From Saccharibacter sp. EH611 (lineage in GTDB: Bacteria > Pseudomonadota > Alphaproteobacteria > Acetobacterales > Acetobacteraceae): DNA of 64,000 bases. Location of the stretch: positions 1 through 64,000 of the forward strand of contig NZ_WVHP01000002.1 in assembly GCF_009834765.1 (NCBI RefSeq), read 5' to 3'. Below the pieces are notes generated by a model. That model was not told where the DNA came from. It searched no databases and was given only the letters and a program-made list of their open reading frames with translations. The translations under genes were made by a program, and so were the position numbers. Shown in pieces: positions 1 to 64,000 of the stretch. Position 1 is the stretch's first letter. Every line of letters starts with the position of its first letter.

Positions 1-222
1 GTTCAAGCCGAGATAGACGCAGACGACGCCATTAGTCAGGTCGATGATAAATATCTGCTGGAAGAAGTCGTGAGTCGCAAACTCAATCTACCTCCAGCAA
101 AACCATGTGATGTAACGGGCAATGAACTGGTCGCTGATTTGATGCGTGCTTTTGAAACGCAAGACCGAAGCGAGTTTAGTTACTTGCTTGACAAGGTATA
201 CAACCTTGCGGAGGGCATGTGA
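1..222 (+). CDS. Hypothetical protein of the integrated element (5' truncated)
   Basis: An open frame runs from the first base to TGA at 220-222, giving the last 73 residues of a protein. The fragment is acidic (DADDAISQVDDKYLLEEVV) and looks alpha-helical, with no motif I recognise. Its stop codon overlaps the start region of the next small gene (GTG at 219, ATG at 222), which suggests translational coupling within the element's operon. Function unknown. Confidence 0.6.
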   Translation, partial: VQAEIDADDAISQVDDKYLLEEVVSRKLNLPPAKPCDVTGNELVADLMRAFETQDRSEFSYLLDKVYNLAEGM

Positions 223-407
223 TGAATATCTTTCATGCCATACTTCTATCAATGAATATTTATTGCGGAATGGGCCTCTACGTCAGACATCGAGAGCGCC
301 GTTTCCGCCCTAACTGCCCGCGAGGGGGCATCCCAACACTGACAACAATGCTGTTCTGGCCGTGGAAGATCGCGGTCGTGTTCTGGAAGAAATGGAGGCG
401 GGGATGA
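219..407 (+). CDS. Small hydrophobic hypothetical protein of the element
   Basis: A 62-residue product (61 from the ATG at 222). Two hydrophobic stretches (residues about 6-20 and 42-56) separated by an Arg-rich segment suggest a small membrane protein, but neither is a clear transmembrane helix. The start overlaps the upstream stop, and its TGA at 405-407 overlaps the next ATG (ATGA), so it sits in a coupled chain of genes. That chain is the main argument that it is real. Function not recognised. Confidence 0.45.
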   Translation: MMNIFHAILLSMNIYCGMGLYVRHRERRFRPNCPRGGIPTLTTMLFWPWKIAVVFWKKWRRG

Positions 408-586
408 GAGTAGATATTGATAGCTGTGAGGTAATGGGATGCGATGGGACAAGATATTTCCTAGTGTCTGAGCATTGTTCCTGTCATGTTTGTGCCCCTT
501 GTTCTCATTGCGAAGAGAAACCGTTGATTTGCGATACATGCGGTGCACGCTCTGATGATTTGCAAGAACAGGAGGGCGGAGAATGA
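404..586 (+). CDS. Cysteine-rich small protein, zinc-ribbon-like
   Basis: A 60-residue protein starting at the ATG that overlaps the previous stop (ATGA at 404-407); a longer frame exists upstream, but the overlap favours this start. It has cysteines at about 8, 13, 25, 27, 30, 33, 36, 43 and 46, including CxC, CxxC and a final CDTC pair, consistent with one or two zinc-binding knuckles. Its stop again overlaps the next start (ATGA at 583-586). Small zinc-ribbon proteins are common in phage and island operons and may bind nucleic acid or protein; the role here is unknown. Confidence 0.6.
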   Translation: MRVDIDSCEVMGCDGTRYFLVSEHCSCHVCAPCSHCEEKPLICDTCGARSDDLQEQEGGE

Positions 587-927
587 CAGCGACGCCTGAG
601 CAGCGAGTTGGCGCTGAGGTTATTGCCAATTTTACCGGCATCCCTTCCAGCACGATCATCAAGTTAGCGCAACAAAGACGAATACCCGCAACCAAAATTG
701 GAAGGCGCTGGAGGTTTAGCGTCTCACGTGTGGATCAGTGGATTAAAGAAAGAGAGGAAGCAAATCTGTGTCGGTCACCTCATCAGGAAAGCGTTATAAA
801 AAGCCAGCGAATTGCTTCAAACGCGGTAAAACGTGGTGGGCTGAAATCGTCGTTTCAGGCGTCAGACACAGATGCAGCTTACGCACAGATGATGCGAGGA
901 AAGCAGCGAAGCGGGTTGAACAATTAA
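583..927 (+). CDS. Helix-turn-helix DNA-binding protein, excisionase-like
   Basis: The product has 114 residues. The first 60 or so form a MerR/excisionase-type winged HTH: a recognition segment around residues 22-40 (PSSTIIKLAQQRRIPATKIG) followed by RRWRFSVSRVDQWIKE, the usual wing and closing helix. Such proteins direct excision or regulate the adjacent integrase. The reading frame then continues about 160 bases into the integrase gene in another frame; that tail (from about residue 62) has no domain character and probably persists only because the overlap constrains it. The start is coupled to the previous gene by ATGA. Confidence 0.75.
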   Translation: MTATPEQRVGAEVIANFTGIPSSTIIKLAQQRRIPATKIGRRWRFSVSRVDQWIKEREEANLCRSPHQESVIKSQRIASNAVKRGGLKSSFQASDTDAAYAQMMRGKQRSGLNN

Positions 928-1862
928 AGGAGGAACTAACTCGAAAGGCCTCTGGATTTGAAGGCGAGCAATCATGGAAAGCAGCCGTTGTTCTGTGGAT
1001 GCAAAAAGGCCTTGATGGCGTTAAGCCTTCTGTCTCAAAACGGTATTTATCAAGCATCCGAAATTTTGATCCGCTGTTTGGAGATTTGCTTTTGGAGAAA
1101 ATAACGACGAAAGACATCGCCGAGTGGGTGAACTGGCGTAAGGATACAGGGCAGAGGGGAAGAAATAATACAGAAGGAGCTAAGAAAGAAATCTCTAATG
1201 CTACGATTAGGAGAGACCTAACAGCACTTTCTCGTCTTATGTCCTTTTGTTGTGCCATTGGATGGAGATGTGACAACCCTGTTCAGTCTTATGATCGGTC
1301 TATTGTTAGGGAAAAAAGGGAGCCTAAGCGTCCCCCTACAGAACGCGAGGTTGCACAGGCTATTGCAGAAGCATCTCCCGGTATGGCCGGTATTTTAAGA
1401 ATACTGTCCCAGACGGGAATGAGAATGGAGGAAGCTGTCACTTTAGAGGCATTTCAAATTGATTATGAAAAACGGCAAATTCTTCTGACACGCACTAAAA
1501 GCAACCGCCCTCGTGCATTATCGTGGGAAACATATGGGGGCAATGCAACTGATGCTATTTTAGCTGGCGAAAAGGAAGGGCTTCTATATCGGAGTGGTGA
1601 TACAGGAGAAGCGTTTGCTAATTTCTCATCAAACCACGGACAACTGATGCGCCGTATGGTAAAGGCCAACCCGGAATATAAGCGCTTTAATGTTCACTCA
1701 TTGCGGCACGCTTTTGCGATCCGCTGGCTTAAAAATGGTGGTAGTCTTTATGCGTTGTCACGTCATTTAGGACATAGTTCTGTGAAGGTGACGGAACATA
1801 GTTATTTGGGCTATTTGACCATCGAAGAACAAGAAAGGGTTCAGCTTCAAAGCGACCTTTAG
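768..1862 (+). CDS. int: Tyrosine-type site-specific recombinase (integrase)
   Basis: A 364-residue phage-type integrase starting at GTG. The N-terminal part (about 15-60, CFKRGKTWWAEIVVSGVRHR) is an arm-binding-type domain, followed by a SAM-like core-binding domain (about 65-170) and the catalytic domain. Visible catalytic residues are Arg near 219 (TGMRMEEA), Lys near 244 (TKSNR), HSLRH near 309-313, HLGH near 333-336 and the nucleophilic Tyr near 346 (EHSYLGYL). All appear intact, so the enzyme is probably active. The gene ends about 110 bases before the tRNA-Ser fragment that is its likely attachment site, and it overlaps the HTH gene by about 160 bases. Confidence 0.95.
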   Translation: MSVTSSGKRYKKPANCFKRGKTWWAEIVVSGVRHRCSLRTDDARKAAKRVEQLKEELTRKASGFEGEQSWKAAVVLWMQKGLDGVKPSVSKRYLSSIRNFDPLFGDLLLEKITTKDIAEWVNWRKDTGQRGRNNTEGAKKEISNATIRRDLTALSRLMSFCCAIGWRCDNPVQSYDRSIVREKREPKRPPTEREVAQAIAEASPGMAGILRILSQTGMRMEEAVTLEAFQIDYEKRQILLTRTKSNRPRALSWETYGGNATDAILAGEKEGLLYRSGDTGEAFANFSSNHGQLMRRMVKANPEYKRFNVHSLRHAFAIRWLKNGGSLYALSRHLGHSSVKVTEHSYLGYLTIEEQERVQLQSDL

Positions 1863-1970
1863 CTGTGGGGGATTTTGTGGGGAGGGAGACTGTTTTTATG
1901 GCAGATATGGGAGTTATTTGATTCTAAAAACGGCAGAATACAGCCAAACAATTTTCATTACTTGTCTGTA

Positions 1971-2037
1971 TTCGGTTTGCTAAACCGTTATACGGGTAAC
2001 TCCCGTATCGTGGGTTCGAATCCCATCCCCTCCGCCA
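1971..2037 (+). other. Attachment site: 3' half of tRNA-Ser(GCT)
   Basis: The sequence matches a class II tRNA from the anticodon arm to CCA: loop TTGCTAA (anticodon GCT), a long variable arm (ATACGGG/CCCGTAT), a T arm with GGGTTCGAATCCC, a 3' acceptor strand CCCCTCC, then GCCA. The 5' half (acceptor strand and D arm) is absent upstream, where AT-rich element DNA occurs instead. This is the duplicated 3' end left by integration into a tRNA gene; the complete tRNA-Ser should lie at the other end of the element. The integrase just upstream supports this. Confidence 0.88.
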
Positions 2038-2094
2038 GCGGGTTCTCTATATTCCCCAGAAAATAGCTGAAAAAAGAATTAATCATTTTCGCGA

Positions 2095-2117
2095 GGCCCT
2101 CATAGAGGCCCTTTTTG
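2095..2117 (+). terminator. Rho-independent terminator after the tRNA-Ser remnant
   Basis: GGCCCTC / GAGGCC forms a short hairpin (one bulged C, ATA loop) followed by CTTTTTGG. It lies 58 bases after the CCA end and was probably the terminator of the original tRNA-Ser gene. Confidence 0.6.
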
Positions 2118-2252
2118 GTTGATTCTGTCGTTATCGTATTAGCTGTCGAGGTTTCTTAGAAAAATACCGAATCTCTTACCGTTCATTCTCATTATCCCAC
2201 ATCATAACGGGAAGCTCTCATCATTATGGTAGAGTACATCGTCTGAGCCCTG

Positions 2253-2953
2253 TTAGGATTTGAGATAATCAACTGAAGCAGCGATGTAGAGCACGGATAT
2301 GAAAGATGAAGCTGTTTTATCATAGCGTGTTGCCACCGCTATCCATTCCTTGAGACTTACCCAGAGATTTTCCACCACATGTCTGTTTCGGTATGCCCAT
2401 CGTGGGCAGTGGCAAGGGAATTGCCGGAGGAATGACAGGGATGCACTTATGCTGTTGAAGCATTTAGGCATATCCTCTGTCACAAAATAGATAGGTTGGG
2501 AGCTGGGACTATTGATCAAAAAGGTCACGGGCCTGCGGCAGCTCATGAGCCTGGCCAGAGAAAAGGTAAAAGCCAAAGCTTTCCCGTGCTCATCCGACGC
2601 TACGCAGACTTTTGATCCCCAAATCACCGCGTGAGCGTCTCAGGCCCTGACACGTTCCTGATCGCCCTCTGTTCCCCCTTTTTGCGGCCCCGGCTGCTTT
2701 GTGATGGACACGTATGATAGTGCCATCAAAACACACCATACCCAAGGCGGGATCAGCTTCGCTGAGACGACGAAACAGCTTCTGCTAGCCACCAAGGCCC
2801 CAGTTCAGAAGGAATGGCACGCCATTTCGTGCCATTTTGATGACGCCAGAAAATGGCTGAAATAGTTCGTCTCAGATCATGTGGAGCTTCCCTGCTTTTG
2901 GGACGATATTCGTCAATCGGAGGAGCAAGACGGAGCCACATCCTGTCAGAAAT
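2253..2953 (-). pseudogene. Degenerate IS5-family transposase, copy 1
   Basis: Read on the minus strand, successive frames give an N-terminal part (MWLRLAPPIDEYRPKS, then LRRTISAIFWRHQNGTKWRA), a middle part (DGTIIRVHHKAAGA) and a C-terminal part (ENLWVSLKEWIAVATRYDKT ending VDYLKS-stop). These are the familiar blocks of IS427/IS1031-type IS5 transposases. At least two frameshifts and missing residues separate the blocks, so no active enzyme can be made. Similar wrecks lie at 3085, 20534 and 23669. Terminal inverted repeats could not be defined by eye. Confidence 0.85.
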
Positions 2954-3084
2954 GACGCTTTCATTATACTTACTCCCTCTAGATGAAGAGGAAAGTTATA
3001 CTTTAAAGTCTAATGTATCATAATTATTTTATTGATGTATATATGTATATTGTAGATAAATAAAAAGATATACTTTTATTTCAT

Positions 3085-3486
3085 CTTCTACGTCTGCAAT
3101 AAAGATAACAAAGAAAGAGGACGATGCGGTCTTTTTATATCGGATTACGACAGTTTACCATTCCTTGATCTTTGCCCATAAATTTTCAACTAGATGGTGG
3201 TGTCTGTAGGTTTCATCTTGGAGAAGTGATTTCAAGATCATTTTGGCGTGACTGGATGATAGGCCGAGCCCCACGTTTCCAGAGATTTTCACAGAATTTA
3301 TACGAAGCATAGCTACGGTCACCAATAACCTTAAATGAGGTGTGTGAGGTAGATCAGCACGTAGAGCCTAAGCACATGGCAGTTCGTAACTCCTATCTGG
3401 GTGAAAGAAGAAGGGATAGCGCTCTGTCGCGTCCATCAGCAGCGACACAGACCTTAAGTTCAAACCTCCGTGTGGTTACGATAAGA
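3085..3486 (-). pseudogene. Degenerate IS5-family transposase, copy 2 (C-terminal half)
   Basis: Minus-strand frames read LKVCVAADGRDRALS, then KVIGDRSYASYKFCENLW, then YRHHHLVENLWAKIKEW followed by a stop and IRYKKTASS. These match the second half of the same transposase family as the neighbouring copy. Several stops and frameshifts are present and the N-terminal half is missing. It directly abuts the LysR gene and is probably an older, separate insertion. Confidence 0.75.
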
Positions 3487-3501
3487 GCGTACTGATCTAT
3501 A

Positions 3502-4395
3502 TCATTTACTTTTATGACTAAATGTCATTACAGAGAAATCTAGGAAGCTACGTAGTTTAGGCGTTATTTGGCGGTCTGGAGTGTATAGAATATGCAAAGG
3601 TGACGCTGGTACATCATATTCACTCAGTAGTTTCACAAGAGTGCCATTGCGCAGTGCATCACCGACCAGTTCGAGTGGCTGTAGAATCACTCCTAGTCCG
3701 GCTACGGCTGCTGCAAGTAGCGGATCCCCCTGATTGATCGTCAATCTACTTGTAATCGGCACATCTATTCGGCCTTCGGGGCCTTCAAAATTCCAGTTCG
3801 AACGACCATCAGAATAGGCAAAACCTAGGCATTCATGTTGTTGGAGATCCCATGGAGTTTTGATAGGTGGCCTCCGCTCCAGGTAGGACGGAGCGGCACA
3901 TAAAACTAACCGATAGGGGGCGAGCGGAAGTGCCTTGAGGCCACTGTCTTGCAGCTCACCGATCCGAAATACAGCATCATAGCCGCCATCAACCACGTCA
4001 ACCAGTTCGTTTGATAGTGTTAGGTCTAGCGACACTTGAGGATACTTGACCATGTACTCAAGAAGACGAGGAGACAATGCATGCATGCCAAAGGTAACTG
4101 GAGCGTTTATGCGCAAACGACCGCTAGGTATACCGCGGGCTTCAGCAGCTAAACTTTCTGCCGCTTGTATGTCTGCTAGGATCATTTTAGCGCGCTGATA
4201 AAATGTTCGACCGAAGTCGGTGAGACTCTGCCGACGTGTTGTTCGCCTCAGCAGAGAGACCCCAAGATACTGCTCAAGCATTTTTACCTGCTTGCCAACC
4301 AGTTGAGGAGACATATTGAGGTCGTCAGCTGTAGCACTAAACGAGCCCAGCTCCACTGCTCTAACGAATGTAGCTATCTGAGATAAACGATCCAT
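3502..4395 (-). CDS. LysR-family transcriptional regulator
   Basis: The 297-residue protein starts at MDRLSQIATFVRAVELGSFS; an upstream in-frame start would add 30 residues without family resemblance. Residues 1-60 form the LysR winged HTH (SFSATADDLNMSPQLVGKQV), and about 90-290 the periplasmic-binding-like effector domain. Members of this subgroup (DUF24-free, CrgA/AaeR-like) commonly control a divergently transcribed oxidoreductase. Here the divergent neighbour is a quinone-oxidoreductase gene that has decayed, so the regulator may have lost its local target. Effector unknown. Confidence 0.9.
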   Translation of the reverse strand: MDRLSQIATFVRAVELGSFSATADDLNMSPQLVGKQVKMLEQYLGVSLLRRTTRRQSLTDFGRTFYQRAKMILADIQAAESLAAEARGIPSGRLRINAPVTFGMHALSPRLLEYMVKYPQVSLDLTLSNELVDVVDGGYDAVFRIGELQDSGLKALPLAPYRLVLCAAPSYLERRPPIKTPWDLQQHECLGFAYSDGRSNWNFEGPEGRIDVPITSRLTINQGDPLLAAAVAGLGVILQPLELVGDALRNGTLVKLLSEYDVPASPLHILYTPDRQITPKLRSFLDFSVMTFSHKSK

Positions 4396-4577
4396 TATAA
4401 ACCTTATGTTTCTAATCTTGAGCCGACATAAGTCTTTATCCATTGGCGAGCAACTTCTAAATGGTTGATTACGCCTTGATGGCAAAACGGATCAACAGCC
4501 AAATATGAGAATTATTCTCATTGAGTTATCCCGTATGCCTTCGGTATCTGACCTTAACAACACAAGAGACAAGCACA

Positions 4578-5568
4578 ATGACGCGAATTGTAAGAATCCA
4601 TGAATACGGTGACGCTAGCGTCCTCAAGCTGGAAGAGTTGGATGTACAAGCCCCCGCAGCAGACGAAGTACAGATCGGTGTTAAAGCTATTGGCCTAAAC
4701 CGCGCCGAAGTGATGTTTCGTAATCACGCTTATTTGTAGGAGGCTGTTTTCCCAAGCCGCCTTGGTTACGAAGCTGCTGGTCTTGTAACGGCTGTTGGTA
4801 GTCAGGTAACAAATATTAAAGTGGGAGATTCTGTCGACTTGATCCCCCCCACTGGATATTGCCTGTTGGGGAACATACGGAGAATTGGCCAATGTGCCAG
4901 CCTACCTCGTCGTTAAAAAGCCAGAGAATCTGTCCTTCGAAGAAGCAGCCGCCTCTTGGATGCAATACGTTACAGCATGGGGCGCTCTTATTGAGTAGGC
5001 AAACCTTCAGAAAGGCGATTTTGTTTTAGTTACTGCCGCCTCAAGTAGTGTCGGTTTAGCTTCCTTCCAGATAGCTCGTATGGTTGGCGCTACGGCGATA
5101 GCAATTACGCGTACCCGTGCAAAGAAACAAGCACTTCTGGATGCTGGAGCCACTCACGTCATCGTTAGCGATGAAGAAGATATCGTCGAGCGCGTCATGA
5201 CATTAACTAACGGTCAGGGTGCACGCGTCGTATTCGATCCTGTTGGAGGCCCATCTTTTGAGCCTCTCACACAGAGCATGGCCCGAGGCGGCATCCTCTT
5301 ACTATATGGCGCATTAAGCACAGAGCCAACTCCGTTCCCACTCTTTACTGTTTTAGGAAAGAGCCTGACTCTTAAGGGTTTCCTTTACGCAGAAATTATT
5401 TCTGATCTTGAAGCGCTCGAGCGCGCCAAAGCCTTTATTCTAAAGGGATTGGAATCTGGAGAACTTCGACCACTCATAGCAAAAACTTTTTCACTAGATG
5501 ACATTCAGGAAGCTCATAAGTTTCTGGAAGCTAATCAGCAGATTGGGAAGATAATAGTTACGGTCTGA
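4578..5568 (+). pseudogene. Broken zinc-independent NADPH:quinone oxidoreductase (MDR family)
   Basis: The reading starts MTRIVRIHEYGDASVLKLEE and ends with GKIIVTV, a typical full-length medium-chain quinone reductase of about 330 residues. The frame is broken three times: TAG at 4737-4739 (after RNHAYL), a one-base insertion in a run of seven C at about 4844-4850, and TAG at 4996-4998 (in ALIE-stop-ANLQKGDF). Between these the protein reads normally (LGYEAAGLVTAVGSQV; KPENLSFEEAAASWMQY; SSVGLASFQIARMVGA, the Rossmann NADPH site). The last part (5080-5568) is open but lacks the N-terminal catalytic domain. Both amber codons could come from single C-to-T changes of CAG. The gene is divergent from the LysR regulator. 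Confidence 0.9.
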
Positions 5569-5968
5569 TCAGTAAACAAAGTGAGGCTGGCATCAGCTCT
5601 TTGCAAGACTCTCAAACAGGTTGAGTTTTATAGGCCAGGACCGCGTGGCCAGCCTTCCAGACCATGCGCTAAAATAATATCAGCATTATTGCTCTCAAAC
5701 GCCTCATTTTTGTGAGGTTTTAAGCGGCTAAGCGGGCTTCATAACTGTTTGAGATGAGTATGATGCCGTCATTTTTATCGCCGCTGCAGTAAAGCATATC
5801 CAGATCTAACAACGCTTATTTGAACATAATGCTTCTGAAAGGGATTATGGAAAAATGACGTTGTGAAGAGTTGTTTTGTTTCTTAATAATTAAAAAACCA
5901 TAATTTATAATATATTGCTTTTTTAGAGAGGAAAAACAAAGATGATTTTAGAAAAAGGATACTTAATT
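5569..5968 (+). other. Intergenic region, about 400 bases
   Basis: No convincing gene. A TATAAT-like box lies near 5905-5915 (TTTATAATATATTGC) in AT-rich DNA before the repeat protein, probably its promoter. The part around 5580-5800 has higher GC and short open frames on the minus strand (for example GDKNDGIILISNSYEARLA) that could be a decayed gene, but I could not recognise it. Confidence 0.4.
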
Positions 5969-6427
5969 ATGTCGTTCTCTCGAAATTTTGCTATGTTTTG
6001 TGTGGTGGGAAGCGCATTATGTTTATTTCTACCTATGGCTCATGCTGATGATGGCCCTCAAGGGGCATTTAATAGTGGCAGTGTGACCGACGGCAATGGG
6101 CACCTAATAGGTAAAATTGATGGATATGGAAATCTGAGCGCTCCAGATGGCTTGACTAAAGGAAGTGTTGATTCTTCAGGTAATATCACGAATGAGGATG
6201 ATGAGATTGTAGGTAATATTGATAGCTCTGGGAATGTTAAAGACAGCATGGGACATTTTCTAGGGAATGTTGATGTTTTCGGGAATGTAACAGATGAAAA
6301 TGGCGGTGAAATTGGGAATATTGATGCCGATGGAAATGTGAATAGTAATTATATGGGAGTAGTTTGCCATGTTCCACCTGGCAATAAGGTAGCTGGTTTT
6401 ATACTCCTTTCTGGTCGTCAGTTTTAA
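5969..6427 (+). CDS. Secreted protein with 17-residue tandem repeats
   Basis: The 152-residue product has a signal peptide (MSFSRNFAMFCVVGSALCLF, cleavage likely after AHA at 24-26). Residues 38-122 are five head-to-tail 17-residue units with the pattern N-V/I-T-D-x-x-G-x-x-x-G-N-I/V-D-x-x-G, for example NVTDENGGEIGNIDADG; a degenerate sixth unit follows (123-138), then a short hydrophobic tail. The regular Gly/Asp/hydrophobic spacing suggests a beta-solenoid or calcium-binding repeat. It resembles in style the DUF3659-type repeats of fungal proteins, but I claim no homology. A start at 5942 also has a ribosome site (GAGAGG); the later ATG has AAGGA and gives a more normal signal peptide. No neighbour hints at function. 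Confidence 0.75.
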   Translation: MSFSRNFAMFCVVGSALCLFLPMAHADDGPQGAFNSGSVTDGNGHLIGKIDGYGNLSAPDGLTKGSVDSSGNITNEDDEIVGNIDSSGNVKDSMGHFLGNVDVFGNVTDENGGEIGNIDADGNVNSNYMGVVCHVPPGNKVAGFILLSGRQF

Positions 6428-6515
6428 TAAAAAACGTCGTAAGGACGATTCTTTCCTTTTATTACCCAATCAAGAGATAAATAATAGAGGGAAGTCTATA
6501 TAATATATGAAGTAA

Positions 6516-7664
6516 TTATCTTTCAAAAGGATGAAACATTATTTCACGGGCAGCGCTGTAAATATGGTAGAGTGAACTTGCTGGCATAAAATCGGTCGCA
6601 GGACTTTCGTTCTCATGAAAGCGGTCGATCCATCCACCTGCTAGTTTTCTGGGGGCGAATTGTCGAAAGAAACGTTCTGACAGGCTATTCAGCAGGGCAA
6701 GCCGCTCTGTTTCCGGGGCGTTTGCATGGCGGACGAGAAGGCGCATCAGTTCTGTTTGAGGCCAGATGCGATAGGATAGTTCTGTGAGCGTTCCCGTTTC
6801 TGTCATGGCGTCAAGGACAAGCCCCTCTTTTAGGCCGTATTGGCGACCATTTTTGAAAAGAGATGACGCCACGTGATGCGCTGTCTCGTTAAGATGTGTG
6901 TGCTGTGGAGAGAGGCGATTAAATTCGCTAAGAAGCCATGACCACTCGAACTGATGACCTGCTTCAACCCGATTTTCCCCTCTTTTATAAGCAGGCTGCC
7001 ACCCTTCTGTGAAAAACTCGAGAAGCATGGTGGGATCTTTTGAGAGAAAATTTCTGAGACTAAAGTCAATAAGACTTTGGGCTTTGTCATAATAAAATGC
7101 GTCACTCGACACCTCAAAGAGGGTGAGAAGCGCTTCTAAAAGGTGCATATGTGGATTTTGGCGCCTTATGGCATCGACAGCAGGAAAACTGTCCAGGAAG
7201 CCGCCATTTCCAGTATGGAAGATTTGCTCAACCTCGTGAACCGTTTGCCGAGCCATCTGGAGGTAATGGGGAGTCGGTGTGTGTTTATAAGCCCATGCAT
7301 AAGCAAAAAGAATAAAGGAATGGCCGTATAAATCACGCGTTGTATTGACGGGGCTCTGGTCAGGGCCGATAGAAAAAACCCAGCCAGCTTGACCATCAGG
7401 CTGATAATACAGCTTTTCTACGCGCTCTAAACAATGATGCGCTTGGTCAGCTTGTTGATACAACCCATCGCAGGAAGCTTGACAGAATGTCGCGATCTGG
7501 CGTGCTTGCACCATAAGGCGAAGCGCAGGAAGCGTAATCGGTGTATGATCAAAGGCGAGGCGCTCTTGGTATAACTGTCGGGAAGTGTCAAAGCCTGGGC
7601 CACTCCAAAGAGGAAATGCTTGGGTGGTTAGCCAGTTCTTCCAAAGAGAATGTACAGTCATCAT
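6516..7664 (-). CDS. AGE-family sugar epimerase/isomerase
   Basis: The 382-residue protein belongs to the N-acylglucosamine 2-epimerase family ((alpha/alpha)6 barrel), whose members isomerise aldoses and ketoses or epimerise N-acetylglucosamine, mannose or cellobiose. Family motifs are seen at about 168-178 (RRQNPHMHLLEALL, with an active-site His) and 230-242 (VEAGHQFEWSWLL, with a second His and Glu). The substrate cannot be read from the sequence; a mannose or glucose isomerase is plausible in a sugar-oxidising bacterium. A GAGGAAA ribosome site precedes ATG ATG. The next gene upstream on the same strand is hldE, 50-odd bases away, so both may belong to one envelope-sugar operon. Confidence 0.85.
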   Translation of the reverse strand: MMTVHSLWKNWLTTQAFPLWSGPGFDTSRQLYQERLAFDHTPITLPALRLMVQARQIATFCQASCDGLYQQADQAHHCLERVEKLYYQPDGQAGWVFSIGPDQSPVNTTRDLYGHSFILFAYAWAYKHTPTPHYLQMARQTVHEVEQIFHTGNGGFLDSFPAVDAIRRQNPHMHLLEALLTLFEVSSDAFYYDKAQSLIDFSLRNFLSKDPTMLLEFFTEGWQPAYKRGENRVEAGHQFEWSWLLSEFNRLSPQHTHLNETAHHVASSLFKNGRQYGLKEGLVLDAMTETGTLTELSYRIWPQTELMRLLVRHANAPETERLALLNSLSERFFRQFAPRKLAGGWIDRFHENESPATDFMPASSLYHIYSAAREIMFHPFER

Positions 7665-7716
7665 TATATTTCCTCTACTGGGTAGGCAGGTTAGGCCCTT
7701 TGTAAGCCGCTGGCAA

Positions 7717-9144
7717 CTAGGTCATTTTATGGACGATATTCGTCGTTGATTGTCCTTCAACGATATCCATTAAGACAACGCGTCCCCCTTGTTCTTTGAC
7801 GATATCGCCGCCGATAACCTCTTCTTCACGATAATCTGCCCCTTTTACGAGGATATGTGGTTTGAGAGCTTTAATCAGCTCAAGAGGGGTGTCTTCATCA
7901 AACAGGAGAACGAGATCAACATGACGAAGTGCACTGACGACCTTAGCGCGTGATATTTGGTCTTGTAGAGGACGTTGAGGGCCCTTGAGACGCCGCACTG
8001 ACGCATCGGTATTAAGGGCAACAATGAGTTTATCTCCTTGGCGAGCTGCTCCTTCAATGAGTGAGATATGGCCAGGATGGATGAGGTCAAAACAACCATT
8101 GGTGAAGACGATACGGGCTCCGTGTCGTTTCCAGTCGTCCACTGTTTGAAGGGCGGCTTCCAGAGGAACGATAACGTTGGAATCTTCCATCTCTCCTTGC
8201 AAAGCACGGCTGAGTTCATCGCGTGAGACTGCCGAGGTGCCTAGTTTGTTCACGGCAAGAGCAGCGGCCGTTGTTGCAATCGTTGTCGCAATATCCAAGC
8301 CTTTCCCGGCGGAGAGAACAGCCGCAACAGTTGCAATAACCGTATCCCCAGCGCCTGAGACATCAAAAACTTCTGACTTTCGAGCGGCGGTATGAATGAT
8401 GCGGCCATCACGACACCAGAGGGACATGCCTTCTTCCGACCGTGTGAGGAGAACATCACCGCCAAATTGTTGACTGGCGATACGGGAAGCCTCTTCAACG
8501 TCTCGATCGGTTTTTAGAGGAAGATTGTGTGTTGCGCGAGCCATTTCGGTGCGGTTGGGGGTAAGAAGTGTTGCACCATGATAGACGGTAAAGTCAGGAC
8601 GCTTAGGATCGACAATAACAGGAATATTGTGAGCGCGAGCGGTGTCAATCACGAAGCGTAGCACATCATCCGACAAAGCCCCCTTAGCATAATCGGAGCA
8701 GATAATGACATCAGACGACGTGATGACCTGCTGGGCGGCCATAATAAGCTTTTGAGAAATATCAGAAGGGATCGTTGTATTCTCATTATCAATGCGGACA
8801 ATTTGTTGACGACCGCTGAGAACGCGTGTCTTTGTAATGGTGGGCCAGCCAGGAAAGCTTACCAAAGAATGTGCATCAATGGTGGGCCAGGCTGCTAAAG
8901 CCCGACGGAGAGCTTGTGCAGAAGGGTCATCGCCAACGATCCCTAGAAGCTGCACGCTACAGCCTAGAGAAGCCGCATTGACCGCGACATTAGCAGCCCC
9001 CCCTGGGACAAATGTTTGATGAGAGCGTAACAATACAGGAACGGGAGCTTCTGGAGAGACCCTGCTAACTGATCCCGTGATATATTGGTCTAGAATAATA
9101 TCACCAATGACTGTGACACGGCCAAACTTAAAATTTTCAATCAC
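7717..9144 (-). CDS. hldE: Bifunctional heptose-7-phosphate kinase / heptose-1-phosphate adenylyltransferase
   Basis: HldE (RfaE) makes ADP-heptose for the lipopolysaccharide inner core: it phosphorylates D-glycero-D-manno-heptose 7-phosphate at O1 and later adenylylates the 1-phosphate. Residues 1 to about 315 are a PfkB-type kinase (GDIILDQYITG near the start; GAGDTV with the catalytic Asp near 261). About 340-475 form a nucleotidyltransferase (FTNGCFDLIHPGHISLIEGA with the HxGH motif near 358). At 475 residues the length is normal. I chose GTG at 9144, preceded by GGAGA at good spacing, over an upstream TTG at 9165. The neighbouring AGE epimerase may share the transcript. Confidence 0.95.
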   Translation of the reverse strand: MIENFKFGRVTVIGDIILDQYITGSVSRVSPEAPVPVLLRSHQTFVPGGAANVAVNAASLGCSVQLLGIVGDDPSAQALRRALAAWPTIDAHSLVSFPGWPTITKTRVLSGRQQIVRIDNENTTIPSDISQKLIMAAQQVITSSDVIICSDYAKGALSDDVLRFVIDTARAHNIPVIVDPKRPDFTVYHGATLLTPNRTEMARATHNLPLKTDRDVEEASRIASQQFGGDVLLTRSEEGMSLWCRDGRIIHTAARKSEVFDVSGAGDTVIATVAAVLSAGKGLDIATTIATTAAALAVNKLGTSAVSRDELSRALQGEMEDSNVIVPLEAALQTVDDWKRHGARIVFTNGCFDLIHPGHISLIEGAARQGDKLIVALNTDASVRRLKGPQRPLQDQISRAKVVSALRHVDLVLLFDEDTPLELIKALKPHILVKGADYREEEVIGGDIVKEQGGRVVLMDIVEGQSTTNIVHKMT

Positions 9145-9237
9145 AGTGCAGGTTCTCCAGCTCAAACAATAGTCGTAAGAAGTATGATGATGGCCAGATC
9201 AAAGAGCCGGCATCATCATACGATGTCTAGTGGTAGG

Positions 9238-10533
9238 TTACCACGCGGCATCATCAATCGCGTTGAGAGGGATCTTCAGATAACGTCGCCCGTTATCTTC
9301 AGGCTCTGGAAGTTGCCCGCCACGGATATTAACCTGCAAGGCGGGTAAGAGAAGTTTGGGCATCGGAAGTGTGTGGTCACGCGTTTCACGCAGTGTAATG
9401 AAACCCTCTTCTGTCATGTTTTTTAGGTGAGGATTTTCTTCTTTTTGCTCTCTAATGGTGCTCTCCCATTGTGGGTGGCGACCATCAGGCTGATAATCAT
9501 GTCCGGTGAAAACGCGCGTTTCATCTGGCAGGGAAAGGATACGTTCAAGAGATTGCCATAGCGTATGAGCACTACCACCGGGGAAATCGGTGCGAGCTGT
9601 TCCTGAATCTGGCATAAACATCGTGTCATGCACGAAGATTGCATCGTCAATCAGAAAGCTTACAGAAGCGAGAGTATGGCCGGGTGAAGCCCATACGTGA
9701 CCTGTGCGAGACCCGATAGTGAATGTATCACCATCATTGAAGAGACGATCCCATTGAGAGCCATCTGTGGGTAGAGAAGGGAGGTTATAAAGGTCTTTCC
9801 AGAGTTTTTGTACCGCGGTGACTTGGGCACCGATCCCCATTGGAGCCCCTGTTTTACTTCTCAGATAATGAGCCGCTGAAAAGTGATCTGCATGAGGATG
9901 GGTGTCAAGGATCCAGTCAATGGTCAGACCATGCTGTTTAACGTAGTGGAGAAGATGGTCTGCACTGCCTGTGCTTGTCGTGCCAGATTTTTCGTCAAAG
10001 TCCAAAACAGGGTCAATGATCGCGCAATGTTTGGTCGCTGGGTCTATCACGATATATTGAGCAGTCCACGTGCGTGGTTCAAAAAAACCTTCTACGAGAA
10101 GAGGGCGCTGCTGCTCACAGTTAAACCAGGCTTCAGCCTCTCTAAGATCAAATCCCTGACTACGACCGAAGGAAGTGATGTCATCAGCGCGAAGGTGTCC
10201 ATCAAGAGCCAGGCTGAGGGCGTAAAGGCTCATTACGCGTTTACCAGAAGCACAATGTGCGAAAATTGGCCCTTTATGGTGAGTTAGAACATCCTGGAAT
10301 GCCCGGATATCTGCACGCTTTATATTCTTTAGTGTAACGGGAATATAATGATAGTTAAGCCCCGCCTCACGAGCGGTATGGGCAGCCGTTTTATGGAGAG
10401 GGTATGTTGGCGCCTCATTGTCGGGGCGTAGATTTATTACATCTGTGAAGCCCTCTTTTTTTAATGACGCTAATGTCTCTAGGTTTGGTTGTTCTGAAAT
10501 TGTGAGCTGGTCATTAATACGGATACATTTCAT
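9238..10533 (-). CDS. blh: Blh-like fusion: DUF442 sulfurtransferase/phosphatase + persulfide-dioxygenase-type metallo-hydrolase
   Basis: The 431-residue protein has two domains. Residues about 1-110 are a TIGR01244/DUF442 cysteine-phosphatase-like domain with active-site loop HCASGKR (about 92-98). Residues about 125-360 are a metallo-beta-lactamase fold related to ETHE1 persulfide dioxygenase: THPHADH (about 210-216), SPGHTLASVSF, DSGTARTDFPGGSA and FTGHDY. Such fusions (Blh) are known in Rhizobiales and in the plant pathogen Xylella, where they act in sulfide/persulfide detoxification. A role in handling hydrogen sulfide or glutathione persulfide is therefore likely, though not shown here. 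GAGG precedes the ATG. The ends of the neighbouring genes suggest it is transcribed alone. Confidence 0.88.
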   Translation of the reverse strand: MKCIRINDQLTISEQPNLETLASLKKEGFTDVINLRPDNEAPTYPLHKTAAHTAREAGLNYHYIPVTLKNIKRADIRAFQDVLTHHKGPIFAHCASGKRVMSLYALSLALDGHLRADDITSFGRSQGFDLREAEAWFNCEQQRPLLVEGFFEPRTWTAQYIVIDPATKHCAIIDPVLDFDEKSGTTSTGSADHLLHYVKQHGLTIDWILDTHPHADHFSAAHYLRSKTGAPMGIGAQVTAVQKLWKDLYNLPSLPTDGSQWDRLFNDGDTFTIGSRTGHVWASPGHTLASVSFLIDDAIFVHDTMFMPDSGTARTDFPGGSAHTLWQSLERILSLPDETRVFTGHDYQPDGRHPQWESTIREQKEENPHLKNMTEEGFITLRETRDHTLPMPKLLLPALQVNIRGGQLPEPEDNGRRYLKIPLNAIDDAAW

Positions 10534-10671
10534 AGGGAGCCTCTTAATGAAAAGATGAATGTTATTTCTCTATAAAATGAGCGATCTAAGCATTGGAATC
10601 AAGAACACCCCTGCAAAGCAGGGGTGTCTGATGGAGCAACTTGCCTGAAAAACGGGAGAAGAAGCTTGTTT

Positions 10672-11961
10672 TCAAGACTTTTTCGCGTCCATCTCTTCTG
10701 TATAGCGACGAGCCTCTGGCGAAATGGTGAGGGACATCGTTAGGAGAGAAGTGAGCAGATAGATCACTGCAAATGCCCAAATGACATAAGCCATACCGGG
10801 GCCAAAAAAGGCACTGCAAGCCGCGACTACAGCAGGGCCAACCCATGTTGATGCGCCAGCACCCAAACCAAGAATGGAAAGGGCTGCAGCTTTTTCGCGT
10901 GGGCAAATCTGAGGCATCAAGCCGGAAAGAGGCACAAAAGCTGCAACCGAGGCACCGTAGAGAACACCTGCAGCCGCTGCCGCCCAGAAATTTCCAGGGA
11001 ACCAAAGAGGGATGTAATAGAAAAGAGGAATAGTGACAAAACCGCCAACCCCGCCAAAAACAGCAACAACAAAGCGATAGCCAAGTTTATGAGCCACCAT
11101 GCCAGAGACCAGGTTCACCAAAATATTGCTCAAGAAAATGAGAGAGAGCAAATTAAGCCACTGACCTTGGGAGAAGTGCAGTGTATTGACAAAAAAGCCC
11201 GGCATAATGGCCAAGAAGGCGTACTCTGATGATGTATCAACGGTTCGGACGATCCCTGCAATAAGGGTTTTAGGTTCACGCCAGGTAATGCTCAGTGAAT
11301 CTGAGAATGCTTGAGCTACTGACACATTTTCGGGAAGGAGACGTTTTTTCCCAGTAGGCTCATGGGTAAAGAGCAGCGCAATAAGGCCACCAATAATCAC
11401 GAGCACAAGAGAGCACCAAAACGTATTAATCTCGCCAATCTGGGGGATAGCATAGCGTGCAAATTGAGACCCTAATGTCGGGAGACCTGCGGAGAAGGAA
11501 AACCAGAACCACCCCGCTGCAGAACCAAGCATCTTTGTTGGAGCTGCTGCTGAAATCCATACGAGGAAGCCATAGGCAAACAGAGGATAAGCAAAGCCGC
11601 GCAGGGTATAGAAGAGAGTCGTCATGAACCCATTATTGGGAGTGAGGCCCAATACGAGGAAACCAACTTCTAAAACAGCCCATAAAATAAGCCCCCACCA
11701 CATGACGCGTTTAGGGCCGAACAGATCGGAAAGGGGGCCAGCAAGCCATGCGGAGATCATGACGGTGATCCCATAATACATGAAAAGCTGATTAACGAAG
11801 TCTTGCGTATGCCCGTTATGTAGTTCAAACGTGTCGAGATATCCGGCTTCGACACCATCTCCGACCATGAAGAGAAGTTGCCCGACAAAAGCCCAGAATA
11901 AGGGCTTAGGGATGCCTATTTTCTCAACAAAACTGCGTTTTTCAGTTGTCGCTTCAGACAT
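10672..11961 (-). CDS. MFS transporter, polyol-permease-like
   Basis: The 429-residue inner-membrane protein has about 12 hydrophobic segments and the MFS loop 2-3 motif (GPLSDLFGPKR). Its start (PKPLFWAFVGQLLFMVGDGVEAGYL) resembles the polyol permease family (ribitol and D-arabitol transporters RbtT/DalT). Uptake of a sugar alcohol by proton symport is therefore likely, but the substrate is inferred. I chose the ATG at 11961, preceded by GGAGAG, over an upstream frame of 18 residues. No polyol dehydrogenase lies next to it; acetic acid bacteria often oxidise polyols in the periplasm, and a permease would feed the remainder into the cytoplasm. Confidence 0.85.
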   Translation of the reverse strand: MSEATTEKRSFVEKIGIPKPLFWAFVGQLLFMVGDGVEAGYLDTFELHNGHTQDFVNQLFMYYGITVMISAWLAGPLSDLFGPKRVMWWGLILWAVLEVGFLVLGLTPNNGFMTTLFYTLRGFAYPLFAYGFLVWISAAAPTKMLGSAAGWFWFSFSAGLPTLGSQFARYAIPQIGEINTFWCSLVLVIIGGLIALLFTHEPTGKKRLLPENVSVAQAFSDSLSITWREPKTLIAGIVRTVDTSSEYAFLAIMPGFFVNTLHFSQGQWLNLLSLIFLSNILVNLVSGMVAHKLGYRFVVAVFGGVGGFVTIPLFYYIPLWFPGNFWAAAAAGVLYGASVAAFVPLSGLMPQICPREKAAALSILGLGAGASTWVGPAVVAACSAFFGPGMAYVIWAFAVIYLLTSLLTMSLTISPEARRYTEEMDAKKS

Positions 11962-12230
11962 GAATAAAGTCTCTCCACCAATTGGGGCACGCCACGAACC
12001 TAATATCAGCCTCATTGCTAAAACTAGATATGGGGCGCGTCGTTATGAAAGGCCCTACGAGAGTGCTCGGGCCAGTGTTCATGTTTTGATACCAAACCTG
12101 CACGGGAGAAAGACATAGTTCCCATGAAGATAGGTATATGGAAGATGAAATTATTCTTCGTTCATATACTAATATATAATGGCACAGAGAAGCAAGGAAA
12201 TATGCAAGAAAGGAAATAACTCCTCAAAAT

Positions 12231-13322
12231 TTATCGTTTATGTGTCAGTGTAAGGATTTTCTGTAATATCTTATGGCATCTTTTGCTATATTGATCTTGA
12301 CCGTAATGATCATAGACATAGGATTGAGCATTATTACCTAATTTTTTTAAGCAATTAGGGTTTTGAAAAATTTCTTCTAGTTTAGTGCAGAATGTTTCTA
12401 CAATTTTTTCGTCACGGCCGAGGAGAAAACCGGTTTTCCCTTCTTTGACACTGCGCACCATTTCTCCAACGGGTGTAGCAATAATTGGAAGTCCCATTGC
12501 CATAGCTTCATGGACAGCTAGGCACATCCCTTCATAATGAGAGGGTTGCGTATAAACATGGAGGTTGCGTAAAAATCCCTCCACGTCGTTGGTAAAACCA
12601 AGAAGGGACACGTGGTTTTGTAACCCATGATCTTGAATGATGTGCTCAAGTTCAGAGCGTTGCGGGCCATCTCCCGCAATGGAAAGGTGGACATGTTGTG
12701 CCCATTGTGGGTGTCGGGAGCAAAAAAGAGCGAGCCCTTTCAAAAGGTAAGGGTAGTTCTTAACGGCGTGTAAGCGACCTGTACTGCCTATTTGTAGGAT
12801 TGTTTTGCCATTCCACGCTGTGATGCTCTTATGATTGGGGGAGCACACATAAAGAGGCCATGTCTCAATCCTATTCTTAGGAATATTCATCTTGTCCGAT
12901 AAAAATTGAGCAACAAACGAGGAATCTGCGATCCAAAAAGAGGTAAGTTTCTTTCCCAATCGCATGGAGAGCCGTGCACTTGCGCTATGCTTCCAGCTAA
13001 CAACGGGAATCCCCATGAGCGCTCCGGCTATTTGTCCGACTGTCGTGCCTCTCCCTAAAGAAGTCCAAATAATATCAGGTTTGTTTTTCCTCAAAATTTG
13101 TATGAAATTAAATATCGTTTTGAAAATACTGGGTCTTTTTTGAAATAAAACACGATACGGCAGGCCTGCTTTTTCTAGAAGTGAAGCCGCCCCCATATCT
13201 CGGGGTTCGCAGGCTGTAATGTCAACGCTATGGCCTTCTTTCTTTATGGCGTTAACAATTGTTGGAATCGCGAATTCGGCTCCGCCTGTTTCTAAGCTCG
13301 TGACAATATAGTGAATTTTCAT
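12231..13322 (-). CDS. Glycosyltransferase, GT4 family
   Basis: The 363-residue protein has the GT-B fold of GT4 retaining glycosyltransferases: an N-terminal acceptor domain (MKIHYIVTSLETGGAEFAI, the glycine-rich GG motif) and a C-terminal nucleotide-sugar domain with GSTGRLHAVKNYPYLLKG (about 195-215) and the donor-binding E-x7-E motif in HYEGMCLAVHEAMAMGLPII. Such enzymes build lipopolysaccharide or exopolysaccharide. There is no polysaccharide cluster around it, so the acceptor is unknown. I chose the internal ATG at 13322 because the family motif starts there; an upstream frame adds 36 non-family residues. The gene is AT-rich compared with its neighbours. Confidence 0.85.
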   Translation of the reverse strand: MKIHYIVTSLETGGAEFAIPTIVNAIKKEGHSVDITACEPRDMGAASLLEKAGLPYRVLFQKRPSIFKTIFNFIQILRKNKPDIIWTSLGRGTTVGQIAGALMGIPVVSWKHSASARLSMRLGKKLTSFWIADSSFVAQFLSDKMNIPKNRIETWPLYVCSPNHKSITAWNGKTILQIGSTGRLHAVKNYPYLLKGLALFCSRHPQWAQHVHLSIAGDGPQRSELEHIIQDHGLQNHVSLLGFTNDVEGFLRNLHVYTQPSHYEGMCLAVHEAMAMGLPIIATPVGEMVRSVKEGKTGFLLGRDEKIVETFCTKLEEIFQNPNCLKKLGNNAQSYVYDHYGQDQYSKRCHKILQKILTLTHKR

Positions 13323-13512
13323 TGGAAACCCTGCGATTATTTTTGAATGAATACCTGCATAGCGGATAATCGAAATTGGACGCAACGCTGAATGCAAGGT
13401 GGGTACGTTGTATGAGAGTAGACAAAGCAAAGTTCATAACTGTTATATAATCTATTGATAATAAATGATTTTTAATAAATTCAACATGAAAGATAAAATT
13501 TTGTTTGCGAAC

Positions 13513-13534
13513 GACTATCACTTTCACTATCGTC
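13513..13534 (+). promoter_or_regulatory. Possible Fur-type iron box upstream of bfd
   Basis: The minus-strand sequence GATAGTGAAAGTGATAGTC agrees at roughly 13 of 19 positions with the classic Fur box (GATAATGATAATCATTATC) and has the repeated GATA hexamer rhythm. It lies about 40 bases before the bfd start, a fitting place for iron repression. Family knowledge: bfd is Fur-repressed in many proteobacteria. The match is by eye only. Confidence 0.4.
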
Positions 13535-13574
13535 AAGAAAGAAGATCGCCTTAGAGGAGCCGGGGGCCTCAAAT

Positions 13575-13859
13575 ATGATCATTTGTTCGTGTAATTCGTT
13601 GTCTGATAAAGACGTCGTGAGTGCCGTCCAAGGGGGGGTGTGCCGCGTCTCACAAGTGTACGCATCAAGGCAATGTCGGGTTCAATGCGGGCAATGTGTG
13701 CGTAATATGGCATGCCGCCTGAAAGAAGCCCTAGAAGTGCGTGGAAAAACATGTGCGGAGGATATTGTAGCCATTACAGACCTTCCCTCCAGGGCCAATG
13801 CGAAGCCTATGCTTATTGATATGGAAAAAGATGGGGCAGGCGCTACTGTCGGAGTATAG
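13575..13859 (+). CDS. bfd: Bacterioferritin-associated ferredoxin, [2Fe-2S]
   Basis: Bfd is a small [2Fe-2S] protein that donates electrons to bacterioferritin so that stored ferric iron is released. The four cluster ligands are visible as Cys4, Cys6, Cys38 and Cys41 (CSC at the N-terminus, CGQC later), the arrangement typical of the BFD-like fold. The product is 94 residues; the last 25 or so are an extension without known motif. It is convergent with bfr, with a perfect hairpin between the two genes, and a possible Fur box lies upstream. The pair forms an iron storage/release module. Confidence 0.92.
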   Translation: MIICSCNSLSDKDVVSAVQGGVCRVSQVYASRQCRVQCGQCVRNMACRLKEALEVRGKTCAEDIVAITDLPSRANAKPMLIDMEKDGAGATVGV

Positions 13860-13866
13860 AAACGAC

Positions 13867-13892
13867 AACACCCGGCATAGGAGCCGGGTGTT
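13867..13892. terminator. Hairpin between convergent bfd and bfr
   Basis: A perfect 10-bp inverted repeat (AACACCCGGC / GCCGGGTGTT, loop of 6) lies between the two convergent stop codons. It lacks a strong T-run on either strand, so it may act as a bidirectional transcript-end structure rather than a classic terminator. Confidence 0.55.
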
Positions 13893-13930
13893 ACGAGAGC
13901 GCTTACATTGTAAGAAGCGTCTAGGGGCTA

Positions 13931-14437
13931 TTACTCTTTCACGTCAGCTGACGTTGAGTTCAGCTGGATGTAGCGTTCAATGCCCATCTGCTTGATCAGA
14001 TCAAGCTGACGGTCAATAAAGTCTTCATGCTCTTCTTCATCTGCCAGAATGCGGAAAAGAAGGTCGCGGGTTACAAAGTCATGGACGCTTTCGCAATAGG
14101 CAATGCCTTCACGAAGATGGGTCAAAGCAAGTTCTTCGGCTTTAAGGTCACACTCAAGGATTTCTTTAACATCCTGACCTATCTGAAGTGGATTGAGCTT
14201 CTGCAGGTTAGGCAGACCGCCTAGGAAGAGAATACGCTCAATGAGCCAATCAGCATGGCGCATTTCCTCGATGGATTCATCATATTCTTTTTTTGCCAGC
14301 TTTGTAACACCCCAGTGATTAAGAGTACGAGAGTGCAGAAAGTACTGGTTAATGGCGGTCAGTTCATTCGCAAGCTGGACGTTGAGAATCTCAACGACTT
14401 TAGGATCTTTAGCTGCCATAGTACGTTCTTTCGACAT
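13931..14437 (-). CDS. bfr: Bacterioferritin
   Basis: Bacterioferritin forms a 24-subunit haem-containing shell that oxidises Fe(II) and stores it as a mineral. The 168-residue sequence keeps the ferroxidase ligands (Glu in NELTAINQYF; Glu and His in IEEMRHADW; Glu in KAEELAL; Glu and His in DEEEHEDF). The Met of EEMRHAD corresponds to the haem-ligating Met52 of the E. coli protein. Two starts are possible: the one given, or MAAKDPKV six codons later (14419), which fits the family start better. It is convergent with bfd. Possible GATA-rich iron-regulator sequence lies upstream near 14546-14573, but the match is weak. Confidence 0.95.
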   Translation of the reverse strand: MSKERTMAAKDPKVVEILNVQLANELTAINQYFLHSRTLNHWGVTKLAKKEYDESIEEMRHADWLIERILFLGGLPNLQKLNPLQIGQDVKEILECDLKAEELALTHLREGIAYCESVHDFVTRDLLFRILADEEEHEDFIDRQLDLIKQMGIERYIQLNSTSADVKE

Positions 14438-14758
14438 GGTTCATGTTCTGCAAGGCAAAGCGACATCGCTTTCTTGCACTCTTATAAGCCTCTAAGAGGG
14501 TAGGATCAAATATTTTTTTAAGTAAAAGGATATTTTAACTTTAATTGCGACTGATTATCATAAGTATTGTCATGTATTTTCCATGGTTAGACAATTTGGT
14601 GTAGGTATTATAGAAATTTCTTGTCTATATTATTGGTTTCCTTGGACACTCTCATAAAAGCTGCTTTAGAGAGCGCCTGACAATCACAAACACTATAAAG
14701 CTGTGTTTTTATAGGAAGCGTTAGGTATGCCTTGCAGAAGGTAGAGGCGAGTGAGACC
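14438..14758. other. Intergenic region before bfr
   Basis: The part near 14510-14575 is AT-rich and contains GATTATCATAAG, perhaps part of an iron-responsive operator for bfr. From 14600 to 14758 the minus strand is open and coding-like (TFCKAYLTLPIKTQLYSVCD), lying directly after the hydrolase stop in another frame. It could be a decayed gene tail; I do not recognise it. Confidence 0.35.
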
Positions 14759-15325
14759 CTACGAAGGGGCGTTTGATAAGCTTTCCTTATGCAAGAGCTG
14801 AGTAGAAGGTAAGACGCGAGCTTGGGCCATAGAGAGCGCCGAAAGAAAGGCTGCGTTGACTTGGGTTGTATCAAGACTGATACCTTGCTGGTTGACACGT
14901 TGAGCAGCGATCGCATCGTCGCAAATCGTCACCTGGTAGCCTAGATCCAAGGCAGCGCGGGCTGTAGCGTCGATACACATTTGCGTCATCGCGCCAATAA
15001 GAATGACGTGTTTGCACCCCAATTTAAGAAGATGTTTGTTTAGGCTAGTTTTATGGAAAGAGTTGGGAAATTCTTTGGTAATAATTGTCTCATGAGACAA
15101 GGGTTTGACACACTCGTGAATGAGAGCACCTTGAGTGCCAGCACATAAAAACTTCCCCATTCCTTTGGGGAAAATATGTTGAATATGAACAACAGAAAGA
15201 TCATTTTTACGTGCAGCGTTGAGGATGTTTTGACAACGCAATCCAACCTCTACCATCTCAGGAAGTGGGAACTTTCCGTTTGGGAAGTAATCATTCTGGA
15301 TATCGATAAGAAGAAGAGCAGTCAT
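14759..15325 (-). CDS. Isochorismatase-family cysteine hydrolase
   Basis: The 188-residue protein has the catalytic triad layout of this alpha/beta hydrolase family: Asp near 8-11 (LLIDIQNDYF), Lys near 84 (IITKEFPNSF) and the nucleophilic Cys near 117 (GAMTQMCIDATARAA), preceded by a cis-peptide-type GAM turn. Family members cleave nicotinamide, ureidoacrylate, N-carbamoyl compounds or isochorismate. The substrate is not readable, but it is the last of four same-strand genes after a TonB receptor, an NCS1 permease and a GlxA-type regulator, suggesting an imported amide or ureido compound. The gap to the preceding gene is 128 bases. Confidence 0.88.
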   Translation of the reverse strand: MTALLLIDIQNDYFPNGKFPLPEMVEVGLRCQNILNAARKNDLSVVHIQHIFPKGMGKFLCAGTQGALIHECVKPLSHETIITKEFPNSFHKTSLNKHLLKLGCKHVILIGAMTQMCIDATARAALDLGYQVTICDDAIAAQRVNQQGISLDTTQVNAAFLSALSMAQARVLPSTQLLHKESLSNAPS

Positions 15326-15453
15326 TAAGAGAATCCTTGCAAGATGAGAAATGTAGGTAATTTAAGCATCTGTTGATGACTGTAGAGTAAAGAGAATTAT
15401 GAGGGAGTTAAATGATCGAAAAAGACAAAAATGAGTCCAAAAATGACATTGAT

Positions 15454-16407
15454 TTAGGAAAGTTTTGAACGATGCCGATAAACAGCGGGAGAGAAGCCGG
15501 TTGCACGTTTAAAAGCGCGTCGAAAAGCTCCGAGTTCGCTATATCCTGCGTCCCATGCGATTTGAGTGATGGACTTACAGGTGGTGGCAATATCATGTTT
15601 TGATTTGTTCATTATATAATGGAGGAGATAATCTTTTGGGGTCATCCCTGTTGCCCTTTTAAAGCGGCGTAGAAATGTGCGCTGTGTGAGGCCACTTGCA
15701 TCAGCAAAACTGGAGACTGTTACGGAGGTTCCATCTGCTTTTTCCAGCCATTCTTGTGCTTTAAGAATGAATTTGTCTGAATGATTGATAGAAGGATATT
15801 CGGCGATAGAAGGGCGATACTGTTCATGCGTTGGCGTAACGAACATGAAATGAGCCGTTCTTTCTCTTGCTTCCTCTCCGAAGATACGACCAATAAGATG
15901 CAGCCCCAGTTCAACCCACGCCATGAGTCCGCTAGCCGTTATGATACGGCCATTATCAATGAGAACCTGCTGGACATCAGCAGTAACGGCTGGAAATTGT
16001 TGTGTAAGCTTCTCTTTATACGACCAATGCGTGGTAGCTTTTTGTCCATCAAGAAGCTTAGTTGCAGCAACTAAGAACGTGCCTGCGCAAGCCGCTGTTA
16101 TGAAGGCTCCTTGTTGGTACCAAGAGGTCAGCTTTTGGAGGAGAGCACTGTGGCGTTTGGGATCAGGAATGCCTTCAAGGCTTGGAGGGATAATGATGAT
16201 ATGACGTAGATGAGGTTCAAGAGTGGGAAGGCTATCCTCGTAGCAAATTTGACTCAAAAGGTTAGGCCGTCTGGAGCTATGTTTATGTGCTATCAACGCG
16301 ACGGAGAAAAGATCTTGCAAGCCATATATAGCGGCGGATTGTGCCGTTTCATAATGAATGATGGTAATTTTTGTCGCGATAGATGCCATTTTAAGATGTG
16401 AGGTCAT
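15454..16407 (-). CDS. GlxA-type AraC-family transcriptional regulator
   Basis: The 317-residue protein has two domains: about 10-180 a DJ-1/PfpI (class I amidotransferase-like) sensor domain with a cysteine in a nucleophile-elbow-like context (ITAACAGTFLVAATKLLDG), and about 215-315 a double-HTH AraC domain (SVTVSSFADASGLTQRTFLR; ITQIAWDAGYSELGAFRRAF). GlxA-type regulators often control uptake and breakdown of small nitrogen compounds such as betaine, arginine or nicotinate. It starts 24 bases after the NCS1 permease stop, so it is probably co-transcribed with it. I expect it to sense the substrate of this cassette. Confidence 0.92.
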   Translation of the reverse strand: MTSHLKMASIATKITIIHYETAQSAAIYGLQDLFSVALIAHKHSSRRPNLLSQICYEDSLPTLEPHLRHIIIIPPSLEGIPDPKRHSALLQKLTSWYQQGAFITAACAGTFLVAATKLLDGQKATTHWSYKEKLTQQFPAVTADVQQVLIDNGRIITASGLMAWVELGLHLIGRIFGEEARERTAHFMFVTPTHEQYRPSIAEYPSINHSDKFILKAQEWLEKADGTSVTVSSFADASGLTQRTFLRRFKRATGMTPKDYLLHYIMNKSKHDIATTCKSITQIAWDAGYSELGAFRRAFKRATGFSPAVYRHRSKLS

Positions 16408-16431
16408 AGGAAAGGGCTCGTCAGGGAGGGG

Positions 16432-17778
16432 CTAAGGTTCTTTTTTCCAATGCAGCGCTAGGTAAGAACTGGTTGCACTCCCAAGAGAGATCAGCCAGGA
16501 GACGTCAATCCCATGGAGGGAAGCGAGTAGGGGGCCATGATAAAATTTTAGGTTGAGAAAGGGGATGCCTGCAACAATTCCAATGAGATAGCTGAGGATC
16601 GCAGGTTTATTAACACGACCATATTGGCCACCGTTTTTTTGAAAAAAAGAAGGTACGTCATAGTGACCTTTTTGGATGATATAAAAATCAACAAGATTGA
16701 TGGCTGTCCAAGGAATCATAACGATCATGAGAATATCTAAAATAGCCGTATAAGTTGCATTAAAAGCGTCTGACATGAAAAGTGCAATGCAGATTGCAAG
16801 GATAACAGTAAGTGTACTGATGGTGAGGCGCGTTAGCCCGCGCGGGTGCCAGTGTGGTTTGAATGTGTGCCAAAATGTGATGGTGGCTAACGTACTGCAA
16901 TAGAGATCCATTGCGTTAGCAAAGGCGATAGAAAGCCCGAGAATAAGGACAATAAGAACCCCCCATCCTCCGGTGATATGACCAATAGCGGCAATTGTCG
17001 AAAGAGGAGATTGCGCGGCCAGAAAAGCTCCTGTGGCCATTGCTAGAAATGATCCGCCTACAGTTCCACTATAGCAAGCGAGGAAGACGCGTGGATAGGT
17101 TTTAGGGTTGGCAGGAAGATAGCGTGAGGAGTCAGAGACGTAAGGAGCAGTCGCAATTTGCCATAAAACAGCGATAGAAAAACTTTGTAAAAATCCGGGA
17201 ATAGAGCCATGCCAGTCGGTCAAAATCTGTTGCGTATGCCCTGAAAGCCCGAGGACAAAGCATAGAATAACGACGAGTGTTGTGAGGATAGAGAGCGGTG
17301 ATGCACAGGCTTGGATGGTGCGATAGCCGATAATACAGGGGATAAAGCTGAGCAACGCCATGACAAGAATAGCCGTATGGCGGTGGAGCGTGGGCTGAAC
17401 AAATTGCAGCGTTTCTCCCCCGACAACGCAGTTTGACGCAACAAAACTGATATACATAACGATGACCATCATAATGATAGGCACCGCGCCCCAGCTGCCG
17501 AATTGCCCACGACTTTGGATCATTTGAGGCACGCCCAAGATAGGGCCTTGCACGGCATGAAGCGCCATAAAAAACCCACCGATAAGGTTTCCCAATAACA
17601 ATGCTATGGCCGACCAAAGGAAGGAAAGATGGTATTCTGCAGGCCCCATTGCTCCTGTAACAACGGTGAGGAGGGTCATGTTGCTGCTGAACCAAATCGT
17701 AAATTGGCTGTACGGACGGCCATACCGTCCCTGTTCAGGGATGGGGTAGATTGTATGTTGTTCGATCGGCGACGTCAT
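16432..17778 (-). CDS. NCS1-family nucleobase/cation symporter (cytosine-permease-like)
   Basis: The 448-residue membrane protein has about 12 hydrophobic helices. The start (YSQFTIWFSSNMTLLTVVTG) and the VPQMIQSRGQFGSWGAV motif after helix 2-3 are hallmarks of NCS1 transporters, which import cytosine, uracil, allantoin, hydantoins or related rings with Na+ or H+. A GAGGAGG ribosome site precedes the ATG. It lies 97 bases after the TonB-receptor stop and 24 bases before GlxA, on the same strand. This makes an outer-membrane to inner-membrane import route plausible. The exact substrate is unknown. Confidence 0.9.
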   Translation of the reverse strand: MTSPIEQHTIYPIPEQGRYGRPYSQFTIWFSSNMTLLTVVTGAMGPAEYHLSFLWSAIALLLGNLIGGFFMALHAVQGPILGVPQMIQSRGQFGSWGAVPIIMMVIVMYISFVASNCVVGGETLQFVQPTLHRHTAILVMALLSFIPCIIGYRTIQACASPLSILTTLVVILCFVLGLSGHTQQILTDWHGSIPGFLQSFSIAVLWQIATAPYVSDSSRYLPANPKTYPRVFLACYSGTVGGSFLAMATGAFLAAQSPLSTIAAIGHITGGWGVLIVLILGLSIAFANAMDLYCSTLATITFWHTFKPHWHPRGLTRLTISTLTVILAICIALFMSDAFNATYTAILDILMIVMIPWTAINLVDFYIIQKGHYDVPSFFQKNGGQYGRVNKPAILSYLIGIVAGIPFLNLKFYHGPLLASLHGIDVSWLISLGSATSSYLALHWKKEP

Positions 17779-17875
17779 AAAGGGGACTTCCTCCTCAGGG
17801 GGCGCATCATGCCGCGTTTCTTAAAAAGACGGTAGCCCCTTTACGAAGAGAGATACTCACGAGAGAATTCTGCCC

Positions 17876-20323
17876 TTAAAGGCTGACATTGATGCGGCCA
17901 TAATAATACCCTCCCGTCATTGGAATACCCGCCGAGTTGTTGTCGTAAAAAAGTGTGCCTAAATAAGAGTTTTCTAAGGGCATCCGGCGTGGACGTACGT
18001 TGAAGAGGTTATTCCCGCCAACAGCGAGGTGAATCCGTTTAGTGGCTTGGAAACCCACTTCAAGATCCGTTAGCCACGCAGGAGTATTCACAAAACGATG
18101 AAATTGGCTTTGTGAATATTGGAGTGCTGCAGGCGCTTGGTCTTGATACGTAACGTTATTAACGGTTTCACCATAGCGCGTCTGACGTACATTGACGCTC
18201 CATTTTCCAATCGTCCAATAGGCGTTCAAGATGATTTTACTGCGTGGTGATGCCGTTGTGAGATACCCAATCTGCTGTGCGTTCAGGAAAGGTGACCCAG
18301 TACCGTCCGTTGCAAGATGACTGATACGGGTGCGGTTCAAGTTCAGAGCCATGCTGAGGTTAAGGTGTCCGTAGCGGCGAAGGCTGAGGGCGTAATCCGC
18401 CATGATATCAAGCCCCTGCGTGCGGGTGCTTGCCCCATTGGCAAAGTAGGTCGCTGTGACATTATCAGATGCGAGGCCGCCAGGAAGCGTCGCACCTGTC
18501 AGACCGATAGCATTTTCAGCAGCCCCGCCTTGGAAGCTGCCACCAGGGGCGATGCGATTACGGATATTGATCTGGTAAGCATCAACGGACACGTGGAAAT
18601 TATCAACGGGCTCCATCACAAAACCGCCACTCAAGGATGTTGAGCGCTCAGCTTTAAGGCGTTGGGCGCCCAATGAGCTTGCTGCGGGAGAGTTCACCGG
18701 GAGGCTGGCAGAAGCGCCAAAAGGTGTGACGTTGAGGGCGCTATAATGTTCTTCCAGAAGCGTTGGGGCACGGTACCCGTTACTAATGGTTGCACGTACG
18801 GCAAAACGCTTCGTGAAATCATACCGAGCGGCTACCTTCCCTGTCTCTGCGTTGCCTGTATCGGTGTAATGCTCAAAGCGGCCACCAACATCAATGTCCA
18901 GCTTACGTGTTGGGTGAAAATCAGTGTCGATATATCCCGCCCAGACATCGCGGTTCCATCGTCCTGCATTTTCAGGCATGAGGCCTGCAAAGCCTTGTGT
19001 TCCGCCTTTATAGTAGGAAACAGGATCCCCCGCACCGATATGGTAAATCTCCAGCCGATGCTGCCCACCAAAGGAGAGGTTGATAAAACGACCGGAACCC
19101 AAAGAGAATTTACGGCTAATATTGAGGTCATTCGTCCATTGCATATGGTTGAATGTTTCTGTGCGGGCTTTGGTTGGGCTAGATCCATAGTCAGCGTAGT
19201 AGGCGGGGTTAGCCGTGTTCTTGAGGGACATATGGTCGTCATCAAAACCATAGGTTGTGTTTAAGTCCCACTTAAACCCAGCGGGGAGGCGACCTTTAAG
19301 CCCAAGCGTAATGGCAAAGTCCTGCTCCTCAAGCGCTTCGATGGGCACAAAACCCTGCGGGTACATCTGCGGTAAAATATCAGGCGTTCGGTAATCTTGA
19401 TATGATTCTCCATGCCGGTGGGCATAGGTCGCAAAACCGTAGAGCTCCAGAGAGCGTGTCAGATGTTTTCCGGCATTCAGACTGAGGGTTTGGCGTGTTT
19501 CTTCTGAGAGGCTAAGAGCAGGGTCATCCGAAACGCCAGTGCGGGAATCAATCCCTTTCTGCACGAAATGATCCGTATGGTACATTTGCCCGCTGAGATT
19601 GGCATAGCCGTCATCGCCAAGCGGGAGGCCGCCATCAAAGCCAAACTGATACTGCCACCCATCGCCATTATAAGCGTTGGCGCCGGTTTGGGCATCCATA
19701 TCAAGGTGAGAGACAGTTTTTTTGAGGATGATGTTAACAACGCCAGCAATCCCATCCGCGCCATATTGAGAAGCAGCTCCGTCTCTTAAGACTTCAATAT
19801 GGTCAATCGCCTCTGCTGGGATCATGTTGAGATCCACAGGGCTGGAGCCTTCCTGCGGCCCAGAATCTGCGTAAATATTAGCCGTTGTATGGCGGCGCTT
19901 TCCATTAATCAGAACAAGCGTATGGTTAGGGTTAAGCCCTCTGAGACGGATTGATGAGGTAAAAGCGCCAGCATCATAACCTGCCGTCCCAATTGTGACA
20001 GACGGATTTACGCGCGCTAGAGCATCCGCCAGATTGATAGCGCCGGTGCGATGAAGCTGTTGAGCTGAGATAATATCGACAGGTGTTGTGCTCGCCCGTG
20101 CGCGGCGAAGGGGGGTGTTGTGTGCCGTGACGCTAAGGGTCTCAGGAGAATGTGCGGTGAGAAACCTTTTCTTCTTATGGTGCTGTAGTGCCGATGAATG
20201 TTTATGGGATGTCGCAATGGGATGATGGGAAGAGCGTTTCCCGTCAGACAGTTGGTCTGCGTAAGCGGAGGAAGCGAACAGAAGGGTAACGGGGAGAACC
20301 AAAATTCTGTTCTGACAACGCAT
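17876..20323 (-). CDS. TonB-dependent outer-membrane receptor
   Basis: The 815-residue protein starts with a signal peptide (MRCQNRILVLPVTLLFASSA, cleavage after AYA), then a His/Ser/Lys-rich stretch, then the plug domain (about 75-200: STTPVDIISAQQLHRTGAI; HIEVLRDGAASQYGADGIAG), and a 22-strand type barrel with a C-terminal Phe-like ending (RINVSL). It imports a bulky or scarce ligand using TonB energy. The plug and barrel type is the one often annotated for iron or vitamin compounds, but the ligand cannot be told. The NCS1 permease follows on the same strand 97 bases later, suggesting a common substrate. Confidence 0.93.
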   Translation of the reverse strand: MRCQNRILVLPVTLLFASSAYADQLSDGKRSSHHPIATSHKHSSALQHHKKKRFLTAHSPETLSVTAHNTPLRRARASTTPVDIISAQQLHRTGAINLADALARVNPSVTIGTAGYDAGAFTSSIRLRGLNPNHTLVLINGKRRHTTANIYADSGPQEGSSPVDLNMIPAEAIDHIEVLRDGAASQYGADGIAGVVNIILKKTVSHLDMDAQTGANAYNGDGWQYQFGFDGGLPLGDDGYANLSGQMYHTDHFVQKGIDSRTGVSDDPALSLSEETRQTLSLNAGKHLTRSLELYGFATYAHRHGESYQDYRTPDILPQMYPQGFVPIEALEEQDFAITLGLKGRLPAGFKWDLNTTYGFDDDHMSLKNTANPAYYADYGSSPTKARTETFNHMQWTNDLNISRKFSLGSGRFINLSFGGQHRLEIYHIGAGDPVSYYKGGTQGFAGLMPENAGRWNRDVWAGYIDTDFHPTRKLDIDVGGRFEHYTDTGNAETGKVAARYDFTKRFAVRATISNGYRAPTLLEEHYSALNVTPFGASASLPVNSPAASSLGAQRLKAERSTSLSGGFVMEPVDNFHVSVDAYQINIRNRIAPGGSFQGGAAENAIGLTGATLPGGLASDNVTATYFANGASTRTQGLDIMADYALSLRRYGHLNLSMALNLNRTRISHLATDGTGSPFLNAQQIGYLTTASPRSKIILNAYWTIGKWSVNVRQTRYGETVNNVTYQDQAPAALQYSQSQFHRFVNTPAWLTDLEVGFQATKRIHLAVGGNNLFNVRPRRMPLENSYLGTLFYDNNSAGIPMTGGYYYGRINVSL

Positions 20324-20533
20324 GTGAGAGAGCTCCGGCTGAAGAGGGATGAGTGAGGAGCTACACGGTTAGTGAAAGAGCATTAAATATCAACGATTTT
20401 ATCACGTGTTTAAGGATATAATAGAAAAATATATGTGTATTGTGTCGTCGATGACACATAATAGCCACAATAAATGGAAGATATTTGGCTATCGTTATGT
20501 CTTTTTAGCGAAAAGAGCCGGTTCTCGCCTCTG

Positions 20534-21096
20534 TTAATTCTTGAGATAATCTGCTGTAGCAGCGGTGAGGATCATGGAGAGAAAGGAGAAGGCGGTCTTT
20601 TCATATCGGGTTGTGACAGCCCGTCATTTCTTGAGCCTTGCCCACAGGTTTTCAATCAGATGGCGATGCCTGTAAGGCCATTTTGGACAACTGACGTCAG
20701 ACTCGTCTCGTCATGTTGGAATAACAGGATGCGCTCCATGGTCTCTCTGGCTTCTTGTGTATCCCCTTTTTTAGTCGTCCCGACTGCTTTGTGATGAGCG
20801 CGAGTCATCTGACCATCAAGGGAAACCACGCCCAAGGCTGAATCTTTGCGACTGACCTTGTCAAAAAGACGTTTTCAAATACCAAGTTTTGACTACCAAA
20901 TAAACAATTGAGCAGCAATCCACCAAGAGTCAAATCTAGAGGGTAAGGTACGCCATTTTGCACCGTTCTGATGCTGCCAGAAAATCGTTCGACGAAGGTT
21001 CTTGCGCGGCGTCTTTCCTTTTGGACGGACATCCTCAATAAGAGGCTCTCTATCATACTCGTGACAGAGAAATAGGCAGCCTGCTCTGTCTTTCAA
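20534..21096 (-). pseudogene. Degenerate IS5-family transposase, copy 3
   Basis: Minus-strand frames give an N-terminal block (PLIEDVRPKGKTPRKNLRRT, then FWQHQNGAKWRTLPSRFDSW) and a C-terminal block (YRHRHLIENLWARLKK, then a stop, then RAVTTRYEKTA, ending DYLKN-stop at 20534). The central DDE region is mostly deleted and in-frame stops are present. It belongs to the same transposase family as copies 1, 2 and 4. It lies between the TonB receptor and the methyltransferase gene. Confidence 0.82.
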
Positions 21097-21307
21097 GAAA
21101 TAACGGGCCCTAATGAATGTTTCCAGAAAGCTGCTAATCAGAGCGATGCAGAATAAAAATGACGCATTTATAGAGATATGAGTAATTACCTATCAGAAAA
21201 AGTTACTCAAAACGATCTGAAAAGATTTACAGACGATCTCATCCTAAGCACTCTAATTGGATCATCATTAGAGATGAAAAAAGAACATATTCGAGGAAGC
21301 GACGCTT

Positions 21308-22243
21308 TTACCTTTCTTTGGAAAGTTGTGCGATATGCTCTGGGCCAATTCCACAGCATCCACCGATAATGCTTGCTCCTGCATGCGCCCATTGTGCTGC
21401 AAAAGAGGCGTAGCGCTGGGGGGTAAGGTCTTCATCAAGAGTGCTGATGGCTTCGTTTGCTTCCTCACCTTGTCCGTGGTCATGGCTTACGAAAGCGTTC
21501 GCATAGACACCAAGGCGAGGGCGTTTTCCCTCCGGTTCGGAGCGTATACACTCAGAGGCTGCTATGAGGGCCGGTTCCATAATGCGTGGGTCGCTACAAT
21601 TGAAAAGAACCCCATCAATACCTAAAGGAAGCATAGCGTGTAGAGCGTTTACCAATCGCTCTCCAGACCGTAACGTAATGGAGATGTGGTTGTTAGATGA
21701 AAGTGATTGAATTTGGCTATCATCTAGCGTGAAAGAGACCCAGAAGGGACGTTTATCGTTACGATCTATCATTTGTCGTGCCGTTTGAGCTTCGGCAATA
21801 GAGCTTTGTGTTTCAGCAAGCCATAGATCAACAGAAGGCGATAGGCCCTTTATGAGAGTTGAAAGAATATATTGGGCTCGTGATTGATCAAAAAGATCTG
21901 GACGATAAGAGCCCCCCGTTGGAGGGAGAGATCCCGCTAAGGACGCGGAAGAAGGGCGTGTATTCTGTATGGCCTCTCGGCCAAGTCTTCCAGCGAGACG
22001 AGCCAATTCTTCCCCATGTCGTTGAAAACGTTCATCCCCAATATGATAAGGAACCACGGCATAACTATTAGCGGTGATAATGTTTGCGCCAGCATTAATA
22101 TAAGCTTCATGGGCTTTGCGAACAAAGTCCGGCCCTTCAAATAAGGCCAGTGCAGACCATTCAGGTTGTTTAAACGGAGCACCCATACGGTGGAGTTCGC
22201 GGCCCATACCGCCATCTAAAATAAGAGTGTTTTGTGCCGACAT
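21308..22243 (-). CDS. Homocysteine S-methyltransferase family protein
   Basis: The 311-residue protein has a Pfam homocysteine-S-methyltransferase barrel (MmuM/BHMT-like), which transfers a methyl group from S-methylmethionine, betaine or a similar donor to homocysteine. Zinc ligands are visible: Cys in LFNCSDP (near 215) and the GGCCGIGP pair close to the C-terminus. The N-terminus (LILDGGMGRELHRMGAP) is characteristic. I chose ATG at 22243 because the family starts there; an upstream GTG adds 23 residues without resemblance. The methyl donor is unknown. The N-formylglutamate amidohydrolase gene ends 93 bases upstream on the same strand. Confidence 0.9.
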   Translation of the reverse strand: MSAQNTLILDGGMGRELHRMGAPFKQPEWSALALFEGPDFVRKAHEAYINAGANIITANSYAVVPYHIGDERFQRHGEELARLAGRLGREAIQNTRPSSASLAGSLPPTGGSYRPDLFDQSRAQYILSTLIKGLSPSVDLWLAETQSSIAEAQTARQMIDRNDKRPFWVSFTLDDSQIQSLSSNNHISITLRSGERLVNALHAMLPLGIDGVLFNCSDPRIMEPALIAASECIRSEPEGKRPRLGVYANAFVSHDHGQGEEANEAISTLDEDLTPQRYASFAAQWAHAGASIIGGCCGIGPEHIAQLSKER

Positions 22244-22336
22244 GGATGAACTTTGCTCAGTAAAACGGATACAGCCGGTCGCCTCTATACTGTTTACCGG
22301 AAGGAATGTCACGGGGAGGCATCATTTTGATATGTT

Positions 22337-23266
22337 CTAAATAGAGCCGAGAAGATGGTGGCCATCGTGGGAAAGCCAAGAGGCCGTCTGTGACAAAATC
22401 TCGTTTATATCACGATGCACATGCTTAAATTTCTTATGGGGCTTTAAGGTATTGAGATTGAGATAGCAGGCTCGATTAATCTCAATTTGGAGGGCGTGTT
22501 GGTTTTGTGCAGGTTGACCGTAACGGTTGGTAATATAGCCTCCGGCGTAAGGCGTATTGCGCTGGACATGGTATCCACGTTGCGTGAAGCTTTCTTCTAA
22601 AAAGTCCGTCAGAATGGGCGAACACGCGCGGCCATGGAGGTCGCCAAGCACAATATCGCAGCGTCTCTTTTGAGGAAGTGGAGGCATAGAGTGTACATCC
22701 AAGAGAACACAAAAACCGAAACGGCCTGTTAGAATTTGTTGTTTTTTTTGCAAGGCCTGCTGGTAGGGCTCCCAGCATGTGGACAAGCGTCGTTCAGCTT
22801 CTGTATGCGGAAGGCAGAAACGATAGATTGCTTTTCCTGGAGCTGAACAGCGCGGAATAACGCCATATCCTGCGTCGACTTTGCTGCTTCGGATGAGAGG
22901 ATATGAAGGTAAAGGGGGGATGAACATAGCCCCGTCAAGTTCTCTCCAGTCTCTATTAACATCGCAGAAACTACGTGGGAAATGGGCTTGAACGAGGCTA
23001 ACGCCGTAAGACGGAGCGTCTTGAAGGAGAAGGTCGGTAAAGCGATCTTCCATTCTTTCTAACTCATGCTTCGGTAGAGAGGCCATGGCTAGAAAGTCCT
23101 CACTATAATGACGCCCTGAATGTGGAGAGGATAATAAAAGGGGCGATGAGCTTTCTAAAGAGGCTAGATGGCATCCTACCGGCCCGCCAGAAACTGGGGA
23201 TGCAGCATGAGAAAAAACAGAAGAGAAGATTTTTTGAATTTTTTTCACGTTAATGGCTTGCCACAT
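22337..23266 (-). CDS. N-formylglutamate amidohydrolase family protein
   Basis: The 309-residue protein carries the N-formylglutamate amidohydrolase (HutG-type) fold: LLLSSPHSGRHYSEDF near 45-60 with a metal-binding His, the LVQAHFPRSFCDVNR segment, the ldvHSMPP motif near 200 (LLDVHSMPPLP), and QIEINRACYLN near 270. In histidine degradation such enzymes release glutamate and formate. No other hut gene lies nearby, and Acetobacteraceae often keep an orphan copy, so the physiological substrate is uncertain. GAGG precedes the ATG. The tRNA-Val gene lies upstream on the other strand. Confidence 0.85.
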   Translation of the reverse strand: MWQAINVKKIQKIFSSVFSHAASPVSGGPVGCHLASLESSSPLLLSSPHSGRHYSEDFLAMASLPKHELERMEDRFTDLLLQDAPSYGVSLVQAHFPRSFCDVNRDWRELDGAMFIPPLPSYPLIRSSKVDAGYGVIPRCSAPGKAIYRFCLPHTEAERRLSTCWEPYQQALQKKQQILTGRFGFCVLLDVHSMPPLPQKRRCDIVLGDLHGRACSPILTDFLEESFTQRGYHVQRNTPYAGGYITNRYGQPAQNQHALQIEINRACYLNLNTLKPHKKFKHVHRDINEILSQTASWLSHDGHHLLGSI

Positions 23267-23305
23267 TTATCTACCTCAGGTAAATACCCACTCACCGGAT
23301 GGCGA

Positions 23306-23380
23306 GGGCGCATAGCTCAGCGGTAGAGCACTACCTTGACATGGTAGGGGTCACAGGTTCAATCCCTGTTGCGCCCACCA
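23306..23380 (+). tRNA. tRNA-Val(GAC)
   Basis: Cloverleaf by eye: acceptor GGGCGCA/TGCGCCC, D arm with AGCTCAGCGGTAGAGC, anticodon stem CTACC/GGTAG with loop TTGACAT (anticodon GAC, valine), T arm with CAGGTTCAATCCCTG, encoded CCA. All stems pair well. Confidence 0.95.
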
Positions 23381-23668
23381 TCCGATAAGACAAAATACCC
23401 CCCAAAAAAAATAGCCGTTTTTGAGATATTTTGAGTGAGTAACAGAAAAGTTACTTTGTTCATATCTATTCATAAAAGTTCACGATTCGTCATAGAAATT
23501 GATATAGATTTGACACGGTCATAATCAGGATTTTCGTGTTGTTTATTCATTTCAAACTCACACAGTTACCGCGCCACGAACATTTAAAAGTGCAAGAAAA
23601 TCAAAAATTAATACCTCGATTGTAACTTTTCTGATGCCAGCGAGCAGATAATTCTCTAGCTACTATTA

Positions 23669-24250
23669 TTAGGCCTTAATCGTTTCTACTGCAGCAGTAA
23701 TGAAAGAGACGGGGAGAAAGGATGATGATTTTTTTCGTTCTGGGTTGCAACAGCCCGCCATTCCTTGAGCCTGACTCATGGATTTTCAACAAGATAATGG
23801 TGTCTGCAGGTTCATATTGAACAAGTGATTTCAGGGGCGTTCCGCCGTGATGAAATGACAGAACGCGAACTACCGTTGCTAGTGGCATAGCTAGATGAGT
23901 GTGAGATAGAGAGTATCAAGTAGGACACAGACATATGGCGGTTCGTGCTCCTATCCAGGGACAGTATATTAAGGACAGGGCACTGCCGTGCCCGCTAACG
24001 GCTACGCAGACTTTATTCCATCCGAGCGACTAAGAGCTTCATGATGTTTCTGAATGTCTTTATGTTCTCCTTTTGAGTATCGAATGCAGCACTGGATAGA
24101 CCTTCACTAAGGGCCACACTCAGAGAGTATCCGCCATGTCGCATTGTTCTGATGATGCCAGAAAATCTCTGATATCGTCCATTAAAGGTATTTGGGCAGC
24201 ATCTTTTCCTTTGGACAAACTGCCTCAATTAGCGGCTCTCAGAAAGACCG
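23669..24250 (-). pseudogene. Degenerate IS5-family transposase, copy 4
   Basis: Minus-strand frames give PLIEAVCPKEKMLPKYL near 24240, then FWHHQNNATW-like sequence near 24150, and at the other end YRHHYLVENP, a stop, VRLKEWRAVATQNEK, ending AAVETIKA-stop at 23669. Stops and shifts are abundant, and it is the most decayed copy along with copy 2. It sits between tRNA-Val and tRNA-Cys. AT-rich sequence without genes lies on both sides (23381-23668 and 24251-24539). Confidence 0.7.
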
Positions 24251-24539
24251 GGTGTGATCAGAAAAACTCACTGTATTATGCTCACGATAAACGGTGAGAC
24301 TACCTGTTCTTAATTTGAAGCTTAACAAGAATATATAGTTCTTGGGAATCGGATGGTTTATACTGTTTTTCGCGGCTGCTCGCATGATGTCACATCCTAA
24401 AAAACGACACCCCTATCAATACCCCATTTTATGGGGATGCAACGGTATATCGTGAAACGAACCGGGACAACCAAAAGAGCATAAAACCGCTATGTTTTAC
24501 GGCCTATGGGATATATTGGTTCTTTCTGGGAACATTCTC

Positions 24540-24613
24540 TGGAGGTCCGGGCGGGAATCGAACCCACATACGCGGATTTGCAGTCCGCTACATCGCCATT
24601 CTGCCACCGGACC
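24540..24613 (-). tRNA. tRNA-Cys(GCA)
   Basis: On the minus strand: acceptor GGTCCGG/CCGGACC, D arm, anticodon loop CTGCAAA (anticodon GCA, cysteine), T arm GTGGGTTCGATTCCCGC-like, discriminator T and encoded CCA. The T73 discriminator is typical for cysteine tRNA. Confidence 0.95.
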
Positions 24614-24767
24614 TCGATGAGAACGTTTGGGCTTCTTACTTTTTTAGCTTCCTTACGTCAATAGGGTATCAGCTATTAGGTTAAACATTTTCTTTCGAGC
24701 ATAAAAAAGTTATCATTCGCCAGCACGTTAACATCTCGTGACATAGGGCATTGGACAAATCACCGAA

Positions 24768-26255
24768 ATGAGCACACATCATTTTTACACGTTAAAAATA
24801 GGCTGGATGGTACGCGCAACGGTTGGGGTTGGTGTATGTTCATCTCTGTCATGGCAAGCTGCCGATGCTCAAAAATATGATGGGAAAGGCTCTCCCAATT
24901 TTCTTCCTCATACATTACGCGAGGCGATGGCAAGTGCTTATCTAACTAATCCCCAGTTGCGTGAGGAACGGGCTCAGCTGCGTGCTGTGGATGAGCAGAT
25001 GCCCGCAGCCGTGGCGGGGTGGCATCCGACAATACAAGGAACTTTTGGCCTATCGGCCATGAAAGGGAATTCCGCAACGACACAAGATGTTAATATTGGT
25101 GGCCGTTCTACAAAAATTCCGACAGCTCAAACCTATAACAATTCAGGATATAGTAGCGGCGTTACAATTACTCAACCGATTTACCAAGGTGGGAGAACGG
25201 TTGCGAATATCCGTGTCGCTAAAAACCAAATTCGTGCTGAGAGAGCGCATCTGATTTTTGTTGAACAGCAGGTTCTTCTTGGCGTGGTTAATGCGTATGT
25301 CAACGTTGTGGAAGATGAACAGCTTTTACAAGCCAGTATGAACAATGAGCGTGTTTTGCGTCAGCAGGTAGAAACAGCTAACCGACGTTTCCGGTTGGGT
25401 GAAATTAGTCGTACTGATGTCGCCCAAGCTCAGGGAGCTTTGGCTTCTGCTTCGGCACAAAGGCAGCAGTCAGAAGGAACGTTGAAGGAAGCTCAAGCTG
25501 CATACCTGCAGGTTGTTGGAGTACCTGCGGCCTCTGACCTTGTTCCACCTCAACCACTTAACCTTCCCGTTCATAGTGAACGTGAAGCTGTTGCCATGGC
25601 AGTTCATAATAATCCAAGTGTTGTTGGAGCATTATTTACGGAAGCCCAGCAGAAGAATAATATTTCTGTTCAGATGTCACTTATTATGCCCAAGATCACG
25701 GCAACACTGGGCTATCAAAATACTCGAAACTACGGAGATGGTGCGACTAATCAAGATAGTAAAACAGCCCAGCTTGCAATGCAGGTTCCCATATATCAGG
25801 GAGGGGGTGAATATGCGGGTATCCGCCAAGCACGCCAAACGGCCGAAGGCGCGCACCATGAAGTCGATGTGCAGCGTAGGCAAGCTCTGCAACAAGCCTC
25901 TGCAAATTGGCAAAATATGTTGGCGGCCCAAGAGACGTTAAAAAGCAGTCGCGTCGCTGTGTCTGCTGATATTGCAGCATTGGCTGGTGTCGAGCGCCAA
26001 GCTCTTGTTGGGACGGCAAGTACGCTGGAAGTTCTCCAGCAGCAACAGACCCTTTTGCTTGCACAGGAAGCGCTTATCCAAAATATTGCGACCCTTGTGA
26101 ACAGCTCTTACAATATCGCTGCAGCCATTGGGCGTTTAACCGCTATTGATCTGAAGCTTCCTGTTCCGCTTTATGACGAGAAAGCCTATTATAATGCTGT
26201 TAAAAATCGTTTGTGGGGTATCAGCGATTACGCAGTTAATCAGCCCGGACGTTAA
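24768..26255 (+). CDS. TolC-family outer-membrane efflux protein
   Basis: The 495-residue protein has an N-terminal signal segment (about 1-34, ending ADA) and two outer membrane efflux repeats: an N-terminal one (TLREAMASAYLTNPQLREER) and a second (PSVVGALFTEAQQKNNISVQ), with long helical coiled regions (EGAHHEVDVQRRQALQQA). TolC trimers form exit ducts for drug pumps and type I secretion. No inner-membrane partner is adjacent, so it may serve several pumps. valS follows on the same strand 87 bases later. The C-terminal tail is short and tyrosine-rich. Confidence 0.92.
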   Translation: MSTHHFYTLKIGWMVRATVGVGVCSSLSWQAADAQKYDGKGSPNFLPHTLREAMASAYLTNPQLREERAQLRAVDEQMPAAVAGWHPTIQGTFGLSAMKGNSATTQDVNIGGRSTKIPTAQTYNNSGYSSGVTITQPIYQGGRTVANIRVAKNQIRAERAHLIFVEQQVLLGVVNAYVNVVEDEQLLQASMNNERVLRQQVETANRRFRLGEISRTDVAQAQGALASASAQRQQSEGTLKEAQAAYLQVVGVPAASDLVPPQPLNLPVHSEREAVAMAVHNNPSVVGALFTEAQQKNNISVQMSLIMPKITATLGYQNTRNYGDGATNQDSKTAQLAMQVPIYQGGGEYAGIRQARQTAEGAHHEVDVQRRQALQQASANWQNMLAAQETLKSSRVAVSADIAALAGVERQALVGTASTLEVLQQQQTLLLAQEALIQNIATLVNSSYNIAAAIGRLTAIDLKLPVPLYDEKAYYNAVKNRLWGISDYAVNQPGR

Positions 26256-26342
26256 GAGATTTACGCTGTTTGCTCTCGGCTTATTGGCGTTCCAGTGATA
26301 TAAGCACCTTCACTGTCACATTTTTTCATGATCCGGAAAACC

Positions 26343-29048
26343 ATGTCCGAACAGCACGAAACTGCCTCTTTGTCTAACTCTTCATTGGAAAAAACCTTCC
26401 TTCCAGCGGCGTATGAGGAAACCTTATACCGTCAATGGGAAGAAAGTGGCGTTTTTAAAGCGCACCCCGAAAAAGAAGGGGAAGCATTTTCCATTATGTT
26501 TCCTCCTCCTAATGTAACAGGCACGTTGCATCTTGGACATGCGCTGAATTTTACGCTGCAAGATATTTTGATACGATGGAAACGCCAGCAAGGTGCTAAT
26601 GTTTTATGGCAGCCTGGGACAGATCACGCTGGTATTGCCACACAAATGGTGGTCGAGCGTGCACTTGATAAAGAAGGCATTAGCCGAACAGCGCTTGGGC
26701 GTCCCGGGTTTGTTGATCGTGTATGGGAATGGAAAAAAGAATATGGTGGCACGATCATTCGTCAGTTGCGTACATTAGGGGCGTCAGCTGATTGGTCTCG
26801 TGAGCGTTTCACGATGGATGATGGGCTTTCTAAGGCGGTACGAAAAGTTTTTGTACAACTTCACAAGGAAGGCCTGATTTATCGAGATCGTCGCTTAGTC
26901 AACTGGGATCCTGTTTTCCGTTCAGCGATTTCAGACCTTGAAGTGGAAAACAAAGAAACCAAAGGGTCAATGTGGTATATTCGCTATCCTTCAGAGGATG
27001 GACGAACCATTACGGTAGCGACAACACGTCCGGAAACCATGCTTGGTGATGTTGCCGTCGCCGTATCACCTGAGGATGACCGCTATCGTGATATGATTGG
27101 TCACAAGGTTGTGCTCCCGCTGACAGGACGAAAAATTCCCATCGTTGCGGATGAACATTCTGATCCAGAAAAAGGAACAGGTGCGGTTAAGATCACACCG
27201 GCTCATGATTTCAACGACTTTGAGGTTGGAAAACGGCACAAACTGCCAGCCCCGACAATCTTAGATGAGAGTGCTCATATTTGGCTGGATGAAATTGCTG
27301 ATTCCTTAGAAAATATTGATGGGGTGGCAGATGTCACTTTCGTGCAGTCGCTAGCAGGTGTGCATCGGGATGAAGCGCGCAAGAAAATTGTGGCAGAGCT
27401 TGAGCGCCTTGAATGGCTTGAAAAAGTTGAACCCCATAAGCTGCAAGTGCCCACAGCAGATCGCGGGGGCGCCATTGTTGAGCCACGTTTGACGCTACAA
27501 TGGTATTGTGATGCGCCTAAACTTGCAGGGCCCGCTATTGAAGCTGTTGAAAAAGATAAAATCGTTTTTGAACCACGTCAGTGGGAAAATACCTTCTTTT
27601 CGTGGATGCGTGATCTGCAACCTTGGTGCATTAGCCGTCAGCTCTGGTGGGGTCATCGCATCCCGGCTTGGTATGGTTCTGACGGTGAGACCTATGTGGC
27701 AGAAACAGAAGAAGATGCACGCAAACAAGCTGGGCCAGATGTCACCTTAACCCAAGAGGAAGATGTTCTTGATACATGGTTTAGCTCGGCTTTATGGCCT
27801 TTCTCTACGCTAGGTTGGCCAGATGATACAGAAGCCTTAAAGCGTTATTACCCGACCAGTATGCTAGTCACGGGTTTCGACATTATCTTCTTCTGGGTCT
27901 CTCGGATGATGATGATGGGGCTCCATTTTATGGATGAAGTCCCGTTCCATAAGGTGTTAATCCATGGTTTGGTGCGCGACGAAAAGGGACAGAAGATGTC
28001 CAAGTCTCGTGGCAATGGCATTGACCCGCTGGATCTCATTGCCGAATTTGGTGCCGATGCAACGCGGCTGGCAATTTGTGCAGGAGCAGGGCCTGGACGT
28101 GATATTAAGCTTGGGCGTGGCCGCGTAGAAGAGCATCGCTCCTTTGTCACGAAGCTTTGGAATGCATCGCGCTTTCTACAAATGAATGGCGCTGCGCCTG
28201 TCGCTAATTTTGATCCAACAGCAGTTCAGAGCACGTTATCACGTTGGATCATTGAAGAAGCACGGAAAGCAACGGATAGTGCGAATGCGGCATTAGAAGC
28301 ATCACGCTTTGATGATTATGCACGCTGCTGCTATCAGTTTGTGTGGAATATTTTCTGCGATTGGTTCGTTGAATTCGCAAAACCTGTTTTCAACGCTAAT
28401 GGAGCTGAAACAGAAGAGCTCAAGGCTGTTAGTGCCTATGTGCTCGGCATTATTTTGAGAATGATGCAACCGGTTACGCCGTTTGTGACAGCAACGTTGT
28501 GGCAAAAACTTGGTTATGAGGGAGACTTCATGACCCAACCTTGGCCAGAGCTGCCGCACGTCGCTCAAGCTCAAGACGCAGCGGAGGAAGTGAACTGGCT
28601 GGTTCGTCTGATTACAGAAGTGCGAACTGTCCGTTCTGAAATGCAGATTCCACCATCCCAAAAAGCACCGCTTTGGTTCCGTGATGCAAAACCTGAAACC
28701 ATTGAGCGTGCCCAACGTTGGGAAGAGGCGATTAGCCGCATGGCTCGTGCTTCGGAAGTAAAGGCGTTGTCTGAAGATGGCCCACGCGTTGCTGCCCAGA
28801 TTATTCTAGACGAAGCAACCATCTTCCTGCCTCTAGAAGGATTAATTGACCTTGATGCAGAACGGGCACGTTTACGTAAAGAAATTTCTCGTCTTGAGAC
28901 GGAAATTGGAAAGGTTGAGAAAAAGCTGGGTAATGAAAATTTCGTTGCACGCGCTAAGCCTGAAGTGGTGCAAGAAAATCGTGATCGTTTAGCTCATTTT
29001 GAGCATGACCTTACACGTCAGAAGGCAGCTCTGGGACGATTAGATTAA
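26343..29048 (+). CDS. valS: Valyl-tRNA synthetase
   Basis: The 901-residue class I synthetase charges tRNA-Val. It has the HIGH signature as HLGH (about 64-67, NVTGTLHLGHALN), an editing domain (about 200-340; TTRPETMLGDVAVAV), KMSKS at about 551-555 (GQKMSKSRGNGIDP), an anticodon-binding domain, and a C-terminal coiled coil (about 840-900) typical of bacterial ValRS. I chose ATG at 26343, which has GGAA upstream; an in-frame ATG 15 bases earlier lacks a ribosome site. A strong terminator follows. Confidence 0.98.
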   Translation: MSEQHETASLSNSSLEKTFLPAAYEETLYRQWEESGVFKAHPEKEGEAFSIMFPPPNVTGTLHLGHALNFTLQDILIRWKRQQGANVLWQPGTDHAGIATQMVVERALDKEGISRTALGRPGFVDRVWEWKKEYGGTIIRQLRTLGASADWSRERFTMDDGLSKAVRKVFVQLHKEGLIYRDRRLVNWDPVFRSAISDLEVENKETKGSMWYIRYPSEDGRTITVATTRPETMLGDVAVAVSPEDDRYRDMIGHKVVLPLTGRKIPIVADEHSDPEKGTGAVKITPAHDFNDFEVGKRHKLPAPTILDESAHIWLDEIADSLENIDGVADVTFVQSLAGVHRDEARKKIVAELERLEWLEKVEPHKLQVPTADRGGAIVEPRLTLQWYCDAPKLAGPAIEAVEKDKIVFEPRQWENTFFSWMRDLQPWCISRQLWWGHRIPAWYGSDGETYVAETEEDARKQAGPDVTLTQEEDVLDTWFSSALWPFSTLGWPDDTEALKRYYPTSMLVTGFDIIFFWVSRMMMMGLHFMDEVPFHKVLIHGLVRDEKGQKMSKSRGNGIDPLDLIAEFGADATRLAICAGAGPGRDIKLGRGRVEEHRSFVTKLWNASRFLQMNGAAPVANFDPTAVQSTLSRWIIEEARKATDSANAALEASRFDDYARCCYQFVWNIFCDWFVEFAKPVFNANGAETEELKAVSAYVLGIILRMMQPVTPFVTATLWQKLGYEGDFMTQPWPELPHVAQAQDAAEEVNWLVRLITEVRTVRSEMQIPPSQKAPLWFRDAKPETIERAQRWEEAISRMARASEVKALSEDGPRVAAQIILDEATIFLPLEGLIDLDAERARLRKEISRLETEIGKVEKKLGNENFVARAKPEVVQENRDRLAHFEHDLTRQKAALGRLD

Positions 29049-29084
29049 CCGTTCAGAGCCAACAAAATCTCTTGCGAAATGGGA

Positions 29085-29113
29085 AAGGGCCCTTCCAAAA
29101 GAAGGCCCTTTTC
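29085..29113 (+). terminator. Rho-independent terminator of valS
   Basis: AAGGGCCCTTC / GAAGGCCCTT, a near-perfect GC-rich stem with loop CAAAA, followed by TTTTCAT. It lies about 35 bases after the valS stop. Confidence 0.85.
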
Positions 29114-29231
29114 ATATTCTGGAAAAGTTAGATTAACATTATGCTGAGAGATAATCACCTTCCTTGGTGTTTCTCATTTTAAAAAGAATGTTCATACGAT
29201 ATGTCGTTACGGATCGTTCGTTTGACATTAG

Positions 29232-29260
29232 AAAAGGGCCTCCCGATAGGAAGCCCCTTG
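29232..29260 (-). terminator. Rho-independent terminator of ilvD
   Basis: On the minus strand AAGGGGCTTCC / GGGAGGCCCTT forms a stem ending in TTTTCTAATG. It starts just after the ilvD stop codon and faces the valS terminator. Confidence 0.75.
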
Positions 29261-29273
29261 CTGCAGCATTATA

Positions 29274-31130
29274 TTAAGAGCGTTTTTTGACGATAATTTG
29301 TGATAGGTCACGCACAGCTCCGTGGGCGGCGCTAGTTGTCATAGCTCCGTAAGCCTGCAACGCTTTAGAGACCGAGCGTGCACGTTGAGGCCGCCAAGCA
29401 TGCTCGCCTTTTGCGGTCATCGCATCACGACGTTGTTGAATCTCTTCATCACTTAAAGCTAGATGAAGACGGCGGGCAGGGATGTCAATTTCAATCACAT
29501 CGCCTTCTTCGATCAATCCGATAAGACCACCTTCAGCCGCTTCTGGTGAGATGTGACCCACCGACAAGCCAGAGCTCCCACCTGAAAAGCGACCATCTGT
29601 GATCAGAGCACAACTTTCCCCTAAACCCATGGATTTAAGGTAGCTTGTTGGATAAAGCATTTCCTGCATACCAGGGCCGCCTTTAGGCCCTTCATAACGA
29701 ATGACCACTACATCGCCAGGAACGATTTCTTTGTTTAAAATGGCATTAACGGCGCTGTCCTGACTATCGAAAATGCGAGCCTTTCCCGTGAAGGTAAGGA
29801 TATGATCTGCCACGCCAGCTGTTTTAACAATAGCGCCATCTTCGGCAAGGTTGCCGTACAGGACAGCAAGCCCACCATCTTGAGAGAAAGCATGATCACG
29901 TGATCGTACAACGCCGTTTTCTCGGTCTTGATCAAGCTCTTTATAAAGACTTTTTTGCGAGAAAGCTTCGACAGTTCGCACACCACCGGGGGCGGCACTA
30001 AAGAGTGCTAAAGCTTCTGGTTGTTGGTGTGTAATGTCCCATTTTTTAAGGAACTCATCCAATGATGCACTGTGAACTGTTGGCACGTCGGTTTTTAGCA
30101 ATCCCGAACGATCTAGCTCACCTAAAATAGCGGGAATTCCCCCTGCACGATGCACATCTTCCATATGTACGTCAGCTTTTGCGGGTGAAACTTTACAAAG
30201 GTTTGGAACACGGCGCGAAAGCTGATCAATATCGCTCATATGAAAATCAACCTCAGCTTCACGCGCTGCAGCTAATAAATGTAACACCGTATTGGTTGAA
30301 CCGCCCATCGCAATATCAAGCGTCATGGCGTTATGAAAGGCCTCACGGGTGGCAATACCTCGGGGAAGGGCTGTGCCATCATCTTGCTCATACCAGCGCT
30401 TGGCTAAGGAAACACTGAGACGACCTGCTTCTAAGAAAAGATTACGTCGATCTGCATGTGTCGCAACAAGAGAACCATTCCCGGGTAACGAAAGACCTAA
30501 TGCTTCAGTTAAGCAGTTCATTGAGTTGGCTGTAAACATACCCGAACAGGAGCCGCATGTTGGGCAAGCAGAGCGCTCAACAAGCTCTGATTGCTCATCA
30601 CTAACACGGTCGTCTGCTGCCATAACCATAGAAGTCACAAGGTCTGTGGCACGTTCGACCCCATCCATATCCGTACGACCAGCCTCCATCGGCCCGCCAG
30701 AAACGAATACTGTAGGGATGTTCAAACGCAATGAGGCCATGAGCATGCCCGGCGTAATTTTATCACAGTTACTGATACAAACGAGCGCATCAGCACAGTG
30801 GGCGTTGGCCATATACTCCACAGAATCAGCAATCAGCTCACGCGAGGGGAGAGAATACAACATTCCCCCATGGCCCATTGCGATGCCATCATCGACAGCG
30901 ATCGTGTTAAATTCACGTGCAATGCCACCAGCCTCCTCAATAGCGGAAGCTACAAGCTGGCCCATATCTTTCAGATGTACATGGCCGGGTACGAACTGCG
31001 TGTAGGAATTAGCGATGGCTATAATGGGCTTACCGAAATCTCCATCGGCGACTCCCGTCGCCCGCCAGAGGGCACGTGCCCCGGCCATATTGCGACCATG
31101 AGTGCTGGTGCGAGAACGATAAGCCGGCAT
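29274..31130 (-). CDS. ilvD: Dihydroxy-acid dehydratase
   Basis: IlvD dehydrates 2,3-dihydroxy-isovalerate and -methylvalerate to the 2-oxo acids of valine, leucine and isoleucine synthesis. The 618-residue length and the cysteines in SNCDKITPG (near 122) and TCGSCSGMF (near 190) point to the iron-sulfur, E. coli-type enzyme. [20 protein letters not shown] near the C-terminus is the family signature. I chose ATG at 31130, preceded by GAGG; an upstream frame adds 29 hydrophobic residues that are not part of the family. The gene is divergent from msrA; no attenuator was seen upstream. Confidence 0.98.
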
Positions 31131-31299
31131 AAAAACCTCGAACAGGGTAATGATTAGAACTTTTTCTGAGAAATAATAATAAACGTTCTTTATAAAAATT
31201 GAAAGATATGAAAACACCTTCTTCTCCCCCTAGCGAGAGAAGCTTGTAGGGCTCATATGTAACCATACTTGGATGACATGTAAGATTAGGAGACCAGCT

Positions 31300-31842
31300 A
31301 TGGCAGAAAAAGACACAATTCTTCTTGGTGGAGGGTGCTTTTGGTGTGTTGAGGCGATTTTTAATGGCCTAAAAGGCATTCTCTCAACAGAACCAGGCTA
31401 TGCGGGCGGTCATACGTCAGATCCATCTTATGAGCAGGTCTGCACGGATACCACAGGTCATGCGGAGGTTGTGCGTATCACGTTTGACCCGGCCATTATT
31501 GGATTGGCAGACATTCTACGGGTCTTTTTCACCACGCATGATCCCACGCAGCTTAATCGCCAAGGAAATGACAAGGGAACGCAGTATCGCTCTGTCATTT
31601 TTGGTGATGCCCAGCAGCAAGCCGTTGCTCACGATGTAAAAGCAGCTATAGAAAAAGAAAATATCTGGGGCGCTCCGCTCGTCACAGCGATTGAAGGGCC
31701 AGTTACTTTCTGGAAAGCTGAGGAAAAACATAGCGATTATTTCGCACGTAATCCTGAGACGGCGTATTGTGCAGCTGTTGTCGCCCCTAAAGTGGCAAAA
31801 GCACGTAAAATGTACAGAGACCGTTTAAAAAATCCGGAATAA
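31300..31842 (+). CDS. msrA: Peptide-methionine (S)-S-oxide reductase
   Basis: MsrA repairs oxidised methionine (S-epimer). The 180-residue protein has the catalytic GCFWC motif at 12-16 followed by VEAIFNGLKG, and EVCTDTTGHAEVV-like substrate-pocket residues; the Cys at 159 (TAYCAAVV) can act in recycling by thioredoxin. Start ATG at 31300 has TAGGAGA upstream; an earlier frame start adds nine residues. Its stop lies only 13 bases from the convergent ABC ATPase gene. Confidence 0.97.
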   Translation: MAEKDTILLGGGCFWCVEAIFNGLKGILSTEPGYAGGHTSDPSYEQVCTDTTGHAEVVRITFDPAIIGLADILRVFFTTHDPTQLNRQGNDKGTQYRSVIFGDAQQQAVAHDVKAAIEKENIWGAPLVTAIEGPVTFWKAEEKHSDYFARNPETAYCAAVVAPKVAKARKMYRDRLKNPE

Positions 31843-31855
31843 ATTTCCTATTCCC

Positions 31856-33184
31856 TTAGTCGTCAGCTTCAAGAAGAAAACGATCAGTCTCTTCATCATA
31901 ACCGAAAAGACTGGCGTAACGCGCCCATGCGATGGCGGTGTTAAGCGTCTGATGCGCGTAGTTCTCAGACATGTTTTTTTCGAGCTGACGACGGAAATAA
32001 TCAGCGTCTATCGTATGGCTATGTCGTTCATCTAAAGCTCCTCGTATGGCGCGTAATAAGGGGAGAGCATGCAGGAGAGCTGATCGCATGATGTCACGTC
32101 GCGCATCAGCATCGCCTGCTGTGAAGGTTTGCCCGGCTGTTGTAAGGAGGAGATCCCCATCTTCAAGCTCGGCAAGATCGAGAAGCTGTAAAATCTCCCC
32201 AAGCGGGAGAAGATCATCCAGTGTCATCTGCAAGCGCTGTGCAAGATCGGGAAGATCAGCACGACCGCAAAGTGGCGGTGTCTCAAGAGTTTCGAGCAAA
32301 CCCACCAGAAGTTCGATCGACAAATCAGGAAGTACAATAAATGTGTCATCGTCTTCCGTAGAGGAGAGCGTTTCATGTGCTGGTGAAGCTGGTAAATCAG
32401 CTTCAGAGATAATTGGCGCCCGACGCGTCATAAGAATATAAATTTGGTCAACGAAATGACGAAACTCAGCTGACTGTCGATTGCGTGGATGAGGGAAAGG
32501 CACAGGAATCTCGTGCGTGATACGCCCCGGCCCTGATGAAAATAGAAGAATACGGTCACACATTAACACAGCTTCTTCGATCGCATGTGTGGCAAGCATC
32601 ATGGCTTTTAAGGGGGAAAGGCGGTTTTCACTCCACAATTCAATAAGATCTGTTCTAAGATTTTCAGCGCTGAGCATCTCAAGATCTAAAAAAGGCTCAT
32701 CAAGGAGAAGCAGTTCAGGTTGCTGCGCTAACGCTCGTGCTAATATTGTGCGTTGTTTAAGAGCATCAGATAGCTCACGTGGGAAAGCACCCTCATAACC
32801 GTCAATATCCATGATCTCAATGACATCATCTGCAATTTCTTTTCGGCGAGCTGCTGATAATGAATAGGCCTCTAATGCCAATAAGATATTTTCTCGTACG
32901 GTTAGCCACGGGAATAAAGTGTCATCCTGCAGAACAGCAGAAACATGAGAGAGATCATTTTTTGTTGCAGTCTCACCGCGCCACAAGACACGTCCTTGGG
33001 AAGGAAGCAGCAGGCCGCTCATAATTTCCATCAAGCTCGACTTTCCAGAGCCAGAGCGCCCCACAAGCCCTAAAATTTCACCCTCGCGGATTGTGAGCGT
33101 GATATTCTCAAGGATTGTAATGGGGGAGGCATGGCGTTTAGCAAAAGAATGCGTGCAGCCTTGCAAACTTAGAAGAACGCTCAT
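31856..33184 (-). CDS. ABC transporter ATPase with C-terminal AAA-associated domain
   Basis: Residues about 1-235 are a nitrate/sulfonate/taurine-type ABC ATPase: Walker A GRSGSGKSS (42-50), Walker B LLLLDEPF (about 158-165), H-loop in LATHAIEEA. The signature is degenerate: LSDALKQR instead of LSGGQQQR. Residues about 290-440 form the AAA-associated C-terminal domain (COG4754-like), of unknown function. Its start overlaps the stop of the permease gene (ATGA), so the pair is translationally coupled. No substrate-binding protein is encoded next to it. The substrate is probably an anion such as nitrate, bicarbonate or a sulfonate, inferred from the family only. Confidence 0.88.
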   Translation of the reverse strand: MSVLLSLQGCTHSFAKRHASPITILENITLTIREGEILGLVGRSGSGKSSLMEIMSGLLLPSQGRVLWRGETATKNDLSHVSAVLQDDTLFPWLTVRENILLALEAYSLSAARRKEIADDVIEIMDIDGYEGAFPRELSDALKQRTILARALAQQPELLLLDEPFLDLEMLSAENLRTDLIELWSENRLSPLKAMMLATHAIEEAVLMCDRILLFSSGPGRITHEIPVPFPHPRNRQSAEFRHFVDQIYILMTRRAPIISEADLPASPAHETLSSTEDDDTFIVLPDLSIELLVGLLETLETPPLCGRADLPDLAQRLQMTLDDLLPLGEILQLLDLAELEDGDLLLTTAGQTFTAGDADARRDIMRSALLHALPLLRAIRGALDERHSHTIDADYFRRQLEKNMSENYAHQTLNTAIAWARYASLFGYDEETDRFLLEADD

Positions 33185-34671
33185 GGTGAAACCTTGTATT
33201 TACGGAGGAGATAGCGCTGCAAAGGACATGCGATAGCGTGACGAACTATAAGAGCGCAGGACGTCATAATGATGAGGAGAGAAAATGTTTCTGCAGGCTG
33301 TTTAGAGAAACTACCTTCTCTGAAAGCCACCCATACTAGAGGTGAGAGCGCCCCTCCAAGATAGAGAGAATTCCACATAGGCGAAAGTGTATATAGAGCT
33401 CCACGAGAAACGGCAGGGAGTGCTAGAGGAAGGCGAATTTTTTGCCAAAAAGAAAAGGGTGGGACGCGTAAATGTCGTGCAGTTCGATATAATCGTTTTT
33501 GATGCTTGCCTTCATCTTTTGCTAAAATACTCCAACCGAACGCTCCTTGAAGAGATAAGATAAGGCATATGACAAAAGCGATATAAGAGTGGAAGAAAGG
33601 CTCTAAAAAAACAAACGGACTCATCAAAAAAAGAGCCGAAAGGAGATGAAACAACCGTCGGAGATTGCCTCGTTTTCCTATCATATACCCACCTAGCACT
33701 GTCCAGAGTGCCGCACAGCAGGTTAAAATGATAAGACTGCTAATGAGAAAAACCCCTCCCTCACGAAGGAAGAAAAACCACGAGTGTAGGGGAGTTATAA
33801 TAGTCCAGAAGATCAATAATCCACTTACTAGAAAGAGCCATACGAGGCTTTTTTTCCACCATAGTGTTTCTCCATCATCATGGAGAGAAGGAGCCAAGTG
33901 GGGCGGAGTATGATAGCGATGTGAACGCTGTACTAACGGGCCAATAACGGCTTGATATACCAGTGCTCTTATGAGGAACATGGCGCCTAGAGCCCAACAA
34001 AAAAGGCCCATTTTATGCTGCATTAGCGCTTCAAAAGCTTGAGCACCACATCCACTGCTATAATGTGGTTCAATCATAGCCAGTAATGCTTGAGCCCCTA
34101 ACAGACGCAGCCAAAAATCAGGTACATCTTCGAGAATTGTTTGCGCAATTTTGGGAAAGGCAACGGGCATATGAATACGCCAGAAGCACTGCCACGTTTT
34201 CAACCTTAGTGATTGGGCCGTTTTGAGGTAGGAAGAAGGAATATTTTCTTCTTCATTTAACGCCGCCCGCACAATACGGACACATAAACTAAAGGCTGTT
34301 ATAGCGACAACAGCGGAGAAGGGAAGGCACAATCCTAGGACTAAACTAACACCCCCCAGAACAGGGATATCAGAACAGAAAGCGCAGATAGTGCGTGTCA
34401 AAATACGCAATCTTTGTGAGCACGAGACAAGGGCTAAAATCGAGAAAGCCACACTCAGTGCAAGGCCTCCTGCTGCAAAAGCCTGAGCTAAGGTGACTAA
34501 GGGAGCCGTCCATAAGTCTGCATTGTGTAGTGCTGGTAAACTATTCGGTACAAGGAGCTGGCCTCCATAAGCCAGAAGACCAAGCACAACAATACAAACG
34601 AAAAAACCACGCCCCCCGTCAACAGAAAGCCAATGGGCAAGTCTGCCTTCGGTTTTCGATATCCATGACAT
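33181..34671 (-). CDS. ABC transporter permease with two fused permease units
   Basis: The roughly 496-residue inner-membrane protein carries two BPD-transport-type permease halves (COG4986-like duplicated anion permease). The EAA-like loops are seen at YLKTAQSLRLKTWQCFWRIH (about 155-175) and YRTARHLRVPPFSFWQKIRL in the second half, both contacts for the ATPase. About 12 hydrophobic segments. The start is uncertain: ATG at 34671 is taken; ATG at 34692 is possible. It ends overlapping the ATPase start. It follows dut closely, so it likely belongs to the ubiE-coaBC-dut transcript. Confidence 0.85.
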   Translation of the reverse strand: MSWISKTEGRLAHWLSVDGGRGFFVCIVVLGLLAYGGQLLVPNSLPALHNADLWTAPLVTLAQAFAAGGLALSVAFSILALVSCSQRLRILTRTICAFCSDIPVLGGVSLVLGLCLPFSAVVAITAFSLCVRIVRAALNEEENIPSSYLKTAQSLRLKTWQCFWRIHMPVAFPKIAQTILEDVPDFWLRLLGAQALLAMIEPHYSSGCGAQAFEALMQHKMGLFCWALGAMFLIRALVYQAVIGPLVQRSHRYHTPPHLAPSLHDDGETLWWKKSLVWLFLVSGLLIFWTIITPLHSWFFFLREGGVFLISSLIILTCCAALWTVLGGYMIGKRGNLRRLFHLLSALFLMSPFVFLEPFFHSYIAFVICLILSLQGAFGWSILAKDEGKHQKRLYRTARHLRVPPFSFWQKIRLPLALPAVSRGALYTLSPMWNSLYLGGALSPLVWVAFREGSFSKQPAETFSLLIIMTSCALIVRHAIACPLQRYLLRKYKVSP

Positions 34672-34731
34672 GAGAGGAAAGCAGCCTCTCATGACCAACT
34701 CATGGGTATTCGGTCGTCCATCGTTCCTTCC

Positions 34732-35184
34732 TTAATGTCCCGTGCTGCCGAAACCCCCGCTTCCGCGTGCTGTTTCATCCAGGCTATCGCATTCCTGCCA
34801 TGTGATTCGCACAACAGGCGCAAGAACACCCTGAGCAATTCGCATACCTCTTTCAACTGTAAAAGCATCACGACCAGCATTCATGACGATTATACGGATT
34901 TCGCCACGATAATCTTCGTCAATTGTTCCCGGAGAGTTAGGGACAATCAATCCATGCTTGAGTGCAAGACCAGAACGAGGCCGGATCTGCAATTCATAAT
35001 TGCTCGGCAAAGCAACACATAGTCCCGTCGGGATCAATGCTCGTTCACCTGGTGGAATAATAACTGGCTCTGTAACGGCTGCCAGAAAATCGACCCCAGC
35101 AGCGCCAGCGGTTCCATAGCTGGGAAGGTCTAAATCTTCTGCATGCGGTAAACGTTTGAGGGGGACATGAACAATATGGGTCAT
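34732..35184 (-). CDS. dut: dUTP diphosphatase
   Basis: Dut hydrolyses dUTP to dUMP, keeping uracil out of DNA and supplying thymidylate synthesis. The 150-residue protein shows all five trimeric-dUTPase motifs: AGVDFLAA (motif 1), PRSGLALKHGL (2), PGTIDEDYRGEI (3), RIAQGVLAPV (4) and a C-terminal RGSGGFGSTG (5, P-loop-like). It starts 8 bases after the coaBC stop in the same operon. Confidence 0.97.
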   Translation of the reverse strand: MTHIVHVPLKRLPHAEDLDLPSYGTAGAAGVDFLAAVTEPVIIPPGERALIPTGLCVALPSNYELQIRPRSGLALKHGLIVPNSPGTIDEDYRGEIRIIVMNAGRDAFTVERGMRIAQGVLAPVVRITWQECDSLDETARGSGGFGSTGH

Positions 35185-35192
35185 GGGATTTA

Positions 35193-36389
35193 TTATGTGT
35201 CCTGCTGGTGAAAGAAAGAAGCAATTTTCTGGGCTAATTGCATCGCAAGTGCCTCTTTGCTCATCGTAGGCCAGTCTTCTACCGTATCTTCTGTGATAAA
35301 GTGAACGCGGTTGTTTTCTTGTCCGAAAACGCCTTGGCTAACGTCGTTGGCAAGCAGCCACTCACAGCCTTTTTTACGACGCTTTTCCTGAGCATGCTTC
35401 AGAACATGGTCTGTTTCCGCTGCGAAGCCGACCACTAAGGAAGGGCGTTGTGACCCTATGTGGCAGAGATCACGCAGGATATCTGGATTTTCCGTAAGCT
35501 CGATTGGTGGAAGAGAGCCTGTATTTTTTTTGTTTTTTACAACGCTTACATGCTTAGGGCGCCAGTCACTCACAGCAGCAACACAAACGGCAATATCAGC
35601 AGGAAGAGCAGAAATACAAGCTTCCCTCATTTGCTGAGCTGTTTGCACATCAATACGCGTAACATTTTCCGGAGTCGTTAAAGACACAGGCCCGCTTACT
35701 AATGTGACCACAGCTCCTAATTGTGCAAGCGCTTTGGCAACTGCATAACCTTGTAAGCCTGATGAATGGTTAGACAAAAATCGAACCGGGTCGATAGGTT
35801 CTACAGTTGGGCCAGCCGTAACGAGAGCATGACGTCCAGTCAAAGGCTTTTGATGTGGGGATAAACATGTGCGAACAGCAGCGACAATGTGCTCAGGGCT
35901 ACTAAGCCGACCAACGCCATATTCCCCACAGGCCATTTCCCCTTCCTCTGGCTCAATAACGCTTACGCCACGTTGTGTAAGGAGCGCTAAGTTGTTGCGG
36001 GTCGCGGGATGATCCCACATGCGCACATTCATAGCAGGAGCTAACAGAATGGGAGCGCGAGTGGCTAATAAAACCGTTGTCGCAAGGTCATTAGCCATTC
36101 CATGAGCCATGCGCGCTATAAGGTTCGCGGTTGCGGGGCAACATAAGAGGCAATCAGCAGAACGAGCTAAGGCGATATGGTCTATCGCACTGTCATCAGT
36201 TGATGAAAAAAGCTGATGATGAACCGGGGCTCCGCATAAAACTTCTACCGAAAGAGGAGTCACAAACTCCTGAGCAGCTGCTGTCATCACAGGAGTAATA
36301 TGATGCCCATCACGGCGCAGCATCCGAGCCACATCCAACGCGCGATAAGCAGCAATCCCTCCACTGATAACCAGCACGATATGAGCCAT
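35193..36389 (-). CDS. coaBC: Bifunctional phosphopantothenoylcysteine synthetase/decarboxylase
   Basis: CoaBC (Dfp) makes 4'-phosphopantetheine for coenzyme A. The N-terminal flavin decarboxylase (CoaC, about 1-185) shows ISGGIAAY at the start, PAMNVRMWDHPAT (His motif) and CGEYGVGRL; the C-terminal synthetase (CoaB, about 190-398) shows VTAGPTVEPIDPVRFLSNHS and KKNTGSLPPIEL. The length, 398 residues, is normal. ATG at 36389 lies 2 bases after the ubiE stop; a TTG five codons earlier is an alternative start. Confidence 0.97.
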   Translation of the reverse strand: MAHIVLVISGGIAAYRALDVARMLRRDGHHITPVMTAAAQEFVTPLSVEVLCGAPVHHQLFSSTDDSAIDHIALARSADCLLCCPATANLIARMAHGMANDLATTVLLATRAPILLAPAMNVRMWDHPATRNNLALLTQRGVSVIEPEEGEMACGEYGVGRLSSPEHIVAAVRTCLSPHQKPLTGRHALVTAGPTVEPIDPVRFLSNHSSGLQGYAVAKALAQLGAVVTLVSGPVSLTTPENVTRIDVQTAQQMREACISALPADIAVCVAAVSDWRPKHVSVVKNKKNTGSLPPIELTENPDILRDLCHIGSQRPSLVVGFAAETDHVLKHAQEKRRKKGCEWLLANDVSQGVFGQENNRVHFITEDTVEDWPTMSKEALAMQLAQKIASFFHQQDT

Positions 36390-36391
36390 TT

Positions 36392-37180
36392 TTAGAGACG
36401 CCAACCTGAATGGATAGCCACAATGCCGCCAGAGAGGTTCTGGTATGTAACACGTTCCAGCCCAGCTGTGCGCATCATAGAGGCAAGCGTTTCCTGGTCA
36501 GGGAACATGCGAATGCTTTCAGCGAGATATTGATAGCTTTCAGCATCGCCTGCGATCATTTGGCCCATCCGCGGTAGCACTTGGAATGACCACGCGTCAT
36601 AAATCGGTGCGAGAGCGGCAATATCGACCTTTGAAAATTCAAGACAGAGAAAACGTCCACCCGGTTTAAGAACGCGTCTGACCTCTCTCAAAACAGCGTC
36701 TTTATCCGTGCAGTTACGTAAGCCGAACGCCATGGACACGCGATCCATGGATGCATCAGGGAAGGGGAGTGTTTCTGCATCCACAACCTGCACATCCATG
36801 CGATCAATAAGTCCGGCCTTAATGGCACGCTCCCGTCCCACGTCCAGCATGGCCTCATTAATATCGGACAAAATAGCATGACCGCCCCCACGTTTCAGCC
36901 AGCCAAACGTGATGTCGCCAGTGCCTCCTGCCAGATCAAGAAGTGTTTGACCTGGCTGCGGTGCTAGCATCGTAATGAAAATGCGTTTCCAGACACGATG
37001 AATTCCCAATGACATGGCGTCATTCATGACATCATATTTGCCCGCAACGCTTTCAAATACGTGACGAACCATAGATTTTTTCTCATGACGCGGCACGTCA
37101 CGGTAGCCGAAATCGATATTTTCTTCCTCATGGCTGGAGGAAGGAGAAGACGAGAGGTGGGGTTTAGCGCTATCTGTCAT
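36392..37180 (-). CDS. ubiE: Ubiquinone/menaquinone C-methyltransferase
   Basis: UbiE methylates demethylubiquinone precursors at C2 using SAM. The 262-residue protein has an N-terminal Ser-rich extension (about 1-30), then the UbiE signature (VFESVAGKYDVMNDAMSLGIHRVWK), the SAM site LLDLAGGTGDITFG (about 80-93), and DAETLPFPDASMDRVSMAFG and GLRNCTDKDAVLREVRRVLK. It is the first gene of the minus-strand run ubiE-coaBC-dut-ABC transporter, and is divergent from mutM with only 30 bases between the start codons. Confidence 0.97.
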   Translation of the reverse strand: MTDSAKPHLSSSPSSSHEEENIDFGYRDVPRHEKKSMVRHVFESVAGKYDVMNDAMSLGIHRVWKRIFITMLAPQPGQTLLDLAGGTGDITFGWLKRGGGHAILSDINEAMLDVGRERAIKAGLIDRMDVQVVDAETLPFPDASMDRVSMAFGLRNCTDKDAVLREVRRVLKPGGRFLCLEFSKVDIAALAPIYDAWSFQVLPRMGQMIAGDAESYQYLAESIRMFPDQETLASMMRTAGLERVTYQNLSGGIVAIHSGWRL

Positions 37181-37210
37181 ACATTCATCGTTACCGTATT
37201 GTAGAGCATT

Positions 37211-38065
37211 ATGCCAGAACTACCCGAAGTTGAGACCATCATGCGTGGAATACGCACTGCCCTTAAGGGAAAGCGTATCCAGCAGGTACATATAAACCGT
37301 CCTGATCTACGTCGTCCATTCCCATCGAACCTTAAGATGATCCTTATGAGAGCAAAGGTGCAGGAGGTAAGGCGACGCGCTAAATATATTCTTATTGACC
37401 TAGATAATAATTGGACCGTGCTCATACATTTGGGCATGTCCGGGCGTCTCTTTATAGACAAAGCCAGCGATGCTCATGAATTACGTAAACATCAGCATTT
37501 TGATTTTTTGCTCAACGAAGGGACACGCATTGCGTTAGTGGATCCACGACGCTTCGGGATGGTGGATGCCTTCCCGTCTCCCCCTGCGTCAGAGCCGCCT
37601 TTTATGAAGCGCTTAGGAATCGAGCCTCTGGGAGAAGAACCCTTGACGCCAATTACTATAAGAGACCTGTTTGAGAAGACACATTCTCCTATCAAAAACG
37701 CACTTCTTGATCAGACCAAAATAGTTGGATTAGGCAATATTTATGTATGTGAAGCCCTGTTTAGAGCTGGGATTCATCCACAAAAAACTGCGAACGCGCT
37801 TTCCCAGACTGAGTATGAGCGTTTATCTCACGTTATTCCCGAAATTCTACGTGAAGCGCTAGCAGCAGGAGGTTCTACATTGCGAGATTATGTCACTGCC
37901 GATGGCCAAAAGGGAAGCTTTCAGGAGCTTCATCAAGTGTATGGGCGGGCAGGGGAATCTTGCCCAATATGTGCTCAAAAAAAACGAAAAGCGCTTATTA
38001 CGAAAATCACTCAATCGGGACGATCCACCTTTTTTTGCCCACAGCACCAGAAAAGTGAGCATTAA
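37211..38065 (+). CDS. mutM: Formamidopyrimidine-DNA glycosylase
   Basis: MutM (Fpg) removes 8-oxoguanine and formamidopyrimidines and cuts the DNA backbone. The catalytic N-terminal Pro (PELPEVETI), Lys56-region, and H2TH domain (DQTKIVGLGNIYVCEALF) are intact in 284 residues. The C-terminal zinc finger is CPICAQ...STFFCPQHQ, with His in place of the last Cys; such a CCCH site can still bind zinc. Start is shared in a divergent 30-base promoter gap with ubiE. Confidence 0.97.
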   Translation: MPELPEVETIMRGIRTALKGKRIQQVHINRPDLRRPFPSNLKMILMRAKVQEVRRRAKYILIDLDNNWTVLIHLGMSGRLFIDKASDAHELRKHQHFDFLLNEGTRIALVDPRRFGMVDAFPSPPASEPPFMKRLGIEPLGEEPLTPITIRDLFEKTHSPIKNALLDQTKIVGLGNIYVCEALFRAGIHPQKTANALSQTEYERLSHVIPEILREALAAGGSTLRDYVTADGQKGSFQELHQVYGRAGESCPICAQKKRKALITKITQSGRSTFFCPQHQKSEH

Positions 38066-38167
38066 ACGGGTCGGTTTAAGGAAGAATGCTTGACGAAGAG
38101 CTGATCTAAGGGTAGAGGGCTATCAATATTTTGTAGCGAACTGTCCGCAGGAAATAACGGAAGACCC

Positions 38168-38437
38168 ATGGCAAATACTCCTTCAGCACGTAAACGCATC
38201 CGTCAGAACGAACGTCGCCGTCTGCGCAATGCATCCCGTCTGTCACGTATGCGTACGTTCGTGAAGAGCGTTGAAAAAGCAATCCTTTCCGGTGATAAGG
38301 CTGCAGCTGACGCTGCATTCCGCGCCGCTCAGCCTGAAATGCAGCGCGCTGCTGGTAAGGGTGTGATCGCACGCAATACGGTTAGCCGTAAGCTTTCACG
38401 CCTGTCAGCACGTATTAAGTCGCTAGCAGCAGCGTAA
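38168..38437 (+). CDS. rpsT: 30S ribosomal protein S20
   Basis: The 89-residue basic protein ([20 protein letters not shown]...) binds 16S rRNA early in 30S assembly. The pattern of Arg/Lys-rich helices and ending in KSLAAA is typical. Strong double hairpin follows; dnaA starts 240 bases downstream, an arrangement known from other Acetobacteraceae. Confidence 0.98.
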
Positions 38438-38485
38438 GAGCACGTAGCTCTAGATTATAAAAACAGTTTCTTTGGAAGCTGTTTT

Positions 38486-38514
38486 GGGCGCGCCTTTGGG
38501 CGCGTTCTTTTTTT
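38486..38514 (+). terminator. Rho-independent terminator of rpsT
   Basis: GCGCGCC / GGCGCGT hairpin with TTTG loop followed by TCTTTTTTTGG. A second, weaker hairpin (AAACAG...CTGTTT, 38461-38484) precedes it. Confidence 0.88.
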
Positions 38515-38680
38515 GGAACTATTCTGTTGTGTATAAGGCAGCCTTCGCTTGCTTAGCAGGTGAAGAATGTTTTATCCTTGTGCATCTGCAGAGCAGGTTA
38601 TTGTTGTCATCAAGGCCGGGCAGAGAGGGGGAAAGACCTTTCTGTAGGTCGCCATAAGCAATTGAGAACGGAGATCGGAA

Positions 38681-40114
38681 GTGGAAAACGCTCAGTCTTT
38701 GGACGCTGCTGTCACCTCTTCTGAATCCGCCCTTCTTGAGGCGACTTGGGTGCGCATTCGCGATCGCCTCAAAACTGAGGTTGGTGAGGTTGAATACCGG
38801 ACATGGCTTCAGCAGATCGTTCTAGGGCCTGTCGAAGAAGATGAGATTGTTCTCTTCCTCCCATCACGTTTTTTGCGCGATTGGGTACGCAGCCAATATG
38901 GTGAACGTCTTCAGACTCTTTGGCGCCAAGAAAGCAAGGTCATTCAGCGCGTAGAGCTCCAGGTTCGCAAAGGAATGACCCCTCCTTCAGAGAGCGATCA
39001 GCCGTCATCTTCGCCCGAACCGGAGGTTGAGACTTCCGCAGCCGAAGAAACGAGCAATGCACGCCCTCTCGCGAACGAGATTAAAAGCGACCTCGCTGTC
39101 CCTCTCGACCCACGTTTTACCTTTGATAGCTTTGTTGTTGGCAAACCAAATGAATTTGCCTATGCCTGTGCTCGACGCGTTGCAGAACGTCCATCGAGCC
39201 CCGGATTTAACCCTCTTTTTCTGTACGGTGGAGTAGGGCTAGGTAAAACGCATCTAATGCATGCTATTGGCTCTGAACTCGTGCGGATGGGCAATGTTTC
39301 AGTGGCTTATATGTCTGCTGAAAAGTTTATGTACCGCTTCATTGCTTCTATCCGCTCTCAATCTACGATGGAATTTAAAGAGCAACTGCGTTCTGTGGAT
39401 GTTCTTATGATTGATGACCTCCAGTTTCTCATTGGGAAGGACAATACACAGGAGGAGTTCTTCCATACCTTCAATGCTCTTGTGGATGCAGGGCGTCAGA
39501 TTGTTGTTAGCGCTGACAAAAGCCCATCTGATCTTTCAGGGTTGGAAGACCGGCTGAGAACGCGCTTAGGATGCGGCATGGTTGCCGATATTCATGCGAC
39601 GACTTTTGAACTGCGTATCTCCATTTTGGAAGCGAAAGCGGGCGCTTCTGGGGTTCCTGTCCCTGGGAAAGTGCTTGAATATCTCGCGCATAAGATCACA
39701 ACAAATGTGCGTGAGCTTGAAGGAGCATTAAACCGTCTTATTGCTCATGCTGATTTGGTTGGACGTCCTGTCACACTAGAAAGCACGCAAGACGTCCTTA
39801 AAGATATGCTGAAAGCCCATGAACGGCGCGTTACGATTGATGACATTCAACGCAAAGTAGCCGAACATTGGAATATTCGTCTTACGGACATGTCTTCTGC
39901 GCGTCGTGCACGTGCCGTTGCCCGCCCCCGTCAGGTGGCTATGTATCTTGCTAAAAACCTGACGAGCCGGAGTTTGCCTGAAATTGGGCGTAAGTTCGGG
40001 AACCGGGATCACACAACCGTTATGCATGCCGTTTCACGCGTGACGGAGCTGATTAAAGAAGATGCAACATTCGCTGAAAGCGTTGAATTGCTGAAGCGTA
40101 TGCTGGAAAATTAA
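38681..40114 (+). CDS. dnaA: Chromosomal replication initiator DnaA
   Basis: DnaA binds 9-bp boxes and opens the origin. The 477-residue protein has an N-terminal domain I, a linker (about 100-135, Ser/Pro/Glu-rich), AAA+ domain with Walker A GGVGLGKTH (about 183-191), Walker B MIDDLQFL (about 243-250) and a C-terminal HTH with the DnaA signature GNRDHTTVMHAVSRV (about 440-455). The start is GTG with GGAGATCGGAA upstream. dnaN follows 71 bases later. I saw no cluster of DnaA boxes upstream, so the origin may lie elsewhere. Confidence 0.98.
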   Translation: MENAQSLDAAVTSSESALLEATWVRIRDRLKTEVGEVEYRTWLQQIVLGPVEEDEIVLFLPSRFLRDWVRSQYGERLQTLWRQESKVIQRVELQVRKGMTPPSESDQPSSSPEPEVETSAAEETSNARPLANEIKSDLAVPLDPRFTFDSFVVGKPNEFAYACARRVAERPSSPGFNPLFLYGGVGLGKTHLMHAIGSELVRMGNVSVAYMSAEKFMYRFIASIRSQSTMEFKEQLRSVDVLMIDDLQFLIGKDNTQEEFFHTFNALVDAGRQIVVSADKSPSDLSGLEDRLRTRLGCGMVADIHATTFELRISILEAKAGASGVPVPGKVLEYLAHKITTNVRELEGALNRLIAHADLVGRPVTLESTQDVLKDMLKAHERRVTIDDIQRKVAEHWNIRLTDMSSARRARAVARPRQVAMYLAKNLTSRSLPEIGRKFGNRDHTTVMHAVSRVTELIKEDATFAESVELLKRMLEN

Positions 40115-40185
40115 AAGATCTTTCCTTCTATCTTTGAGCTCTGTTACATAGAGGGATTGAGATTTCTTAAGGGTTTGGGACAGAT

Positions 40186-41310
40186 ATGAAATTCACAGCC
40201 GACCGCGTACCGTTACAACGTGCCCTTGCTCATATCCATGGCGTGGCGGAAAAACGTAATACAATTCCCATTTTGGCCAATGTGTTGCTTGCACATGATG
40301 GCGAGGTGTTGCGTTTAACCGCAACAGATATGGAAATTGCATTGGTGGAAGAGATTCCTTCCGAAGCAGTGCGTCCTGGTTCAGCAACGGTACCAGCGGC
40401 TGTTTTGTTTGAAATTGTTCGCAAACTTCCTGATGGGGCTGCGGTCGAGTTCGAGCAAAACGAAGAGGATGCCCCCCTTCTTGTGCGTGCAGGGCGGTAT
40501 GAAACTAACCTCAACGTCCTTCCTGTTGATGATTTTCCTGCGATGGTTGCAGGAGATTTGCCGCATCATTTCACGTTACAATCCGGTGTATTACGCAGCC
40601 TGATTGATCGTACGAAATTTGCGATGTCAAATGAGGAAACCCGTTATTATCTTAATGGGATTTTCTTTCATGTTGCCAATGAGGGACGGTCTAATATGTT
40701 GCGTGCGGTGGCCACGGATGGCCATCGCCTTGCTAAGGTTGATGCAGACCTCCCAGTTGGGGCAGAAGAAATGCCGGGTGTTATTATCCCGCGCAAAACT
40801 GTTGCAGAAATTCGTAAGCTGCTAGATAGTGATGATGCTACTGTAGAAGTGTCACTTTCTGAGACACGCATTCAGTTTCGTGCTGGTTCGGTTACGCTTA
40901 CCTCTAAGCTGGTTGATGGGACTTTCCCAGAATATGGCCGTGTCATCCCTGAAGGGAATGATCGTATTTTACGGGTATCTCGTCAGGATTTAGCGTCAGC
41001 AGTTGGACGTGTTTCAGCTATTAGTCAGGAACGTTCACGACCTGTTAAGTTGATTGCAACGAAAAACCATTTGACGCTTTCAGCCACAAGCTCGGATCAA
41101 GGTGTTGCGCAGGAAGAGCTTGATGAAAACCAGGTGACATATAATGCAGAGCCGATGGAGATTGGCTTTCAAGCGCGTTATTTGACAGATATTACTGACC
41201 AGATTGATGCAGAAGCGGAGTTCTGCTTTGCGGATAGTGCATCGCCTACTCTGATCCGTGATACGCAGGAAGCGTCTGCTCTTTATGTGCTTATGCCTAT
41301 TCGCGTATAA
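40186..41310 (+). CDS. dnaN: DNA polymerase III beta sliding clamp
   Basis: The 374-residue protein is made of three beta-clamp domains; the dimeric ring holds polymerase III and repair enzymes on DNA. Visible family segments are NTIPILANVLL, RYYLNGIFFHV, ATDGHRLAKVDADLP and the C-terminal ALYVLMPIRV that ends in the typical M-P-x-R. It lies between dnaA and recF. Confidence 0.98.
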   Translation: MKFTADRVPLQRALAHIHGVAEKRNTIPILANVLLAHDGEVLRLTATDMEIALVEEIPSEAVRPGSATVPAAVLFEIVRKLPDGAAVEFEQNEEDAPLLVRAGRYETNLNVLPVDDFPAMVAGDLPHHFTLQSGVLRSLIDRTKFAMSNEETRYYLNGIFFHVANEGRSNMLRAVATDGHRLAKVDADLPVGAEEMPGVIIPRKTVAEIRKLLDSDDATVEVSLSETRIQFRAGSVTLTSKLVDGTFPEYGRVIPEGNDRILRVSRQDLASAVGRVSAISQERSRPVKLIATKNHLTLSATSSDQGVAQEELDENQVTYNAEPMEIGFQARYLTDITDQIDAEAEFCFADSASPTLIRDTQEASALYVLMPIRV

Positions 41311-41329
41311 ACCGTAATGTGATGGTTTT

Positions 41330-45828
<4,499 letters not shown>

Positions 45829-45906
45829 AATATCATCAGTCTTTCTTTTGACGTCCTCTGTAAGTTCAGGTAACCCGGACGATAGAAAGTAGAGAAGAGA
45901 GTAGCC

Positions 45907-47235
45907 ATGACATCAATGACGACCGCTGTCATTCTTGCTGCCGGAATGGGAACACGCATGAAGTCCCGCTCCCCTAAGGCTATGCAACGTTTGGCCAACC
46001 GTCCTATGGTCACGCATGTGATTGAGATGGCCTCGGCTATCGTAGACCGGATCGTCGTTGTTGTCGGTCCTGATATGACGGAGCTTGAAGAAACGGTAGC
46101 TCCTCATCAGACAGTTGTTCAAAAAGAACGCTTAGGCACAGGGCACGCAGCGTTAACAGCTATGCCATATGTTGGTGAGGGAGACGTTGTTTTCCTTTAC
46201 GCAGACAATCCGCTGTTAACGTCTCGAACATTGGAACGCCTGCTGCGGGCTCGTCAGAATGGTGCTCGTCTGTCGTTGCTTGGTATGCGCCCAGCTAACC
46301 CTGCTCATTATGGACGTCTCGTCGCCGGAAGGAATGGCACGATTGAGCGTATTGTTGAATATAAAGATGCTTCACCTGAGGAACGTGCCATTACGCTTTG
46401 TAATGCCGGAATGATGTGTGCAGATGCATCGTTATTCCGACAATGGCTGGAAAAAATTGAGCCCAACAATGCCCAAGGTGAATATTACCTCACTGATGTT
46501 GTCAGTCTGGCCTCTTCTAGCGGGGAAGTGTGTTGTGTTGAAGGGGATGAAAACGAGCTCATAGGCGTAAATTCTCGCATGGAACTTGCGCGTGCAGAAG
46601 CATTGTTGCAGGATCGGTTACGCCTTCAGGCTATGGAAAATGGCGCAACACTCGTCGACCCAGCTTCTATTTTCTTAAGTGCTGATACACAGATAAGTCC
46701 AGACGTTACCATTGAGCCACATGTGTTTTTAGGCCCACAGGTTATCTTGCGAGAAGGATGCACAATTCGTGCTTTTTCTCATTTAGAGGGCTGCATTGTT
46801 GAAGCAAATGCTGCCATTGGGCCTTATGCTCGTTTACGTCCTGGAACTACGTGCTCAGAAGGGTCGCATGTTGGTAATTTTGTTGAACTGAAGAATACGG
46901 TTTTAGGTGAGGGCAGTAAGGCGAACCATCTTTCTTATTTGGGTGATACGACTATTGGAGAAAAAACGAATATAGGCGCTGGAACGATCACATGTAATTA
47001 TGACGGTGTCTTTAAGCACAAAACAACAATAGGGAATAACAGTTTTGTAGGATCAAACAGCATTATTGTTGCTCCCGTTACTGTAGGAGACAATACGTTA
47101 ATCGCTGCTGGCAGTGTTATTACGGAGAATATCCCTAACAAGGCAATGGCTCTAGGGCGGGCCAAACAAGTCATTAAAGCCGAACGAGGCTTAGCCTATC
47201 AAAGGGCGCTTAAAACGAAAAAGGAACAAAGCTAA
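45907..47235 (+). CDS. glmU: Bifunctional UDP-GlcNAc pyrophosphorylase / glucosamine-1-phosphate acetyltransferase
   Basis: GlmU makes UDP-N-acetylglucosamine for peptidoglycan and lipopolysaccharide. Residues 1 to about 230 are the uridylyltransferase (VILAAGMGTRMKSRSPKAM); about 250-430 the left-handed beta-helix acetyltransferase with repeating hexapeptides and NTVLGEGSKANHLSYLGDTT and IGAGTITCNYDG. The length of 442 residues is normal. Its TAA shares an A with the glmS ATG (TAATG), so glmU-glmS are translationally coupled. Confidence 0.98.
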   Translation: MTSMTTAVILAAGMGTRMKSRSPKAMQRLANRPMVTHVIEMASAIVDRIVVVVGPDMTELEETVAPHQTVVQKERLGTGHAALTAMPYVGEGDVVFLYADNPLLTSRTLERLLRARQNGARLSLLGMRPANPAHYGRLVAGRNGTIERIVEYKDASPEERAITLCNAGMMCADASLFRQWLEKIEPNNAQGEYYLTDVVSLASSSGEVCCVEGDENELIGVNSRMELARAEALLQDRLRLQAMENGATLVDPASIFLSADTQISPDVTIEPHVFLGPQVILREGCTIRAFSHLEGCIVEANAAIGPYARLRPGTTCSEGSHVGNFVELKNTVLGEGSKANHLSYLGDTTIGEKTNIGAGTITCNYDGVFKHKTTIGNNSFVGSNSIIVAPVTVGDNTLIAAGSVITENIPNKAMALGRAKQVIKAERGLAYQRALKTKKEQS

Positions 47236-49061
47236 TGTGTGGTATTTGTGGCGTTGTCGGACATCATCCTGGAACACCGATCGTATTGGAAGGGCTAAGA
47301 CGTTTAGAATATCGGGGCTATGATTCAGCCGGTATTGCGACGATCGACCATCACCAACATATCACGCGTTGCCGTGCCGCTGGGAAGCTGGATAATCTTG
47401 AAGCGGCTCTTCGTGAAACTCCTCTTACAGGGACAACAGCGATTGGCCATACACGTTGGGCGACGCACGGCGCCCCGACGACCCTCAATGCACATCCGCA
47501 TCATGTCGGCCAAGTCGCTATTGTTCATAATGGCATTATTGAAAATTTTGCCGAATTAAAGCGTGAACTAAGCGAAAGAGGTCGGTCATTCACAACAGAG
47601 ACAGATTCCGAGGTTATTGCGCACCTTCTTGATGAATGCATTGAGCATGGCGATACACCTCAAGAGGCAGCTTTCGCTACGATTAGACGACTTGAGGGCG
47701 CTTACGCTCTTGCGATGATTTTTGAGGGCCATGATGGCCTATTGATTGGGGCACGTCATGGGGCCCCCTTGGCGATCGGCTATGGGGAAGGGGAAATGTT
47801 TCTCGGCTCCGATAGTTTGGCTCTTGCTCCTCTGTCTCGTCGAATTACCTATCTCGAAGATGGGGATTGGTGCGTTCTTAAAACACATTCTGTTGAGATT
47901 TTCGATCCAGAAGGGAATGAAGTCCATCGCCCCATTCAGACGGCTTCTTTGACTAGCGGACAAATCGGAAAAGACGGTTATCGTCATTTTATGGAAAAGG
48001 AGCTACATGAGCATCCTTTAGCAATTGGTCAAACATTACAACGGATTACAGACCCCACAACACGTCAGCTTGTCTTGCCAGAAATGCCATTTGACCCTGC
48101 AACCTTGCCAAGAGCGACGATTACGGCATGTGGTTCTGCCTTTTATGCTGGGATGGTGGGGCGTTACTGGTTGGAGTCAATTGCTCGTTTGCCGATTGAT
48201 ATTGATGTTGCCTCGGAGCTTCGTTATCGTAATCCGCCTCAACCTAACCAAGGTATGGCGTTGCTTATCTCGCAGTCTGGGGAAACAGCAGATACGCTAG
48301 GTGTATTGCGCGTACTCAAAAGAGAGCAACAAAAAATTGTCTCTATCTTGAATGTTGAGCATTCAACGATGGGACGAGAGAGTGATCTTGTCCTCGGTAT
48401 GGTTGCTGGGCCAGAAATTTCGGTTGCTTCGACAAAAGCTTTCACAGCACAACTATCCGTTCTAGCGGCGTTGACGCTCACCTTTGCGCGTAAACGAGAT
48501 ATTATTGATGCTCAGCGAGAGCGAGAATTAACCAATCATCTGCTTGATCTTCCTTCTCGCGCTGCAGAAGTGATGAAGCTTTTTGGCGCAGTGCGTGTCA
48601 TGGCACGCGTGATTGCGCAAGCGCGTGATGTCCTTTATTTGGGCCGCGGTATTTGTATGCCGATTGCACAAGAAGGCGCGTTAAAATTAAAGGAAATCAG
48701 CTATATACATGCTGAAGCTTACGCAGCTGGAGAGCTCAAGCATGGCCCTATCAGCTTGATAGACCCTAGCGTTCCAGTTGTTGCCATCGCACCGTCAACT
48801 ATTCTTTTTGATAAGACACTCTCAAACTTACAGGAGGCAAAGGCACGAGGCGGGCGTATCCTCGCTTTCACAGATGCCAAAGGTGCAGAGCGTCTCAATG
48901 ATATTGCCGAGCATCTTGTGGTTCTACCTGATGTTGATGCCTTTGTAGCACCGATCTTGTACACCATTCCTGTGCAAATGCTCGCTTATGAGGTGGCTTT
49001 GTTAAAAGGAACTGATGTTGATCAACCACGTAACCTTGCTAAGTCTGTCACTGTGGAGTGA
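47235..49061 (+). CDS. glmS: Glutamine-fructose-6-phosphate aminotransferase
   Basis: GlmS makes glucosamine-6-phosphate from fructose-6-phosphate and glutamine, feeding GlmU after GlmM. The 608-residue protein has the N-terminal nucleophile Cys2 (MCGICGVVGHH), glutaminase domain with TRWATHGAPTTLNAHPH, two SIS isomerase domains (CGSAFYAGMVGRYW; SQSGETADTLGVLR) and the C-terminal PRNLAKSVTVE ending. No glmS ribozyme is expected or seen upstream, because the gene is coupled to glmU. Confidence 0.98.
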   Translation: MCGICGVVGHHPGTPIVLEGLRRLEYRGYDSAGIATIDHHQHITRCRAAGKLDNLEAALRETPLTGTTAIGHTRWATHGAPTTLNAHPHHVGQVAIVHNGIIENFAELKRELSERGRSFTTETDSEVIAHLLDECIEHGDTPQEAAFATIRRLEGAYALAMIFEGHDGLLIGARHGAPLAIGYGEGEMFLGSDSLALAPLSRRITYLEDGDWCVLKTHSVEIFDPEGNEVHRPIQTASLTSGQIGKDGYRHFMEKELHEHPLAIGQTLQRITDPTTRQLVLPEMPFDPATLPRATITACGSAFYAGMVGRYWLESIARLPIDIDVASELRYRNPPQPNQGMALLISQSGETADTLGVLRVLKREQQKIVSILNVEHSTMGRESDLVLGMVAGPEISVASTKAFTAQLSVLAALTLTFARKRDIIDAQRERELTNHLLDLPSRAAEVMKLFGAVRVMARVIAQARDVLYLGRGICMPIAQEGALKLKEISYIHAEAYAAGELKHGPISLIDPSVPVVAIAPSTILFDKTLSNLQEAKARGGRILAFTDAKGAERLNDIAEHLVVLPDVDAFVAPILYTIPVQMLAYEVALLKGTDVDQPRNLAKSVTVE

Positions 49062-49084
49062 TCATCCTTTAAGGAGCTGCCATC

Positions 49085-51982
49085 ATGACCTCCCGTCGCC
49101 ATGAATCTACTGAACTGACGATGTTTATTCAGTACCTCAAGGATGGAGAATTTGAGGGGGACATTGGCAGTTCCTATGCTGAACGATTAATAGCGGCAAC
49201 AGATAATAGCATCTATCAGCAGATGCCGAAACTTGCTATCTATCCTAAACATGGGAAAGACCTCAGGCTTGCGGTAGAAGCTTCTCAACAAGCGCAGATA
49301 CCTCTTTCTCCACGGGGAGGAGGGACGGGAACAAATGCCCAGTCCTTAACGCAAGGCGTAATGGTTGATGTATCGCGTTACATGGATCAGATCATTAAGT
49401 ATGATCCAGAAAAATTAACGGTTCGTGTCCAACCTGGAGTTATTTTGTCACGACTTAACGCGTTCCTCAAACCTTATGGTGTGTTTTTTCCACCAATGGT
49501 CTCGACGGCAACACGCGCAACAATCGGTGGGATGATTGCGACAGATGCATCGGGGAAGGGGTCTCGTATTTATGGGAAAACATCGGACTATATTGAAACT
49601 CTGAGTGTTATTTTGTCAGACGGCTCGTCCTTCTGCGCTAAATCCTTTACTCAAGAGGAAACGCAAACCCTATTAGAAGGAACAAACCGCGCTTCAATCG
49701 GATGCCGCGAGCTCTATCGCGTTGTTACAGAACAACAGGATGAGATTGAGCGTGTTTTCCCTAAGATGAATAGAGGTCTGACGGGATATAATTTGCAAAA
49801 GATTTGCCTTGAAAGTGGTGAATTTAATCCAATACGGCTTTTTGCAGGCTCTGAAGGAACACTTGCCTTAACGGAAGAAATTGTCCTTCGTGTAAAGGAA
49901 ATTCCCACACATCGCTCTCTTCTTGTTGTCCGTTATGATGAATTTGATGCTGCCTTACGACATATCAAGCCATTATTATCCTCCGACCCTCTAGCGATTG
50001 AAGTTCTTGATGACCGGCTCTTAGATACTGCCCGTGATGATGCTTCGTGGTCTACAATTAAAGAGGCTCTTGGAGGAGAGACAGAGAAACCGGTTCGAGG
50101 AATCAATTTTGTCGAGTTCGTGGGGGATGATATCTCTTCGCTTGAACAGCGCCTTAAGCAAGCGAAACAGCTTTCTTCCTTCCCAGGAGTTATTGACTGC
50201 CATACAGTTGTCAATCCTGCTGTCATTTCGCAGCTTTGGGAACTCAGAGCTAAGGCCGTTGGTCTTTTAGGGCGTCCGAGAGGCAATAAGCAGGGAGTGC
50301 CCTTTGTGGAGGATACGGCTGTTCCTCCTGACAATCTTCCTGCCTATGTGCGCGACTTCCGGCGCGTATTAGACGATGAACAGTTAGATTACGGCATGTT
50401 CGGCCATGCCGATGTGGGCTGTCTCCACGTTCGACCTTTTTTGGATATGCAATCCCCAGAAGATCAGCACCGTATTCGTCGTATTACAGATAGGGTTGCT
50501 CAGTTAACCCATCATCATGGGGGATTGTTGTGGGGAGAACATGGTAGGGGAGTTCGTGGGGAGTTTTCACCTCTCTTTTTTGGTGAGACACTCTTTAACG
50601 AGCTATGCCGTATTAAAAAAGCCTTTGACCCAAATGATCTGTTTAACCGCGGAAAACTCGTTCCTGTTAATGACCATCATGTTTTAAAAATTGACGAAAT
50701 TCCTTTTCGTGGAACCTTTGATGGCTCTATTAAAGAAAAACATCAGGAAAATTATAGAGAAGCTATCCATTGCAATGGTAATGGCACCTGCTTTAACCAA
50801 GAGCCAGATATCATTATGTGCCCTTCGTACAAAGGCACAAAAGATCGTTTGCAATCGCCGAAGGGACGTGCTGCTTTATTGCGTGAGTGGTTAAGGCTTT
50901 CTACCACCCCACAAAAGAACAAAAAAGTGTATCGCTCTTTTTTATCTTCAGTAAAAAATAACTTGGAAACATGCCTTTCCTGTAAAGCTTGTAGCTCTCA
51001 GTGCCCTATCCGAGTTGATATTCCAAAATTACGCTCACGTTTTTACAACGAATATTACCGATTCCGTGTGAGGCCGTTAAAAGATTATCTTATTCTTTTC
51101 CTCGAGCCTCTTCTTACATTAGGTCGCTTTATGCCAAGATTAACAAATGTTGGTATGAAGAATAGACTATCAAGAAAGATATTTTCTTTTATTGGTCTAG
51201 TCGATCTTCCCTCTTTTTCTCCAGCAACATTACCTTCTTCTGCAAAAATAACGGATAAGTGGCTTCAAGATGGGGATAGCAGCAAAAAAGTTGTTATCTT
51301 ACAAGATAGCTTTACGGGAAGTTTTGATGGTTCCTTAGTAGAGGATACTTACTTTTTCCTTCATAAACTAGGCTATGATGTACGCGTCACGCCTGTTCTG
51401 AATAACGGAAAAGCCTGTCATGTGAAGGGATTTAGACAACCCTTCTTACGAACAGCGCAGAAAATCATCCGAGAAGTTTCTTCTATCACACAGAATAATA
51501 TACCTGTGATAACCCTTGACCCTGCGACGGGTCTGATGTTTGAGCATGAATATAGAGACGAATATGGAGAGCATTCAGCACATCCATGCTCTCCAGAAGA
51601 ATTCCTTTATGATCGGCGCGAGGATCATAAAGGAATCCTATCAAAAAAATATGATGCTCATTTTATTTCACATTGTACATCACAAGCATTAACTCCCGAG
51701 AATGGTCAATTATGGTCTCATGTTATGGCATCCTTTGGAATTACCATAACACAGAAAAAACTCGGATGTTGCGGTATGGCAGGTCTTTTTGGCCACGAGG
51801 GAACAAATGTAGAGTTATCTAAAAAGATATTTCGTCAACATTGGGAAAATAATATAAATTCTTTTTCTCTCATCGAAGGTTTTTCTTGTCGCTGCCAAAG
51901 TGAAAGGATGACAGATTTTCGACCACTTCATCCTCTCCAGTTTTTGAGAAAAATCTCATCCGATGAGGGTATCGCTAAATAA
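49085..51982 (+). CDS. ydiJ: FAD-linked oxidoreductase fused to an Fe-S (CCG) domain, YdiJ type
   Basis: The 965-residue protein joins an FAD-binding PCMH domain (about 60-250; LSPRGGGTGTNAQSLTQG), an FAD-oxidase C domain (about 280-530, PFVEDTAVPPDNL; GEHGRGVRGEFSP), ferredoxin-like cysteines (CNGNGTCF near 560 and CLSCKACSSQCP near 630) and a C-terminal CCG-type domain (KLGCCGMAGLFGHEGTN). The architecture matches YdiJ, reported as a D-2-hydroxyglutarate/D-lactate dehydrogenase that passes electrons to quinone. The start has AAGGAG. It is 23 bases after glmS and may be co-transcribed. Which 2-hydroxyacid it oxidises here is unknown. Confidence 0.9.
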   Translation: MTSRRHESTELTMFIQYLKDGEFEGDIGSSYAERLIAATDNSIYQQMPKLAIYPKHGKDLRLAVEASQQAQIPLSPRGGGTGTNAQSLTQGVMVDVSRYMDQIIKYDPEKLTVRVQPGVILSRLNAFLKPYGVFFPPMVSTATRATIGGMIATDASGKGSRIYGKTSDYIETLSVILSDGSSFCAKSFTQEETQTLLEGTNRASIGCRELYRVVTEQQDEIERVFPKMNRGLTGYNLQKICLESGEFNPIRLFAGSEGTLALTEEIVLRVKEIPTHRSLLVVRYDEFDAALRHIKPLLSSDPLAIEVLDDRLLDTARDDASWSTIKEALGGETEKPVRGINFVEFVGDDISSLEQRLKQAKQLSSFPGVIDCHTVVNPAVISQLWELRAKAVGLLGRPRGNKQGVPFVEDTAVPPDNLPAYVRDFRRVLDDEQLDYGMFGHADVGCLHVRPFLDMQSPEDQHRIRRITDRVAQLTHHHGGLLWGEHGRGVRGEFSPLFFGETLFNELCRIKKAFDPNDLFNRGKLVPVNDHHVLKIDEIPFRGTFDGSIKEKHQENYREAIHCNGNGTCFNQEPDIIMCPSYKGTKDRLQSPKGRAALLREWLRLSTTPQKNKKVYRSFLSSVKNNLETCLSCKACSSQCPIRVDIPKLRSRFYNEYYRFRVRPLKDYLILFLEPLLTLGRFMPRLTNVGMKNRLSRKIFSFIGLVDLPSFSPATLPSSAKITDKWLQDGDSSKKVVILQDSFTGSFDGSLVEDTYFFLHKLGYDVRVTPVLNNGKACHVKGFRQPFLRTAQKIIREVSSITQNNIPVITLDPATGLMFEHEYRDEYGEHSAHPCSPEEFLYDRREDHKGILSKKYDAHFISHCTSQALTPENGQLWSHVMASFGITITQKKLGCCGMAGLFGHEGTNVELSKKIFRQHWENNINSFSLIEGFSCRCQSERMTDFRPLHPLQFLRKISSDEGIAK

Positions 51983-52152
51983 TCTCCTTCGTATAAGGGA
52001 AAAGGGTTCCATGCAAACCCCTTCATTTCGCTAAAAACACGAGATGCTATCTTGAAACAGTAAGAGTTCATCGCCTTTTATAACTGCGTAATGAGGAAAG
52101 ATCTGCTACAAGCAAAGCTGCGGGAAGACATAGAGCAAGGTGAGGGGACATA

Positions 52153-54723
52153 ATGGAAATAGGGCTTGCAGCTATCCTTCTAACGTTAGTGTTCCTTCTT
52201 CTTCTGATCAGTATTACTCAACCTCTCGCCCGGAAATTGAATTTCCCGGAAACTGTTCTCATTGCTATCCTTGGTATTTTAGTAGGAGGTAGTGCATCCT
52301 TTATTAGTAACTCATTGGGGATTGACTTACTGGAAGGTCCAGCAGAGGCACTAACATCATTTCCTATTAGCAGTGAAGGTTTCTTGCTTATATTCCTTCC
52401 TGTGTTGGTCTTCCATGGTGCCATGAGCATCAATGTACGCAGCCTTACGCACGAGATTGCGACGGTACTTTTGCTTGCTATTGTAGCAGTTGTCGTTTCG
52501 ACGGCGACGATCGGATTCGCTTTATATCCATTTGCACAACAAAGCCTTACCGTATGCCTCTTGTTAGGGGCCATCGTCGCAACAACAGACCCGTCTGCTG
52601 TTGCTGGCATATTCCGTGATATAGGTGCTGCATCACGTTTGAGCCGTCTTGTTGAAGGTGAAGCGCTTTTTAATGATGCCGCTGCTATTGCTATTTTTTC
52701 TATTCTTGTCGCAGCAACAACGGCTCATCATGCTGTGAGTTTAGGTGAGGCAGCCTTTAGCTTTTTCACGAGTTTTTCTGGAGCCGTTGTCGTTGGTATT
52801 GCTGTTGCGCGGCTAATGCTCTTATTAATTTCAACGATCAGTGGTTTCCCTGCAGCAGAAGTCACTTTAACGCTCGTTTTGCCGTACACCGTTTATATTA
52901 TATGTGATGATATTTTGGGATTTTCGGGAGTTGTGGCTACAGCTACTGCTGGTCTTACGATCTCCGCCTATGGGCCTTCGACCTTTCGCCCACAGGTATG
53001 GCGGTTTCTACATGAACTTTGGGAGCAGCTGGTTTATTGGGCGGGTTCGCTAGTCTTTATCCTCGCGGCCATGCTCGTTCCACGCATGATGGTTGGGATG
53101 ACACGCTGGGATTGCGTGCTTATTTTGATCGCTAGTGCAGCAGGGTTATTAGCGCGTTCTGCCGTGATCTTTGGATTACTTCCAGTTCTTAGCATCACAC
53201 GTTTATCGCCTCCAGTTCCAACACGCTTTAAAACGACCATGGCTTGGGGGGGATTACGAGGGGCTATTACCTTAGCTTTAGCTCTCGCAATCAATGAAAA
53301 CCAACATATTAATGAATCTATTACTCATTTCGTCGGTATTGTTGCAACAGGTTTCGTCCTTATTACGTTATTGGTTAACGGAACAACGTTACGTTCTTTG
53401 GTTCTTTTCTTGAAGTTGGATCAATTGTCACCTGTAGATGAAGCTATTCGACATCAAATTATTGGTATCGGGTTAGGACATGTTGCCAACCGCGTTGAGC
53501 AAGTCTCAAATGAACTTGGTTTCAGCAAGAGAACACGCTCGGGCGTTATTAGTCGGATTGAGCGACGCGCTCAGAAAGAAAAAGAAGCCAATAATTTTGA
53601 GGCTGCCTTAGGAGACCGTGATCGCGTCACAATGGCTCTTATTACCATCGCTAACCAAGAGCGCAGTCTCCTTCTTGATCTGTTCCGCGTTCAAGGCATG
53701 TCAAGTCGCCGGGTTATGGAAATATTGCTACGTACAGCTGAAGCAATGGTTGATGGTGCTCAAAGAGAAGGACGTTATGGCTATGTGAGAGCTCGTAAGA
53801 GACGACTACAGCCTAGCTACCGTTTTCAACTTGCGCAAATGATTCACCAAAAATTTCGTATTGATCGTCCCATGATGTTTTGCATGATGGAACGCTTTGA
53901 AATGTTGATTATTACACATCTCGTTTCAACGTCTTTGATGCGTTTTGTCCGTGACCGCATGGAACCTACTCTAGGCCCACGTATTACAGAAATTGTTTCT
54001 GAAGTTCTCGGGCGTCAACGTAAGCTTCTTGACGATGCTCTTGAAGCATTAAGAATGCACTATGCAGGGTATTCTGAAGCATTAGAGAGCCGTATTCTAC
54101 GACAGATTTCTTTGCGGATGGAAGATGAGGAATATGAAACACTCGTCCGGGAAAATCTTATTTCTCAGGAACTTCATCGAGAGCTCCACCGTATCATTGA
54201 ACGTCATCGCCTTCGTTTAGAAACACCATTACGCTTTAATCTAAGGAGTGGAATTGAGCAGCGTTTAAGAGCTTTCCCAGCTTTTAATGGCGTTCCTGAT
54301 GCCGCATTGCACGAGTTAGCATCTAAAGTTTCCATGTGCTTTTTATCACCTGGTGAGATTCTTTTCAAAAAAAGAAGCAAAATTCGATTTATTTATGCGC
54401 AAGTGGCTGGCTTAGTCGAGCTGCAACGAGAAGAAAATGACGTTCAGCTGGGGGCAGGGGACTTAGTAGGGGCTGTAAGTCTGCTCAAAGGCGACCGGAT
54501 GCGCGCAACGGTTCGATCTTTACAATTTTCGCATATGCTGGCTATTCCAAAAGATGAATTTGAGCATTTGCTTGAAATGTATCCAATCATTAAACGACAG
54601 GTTATCAAACGCAACCAGCAGCGCCGTAATGGTCTCATTCTTCCAAATGTTGCTGTTACATCAAACGGAAGAAACGTTTTGCCAGCACATGATGCAGAGC
54701 TTAATATTTCATCGCTAAGATAG
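52153..54723 (+). CDS. CPA1-type Na+/H+ antiporter with C-terminal cyclic-nucleotide-binding-like domain
   Basis: The 856-residue protein has about 12 membrane helices (1-410) of the sodium/hydrogen exchanger family (TTDPSAVAGIFRDIGAASRL with the ion-binding TD motif; GEALFNDAAAIAIF; WGGLRGAITLALAL), then a long helical cytosolic part (about 430-690) and a Crp-like cyclic-nucleotide-binding domain (about 705-830). The phosphate-binding cassette reads GDLVGAVSLLKGDRMRATV near 768; the Arg-Ala pair is kept, but the Glu normally in FGE is Ala, so nucleotide binding is doubtful. It probably regulates pH or Na+ in acid conditions. A palindrome covers its stop codon. Confidence 0.92.
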   Translation: MEIGLAAILLTLVFLLLLISITQPLARKLNFPETVLIAILGILVGGSASFISNSLGIDLLEGPAEALTSFPISSEGFLLIFLPVLVFHGAMSINVRSLTHEIATVLLLAIVAVVVSTATIGFALYPFAQQSLTVCLLLGAIVATTDPSAVAGIFRDIGAASRLSRLVEGEALFNDAAAIAIFSILVAATTAHHAVSLGEAAFSFFTSFSGAVVVGIAVARLMLLLISTISGFPAAEVTLTLVLPYTVYIICDDILGFSGVVATATAGLTISAYGPSTFRPQVWRFLHELWEQLVYWAGSLVFILAAMLVPRMMVGMTRWDCVLILIASAAGLLARSAVIFGLLPVLSITRLSPPVPTRFKTTMAWGGLRGAITLALALAINENQHINESITHFVGIVATGFVLITLLVNGTTLRSLVLFLKLDQLSPVDEAIRHQIIGIGLGHVANRVEQVSNELGFSKRTRSGVISRIERRAQKEKEANNFEAALGDRDRVTMALITIANQERSLLLDLFRVQGMSSRRVMEILLRTAEAMVDGAQREGRYGYVRARKRRLQPSYRFQLAQMIHQKFRIDRPMMFCMMERFEMLIITHLVSTSLMRFVRDRMEPTLGPRITEIVSEVLGRQRKLLDDALEALRMHYAGYSEALESRILRQISLRMEDEEYETLVRENLISQELHRELHRIIERHRLRLETPLRFNLRSGIEQRLRAFPAFNGVPDAALHELASKVSMCFLSPGEILFKKRSKIRFIYAQVAGLVELQREENDVQLGAGDLVGAVSLLKGDRMRATVRSLQFSHMLAIPKDEFEHLLEMYPIIKRQVIKRNQQRRNGLILPNVAVTSNGRNVLPAHDAELNISSLR

Positions 54724-54734
54724 CGATGAAATAT
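54704..54734. terminator. Palindrome across the antiporter stop codon
   Basis: ATATTTCATCGCTA / TAGCGATGAAATAT is a perfect 14-bp inverted repeat with loop AGA; its 5' arm encodes the last codons and its 3' arm holds the TAG. CTTTC follows. It sits between the convergent antiporter and thiD ends and probably terminates both. Confidence 0.65.
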
Positions 54735-54817
54735 CTTTCAAAAAGTGAGCCAAATGGGAAATATGGATCACAAAATAGTCACATAATGATTATTATGCCA
54801 ACTATAATGTAAAAAAA

Positions 54818-55609
54818 TCAACCTTGATGATTCAACGGCCCATGCTCCGCAACAAGCTTTAAAGCATCAGCTGTTTTTAATGTTTTAATAAGATAATTTC
54901 GTGCTCGTGAAACGGCTTGTGGCACAGGATGATCAATCATGAAAAAAGCTAATGCTGACGATAAAGTGCAACCAGTGCCTCGTCCATGTAAGGTTTTAAC
55001 ACGGTCATGAGAATAAAAATGGCATTGTTCGCCTGGCCCGACAAGCACATCTGTACAAATTTCTTGATCACTTAAATGCCCACCTTTAAGCAAAACCCAT
55101 GGAACACCTAGCTTGTGCAACATAATTGCTTGCTCTTTCATTTCTGCCACTGTTTTTGCCTCTGAACGATTAAGAAGAGTAGCACTTTCCCTTAAGTTTG
55201 GCGTTATAAGCGTGACAGTCTTTATAAATTTTTCCAGTATATCTTGAGAGAGATTTTCTTTATATAGCCTATCCCCAGAGCTAGCTTTCAATACAGGATC
55301 ATACACGATTGGAAGTTTCGAGAAAGAAGGCAGTAAGACTGTAAGCTTTTCTGCAATAGAATTACTGCCGATCATTCCTATTTTAATTGCACTTACTGGC
55401 ATTTCCTGCAATGCCATATCTATCTGCTGTGATATGATATGGGCCGCCATGGTAACCGTTTCCCCTACATGGCGGCTGTTTTGCGCAACAACAGCGGTTA
55501 CACAAATTAATGCATATCCACCAAGCGCCGAAAGCGTTTTTATATCTGCTGCGATCCCTGCACCGCCTGTCGGGTCTGTTCCAGCAATCGTAAGAACTGC
55601 ATATGTCAT
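54818..55609 (-). CDS. thiD: Hydroxymethylpyrimidine/phosphomethylpyrimidine kinase
   Basis: ThiD phosphorylates HMP and HMP-P to HMP-PP for thiamin synthesis. The 263-residue ribokinase-fold protein has GTDPTGGAGIAADIKT (10-25), KIGMIGS, PNLRESATLLNR and the ATP/Mg motif HGRGTGCTLSSALAF. It is the last gene of the thiamin operon and overlaps thiF by ATGA. Confidence 0.97.
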   Translation of the reverse strand: MTYAVLTIAGTDPTGGAGIAADIKTLSALGGYALICVTAVVAQNSRHVGETVTMAAHIISQQIDMALQEMPVSAIKIGMIGSNSIAEKLTVLLPSFSKLPIVYDPVLKASSGDRLYKENLSQDILEKFIKTVTLITPNLRESATLLNRSEAKTVAEMKEQAIMLHKLGVPWVLLKGGHLSDQEICTDVLVGPGEQCHFYSHDRVKTLHGRGTGCTLSSALAFFMIDHPVPQAVSRARNYLIKTLKTADALKLVAEHGPLNHQG

Positions 55610-56586
55610 AACGCCTGCTTCCCCAACGCAAGAACTGCTATGTCTCTCTTCCCTCTTTCATAGAATTGTTCTGCTGCCCTAGCCGCACGTGTTCCTGTCT
55701 GACAACACAACACGATACGGCCGTTATACGAAAGATCACGCCCTTCAACGGTAAACTGATCCAACGGTGTGGAACGAATGTTATTCCTTGATAAAACAGG
55801 TCTTTCGCCAGGAATTCTCACATCAATCACTAGATCATCATCATCGACATCCTGCCAGGAAATAAAAGACCATTTTTTACGAGGTTCTTTTGCTGAATGA
55901 AAAGAAAACTGACTCATACGCATCTCCCGAGCATCCCAACGATAGAGTGTCCCTGCCAAAGAGGATTCCCTATTCAGTAAGAGCGAAAGACATAATTGAG
56001 CTTGGATAGTACCAACAAGCGCGACAACAGACCCAAGAACCCCACCAATACGACAGTCAGGGGCATTACGAGACAAATCTGGAAAAACTGCTCTATAACT
56101 AGGGGAATTGCCACAAAAAGCGCCAGCATACCCCCCTAACCCCACAGCTGATCCACTAATCAATATATTTTTCTTTTGCTGGCAAATATCACTAAGCATA
56201 TACGTTGTCGCAAAGTTATCTGCAGCATCAATCACAATGGCATCTTCCGAGATAATTTTTTCAGCACTATGTGATGTCATATAAAAATCATGTGGAATAA
56301 CATGTATCGTTGGATTCAATGCAGAAAGACGTTTACACATACAATGTGCTTTACTTTTTCTAATATCATCTGTCGTATAAAAAGTTTGTCTATGGAGATT
56401 ACTTTCCTCTACACTATCTCCATCAACGATATGAATATGCCCTACTCCAGAGCCTGCAAGGCACGGTAAAAGAGCACATCCGAGCCCTCCAGCACCAACC
56501 ACGACGACTTCAGCTTCTGAGAAGGCACGTTGCCCTGTAGCTCCAACTTCTACGAGAGACATTTGGGTCATATAACGTGTTAGCAT
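55606..56586 (-). CDS. thiF: ThiF/MoeB-type adenylating enzyme fused to a rhodanese domain
   Basis: Such enzymes adenylate the C-terminal glycine of ThiS and help load sulfur for the thiazole ring. The 326-residue protein has the E1 fold: GAGGLGCALLPCLAGSGVG (about 32-50), NLHRQ (catalytic Arg), IDAADNFATTYMLSD, and a candidate crossover Cys (APDCRIGGVLGSV). Residues about 240-326 are a rhodanese domain with active-site loop CCQTGTRA (near 292). The Zn-binding CxxC usually written PCYRC is SYRA here (NSPSYRAVFPD), so the structural zinc site is probably absent. It overlaps thiE and thiD. Confidence 0.88.
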   Translation of the reverse strand: MLTRYMTQMSLVEVGATGQRAFSEAEVVVVGAGGLGCALLPCLAGSGVGHIHIVDGDSVEESNLHRQTFYTTDDIRKSKAHCMCKRLSALNPTIHVIPHDFYMTSHSAEKIISEDAIVIDAADNFATTYMLSDICQQKKNILISGSAVGLGGYAGAFCGNSPSYRAVFPDLSRNAPDCRIGGVLGSVVALVGTIQAQLCLSLLLNRESSLAGTLYRWDAREMRMSQFSFHSAKEPRKKWSFISWQDVDDDDLVIDVRIPGERPVLSRNNIRSTPLDQFTVEGRDLSYNGRIVLCCQTGTRAARAAEQFYERGKRDIAVLALGKQAL

Positions 56587-57209
56587 GAACCACTATCTCT
56601 CAACGCTTCTTGCCAAGCTTTAACCCTTTGCTCAATTGAAGCGGTATGACGGAAAACATCACTGACAACCGCGACAGCTTCTGCACCAGCTTTTAAGCAT
56701 GACAAACTACGCTCCGTTGTCACACCTCCAATTGCAACCAAAGGAATAGGAGCAATCAGAGAAGCCCATTCATGCACTCTTTTAAGCCCCTGAGGCTGCC
56801 ACGGCATAACTTTTAGCGTTGTTTGCCATACAGGCCCCAATGCGATATAATACGGATCAAATTTTTGTGCTGCAGAAAGCTCATGATGATCATGAGTACT
56901 CACCCCTAGCTTAACACCCTGCCTGTGAATGGCTTTATAATCTGCCGATAGAAGGTCTCCTTGCCCTAAATGAATATAAGGTGCGCCTTCATCTAGAGCA
57001 ATTTCCCAATGGTCATTAACGACCAAACAAGATTGATAGGCACGGGAAACCTCAAGAGCTTTCCTCACTTCGTGTCTAACAAAATTTCTATCCTCTGTTT
57101 TGGCACGTAATTGGATAAAACATGCTCCCGCTTTTACCGCTCGTGCAACTTCATCTGCAGAGCTTGCAATAGGATAGAAACTATCTGGTAGATGCGTCAT
57201 CCTAAGCAT
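56580..57209 (-). CDS. thiE: Thiamin-phosphate synthase
   Basis: ThiE couples HMP-PP with the thiazole phosphate to thiamin monophosphate. The 209-residue TIM-barrel protein shows [52 protein letters not shown] and [14 protein letters not shown], close to the family consensus. The start overlaps thiG by about 13 bases; a second ATG at 57200 is possible. Its stop overlaps thiF. Confidence 0.96.
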
Positions 57210-57997
57210 GCCTTTCCGATAATTGGGCTCGAAGCCATTCCTCCTTTATAGGGTTCCATGCAGTCGGCTTGATAAGCTAAATGCCCTGCCTCAATGGCTT
57301 TAGAGAAAGCCAAAGCCATTTGGATCGGATTTCCAGCACGCGCAACGGCCGTATTGAGGAGTACAGCATCAAACCCCATTTCCATAGCTTCTGCGGCCTG
57401 TGAAGGACGCCCAATCCCAGCATCAACAATCAGTGGAACATTGGGAAAACTGGCACGCATAGCTTCCAATGCTGCGACATCACTTAACCCTTGCCCACTC
57501 CCTATAGGAGATGCCCACGGCATTAAGACTTGGCACCCCACTTGCAACAAACGCTCAGCTACACCTAGATCCGTTGTTGTATATGGGAAAACGGAAAAAC
57601 CATCTTCGGTCAAAATGCGCGCAGCTTCAACTAAGCCAAAAACATCGGGGTGCAAACTATGTTCATCCCCAATAACTTCCAGCTTAATCCACGAAGTTCC
57701 CATAAGTTCACGCGCCATATGGGCTGTGGTGACAGCCTCCTGAACGGAAAAACAGCCCGCTGTATTAGGAAGAACTCTCACTCCAATTTTCTGAATAAGT
57801 GACCAAAAACTCTGCCCGGGTCGTTCATTATGGTGAGAAAAACCAAGCTTCTCTCTGCGTAGTGACACGGTAACAATATCACAATCCGATATTTTTACCG
57901 CTTTTTCGAGAGAAGCTGGTGAAGGATAGCGCGCCGTTCCTAAAAGAAAACGGGATTGCACAGTTTCTTGATAGAGAGAAAGCTGAGACATACTCAT
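57197..57997 (-). CDS. thiG: Thiazole synthase
   Basis: ThiG forms the thiazole ring from deoxyxylulose phosphate, dehydroglycine and ThiS thiocarboxylate. The 266-residue TIM-barrel protein has [12 protein letters not shown] at the start, [16 protein letters not shown] with the Schiff-base Lys near 107, [17 protein letters not shown] and [20 protein letters not shown] for phosphate binding. The start is overlapped by the thiS stop (ATGA), with AAGGAGG upstream. Confidence 0.97.
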
Positions 57998-58187
57998 CCT
58001 CCTTGAAGTGGCGCTAAAATTTCAATCGCATCTCCAGAGCGGAGCGTTGCCACATCACGATCATCGGCTGCAACAAAATGTCCGTTCAATGCCGTTGCAA
58101 CAACAGCATCACCCAAACCAAGTTCCTTTAAGAGTTCCGTTAAGGTAGGTGAAAGAGGACGAGTTTCACCATTAACATGTAGAATTG

Positions 58188-58191
<4 letters not shown>
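57994..58191 (-). CDS. thiS: Sulfur carrier protein ThiS
   Basis: The 65-residue ubiquitin-like protein ends in Gly-Gly (LAPLQGG), which becomes the thiocarboxylate sulfur donor for ThiG. It has [20 protein letters not shown] and [16 protein letters not shown] start at the ATG overlapping the thiO stop (ATGA at 58188-58191), giving the usual length; a longer frame lies inside thiO. Confidence 0.95.
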
Positions 58192-60987
<2,796 letters not shown>

Positions 60988-61021
60988 TTAGGATATGAGC
61001 ATATAAGGCATTCATGCTTTC

Positions 61022-61114
61022 CTGTCCCTTCGCCGGCATGACCCGGATCAGGTTCAAAGGGTCCAGCTCACGCTATCTCAGCCCTCTTTCAAAAAGAGGG
61101 CACCCCTCGGAACA
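61022..61114 (-). promoter_or_regulatory. TPP riboswitch (THI element) for the thiamin operon
   Basis: On the minus strand: GAGGGGTGCC, a P3 hairpin (CCTCTTTTTGAAAGAGGG), the conserved GGCTGAGATAG motif, and later ACCCTTTGAACCTGATCCGG with GTCATGCCGGCGAAGGGA. These are the two core parts of the thiamin pyrophosphate aptamer. It ends about 86 bases before the thiC ATG. Repression by TPP is expected; whether it acts on transcription or translation is not clear, but no terminator hairpin with a T-run was seen, which favours translation. Confidence 0.95.
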
Positions 61115-61178
61115 ACTCTTACGCTATGCTCCCTTATTCTAAGCGTCAAGAAACAACGTAAAATTTATCTTTCTCATT

Positions 61179-62324
61179 TTATTCATTATCGCAATAAATA
61201 CGACTGAACCGCCTTCCCAAGGAGGTTAAAATCTCATACCCGATCGTTCCTGCGGATCGCGCTAGCGAGTCCACATCCTGATGGGGGCCAATAACCGACA
61301 AAGACATATCGTCCTTAAGGGCATATTCTGGAATAGTACTTATATCGACAGAAAGACTATCCATTGAAACGCGCCCAACAACAGGCAAGCGTTTATCGTG
61401 CCACCATAAAGCTGCTTTATTCCCAGCAGAACGCAAAAAACCGTCTGCATAACCGATTCCTACAGTGGCAATACGCGTTGCATGTTTCGCTTCCCATGTT
61501 AGGCCATAACCTACGCTAGCCCCTTTGGATAAATGGCGTATTTGTAGAATACGAGCATCCAATTCAACAACGGACTTCAGAGAATGTGGCGTTTCTTCAT
61601 TCGGAGCTATTCCATAAAGCGCAGCCCCGGGACGCACTAAATCAAAATGATACTTGGCCCCCAAAAAAATACCTGACGACGCAGCGAGAGAACGAGGCAC
61701 GCCTGGGAAACGCTGCGCCATGCGGATAAAATTCTGACGCTGCCACTCATTAGCAGGGTCATTGGGATGATCCGCACAAGCCAAATGACTCATCACGAGC
61801 ACAGGCTGACAAGAGCTCAACGCTTCTTTGTCTAAATCTTCTTCTGACAAACCGAAGCGTGACATGCCGCTATCAAACTGCAGAGCTACCGGATGACAAC
61901 ATCCATGGCTTTTGCAAAAATCCTGCCACTGTTTCACTTGCGCATAACTATTCAAAACAGGAACTAATTTATGACGCACCATATCGTCGATCTGATCAGG
62001 CAAAAAGCCATGTAGTATGAAGATTTTTTGTGATGGGAGAAAAGCACGCAGACTTATCCCCTCTTCTGGATGAGCAACAAAAAAAGTCTTCACATGGTCT
62101 CGTAATGCACATGCGACTTCTTCCATACCGAGGCCATACGCATCAGCCTTGAGAACGGCAGCGCATTCTGTCGTTCCGACAAATTGCCTATGCAAAGAAA
62201 GCCAATTATGTCGTATGGCTGCTAAATTGATTTTTAAAAATGCGCTTGTCTGTTGATTAATTTGTTTCACATCCAACCTTTGAACTGATCCCTTTCTGCC
62301 CCTCTTTATATGTTGTGAGGTCAT
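61179..62324 (-). CDS. alr: Alanine racemase
   Basis: Alr supplies D-alanine for peptidoglycan. The 381-residue PLP protein has the lysine motif VLKADAYGLGMEEVA (Lys near 60), and the opposite catalytic Tyr in VGYGLTWEAKH (near 270), DSGMSRFGLSEEDL and RPGAALYGIAPNEE. The C-terminal region (VGRVSMDSLSVDIS; IGYEILTSLGRRFSRIY) is complete. AGGA precedes the ATG at 62324. An N-terminal extension of about 25 residues is unusual. Confidence 0.97.
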   Translation of the reverse strand: MTSQHIKRGRKGSVQRLDVKQINQQTSAFLKINLAAIRHNWLSLHRQFVGTTECAAVLKADAYGLGMEEVACALRDHVKTFFVAHPEEGISLRAFLPSQKIFILHGFLPDQIDDMVRHKLVPVLNSYAQVKQWQDFCKSHGCCHPVALQFDSGMSRFGLSEEDLDKEALSSCQPVLVMSHLACADHPNDPANEWQRQNFIRMAQRFPGVPRSLAASSGIFLGAKYHFDLVRPGAALYGIAPNEETPHSLKSVVELDARILQIRHLSKGASVGYGLTWEAKHATRIATVGIGYADGFLRSAGNKAALWWHDKRLPVVGRVSMDSLSVDISTIPEYALKDDMSLSVIGPHQDVDSLARSAGTIGYEILTSLGRRFSRIYCDNE

Positions 62325-62689
62325 GAAGATCGTCCTGCTTCATCTAATGCTACGGGGAGACAGATCTGATATGTTCTAGAATTCTTTAAAATATGGCAAG
62401 AGAGAGTAGCCATATTCTCACACCCTGTTGAGTGGTTTTCTTACCATACCCCAGAAAATTCCTCTTTCATCCTCAAAACTCTCACTCATAAGCTTGAGGA
62501 GAAGGGGTATTCTGTATTACAGACAGTCAGCAATTCAAGCAGCGCGTTTTCAGAGCTGCTTTTGCGCTGCCCATCCGGGTAGCAACATGTTGTCATTTTT
62601 CGCATAAGGCCCCTGAGAGTGTCGGTGGTCCGAATGGAGCTAGTCAAGGTTTGACCGAGGCCAACCTAAATACCCAAAGCCCCCTGTCT
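62325..62689 (+). other. Intergenic leader before the acyl-AMP ligase, about 365 bases
   Basis: No gene seen. A GCAGCGC/GCGCTGC hairpin with an 18-base loop lies near 62539-62570, and AACATGTT near 62590. The ligase frame stays open upstream without ATG or GTG codons (one in-frame TTG near 62651), and no good ribosome site precedes the ATG at 62690. The region may hold a promoter with a structured leader; nothing specific can be named. Confidence 0.35.
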
Positions 62690-64000
62690 ATGACGCCAAG
62701 CCGTTCAGGTTTAGCACGTCGCTATGGGGATTTTCCAAGCTTTCCAGCCGCGCTTGACTACGCAGCGCAGGGGGATTCTGGATTCAATATCTATTCGGGC
62801 CGCGGAACCCTCGTAGAGTCACTTCCGTACCGTCAGCTGCGCGAGCAGGCGCTGGTCATTGCTCGTCGGCTACTAGGGCTTGGATTAAAACAGGGGGATC
62901 GTGTCGCTCTCGTCGCTGAAAGTGACGGTGACTTTGCCCGTATTTTCTTCGGCTGCCAGTACGCAGGTCTTGTTCCCGCTCCTCTGCCACTTCCTGTCGC
63001 TTTTGGTGGGCGTGAATCCTATATAGACACGCTTCGTGGTATGATTGGTAGTGCGAGTGCTCGCGCGGTTATCGTTCCCAAAGTGATCGGCGGCTGGACT
63101 GAAGCCATCGTCGAAGGATTAGATATTGTTTTTGGCGGCTCTCCTGCCGAACTGATGGAGCATCCCGCCAAGGACTGCTCACTCCCCCAGATAACTCCCG
63201 ATGACCTGTCATACCTGCAGTTTTCTTCAGGAAGCACCCGTTTTCCTATGGGAGTAGCGGTTACTCAAAAAGCAGGCATGGCGAATGCACATGCTATCGC
63301 AGCTTACGGGTTGTGTGTTCATCCATCCGAAGACCCTCGTGATGACCGTTGCGTTTCTTGGCTTCCACTTTATCACGACATGGGGTTGGTTGGTTTCTTC
63401 CTCACCCCCATGACCTGCCAGCTTTCGGTTGACCTTCTTCCAACGCGCGAGTTTGCACGACGCCCCCATATCTGGCTCGAACTTATTTCACGCAATCGCG
63501 GTACATTGTCATATGGCCCATCCTTTGGCTTTGAACTGTGTGCTCGTCGCGGTGCTCGTGATGAAATCGATCTCTCCTGCTGGCGTGTAGCAGGAATCGG
63601 TGGGGATATGATTCGCCCCCATATCTTGAAACAATTTGCTGATATCTTCGCTTGTCGAGGGTTCGATCAACGTGCATTCGTTGCTAGCTACGGCATGGCT
63701 GAAACAACACTAGCCGTCAGTTTTGCTCCTTTAAATCAAGGACTTAAAGCGGATACAGTTGACCTTCGTTATTTAGAAGGGAAGAATTACGCACGCCCTG
63801 CTGATGAGCAAACAACAGCGGAACGTGCTTTTGTGCTATGCGGTAAACCATTACCCTTGCATGAAATCGAAGTAAGATCACCAGATGGAACTGTTCTTGC
63901 GGAACGAGAAGTCGGAACGATTTTCGTTCGTGGGCCTAGCCTCATGGTCGGTTACTTTAATCAACCTGAAGCTACAGCTCAGACGCTTTCTCAGGATGGG
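62690..64000 (+). CDS. Fatty acyl-AMP ligase (partial, runs off the window)
   Basis: Residues 1-437 of an adenylate-forming enzyme that activates fatty acids as acyl-AMP for loading onto an acyl carrier protein. Family motifs: P-loop SYLQFSSGSTRFPMGVAV (near 174-191), WLPLYHDMGLVGFFLTPM (the FAAL hallmark near 223), ASYGMAETTLAVSFAPLNQG (near 332), and GTIFVRGPSLMVGYF near 420. The C-terminal subdomain is missing. The start at ATG 62690 is tentative. GC content seems higher than upstream. Bacterial FAALs of this kind sit in sphingolipid, lipopeptide or polyketide clusters, so the next genes are decisive. Confidence 0.88.
   Translation, partial: MTPSRSGLARRYGDFPSFPAALDYAAQGDSGFNIYSGRGTLVESLPYRQLREQALVIARRLLGLGLKQGDRVALVAESDGDFARIFFGCQYAGLVPAPLPLPVAFGGRESYIDTLRGMIGSASARAVIVPKVIGGWTEAIVEGLDIVFGGSPAELMEHPAKDCSLPQITPDDLSYLQFSSGSTRFPMGVAVTQKAGMANAHAIAAYGLCVHPSEDPRDDRCVSWLPLYHDMGLVGFFLTPMTCQLSVDLLPTREFARRPHIWLELISRNRGTLSYGPSFGFELCARRGARDEIDLSCWRVAGIGGDMIRPHILKQFADIFACRGFDQRAFVASYGMAETTLAVSFAPLNQGLKADTVDLRYLEGKNYARPADEQTTAERAFVLCGKPLPLHEIEVRSPDGTVLAEREVGTIFVRGPSLMVGYFNQPEATAQTLSQDG

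Follow-up and report, generated by a model that had tools for sequence, protein, structure and literature searches.

Within the 64 000-nucleotide stretch of Saccharibacter sp. EH611 DNA analysed here (the window), three genes, encoding a stand-alone zinc-type homocysteine S-methyltransferase (HMT), a TonB-dependent outer-membrane receptor (TBDT) and an NCS1-family inner-membrane symporter, are moderately favoured by us as a cassette through which a scarce methyl donor would be imported and used to remethylate homocysteine to methionine. The features of the region are as follows.

14759..15325, minus strand: isochorismatase-family cysteine hydrolase, 188 aa (Pfam 7.6e-32; PDB 3lqy_A 1.1e-35)
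15454..16407, minus strand: GlxA-like AraC-family regulator, 317 aa (Pfam DJ-1/PfpI and AraC HTH)
16432..17778, minus strand: NCS1-family inner-membrane symporter, 448 aa (PF02133 6.5e-39, 134.4 bits against a cut-off of 23.5)
17876..20323, minus strand: TBDT, 815 aa (Pfam plug PF07715 1.9e-23, barrel PF00593 1e-34)
20440..21110, minus strand: remnant of an IS5-family transposase, lying between the HMT and TBDT genes (similarity to plasmid stretches)
21308..22312, minus strand: HMT (PF02574), 334 aa from GTG (Pfam 5.8e-57)
22337..23266, minus strand: N-formylglutamate amidohydrolase-like gene upstream of HMT (PF05013 3.7e-66)
23306..23380, plus strand: tRNA-Val(gac), bordering the region (ARAGORN)

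A sequence-only reading of this DNA had joined the TBDT, NCS1, GlxA and hydrolase genes into one path. All four open reading frames were present on the minus strand, with gaps of 97, 24 and 128 bases as that reading had given. When gene order was compared among the ten genomes in which an NCS1 orthologue of at least 64% identity was found, HMT, TBDT and NCS1 stood in the same order and on one strand in every one; each of the other nine has a TBDT orthologue (75-98%) adjoining an NCS1 orthologue (64-95%) that lies downstream of it. Since the TBDT-NCS1 pair recurred in 10/10 orthologous loci found, its adjacency is more than chance; the proposed link between receptor and permease was supported, the two being conserved and inherited together along with the gene of an enzyme. 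The reading had ended one gene short, the HMT gene at 21308-22312 belonging to the unit.

The spacing of the three genes in the seven Bombella-type loci is, as read from sequence, operon-like: in all seven, 34-56 bases, with a GGAG-type ribosome-binding site, lie between the HMT stop and the TBDT ATG, and the TBDT to NCS1 gap is 31-41 bases. The block in these loci and in G101 has a 182-aa gene on one side and, on the other, tRNA-Gly(ccc) and then metZ. The site is empty in G272 and G295, both from the Bombella genus group, where 49 bases run from the 182-aa-type gene to tRNA-Gly, and neither genome gave a PF02574 match at 1e-20, a close NCS1 or a TBDT match at 1e-40; because the two look like close relatives, this absence may be a single event. 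In the window genome and in S. floricola, the tRNA-Gly/metZ site is without the block and the three genes lie together near tRNA-Val; the block has therefore moved as a unit. Gene order, operon-like spacing, relocation and absence of the block can all be read in the DNA itself. Site-specific integration at a tRNA was considered and rejected, as no exact 12-20 base repeat was found of the tRNA-Gly 3' end in three Bombella-type loci, or of either tRNA-Val end elsewhere in the window. A promoter and terminator scan gave counts near chance (16 versus 13.4 and 14 versus 10.0).

The HMT gene product is predicted to move a methyl group to homocysteine, on the grounds of its family and of Cys239, Cys319 and Cys320, which align with the invariant cysteines of E. 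coli MmuM, are invariant in all 16 aligned rows including MmuM, and which we take to be the zinc-binding cysteines. Its likelier start is an ATG at 22243 (residue 24) rather than the GTG. The protein scored 115.5 bits against the MmuM profile PRK09485, for which the cut-off is 215; S-methylmethionine as its donor is a guess, since it is 27% identical to MmuM and falls outside the MmuM clade in the tree. The 984 bases that part HMT from TBDT in the window genome hold the IS5-family remnant, which has no ORF longer than 106 aa and is approximately 72-75% similar to parts of plasmids from Acetobacter and Komagataeibacter, at least two of the matches listed being annotated as IS5 family transposase; S. 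floricola (L033) has a 317-base gap in its place. The N-formylglutamate amidohydrolase-like gene is upstream of HMT only in the window genome and S. floricola (95%) and is not beside HMT in L034-L040 or L043; it is a neighbour and not part of the cassette core. Among the genes beside HMT in the window, Pfam revealed no importer other than TBDT and NCS1.

The receptor carries at residue 61 the motif ETLSVTA, which resembles a TonB box and which we assume to be one. The alignment profile of the symporter matched Mhp1 (1.7e-06), while its scores against NCBIfam CytX (TIGR02358; 62.8 versus a cut-off of 309.85 bits) and the ncs1 subfamily (TIGR00800; 86.8 versus 353.1 bits) were far below those cut-offs. 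Asp291, at the helix-8 position aligned with Mhp1 Thr313, is found in 10/10 cassette NCS1s, in all three members of a sister clade from genomes without a stand-alone HMT, and in one distant row, L074 (one short row was omitted from the NCS1 tree and the window sequence added). An AlphaFold model of the symporter was discarded (pLDDT 38). NCS1 relatives on one Acetobacter and one Klebsiella plasmid pointed to no substrate, their neighbours being genes for GMC oxidoreductase and aldehyde dehydrogenase.

Relatives of the HMT are commonly found with importers of their own. In 15 plasmid loci, picked non-randomly from 20 and 40 listed of 234 records, importer genes stood beside HMT on the same strand in 11 of the 14 that were annotated. 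In a tree restricted to loci with a listed HMT ORF, the ten HMTs linked to TBDT-NCS1 formed one clade (100/100), nested in 20 rows (91/86) that include ABC-linked HMTs. The HMTs of L083-L085 (52-54% identical), equally close in the tree, adjoin an amidase gene and not an importer. A class-wide set of 19 loci, drawn from the best of the 47 genomes that gave a match, had no NCS1 neighbour at the 17 with a listed HMT ORF (L115 and L126 having none). A class-wide rule pairing TBDT with HMT was rejected: of ten chosen neighbour proteins examined by Pfam, one was a TBDT, three genes away; three of the others were amidases adjoining HMT and four gave no match.

HMT as the sole route to methionine was rejected, given PF01717 (MetE) in 15 of the 17 genomes examined, two of those 15 having only a 351-aa frame, and MetF in 10/10 genomes. 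The window genome carries MetF as well as a MetE-type gene with a 772-aa frame, and the HMT would therefore be a salvage addition. No methionine riboswitch was found upstream of HMT or TBDT, SAM-II preceding metZ only. The metZ gene, which follows NCS1 in Bombella, was rejected as a partner because it has its own SAM-II riboswitch and is set apart by the tRNA-Gly in the six loci scanned, and because it stays in place where the block is absent.

Literature on the Ti-plasmid genes msh and oph, and on trigonelline with homocysteine, yielded nothing usable among the matches listed. In separate literature listings, one of which gave 12 of 120 matches, no paper describing an HMT-TBDT-NCS1 set appeared. 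The main text of two Bombella genome papers, searched by term, contained no methionine, homocysteine or TonB. The nearest known system is E. coli mmuPM (S-methylmethionine permease and homocysteine S-methyltransferase), which likewise has an importer gene beside a stand-alone HMT with the same three cysteines, and the linkage of importer and HMT genes here appears to be of that type, being tight and kept in relatives. In contrast to mmuPM, however, where the importer is an amino-acid permease, the window has an NCS1 protein and a TBDT, and its HMT is distant from MmuM as given above. PMC3228920 (section 13) places MmuM, MHT1 and MHT2 each in a cluster with a transporter and suggests that transporter and enzyme form cognate pairs; the gammaproteobacterial MHT1-dppABCD and MHT2-arcD clusters share this idea with the present case, and the closest relatives of the window HMT include some beside four-gene or family-5 ABC importers. 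Unlike those pairs, the window cassette has neither a dppABCD-like ABC gene nor an ArcD-like permease gene adjoining HMT, its neighbours being TBDT and NCS1, and it includes an outer-membrane receptor. Compared with the NCS1 permeases Mhp1, CodB, PucI and MetT (PMC13390362), the symporter is a member of the same family through its profile match to Mhp1, but it is linked to an HMT gene and not to a pathway for nucleobases, allantoin or hydantoins. Import of metformin, which is strongly cationic and non-heterocyclic, has been shown for an NCS1 protein (PMC13390362), and NCS1 membership therefore does not demand a nucleobase.

In the mechanism that we propose, the TBDT, energised by TonB, would carry the donor across the outer membrane, as its family suggests; the NCS1 symporter would then bring it through the inner membrane together with a cation, probably H+; and the cytosolic zinc-dependent HMT would form methionine by passing the methyl group on to homocysteine, as expected from its family and conserved zinc cysteines. 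Most likely the donor is a small sulfonium or quaternary-ammonium compound from plants or pollen, S-methylmethionine being the first candidate. A bolder version is put forward tentatively, as a possibility we would not count on: a complete envelope-to-enzyme route in which a TBDT, and an NCS1 protein whose substrate has changed from nucleobases to a cationic onium compound (either S-methylmethionine or a plant heterocycle that is N-methylated), would supply a dedicated HMT, so that pollen chemistry would feed methionine synthesis in bee- and flower-associated bacteria.

Our modest preference for the cassette takes into account the gene order in 10/10 genomes, the spacing, the joint movement and absence, the importer-linked HMT subfamily, the transporter-HMT precedent, the MetE/MetF background and the metformin-importing NCS1 protein. 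It is tempered by the sister clade without a stand-alone HMT, the amidase-linked close HMTs, the NCS1-TBDT pairs without HMT, the 17 class-wide HMT loci without NCS1, the lack of a riboswitch, the 984-base HMT-TBDT gap and the prospect that the absence reflects one event.

The best-surviving alternative, which we regard as distinctly less probable, is that TBDT and NCS1 alone import a nucleobase, vitamin or other heterocycle, with HMT as a travelling bystander. Among 43 NCS1 genes examined (6 of 48 fetched loci, L048, L049, L050, L060, L067 and L076, were omitted from this count as they had no listed NCS1 ORF), eight had a TBDT neighbour on the same strand and no HMT (L045, L061, L062, L063, L065, L070, L073 and L079), which favours such a role, as does the sister clade of NCS1 (approximately 53% identity), from three g55 genomes without a stand-alone HMT, where PF02574 matched one frame alone, a MetH-like one of 1207 aa; in all three the NCS1 gene lies at a contig end, so that one flank is unseen. 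However, the tight three-gene spacing in Bombella-type loci, the shared movement and shared absence of HMT and TBDT-NCS1, and the importers adjoining its relatives in the picked plasmid loci, with no other importer beside the window HMT, argue against a bystander.

The four-gene path of the earlier reading, in which a ring nitrogen compound enters through TBDT and NCS1, is sensed by GlxA and is cleaved by the cysteine hydrolase, now looks improbable. It is consistent with the contiguity of the genes on one strand, with the short gap of 24 bases from NCS1 to GlxA, with the conservation of hydrolase residues D8, K84 and C117, which align with 3LQY and which we take to be the catalytic triad, and with the heterocycles carried by most characterised NCS1 proteins (PMC13390362). 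Against this, GlxA and the hydrolase were absent beside NCS1 in 8/10 TBDT-NCS1 loci, so that the NCS1-GlxA adjacency is lineage-specific (2/10 loci), and GlxA is broken in one of these two genomes, S. floricola, although TBDT-NCS1 is intact there. Moreover, GlxA lies near a hydrolase homologue in five other Acetobacteraceae with no NCS1 gene nearby (four of these regions were read and G122 was judged from coordinates only); the two genes are divergent in L249 and L250, and convergent but separated by a 420-425 aa ORF in L251 and L252, in contrast to their shared strand in the window. The hydrolase also scored well below the NCBIfam cut-offs for nicotinamidase (47 of 174 bits), RutB (31.4 of 377.95 bits) and biuret hydrolase (53.3 of 370 bits). 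HMT is the enzyme gene with far better linkage, and cleavage of a heterocycle is unlikely because this cassette-linked enzyme is a methyltransferase and not a hydrolase. The four genes are thus not conserved as one system; they fall into two units, namely part of the HMT-TBDT-NCS1 cassette and a separate, independent GlxA-hydrolase pair that adjoins the block in the window lineage.

Least probable of all is the same cassette with a cationic N-methylated heterocycle such as trigonelline as donor, demethylated by HMT to give methionine and a vitamin precursor, which would fit both the ring compounds of NCS1 proteins and the onium methyl donors of HMT and would suit Asp291 in the cassette NCS1s, but Asp291 is shared with the sister clade and L074, and no trigonelline-acting homocysteine methyltransferase was among the literature matches listed.

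Methyl-donor salvage with inner-membrane permeases (mmuPM), and HMTs paired with other transporters (MHT1/MHT2), are already known. The HMT-TBDT-NCS1 cassette, a small and testable gene set, would if confirmed be a case of such salvage in which the donor is served by an active outer-membrane receptor and the carrier is an NCS1 protein whose natural substrate is not a nucleobase. In acetic acid bacteria associated with flowers and bees, a receptor and importer are inherited together with an enzyme that probably forms methionine using a methyl donor taken up from outside; plant sulfonium or betaine compounds would then be tied to the nutrition of acetic acid bacteria in bee hives.

All four genes that the sequence-only reading had joined into one import and cleavage system were found on the minus strand at the coordinates claimed for them (14759-20323), with gaps that recomputed to the same 97, 24 and 128 bases, and Pfam returned the same families, namely a TonB-dependent receptor (TBDT), a permease of the NCS1 family, a GlxA-like regulator (DJ-1/PfpI and AraC domains) and a hydrolase of the isochorismatase family. 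What did not hold was the boundary of the unit. NCS1 neighbourhoods were compared in the ten genomes found with an NCS1 orthologue of at least 64% identity: the source genome (~2.28 Mb, 25 contigs), its close relative Saccharibacter floricola DSM 15669 (L033; NCS1 identity 95%), a MAG (L034), six Bombella or Bombella-like genomes (L035-L040) and G101 (L043). TBDT and NCS1 were kept in 10/10, always behind a zinc-type homocysteine S-methyltransferase (HMT) in an identical HMT-TBDT-NCS1 order on one strand, whereas GlxA and the hydrolase followed NCS1 in the source genome and S. floricola only (2/10). The additional features in the window are:

20440-21110, IS5-family transposase remnant, inside the HMT-TBDT gap
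21308-22312, same strand as TBDT and NCS1, HMT, a stand-alone homocysteine S-methyltransferase

In the seven Bombella-type loci (L034-L040) 34-56 bases separated the HMT stop codon from the start codon of TBDT, which had a GGAG-type ribosome-binding site in front of it, and the TBDT-NCS1 gap was 31-41 bases. The HMT-TBDT and TBDT-NCS1 gaps were 218 and 43 bases in G101 and 317 and 96 bases in S. floricola. The HMT-TBDT gap of the source genome reached 984 bases because it was widened by the IS5-family remnant, relatives of which (~72-75%) occur on Acetobacter and Komagataeibacter plasmids. None of 17 class-wide loci of HMT relatives had an NCS1 neighbour, and the TBDT-NCS1-HMT combination is thus known here only from the ten-genome group. 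Full-text literature searches found no description of the block; the terms methionine, homocysteine and TonB were absent from the main text of two Bombella genome papers, and the passages of PMC4239095, on methionine regulons, made no mention of TonB.

Judged by its neighbourhoods, the GlxA-hydrolase pair is a unit apart from the block. When 249 genomes were searched with the hydrolase, the top five hits from other genera were in G245, G122, G173, G061 and G135 (39-46%), and each had a GlxA match (37-42%) within ~1.4 kb of the hydrolase. Three of the five had no NCS1 match, G061 had one on a different contig, and G135 had two at ~75-90 kb from the pair. Sequence regions were examined for four of the five (L249-L252): GlxA and hydrolase were divergent in L249 and L250, 80 and 87 bases apart, and a 420-425 aa ORF lay between them in the others (L251:7183-8460, L252:6652-7914). 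This ORF had an HHAIxDT motif, which we take to resemble that of condensation or acyltransferase enzymes; a Pfam search of the L251 copy gave no match. In S. floricola, GlxA (L033:8157-9072) was broken into three pieces with a stop, beside intact hydrolase, NCS1 and TBDT frames. The hydrolase kept Asp8, Lys84 and Cys117 when aligned with 3LQY, and scored far under the cut-offs for nicotinamidase, RutB and biuret hydrolase.

The position of the block was then compared. In the Bombella-type loci and G101 it adjoined tRNA-Gly(ccc), with metZ beyond the tRNA; metZ had its own SAM-II riboswitch in the six tRNA-Gly-type loci scanned. (A TPP riboswitch aptamer at 61007-61117 on the minus strand, 77.7 bits, is distant from the block.) The tRNA-Gly site was empty in G272 and G295, which carry the same genus code as the Bombella genomes: a 182-aa-type gene was followed after 49 bases by tRNA-Gly, and these genomes gave no PF02574 match at 1e-20, no TBDT match at 1e-40 and no close NCS1. 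Since the two look closely related, the absence may be a single event. The tRNA-Gly/metZ site likewise lacked the block in the source genome and S. floricola, where HMT, TBDT and NCS1 lay jointly near tRNA-Val(gac), separated from it by a formylglutamate-amidohydrolase-like gene. The tightly spaced block thus relocates as one unit. No tRNA-end repeats were seen at the tRNA-Gly 3' end in three Bombella-type loci or at the tRNA-Val ends in the window.

Pairing of NCS1 with a TBDT extended beyond the block. Among 43 NCS1 genes in 42 loci (six further loci dropped, the window itself excluded), 17 were adjoined by a same-strand TBDT, of which nine belonged to the block and eight lay outside it, and the TBDT-neighbour state changed at least four times on the NCS1 tree; a TBDT partner of NCS1 is therefore recurrent in Acetobacteraceae without HMT. 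The NCS1-TBDT pairs without HMT are:

L045
L061
L062
L063, followed by an M20 peptidase
L065
L070, with genes for a PhyH dioxygenase and an amino-acid-type ABC importer ahead of the pair
L073
L079

This recurrence supports TBDT-NCS1 as an import pair, and it also favours the rival explanation that the pair imports a heterocycle by itself and HMT is a bystander that travels along. NCS1 relatives (43-44%) were also seen on one Acetobacter and one Klebsiella plasmid (L267, L268), inside a cluster of GMC oxidoreductase, aldehyde dehydrogenase, RidA, DUF1028 and ArgE genes, and a second NCS1 paralogue of the source genome (49%; G000:C1:221441-222778, L041) had no adjoining TBDT or HMT.

The reading we favour, in which TBDT and NCS1 import a methyl donor for HMT, draws on the company kept by HMTs elsewhere. 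Same-strand importer genes lay beside the HMT relative in 11 of 14 hand-picked annotated plasmid loci (3 were without), and were of four-gene/family-5 ABC, amino-acid/opine-type ABC or amino-acid permease type. Passages of PMC3228920 describe gammaproteobacterial MmuM with MmuP, MHT1 with a dppABCD-like ABC transporter and MHT2 with an ArcD-like permease, sets interpreted there as possible cognate pairs. On the same reasoning, TBDT and NCS1 would be the importer serving the block HMT. The block would work like an mmuPM/MHT-type pair, from which it differs in its TonB-dependent receptor and NCS1 symporter. The three HMT cysteines were invariant in 16/16 aligned rows including E. coli MmuM, to which identity was only 27%. 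When 45 HMTs were placed in a tree, the ten from the block formed one clade (100/100), nested in a 20-row group (91/86) that also held ABC-linked HMTs and the HMTs of four loci (L082-L085), in three of which an amidase adjoins HMT; MmuM was distant. Assignment of the block HMT to MmuM, MHT1 or MHT2 was tried and rejected.

As methyl donor of the block HMT we infer a candidate in S-methylmethionine, which is plausible because plants commonly make it (stated in part of PMC3228920). In bee pollen it has been proposed as one origin of dimethyl sulfide (passages of PMC8472029 and PMC11717009), though in one of these papers dimethyl sulfide was detected only rarely. Heterocycles are the cargo of most characterised NCS1 proteins, but Aminobacter MetT is an NCS1 that imports metformin, which is cationic and non-heterocyclic (both from sections of PMC13390362). 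Asp291, at a helix-8 position aligned with Mhp1 Thr313, was present in 10/10 block NCS1s, and also in L074 and in three sister NCS1s (g55) whose genomes have no stand-alone HMT; it is therefore a clade marker and no proof of a cationic substrate. A predicted NCS1 structure model was set aside as unusable. Both MetF and a MetE-type gene occur in the source genome, which would make the block a route of methionine salvage.
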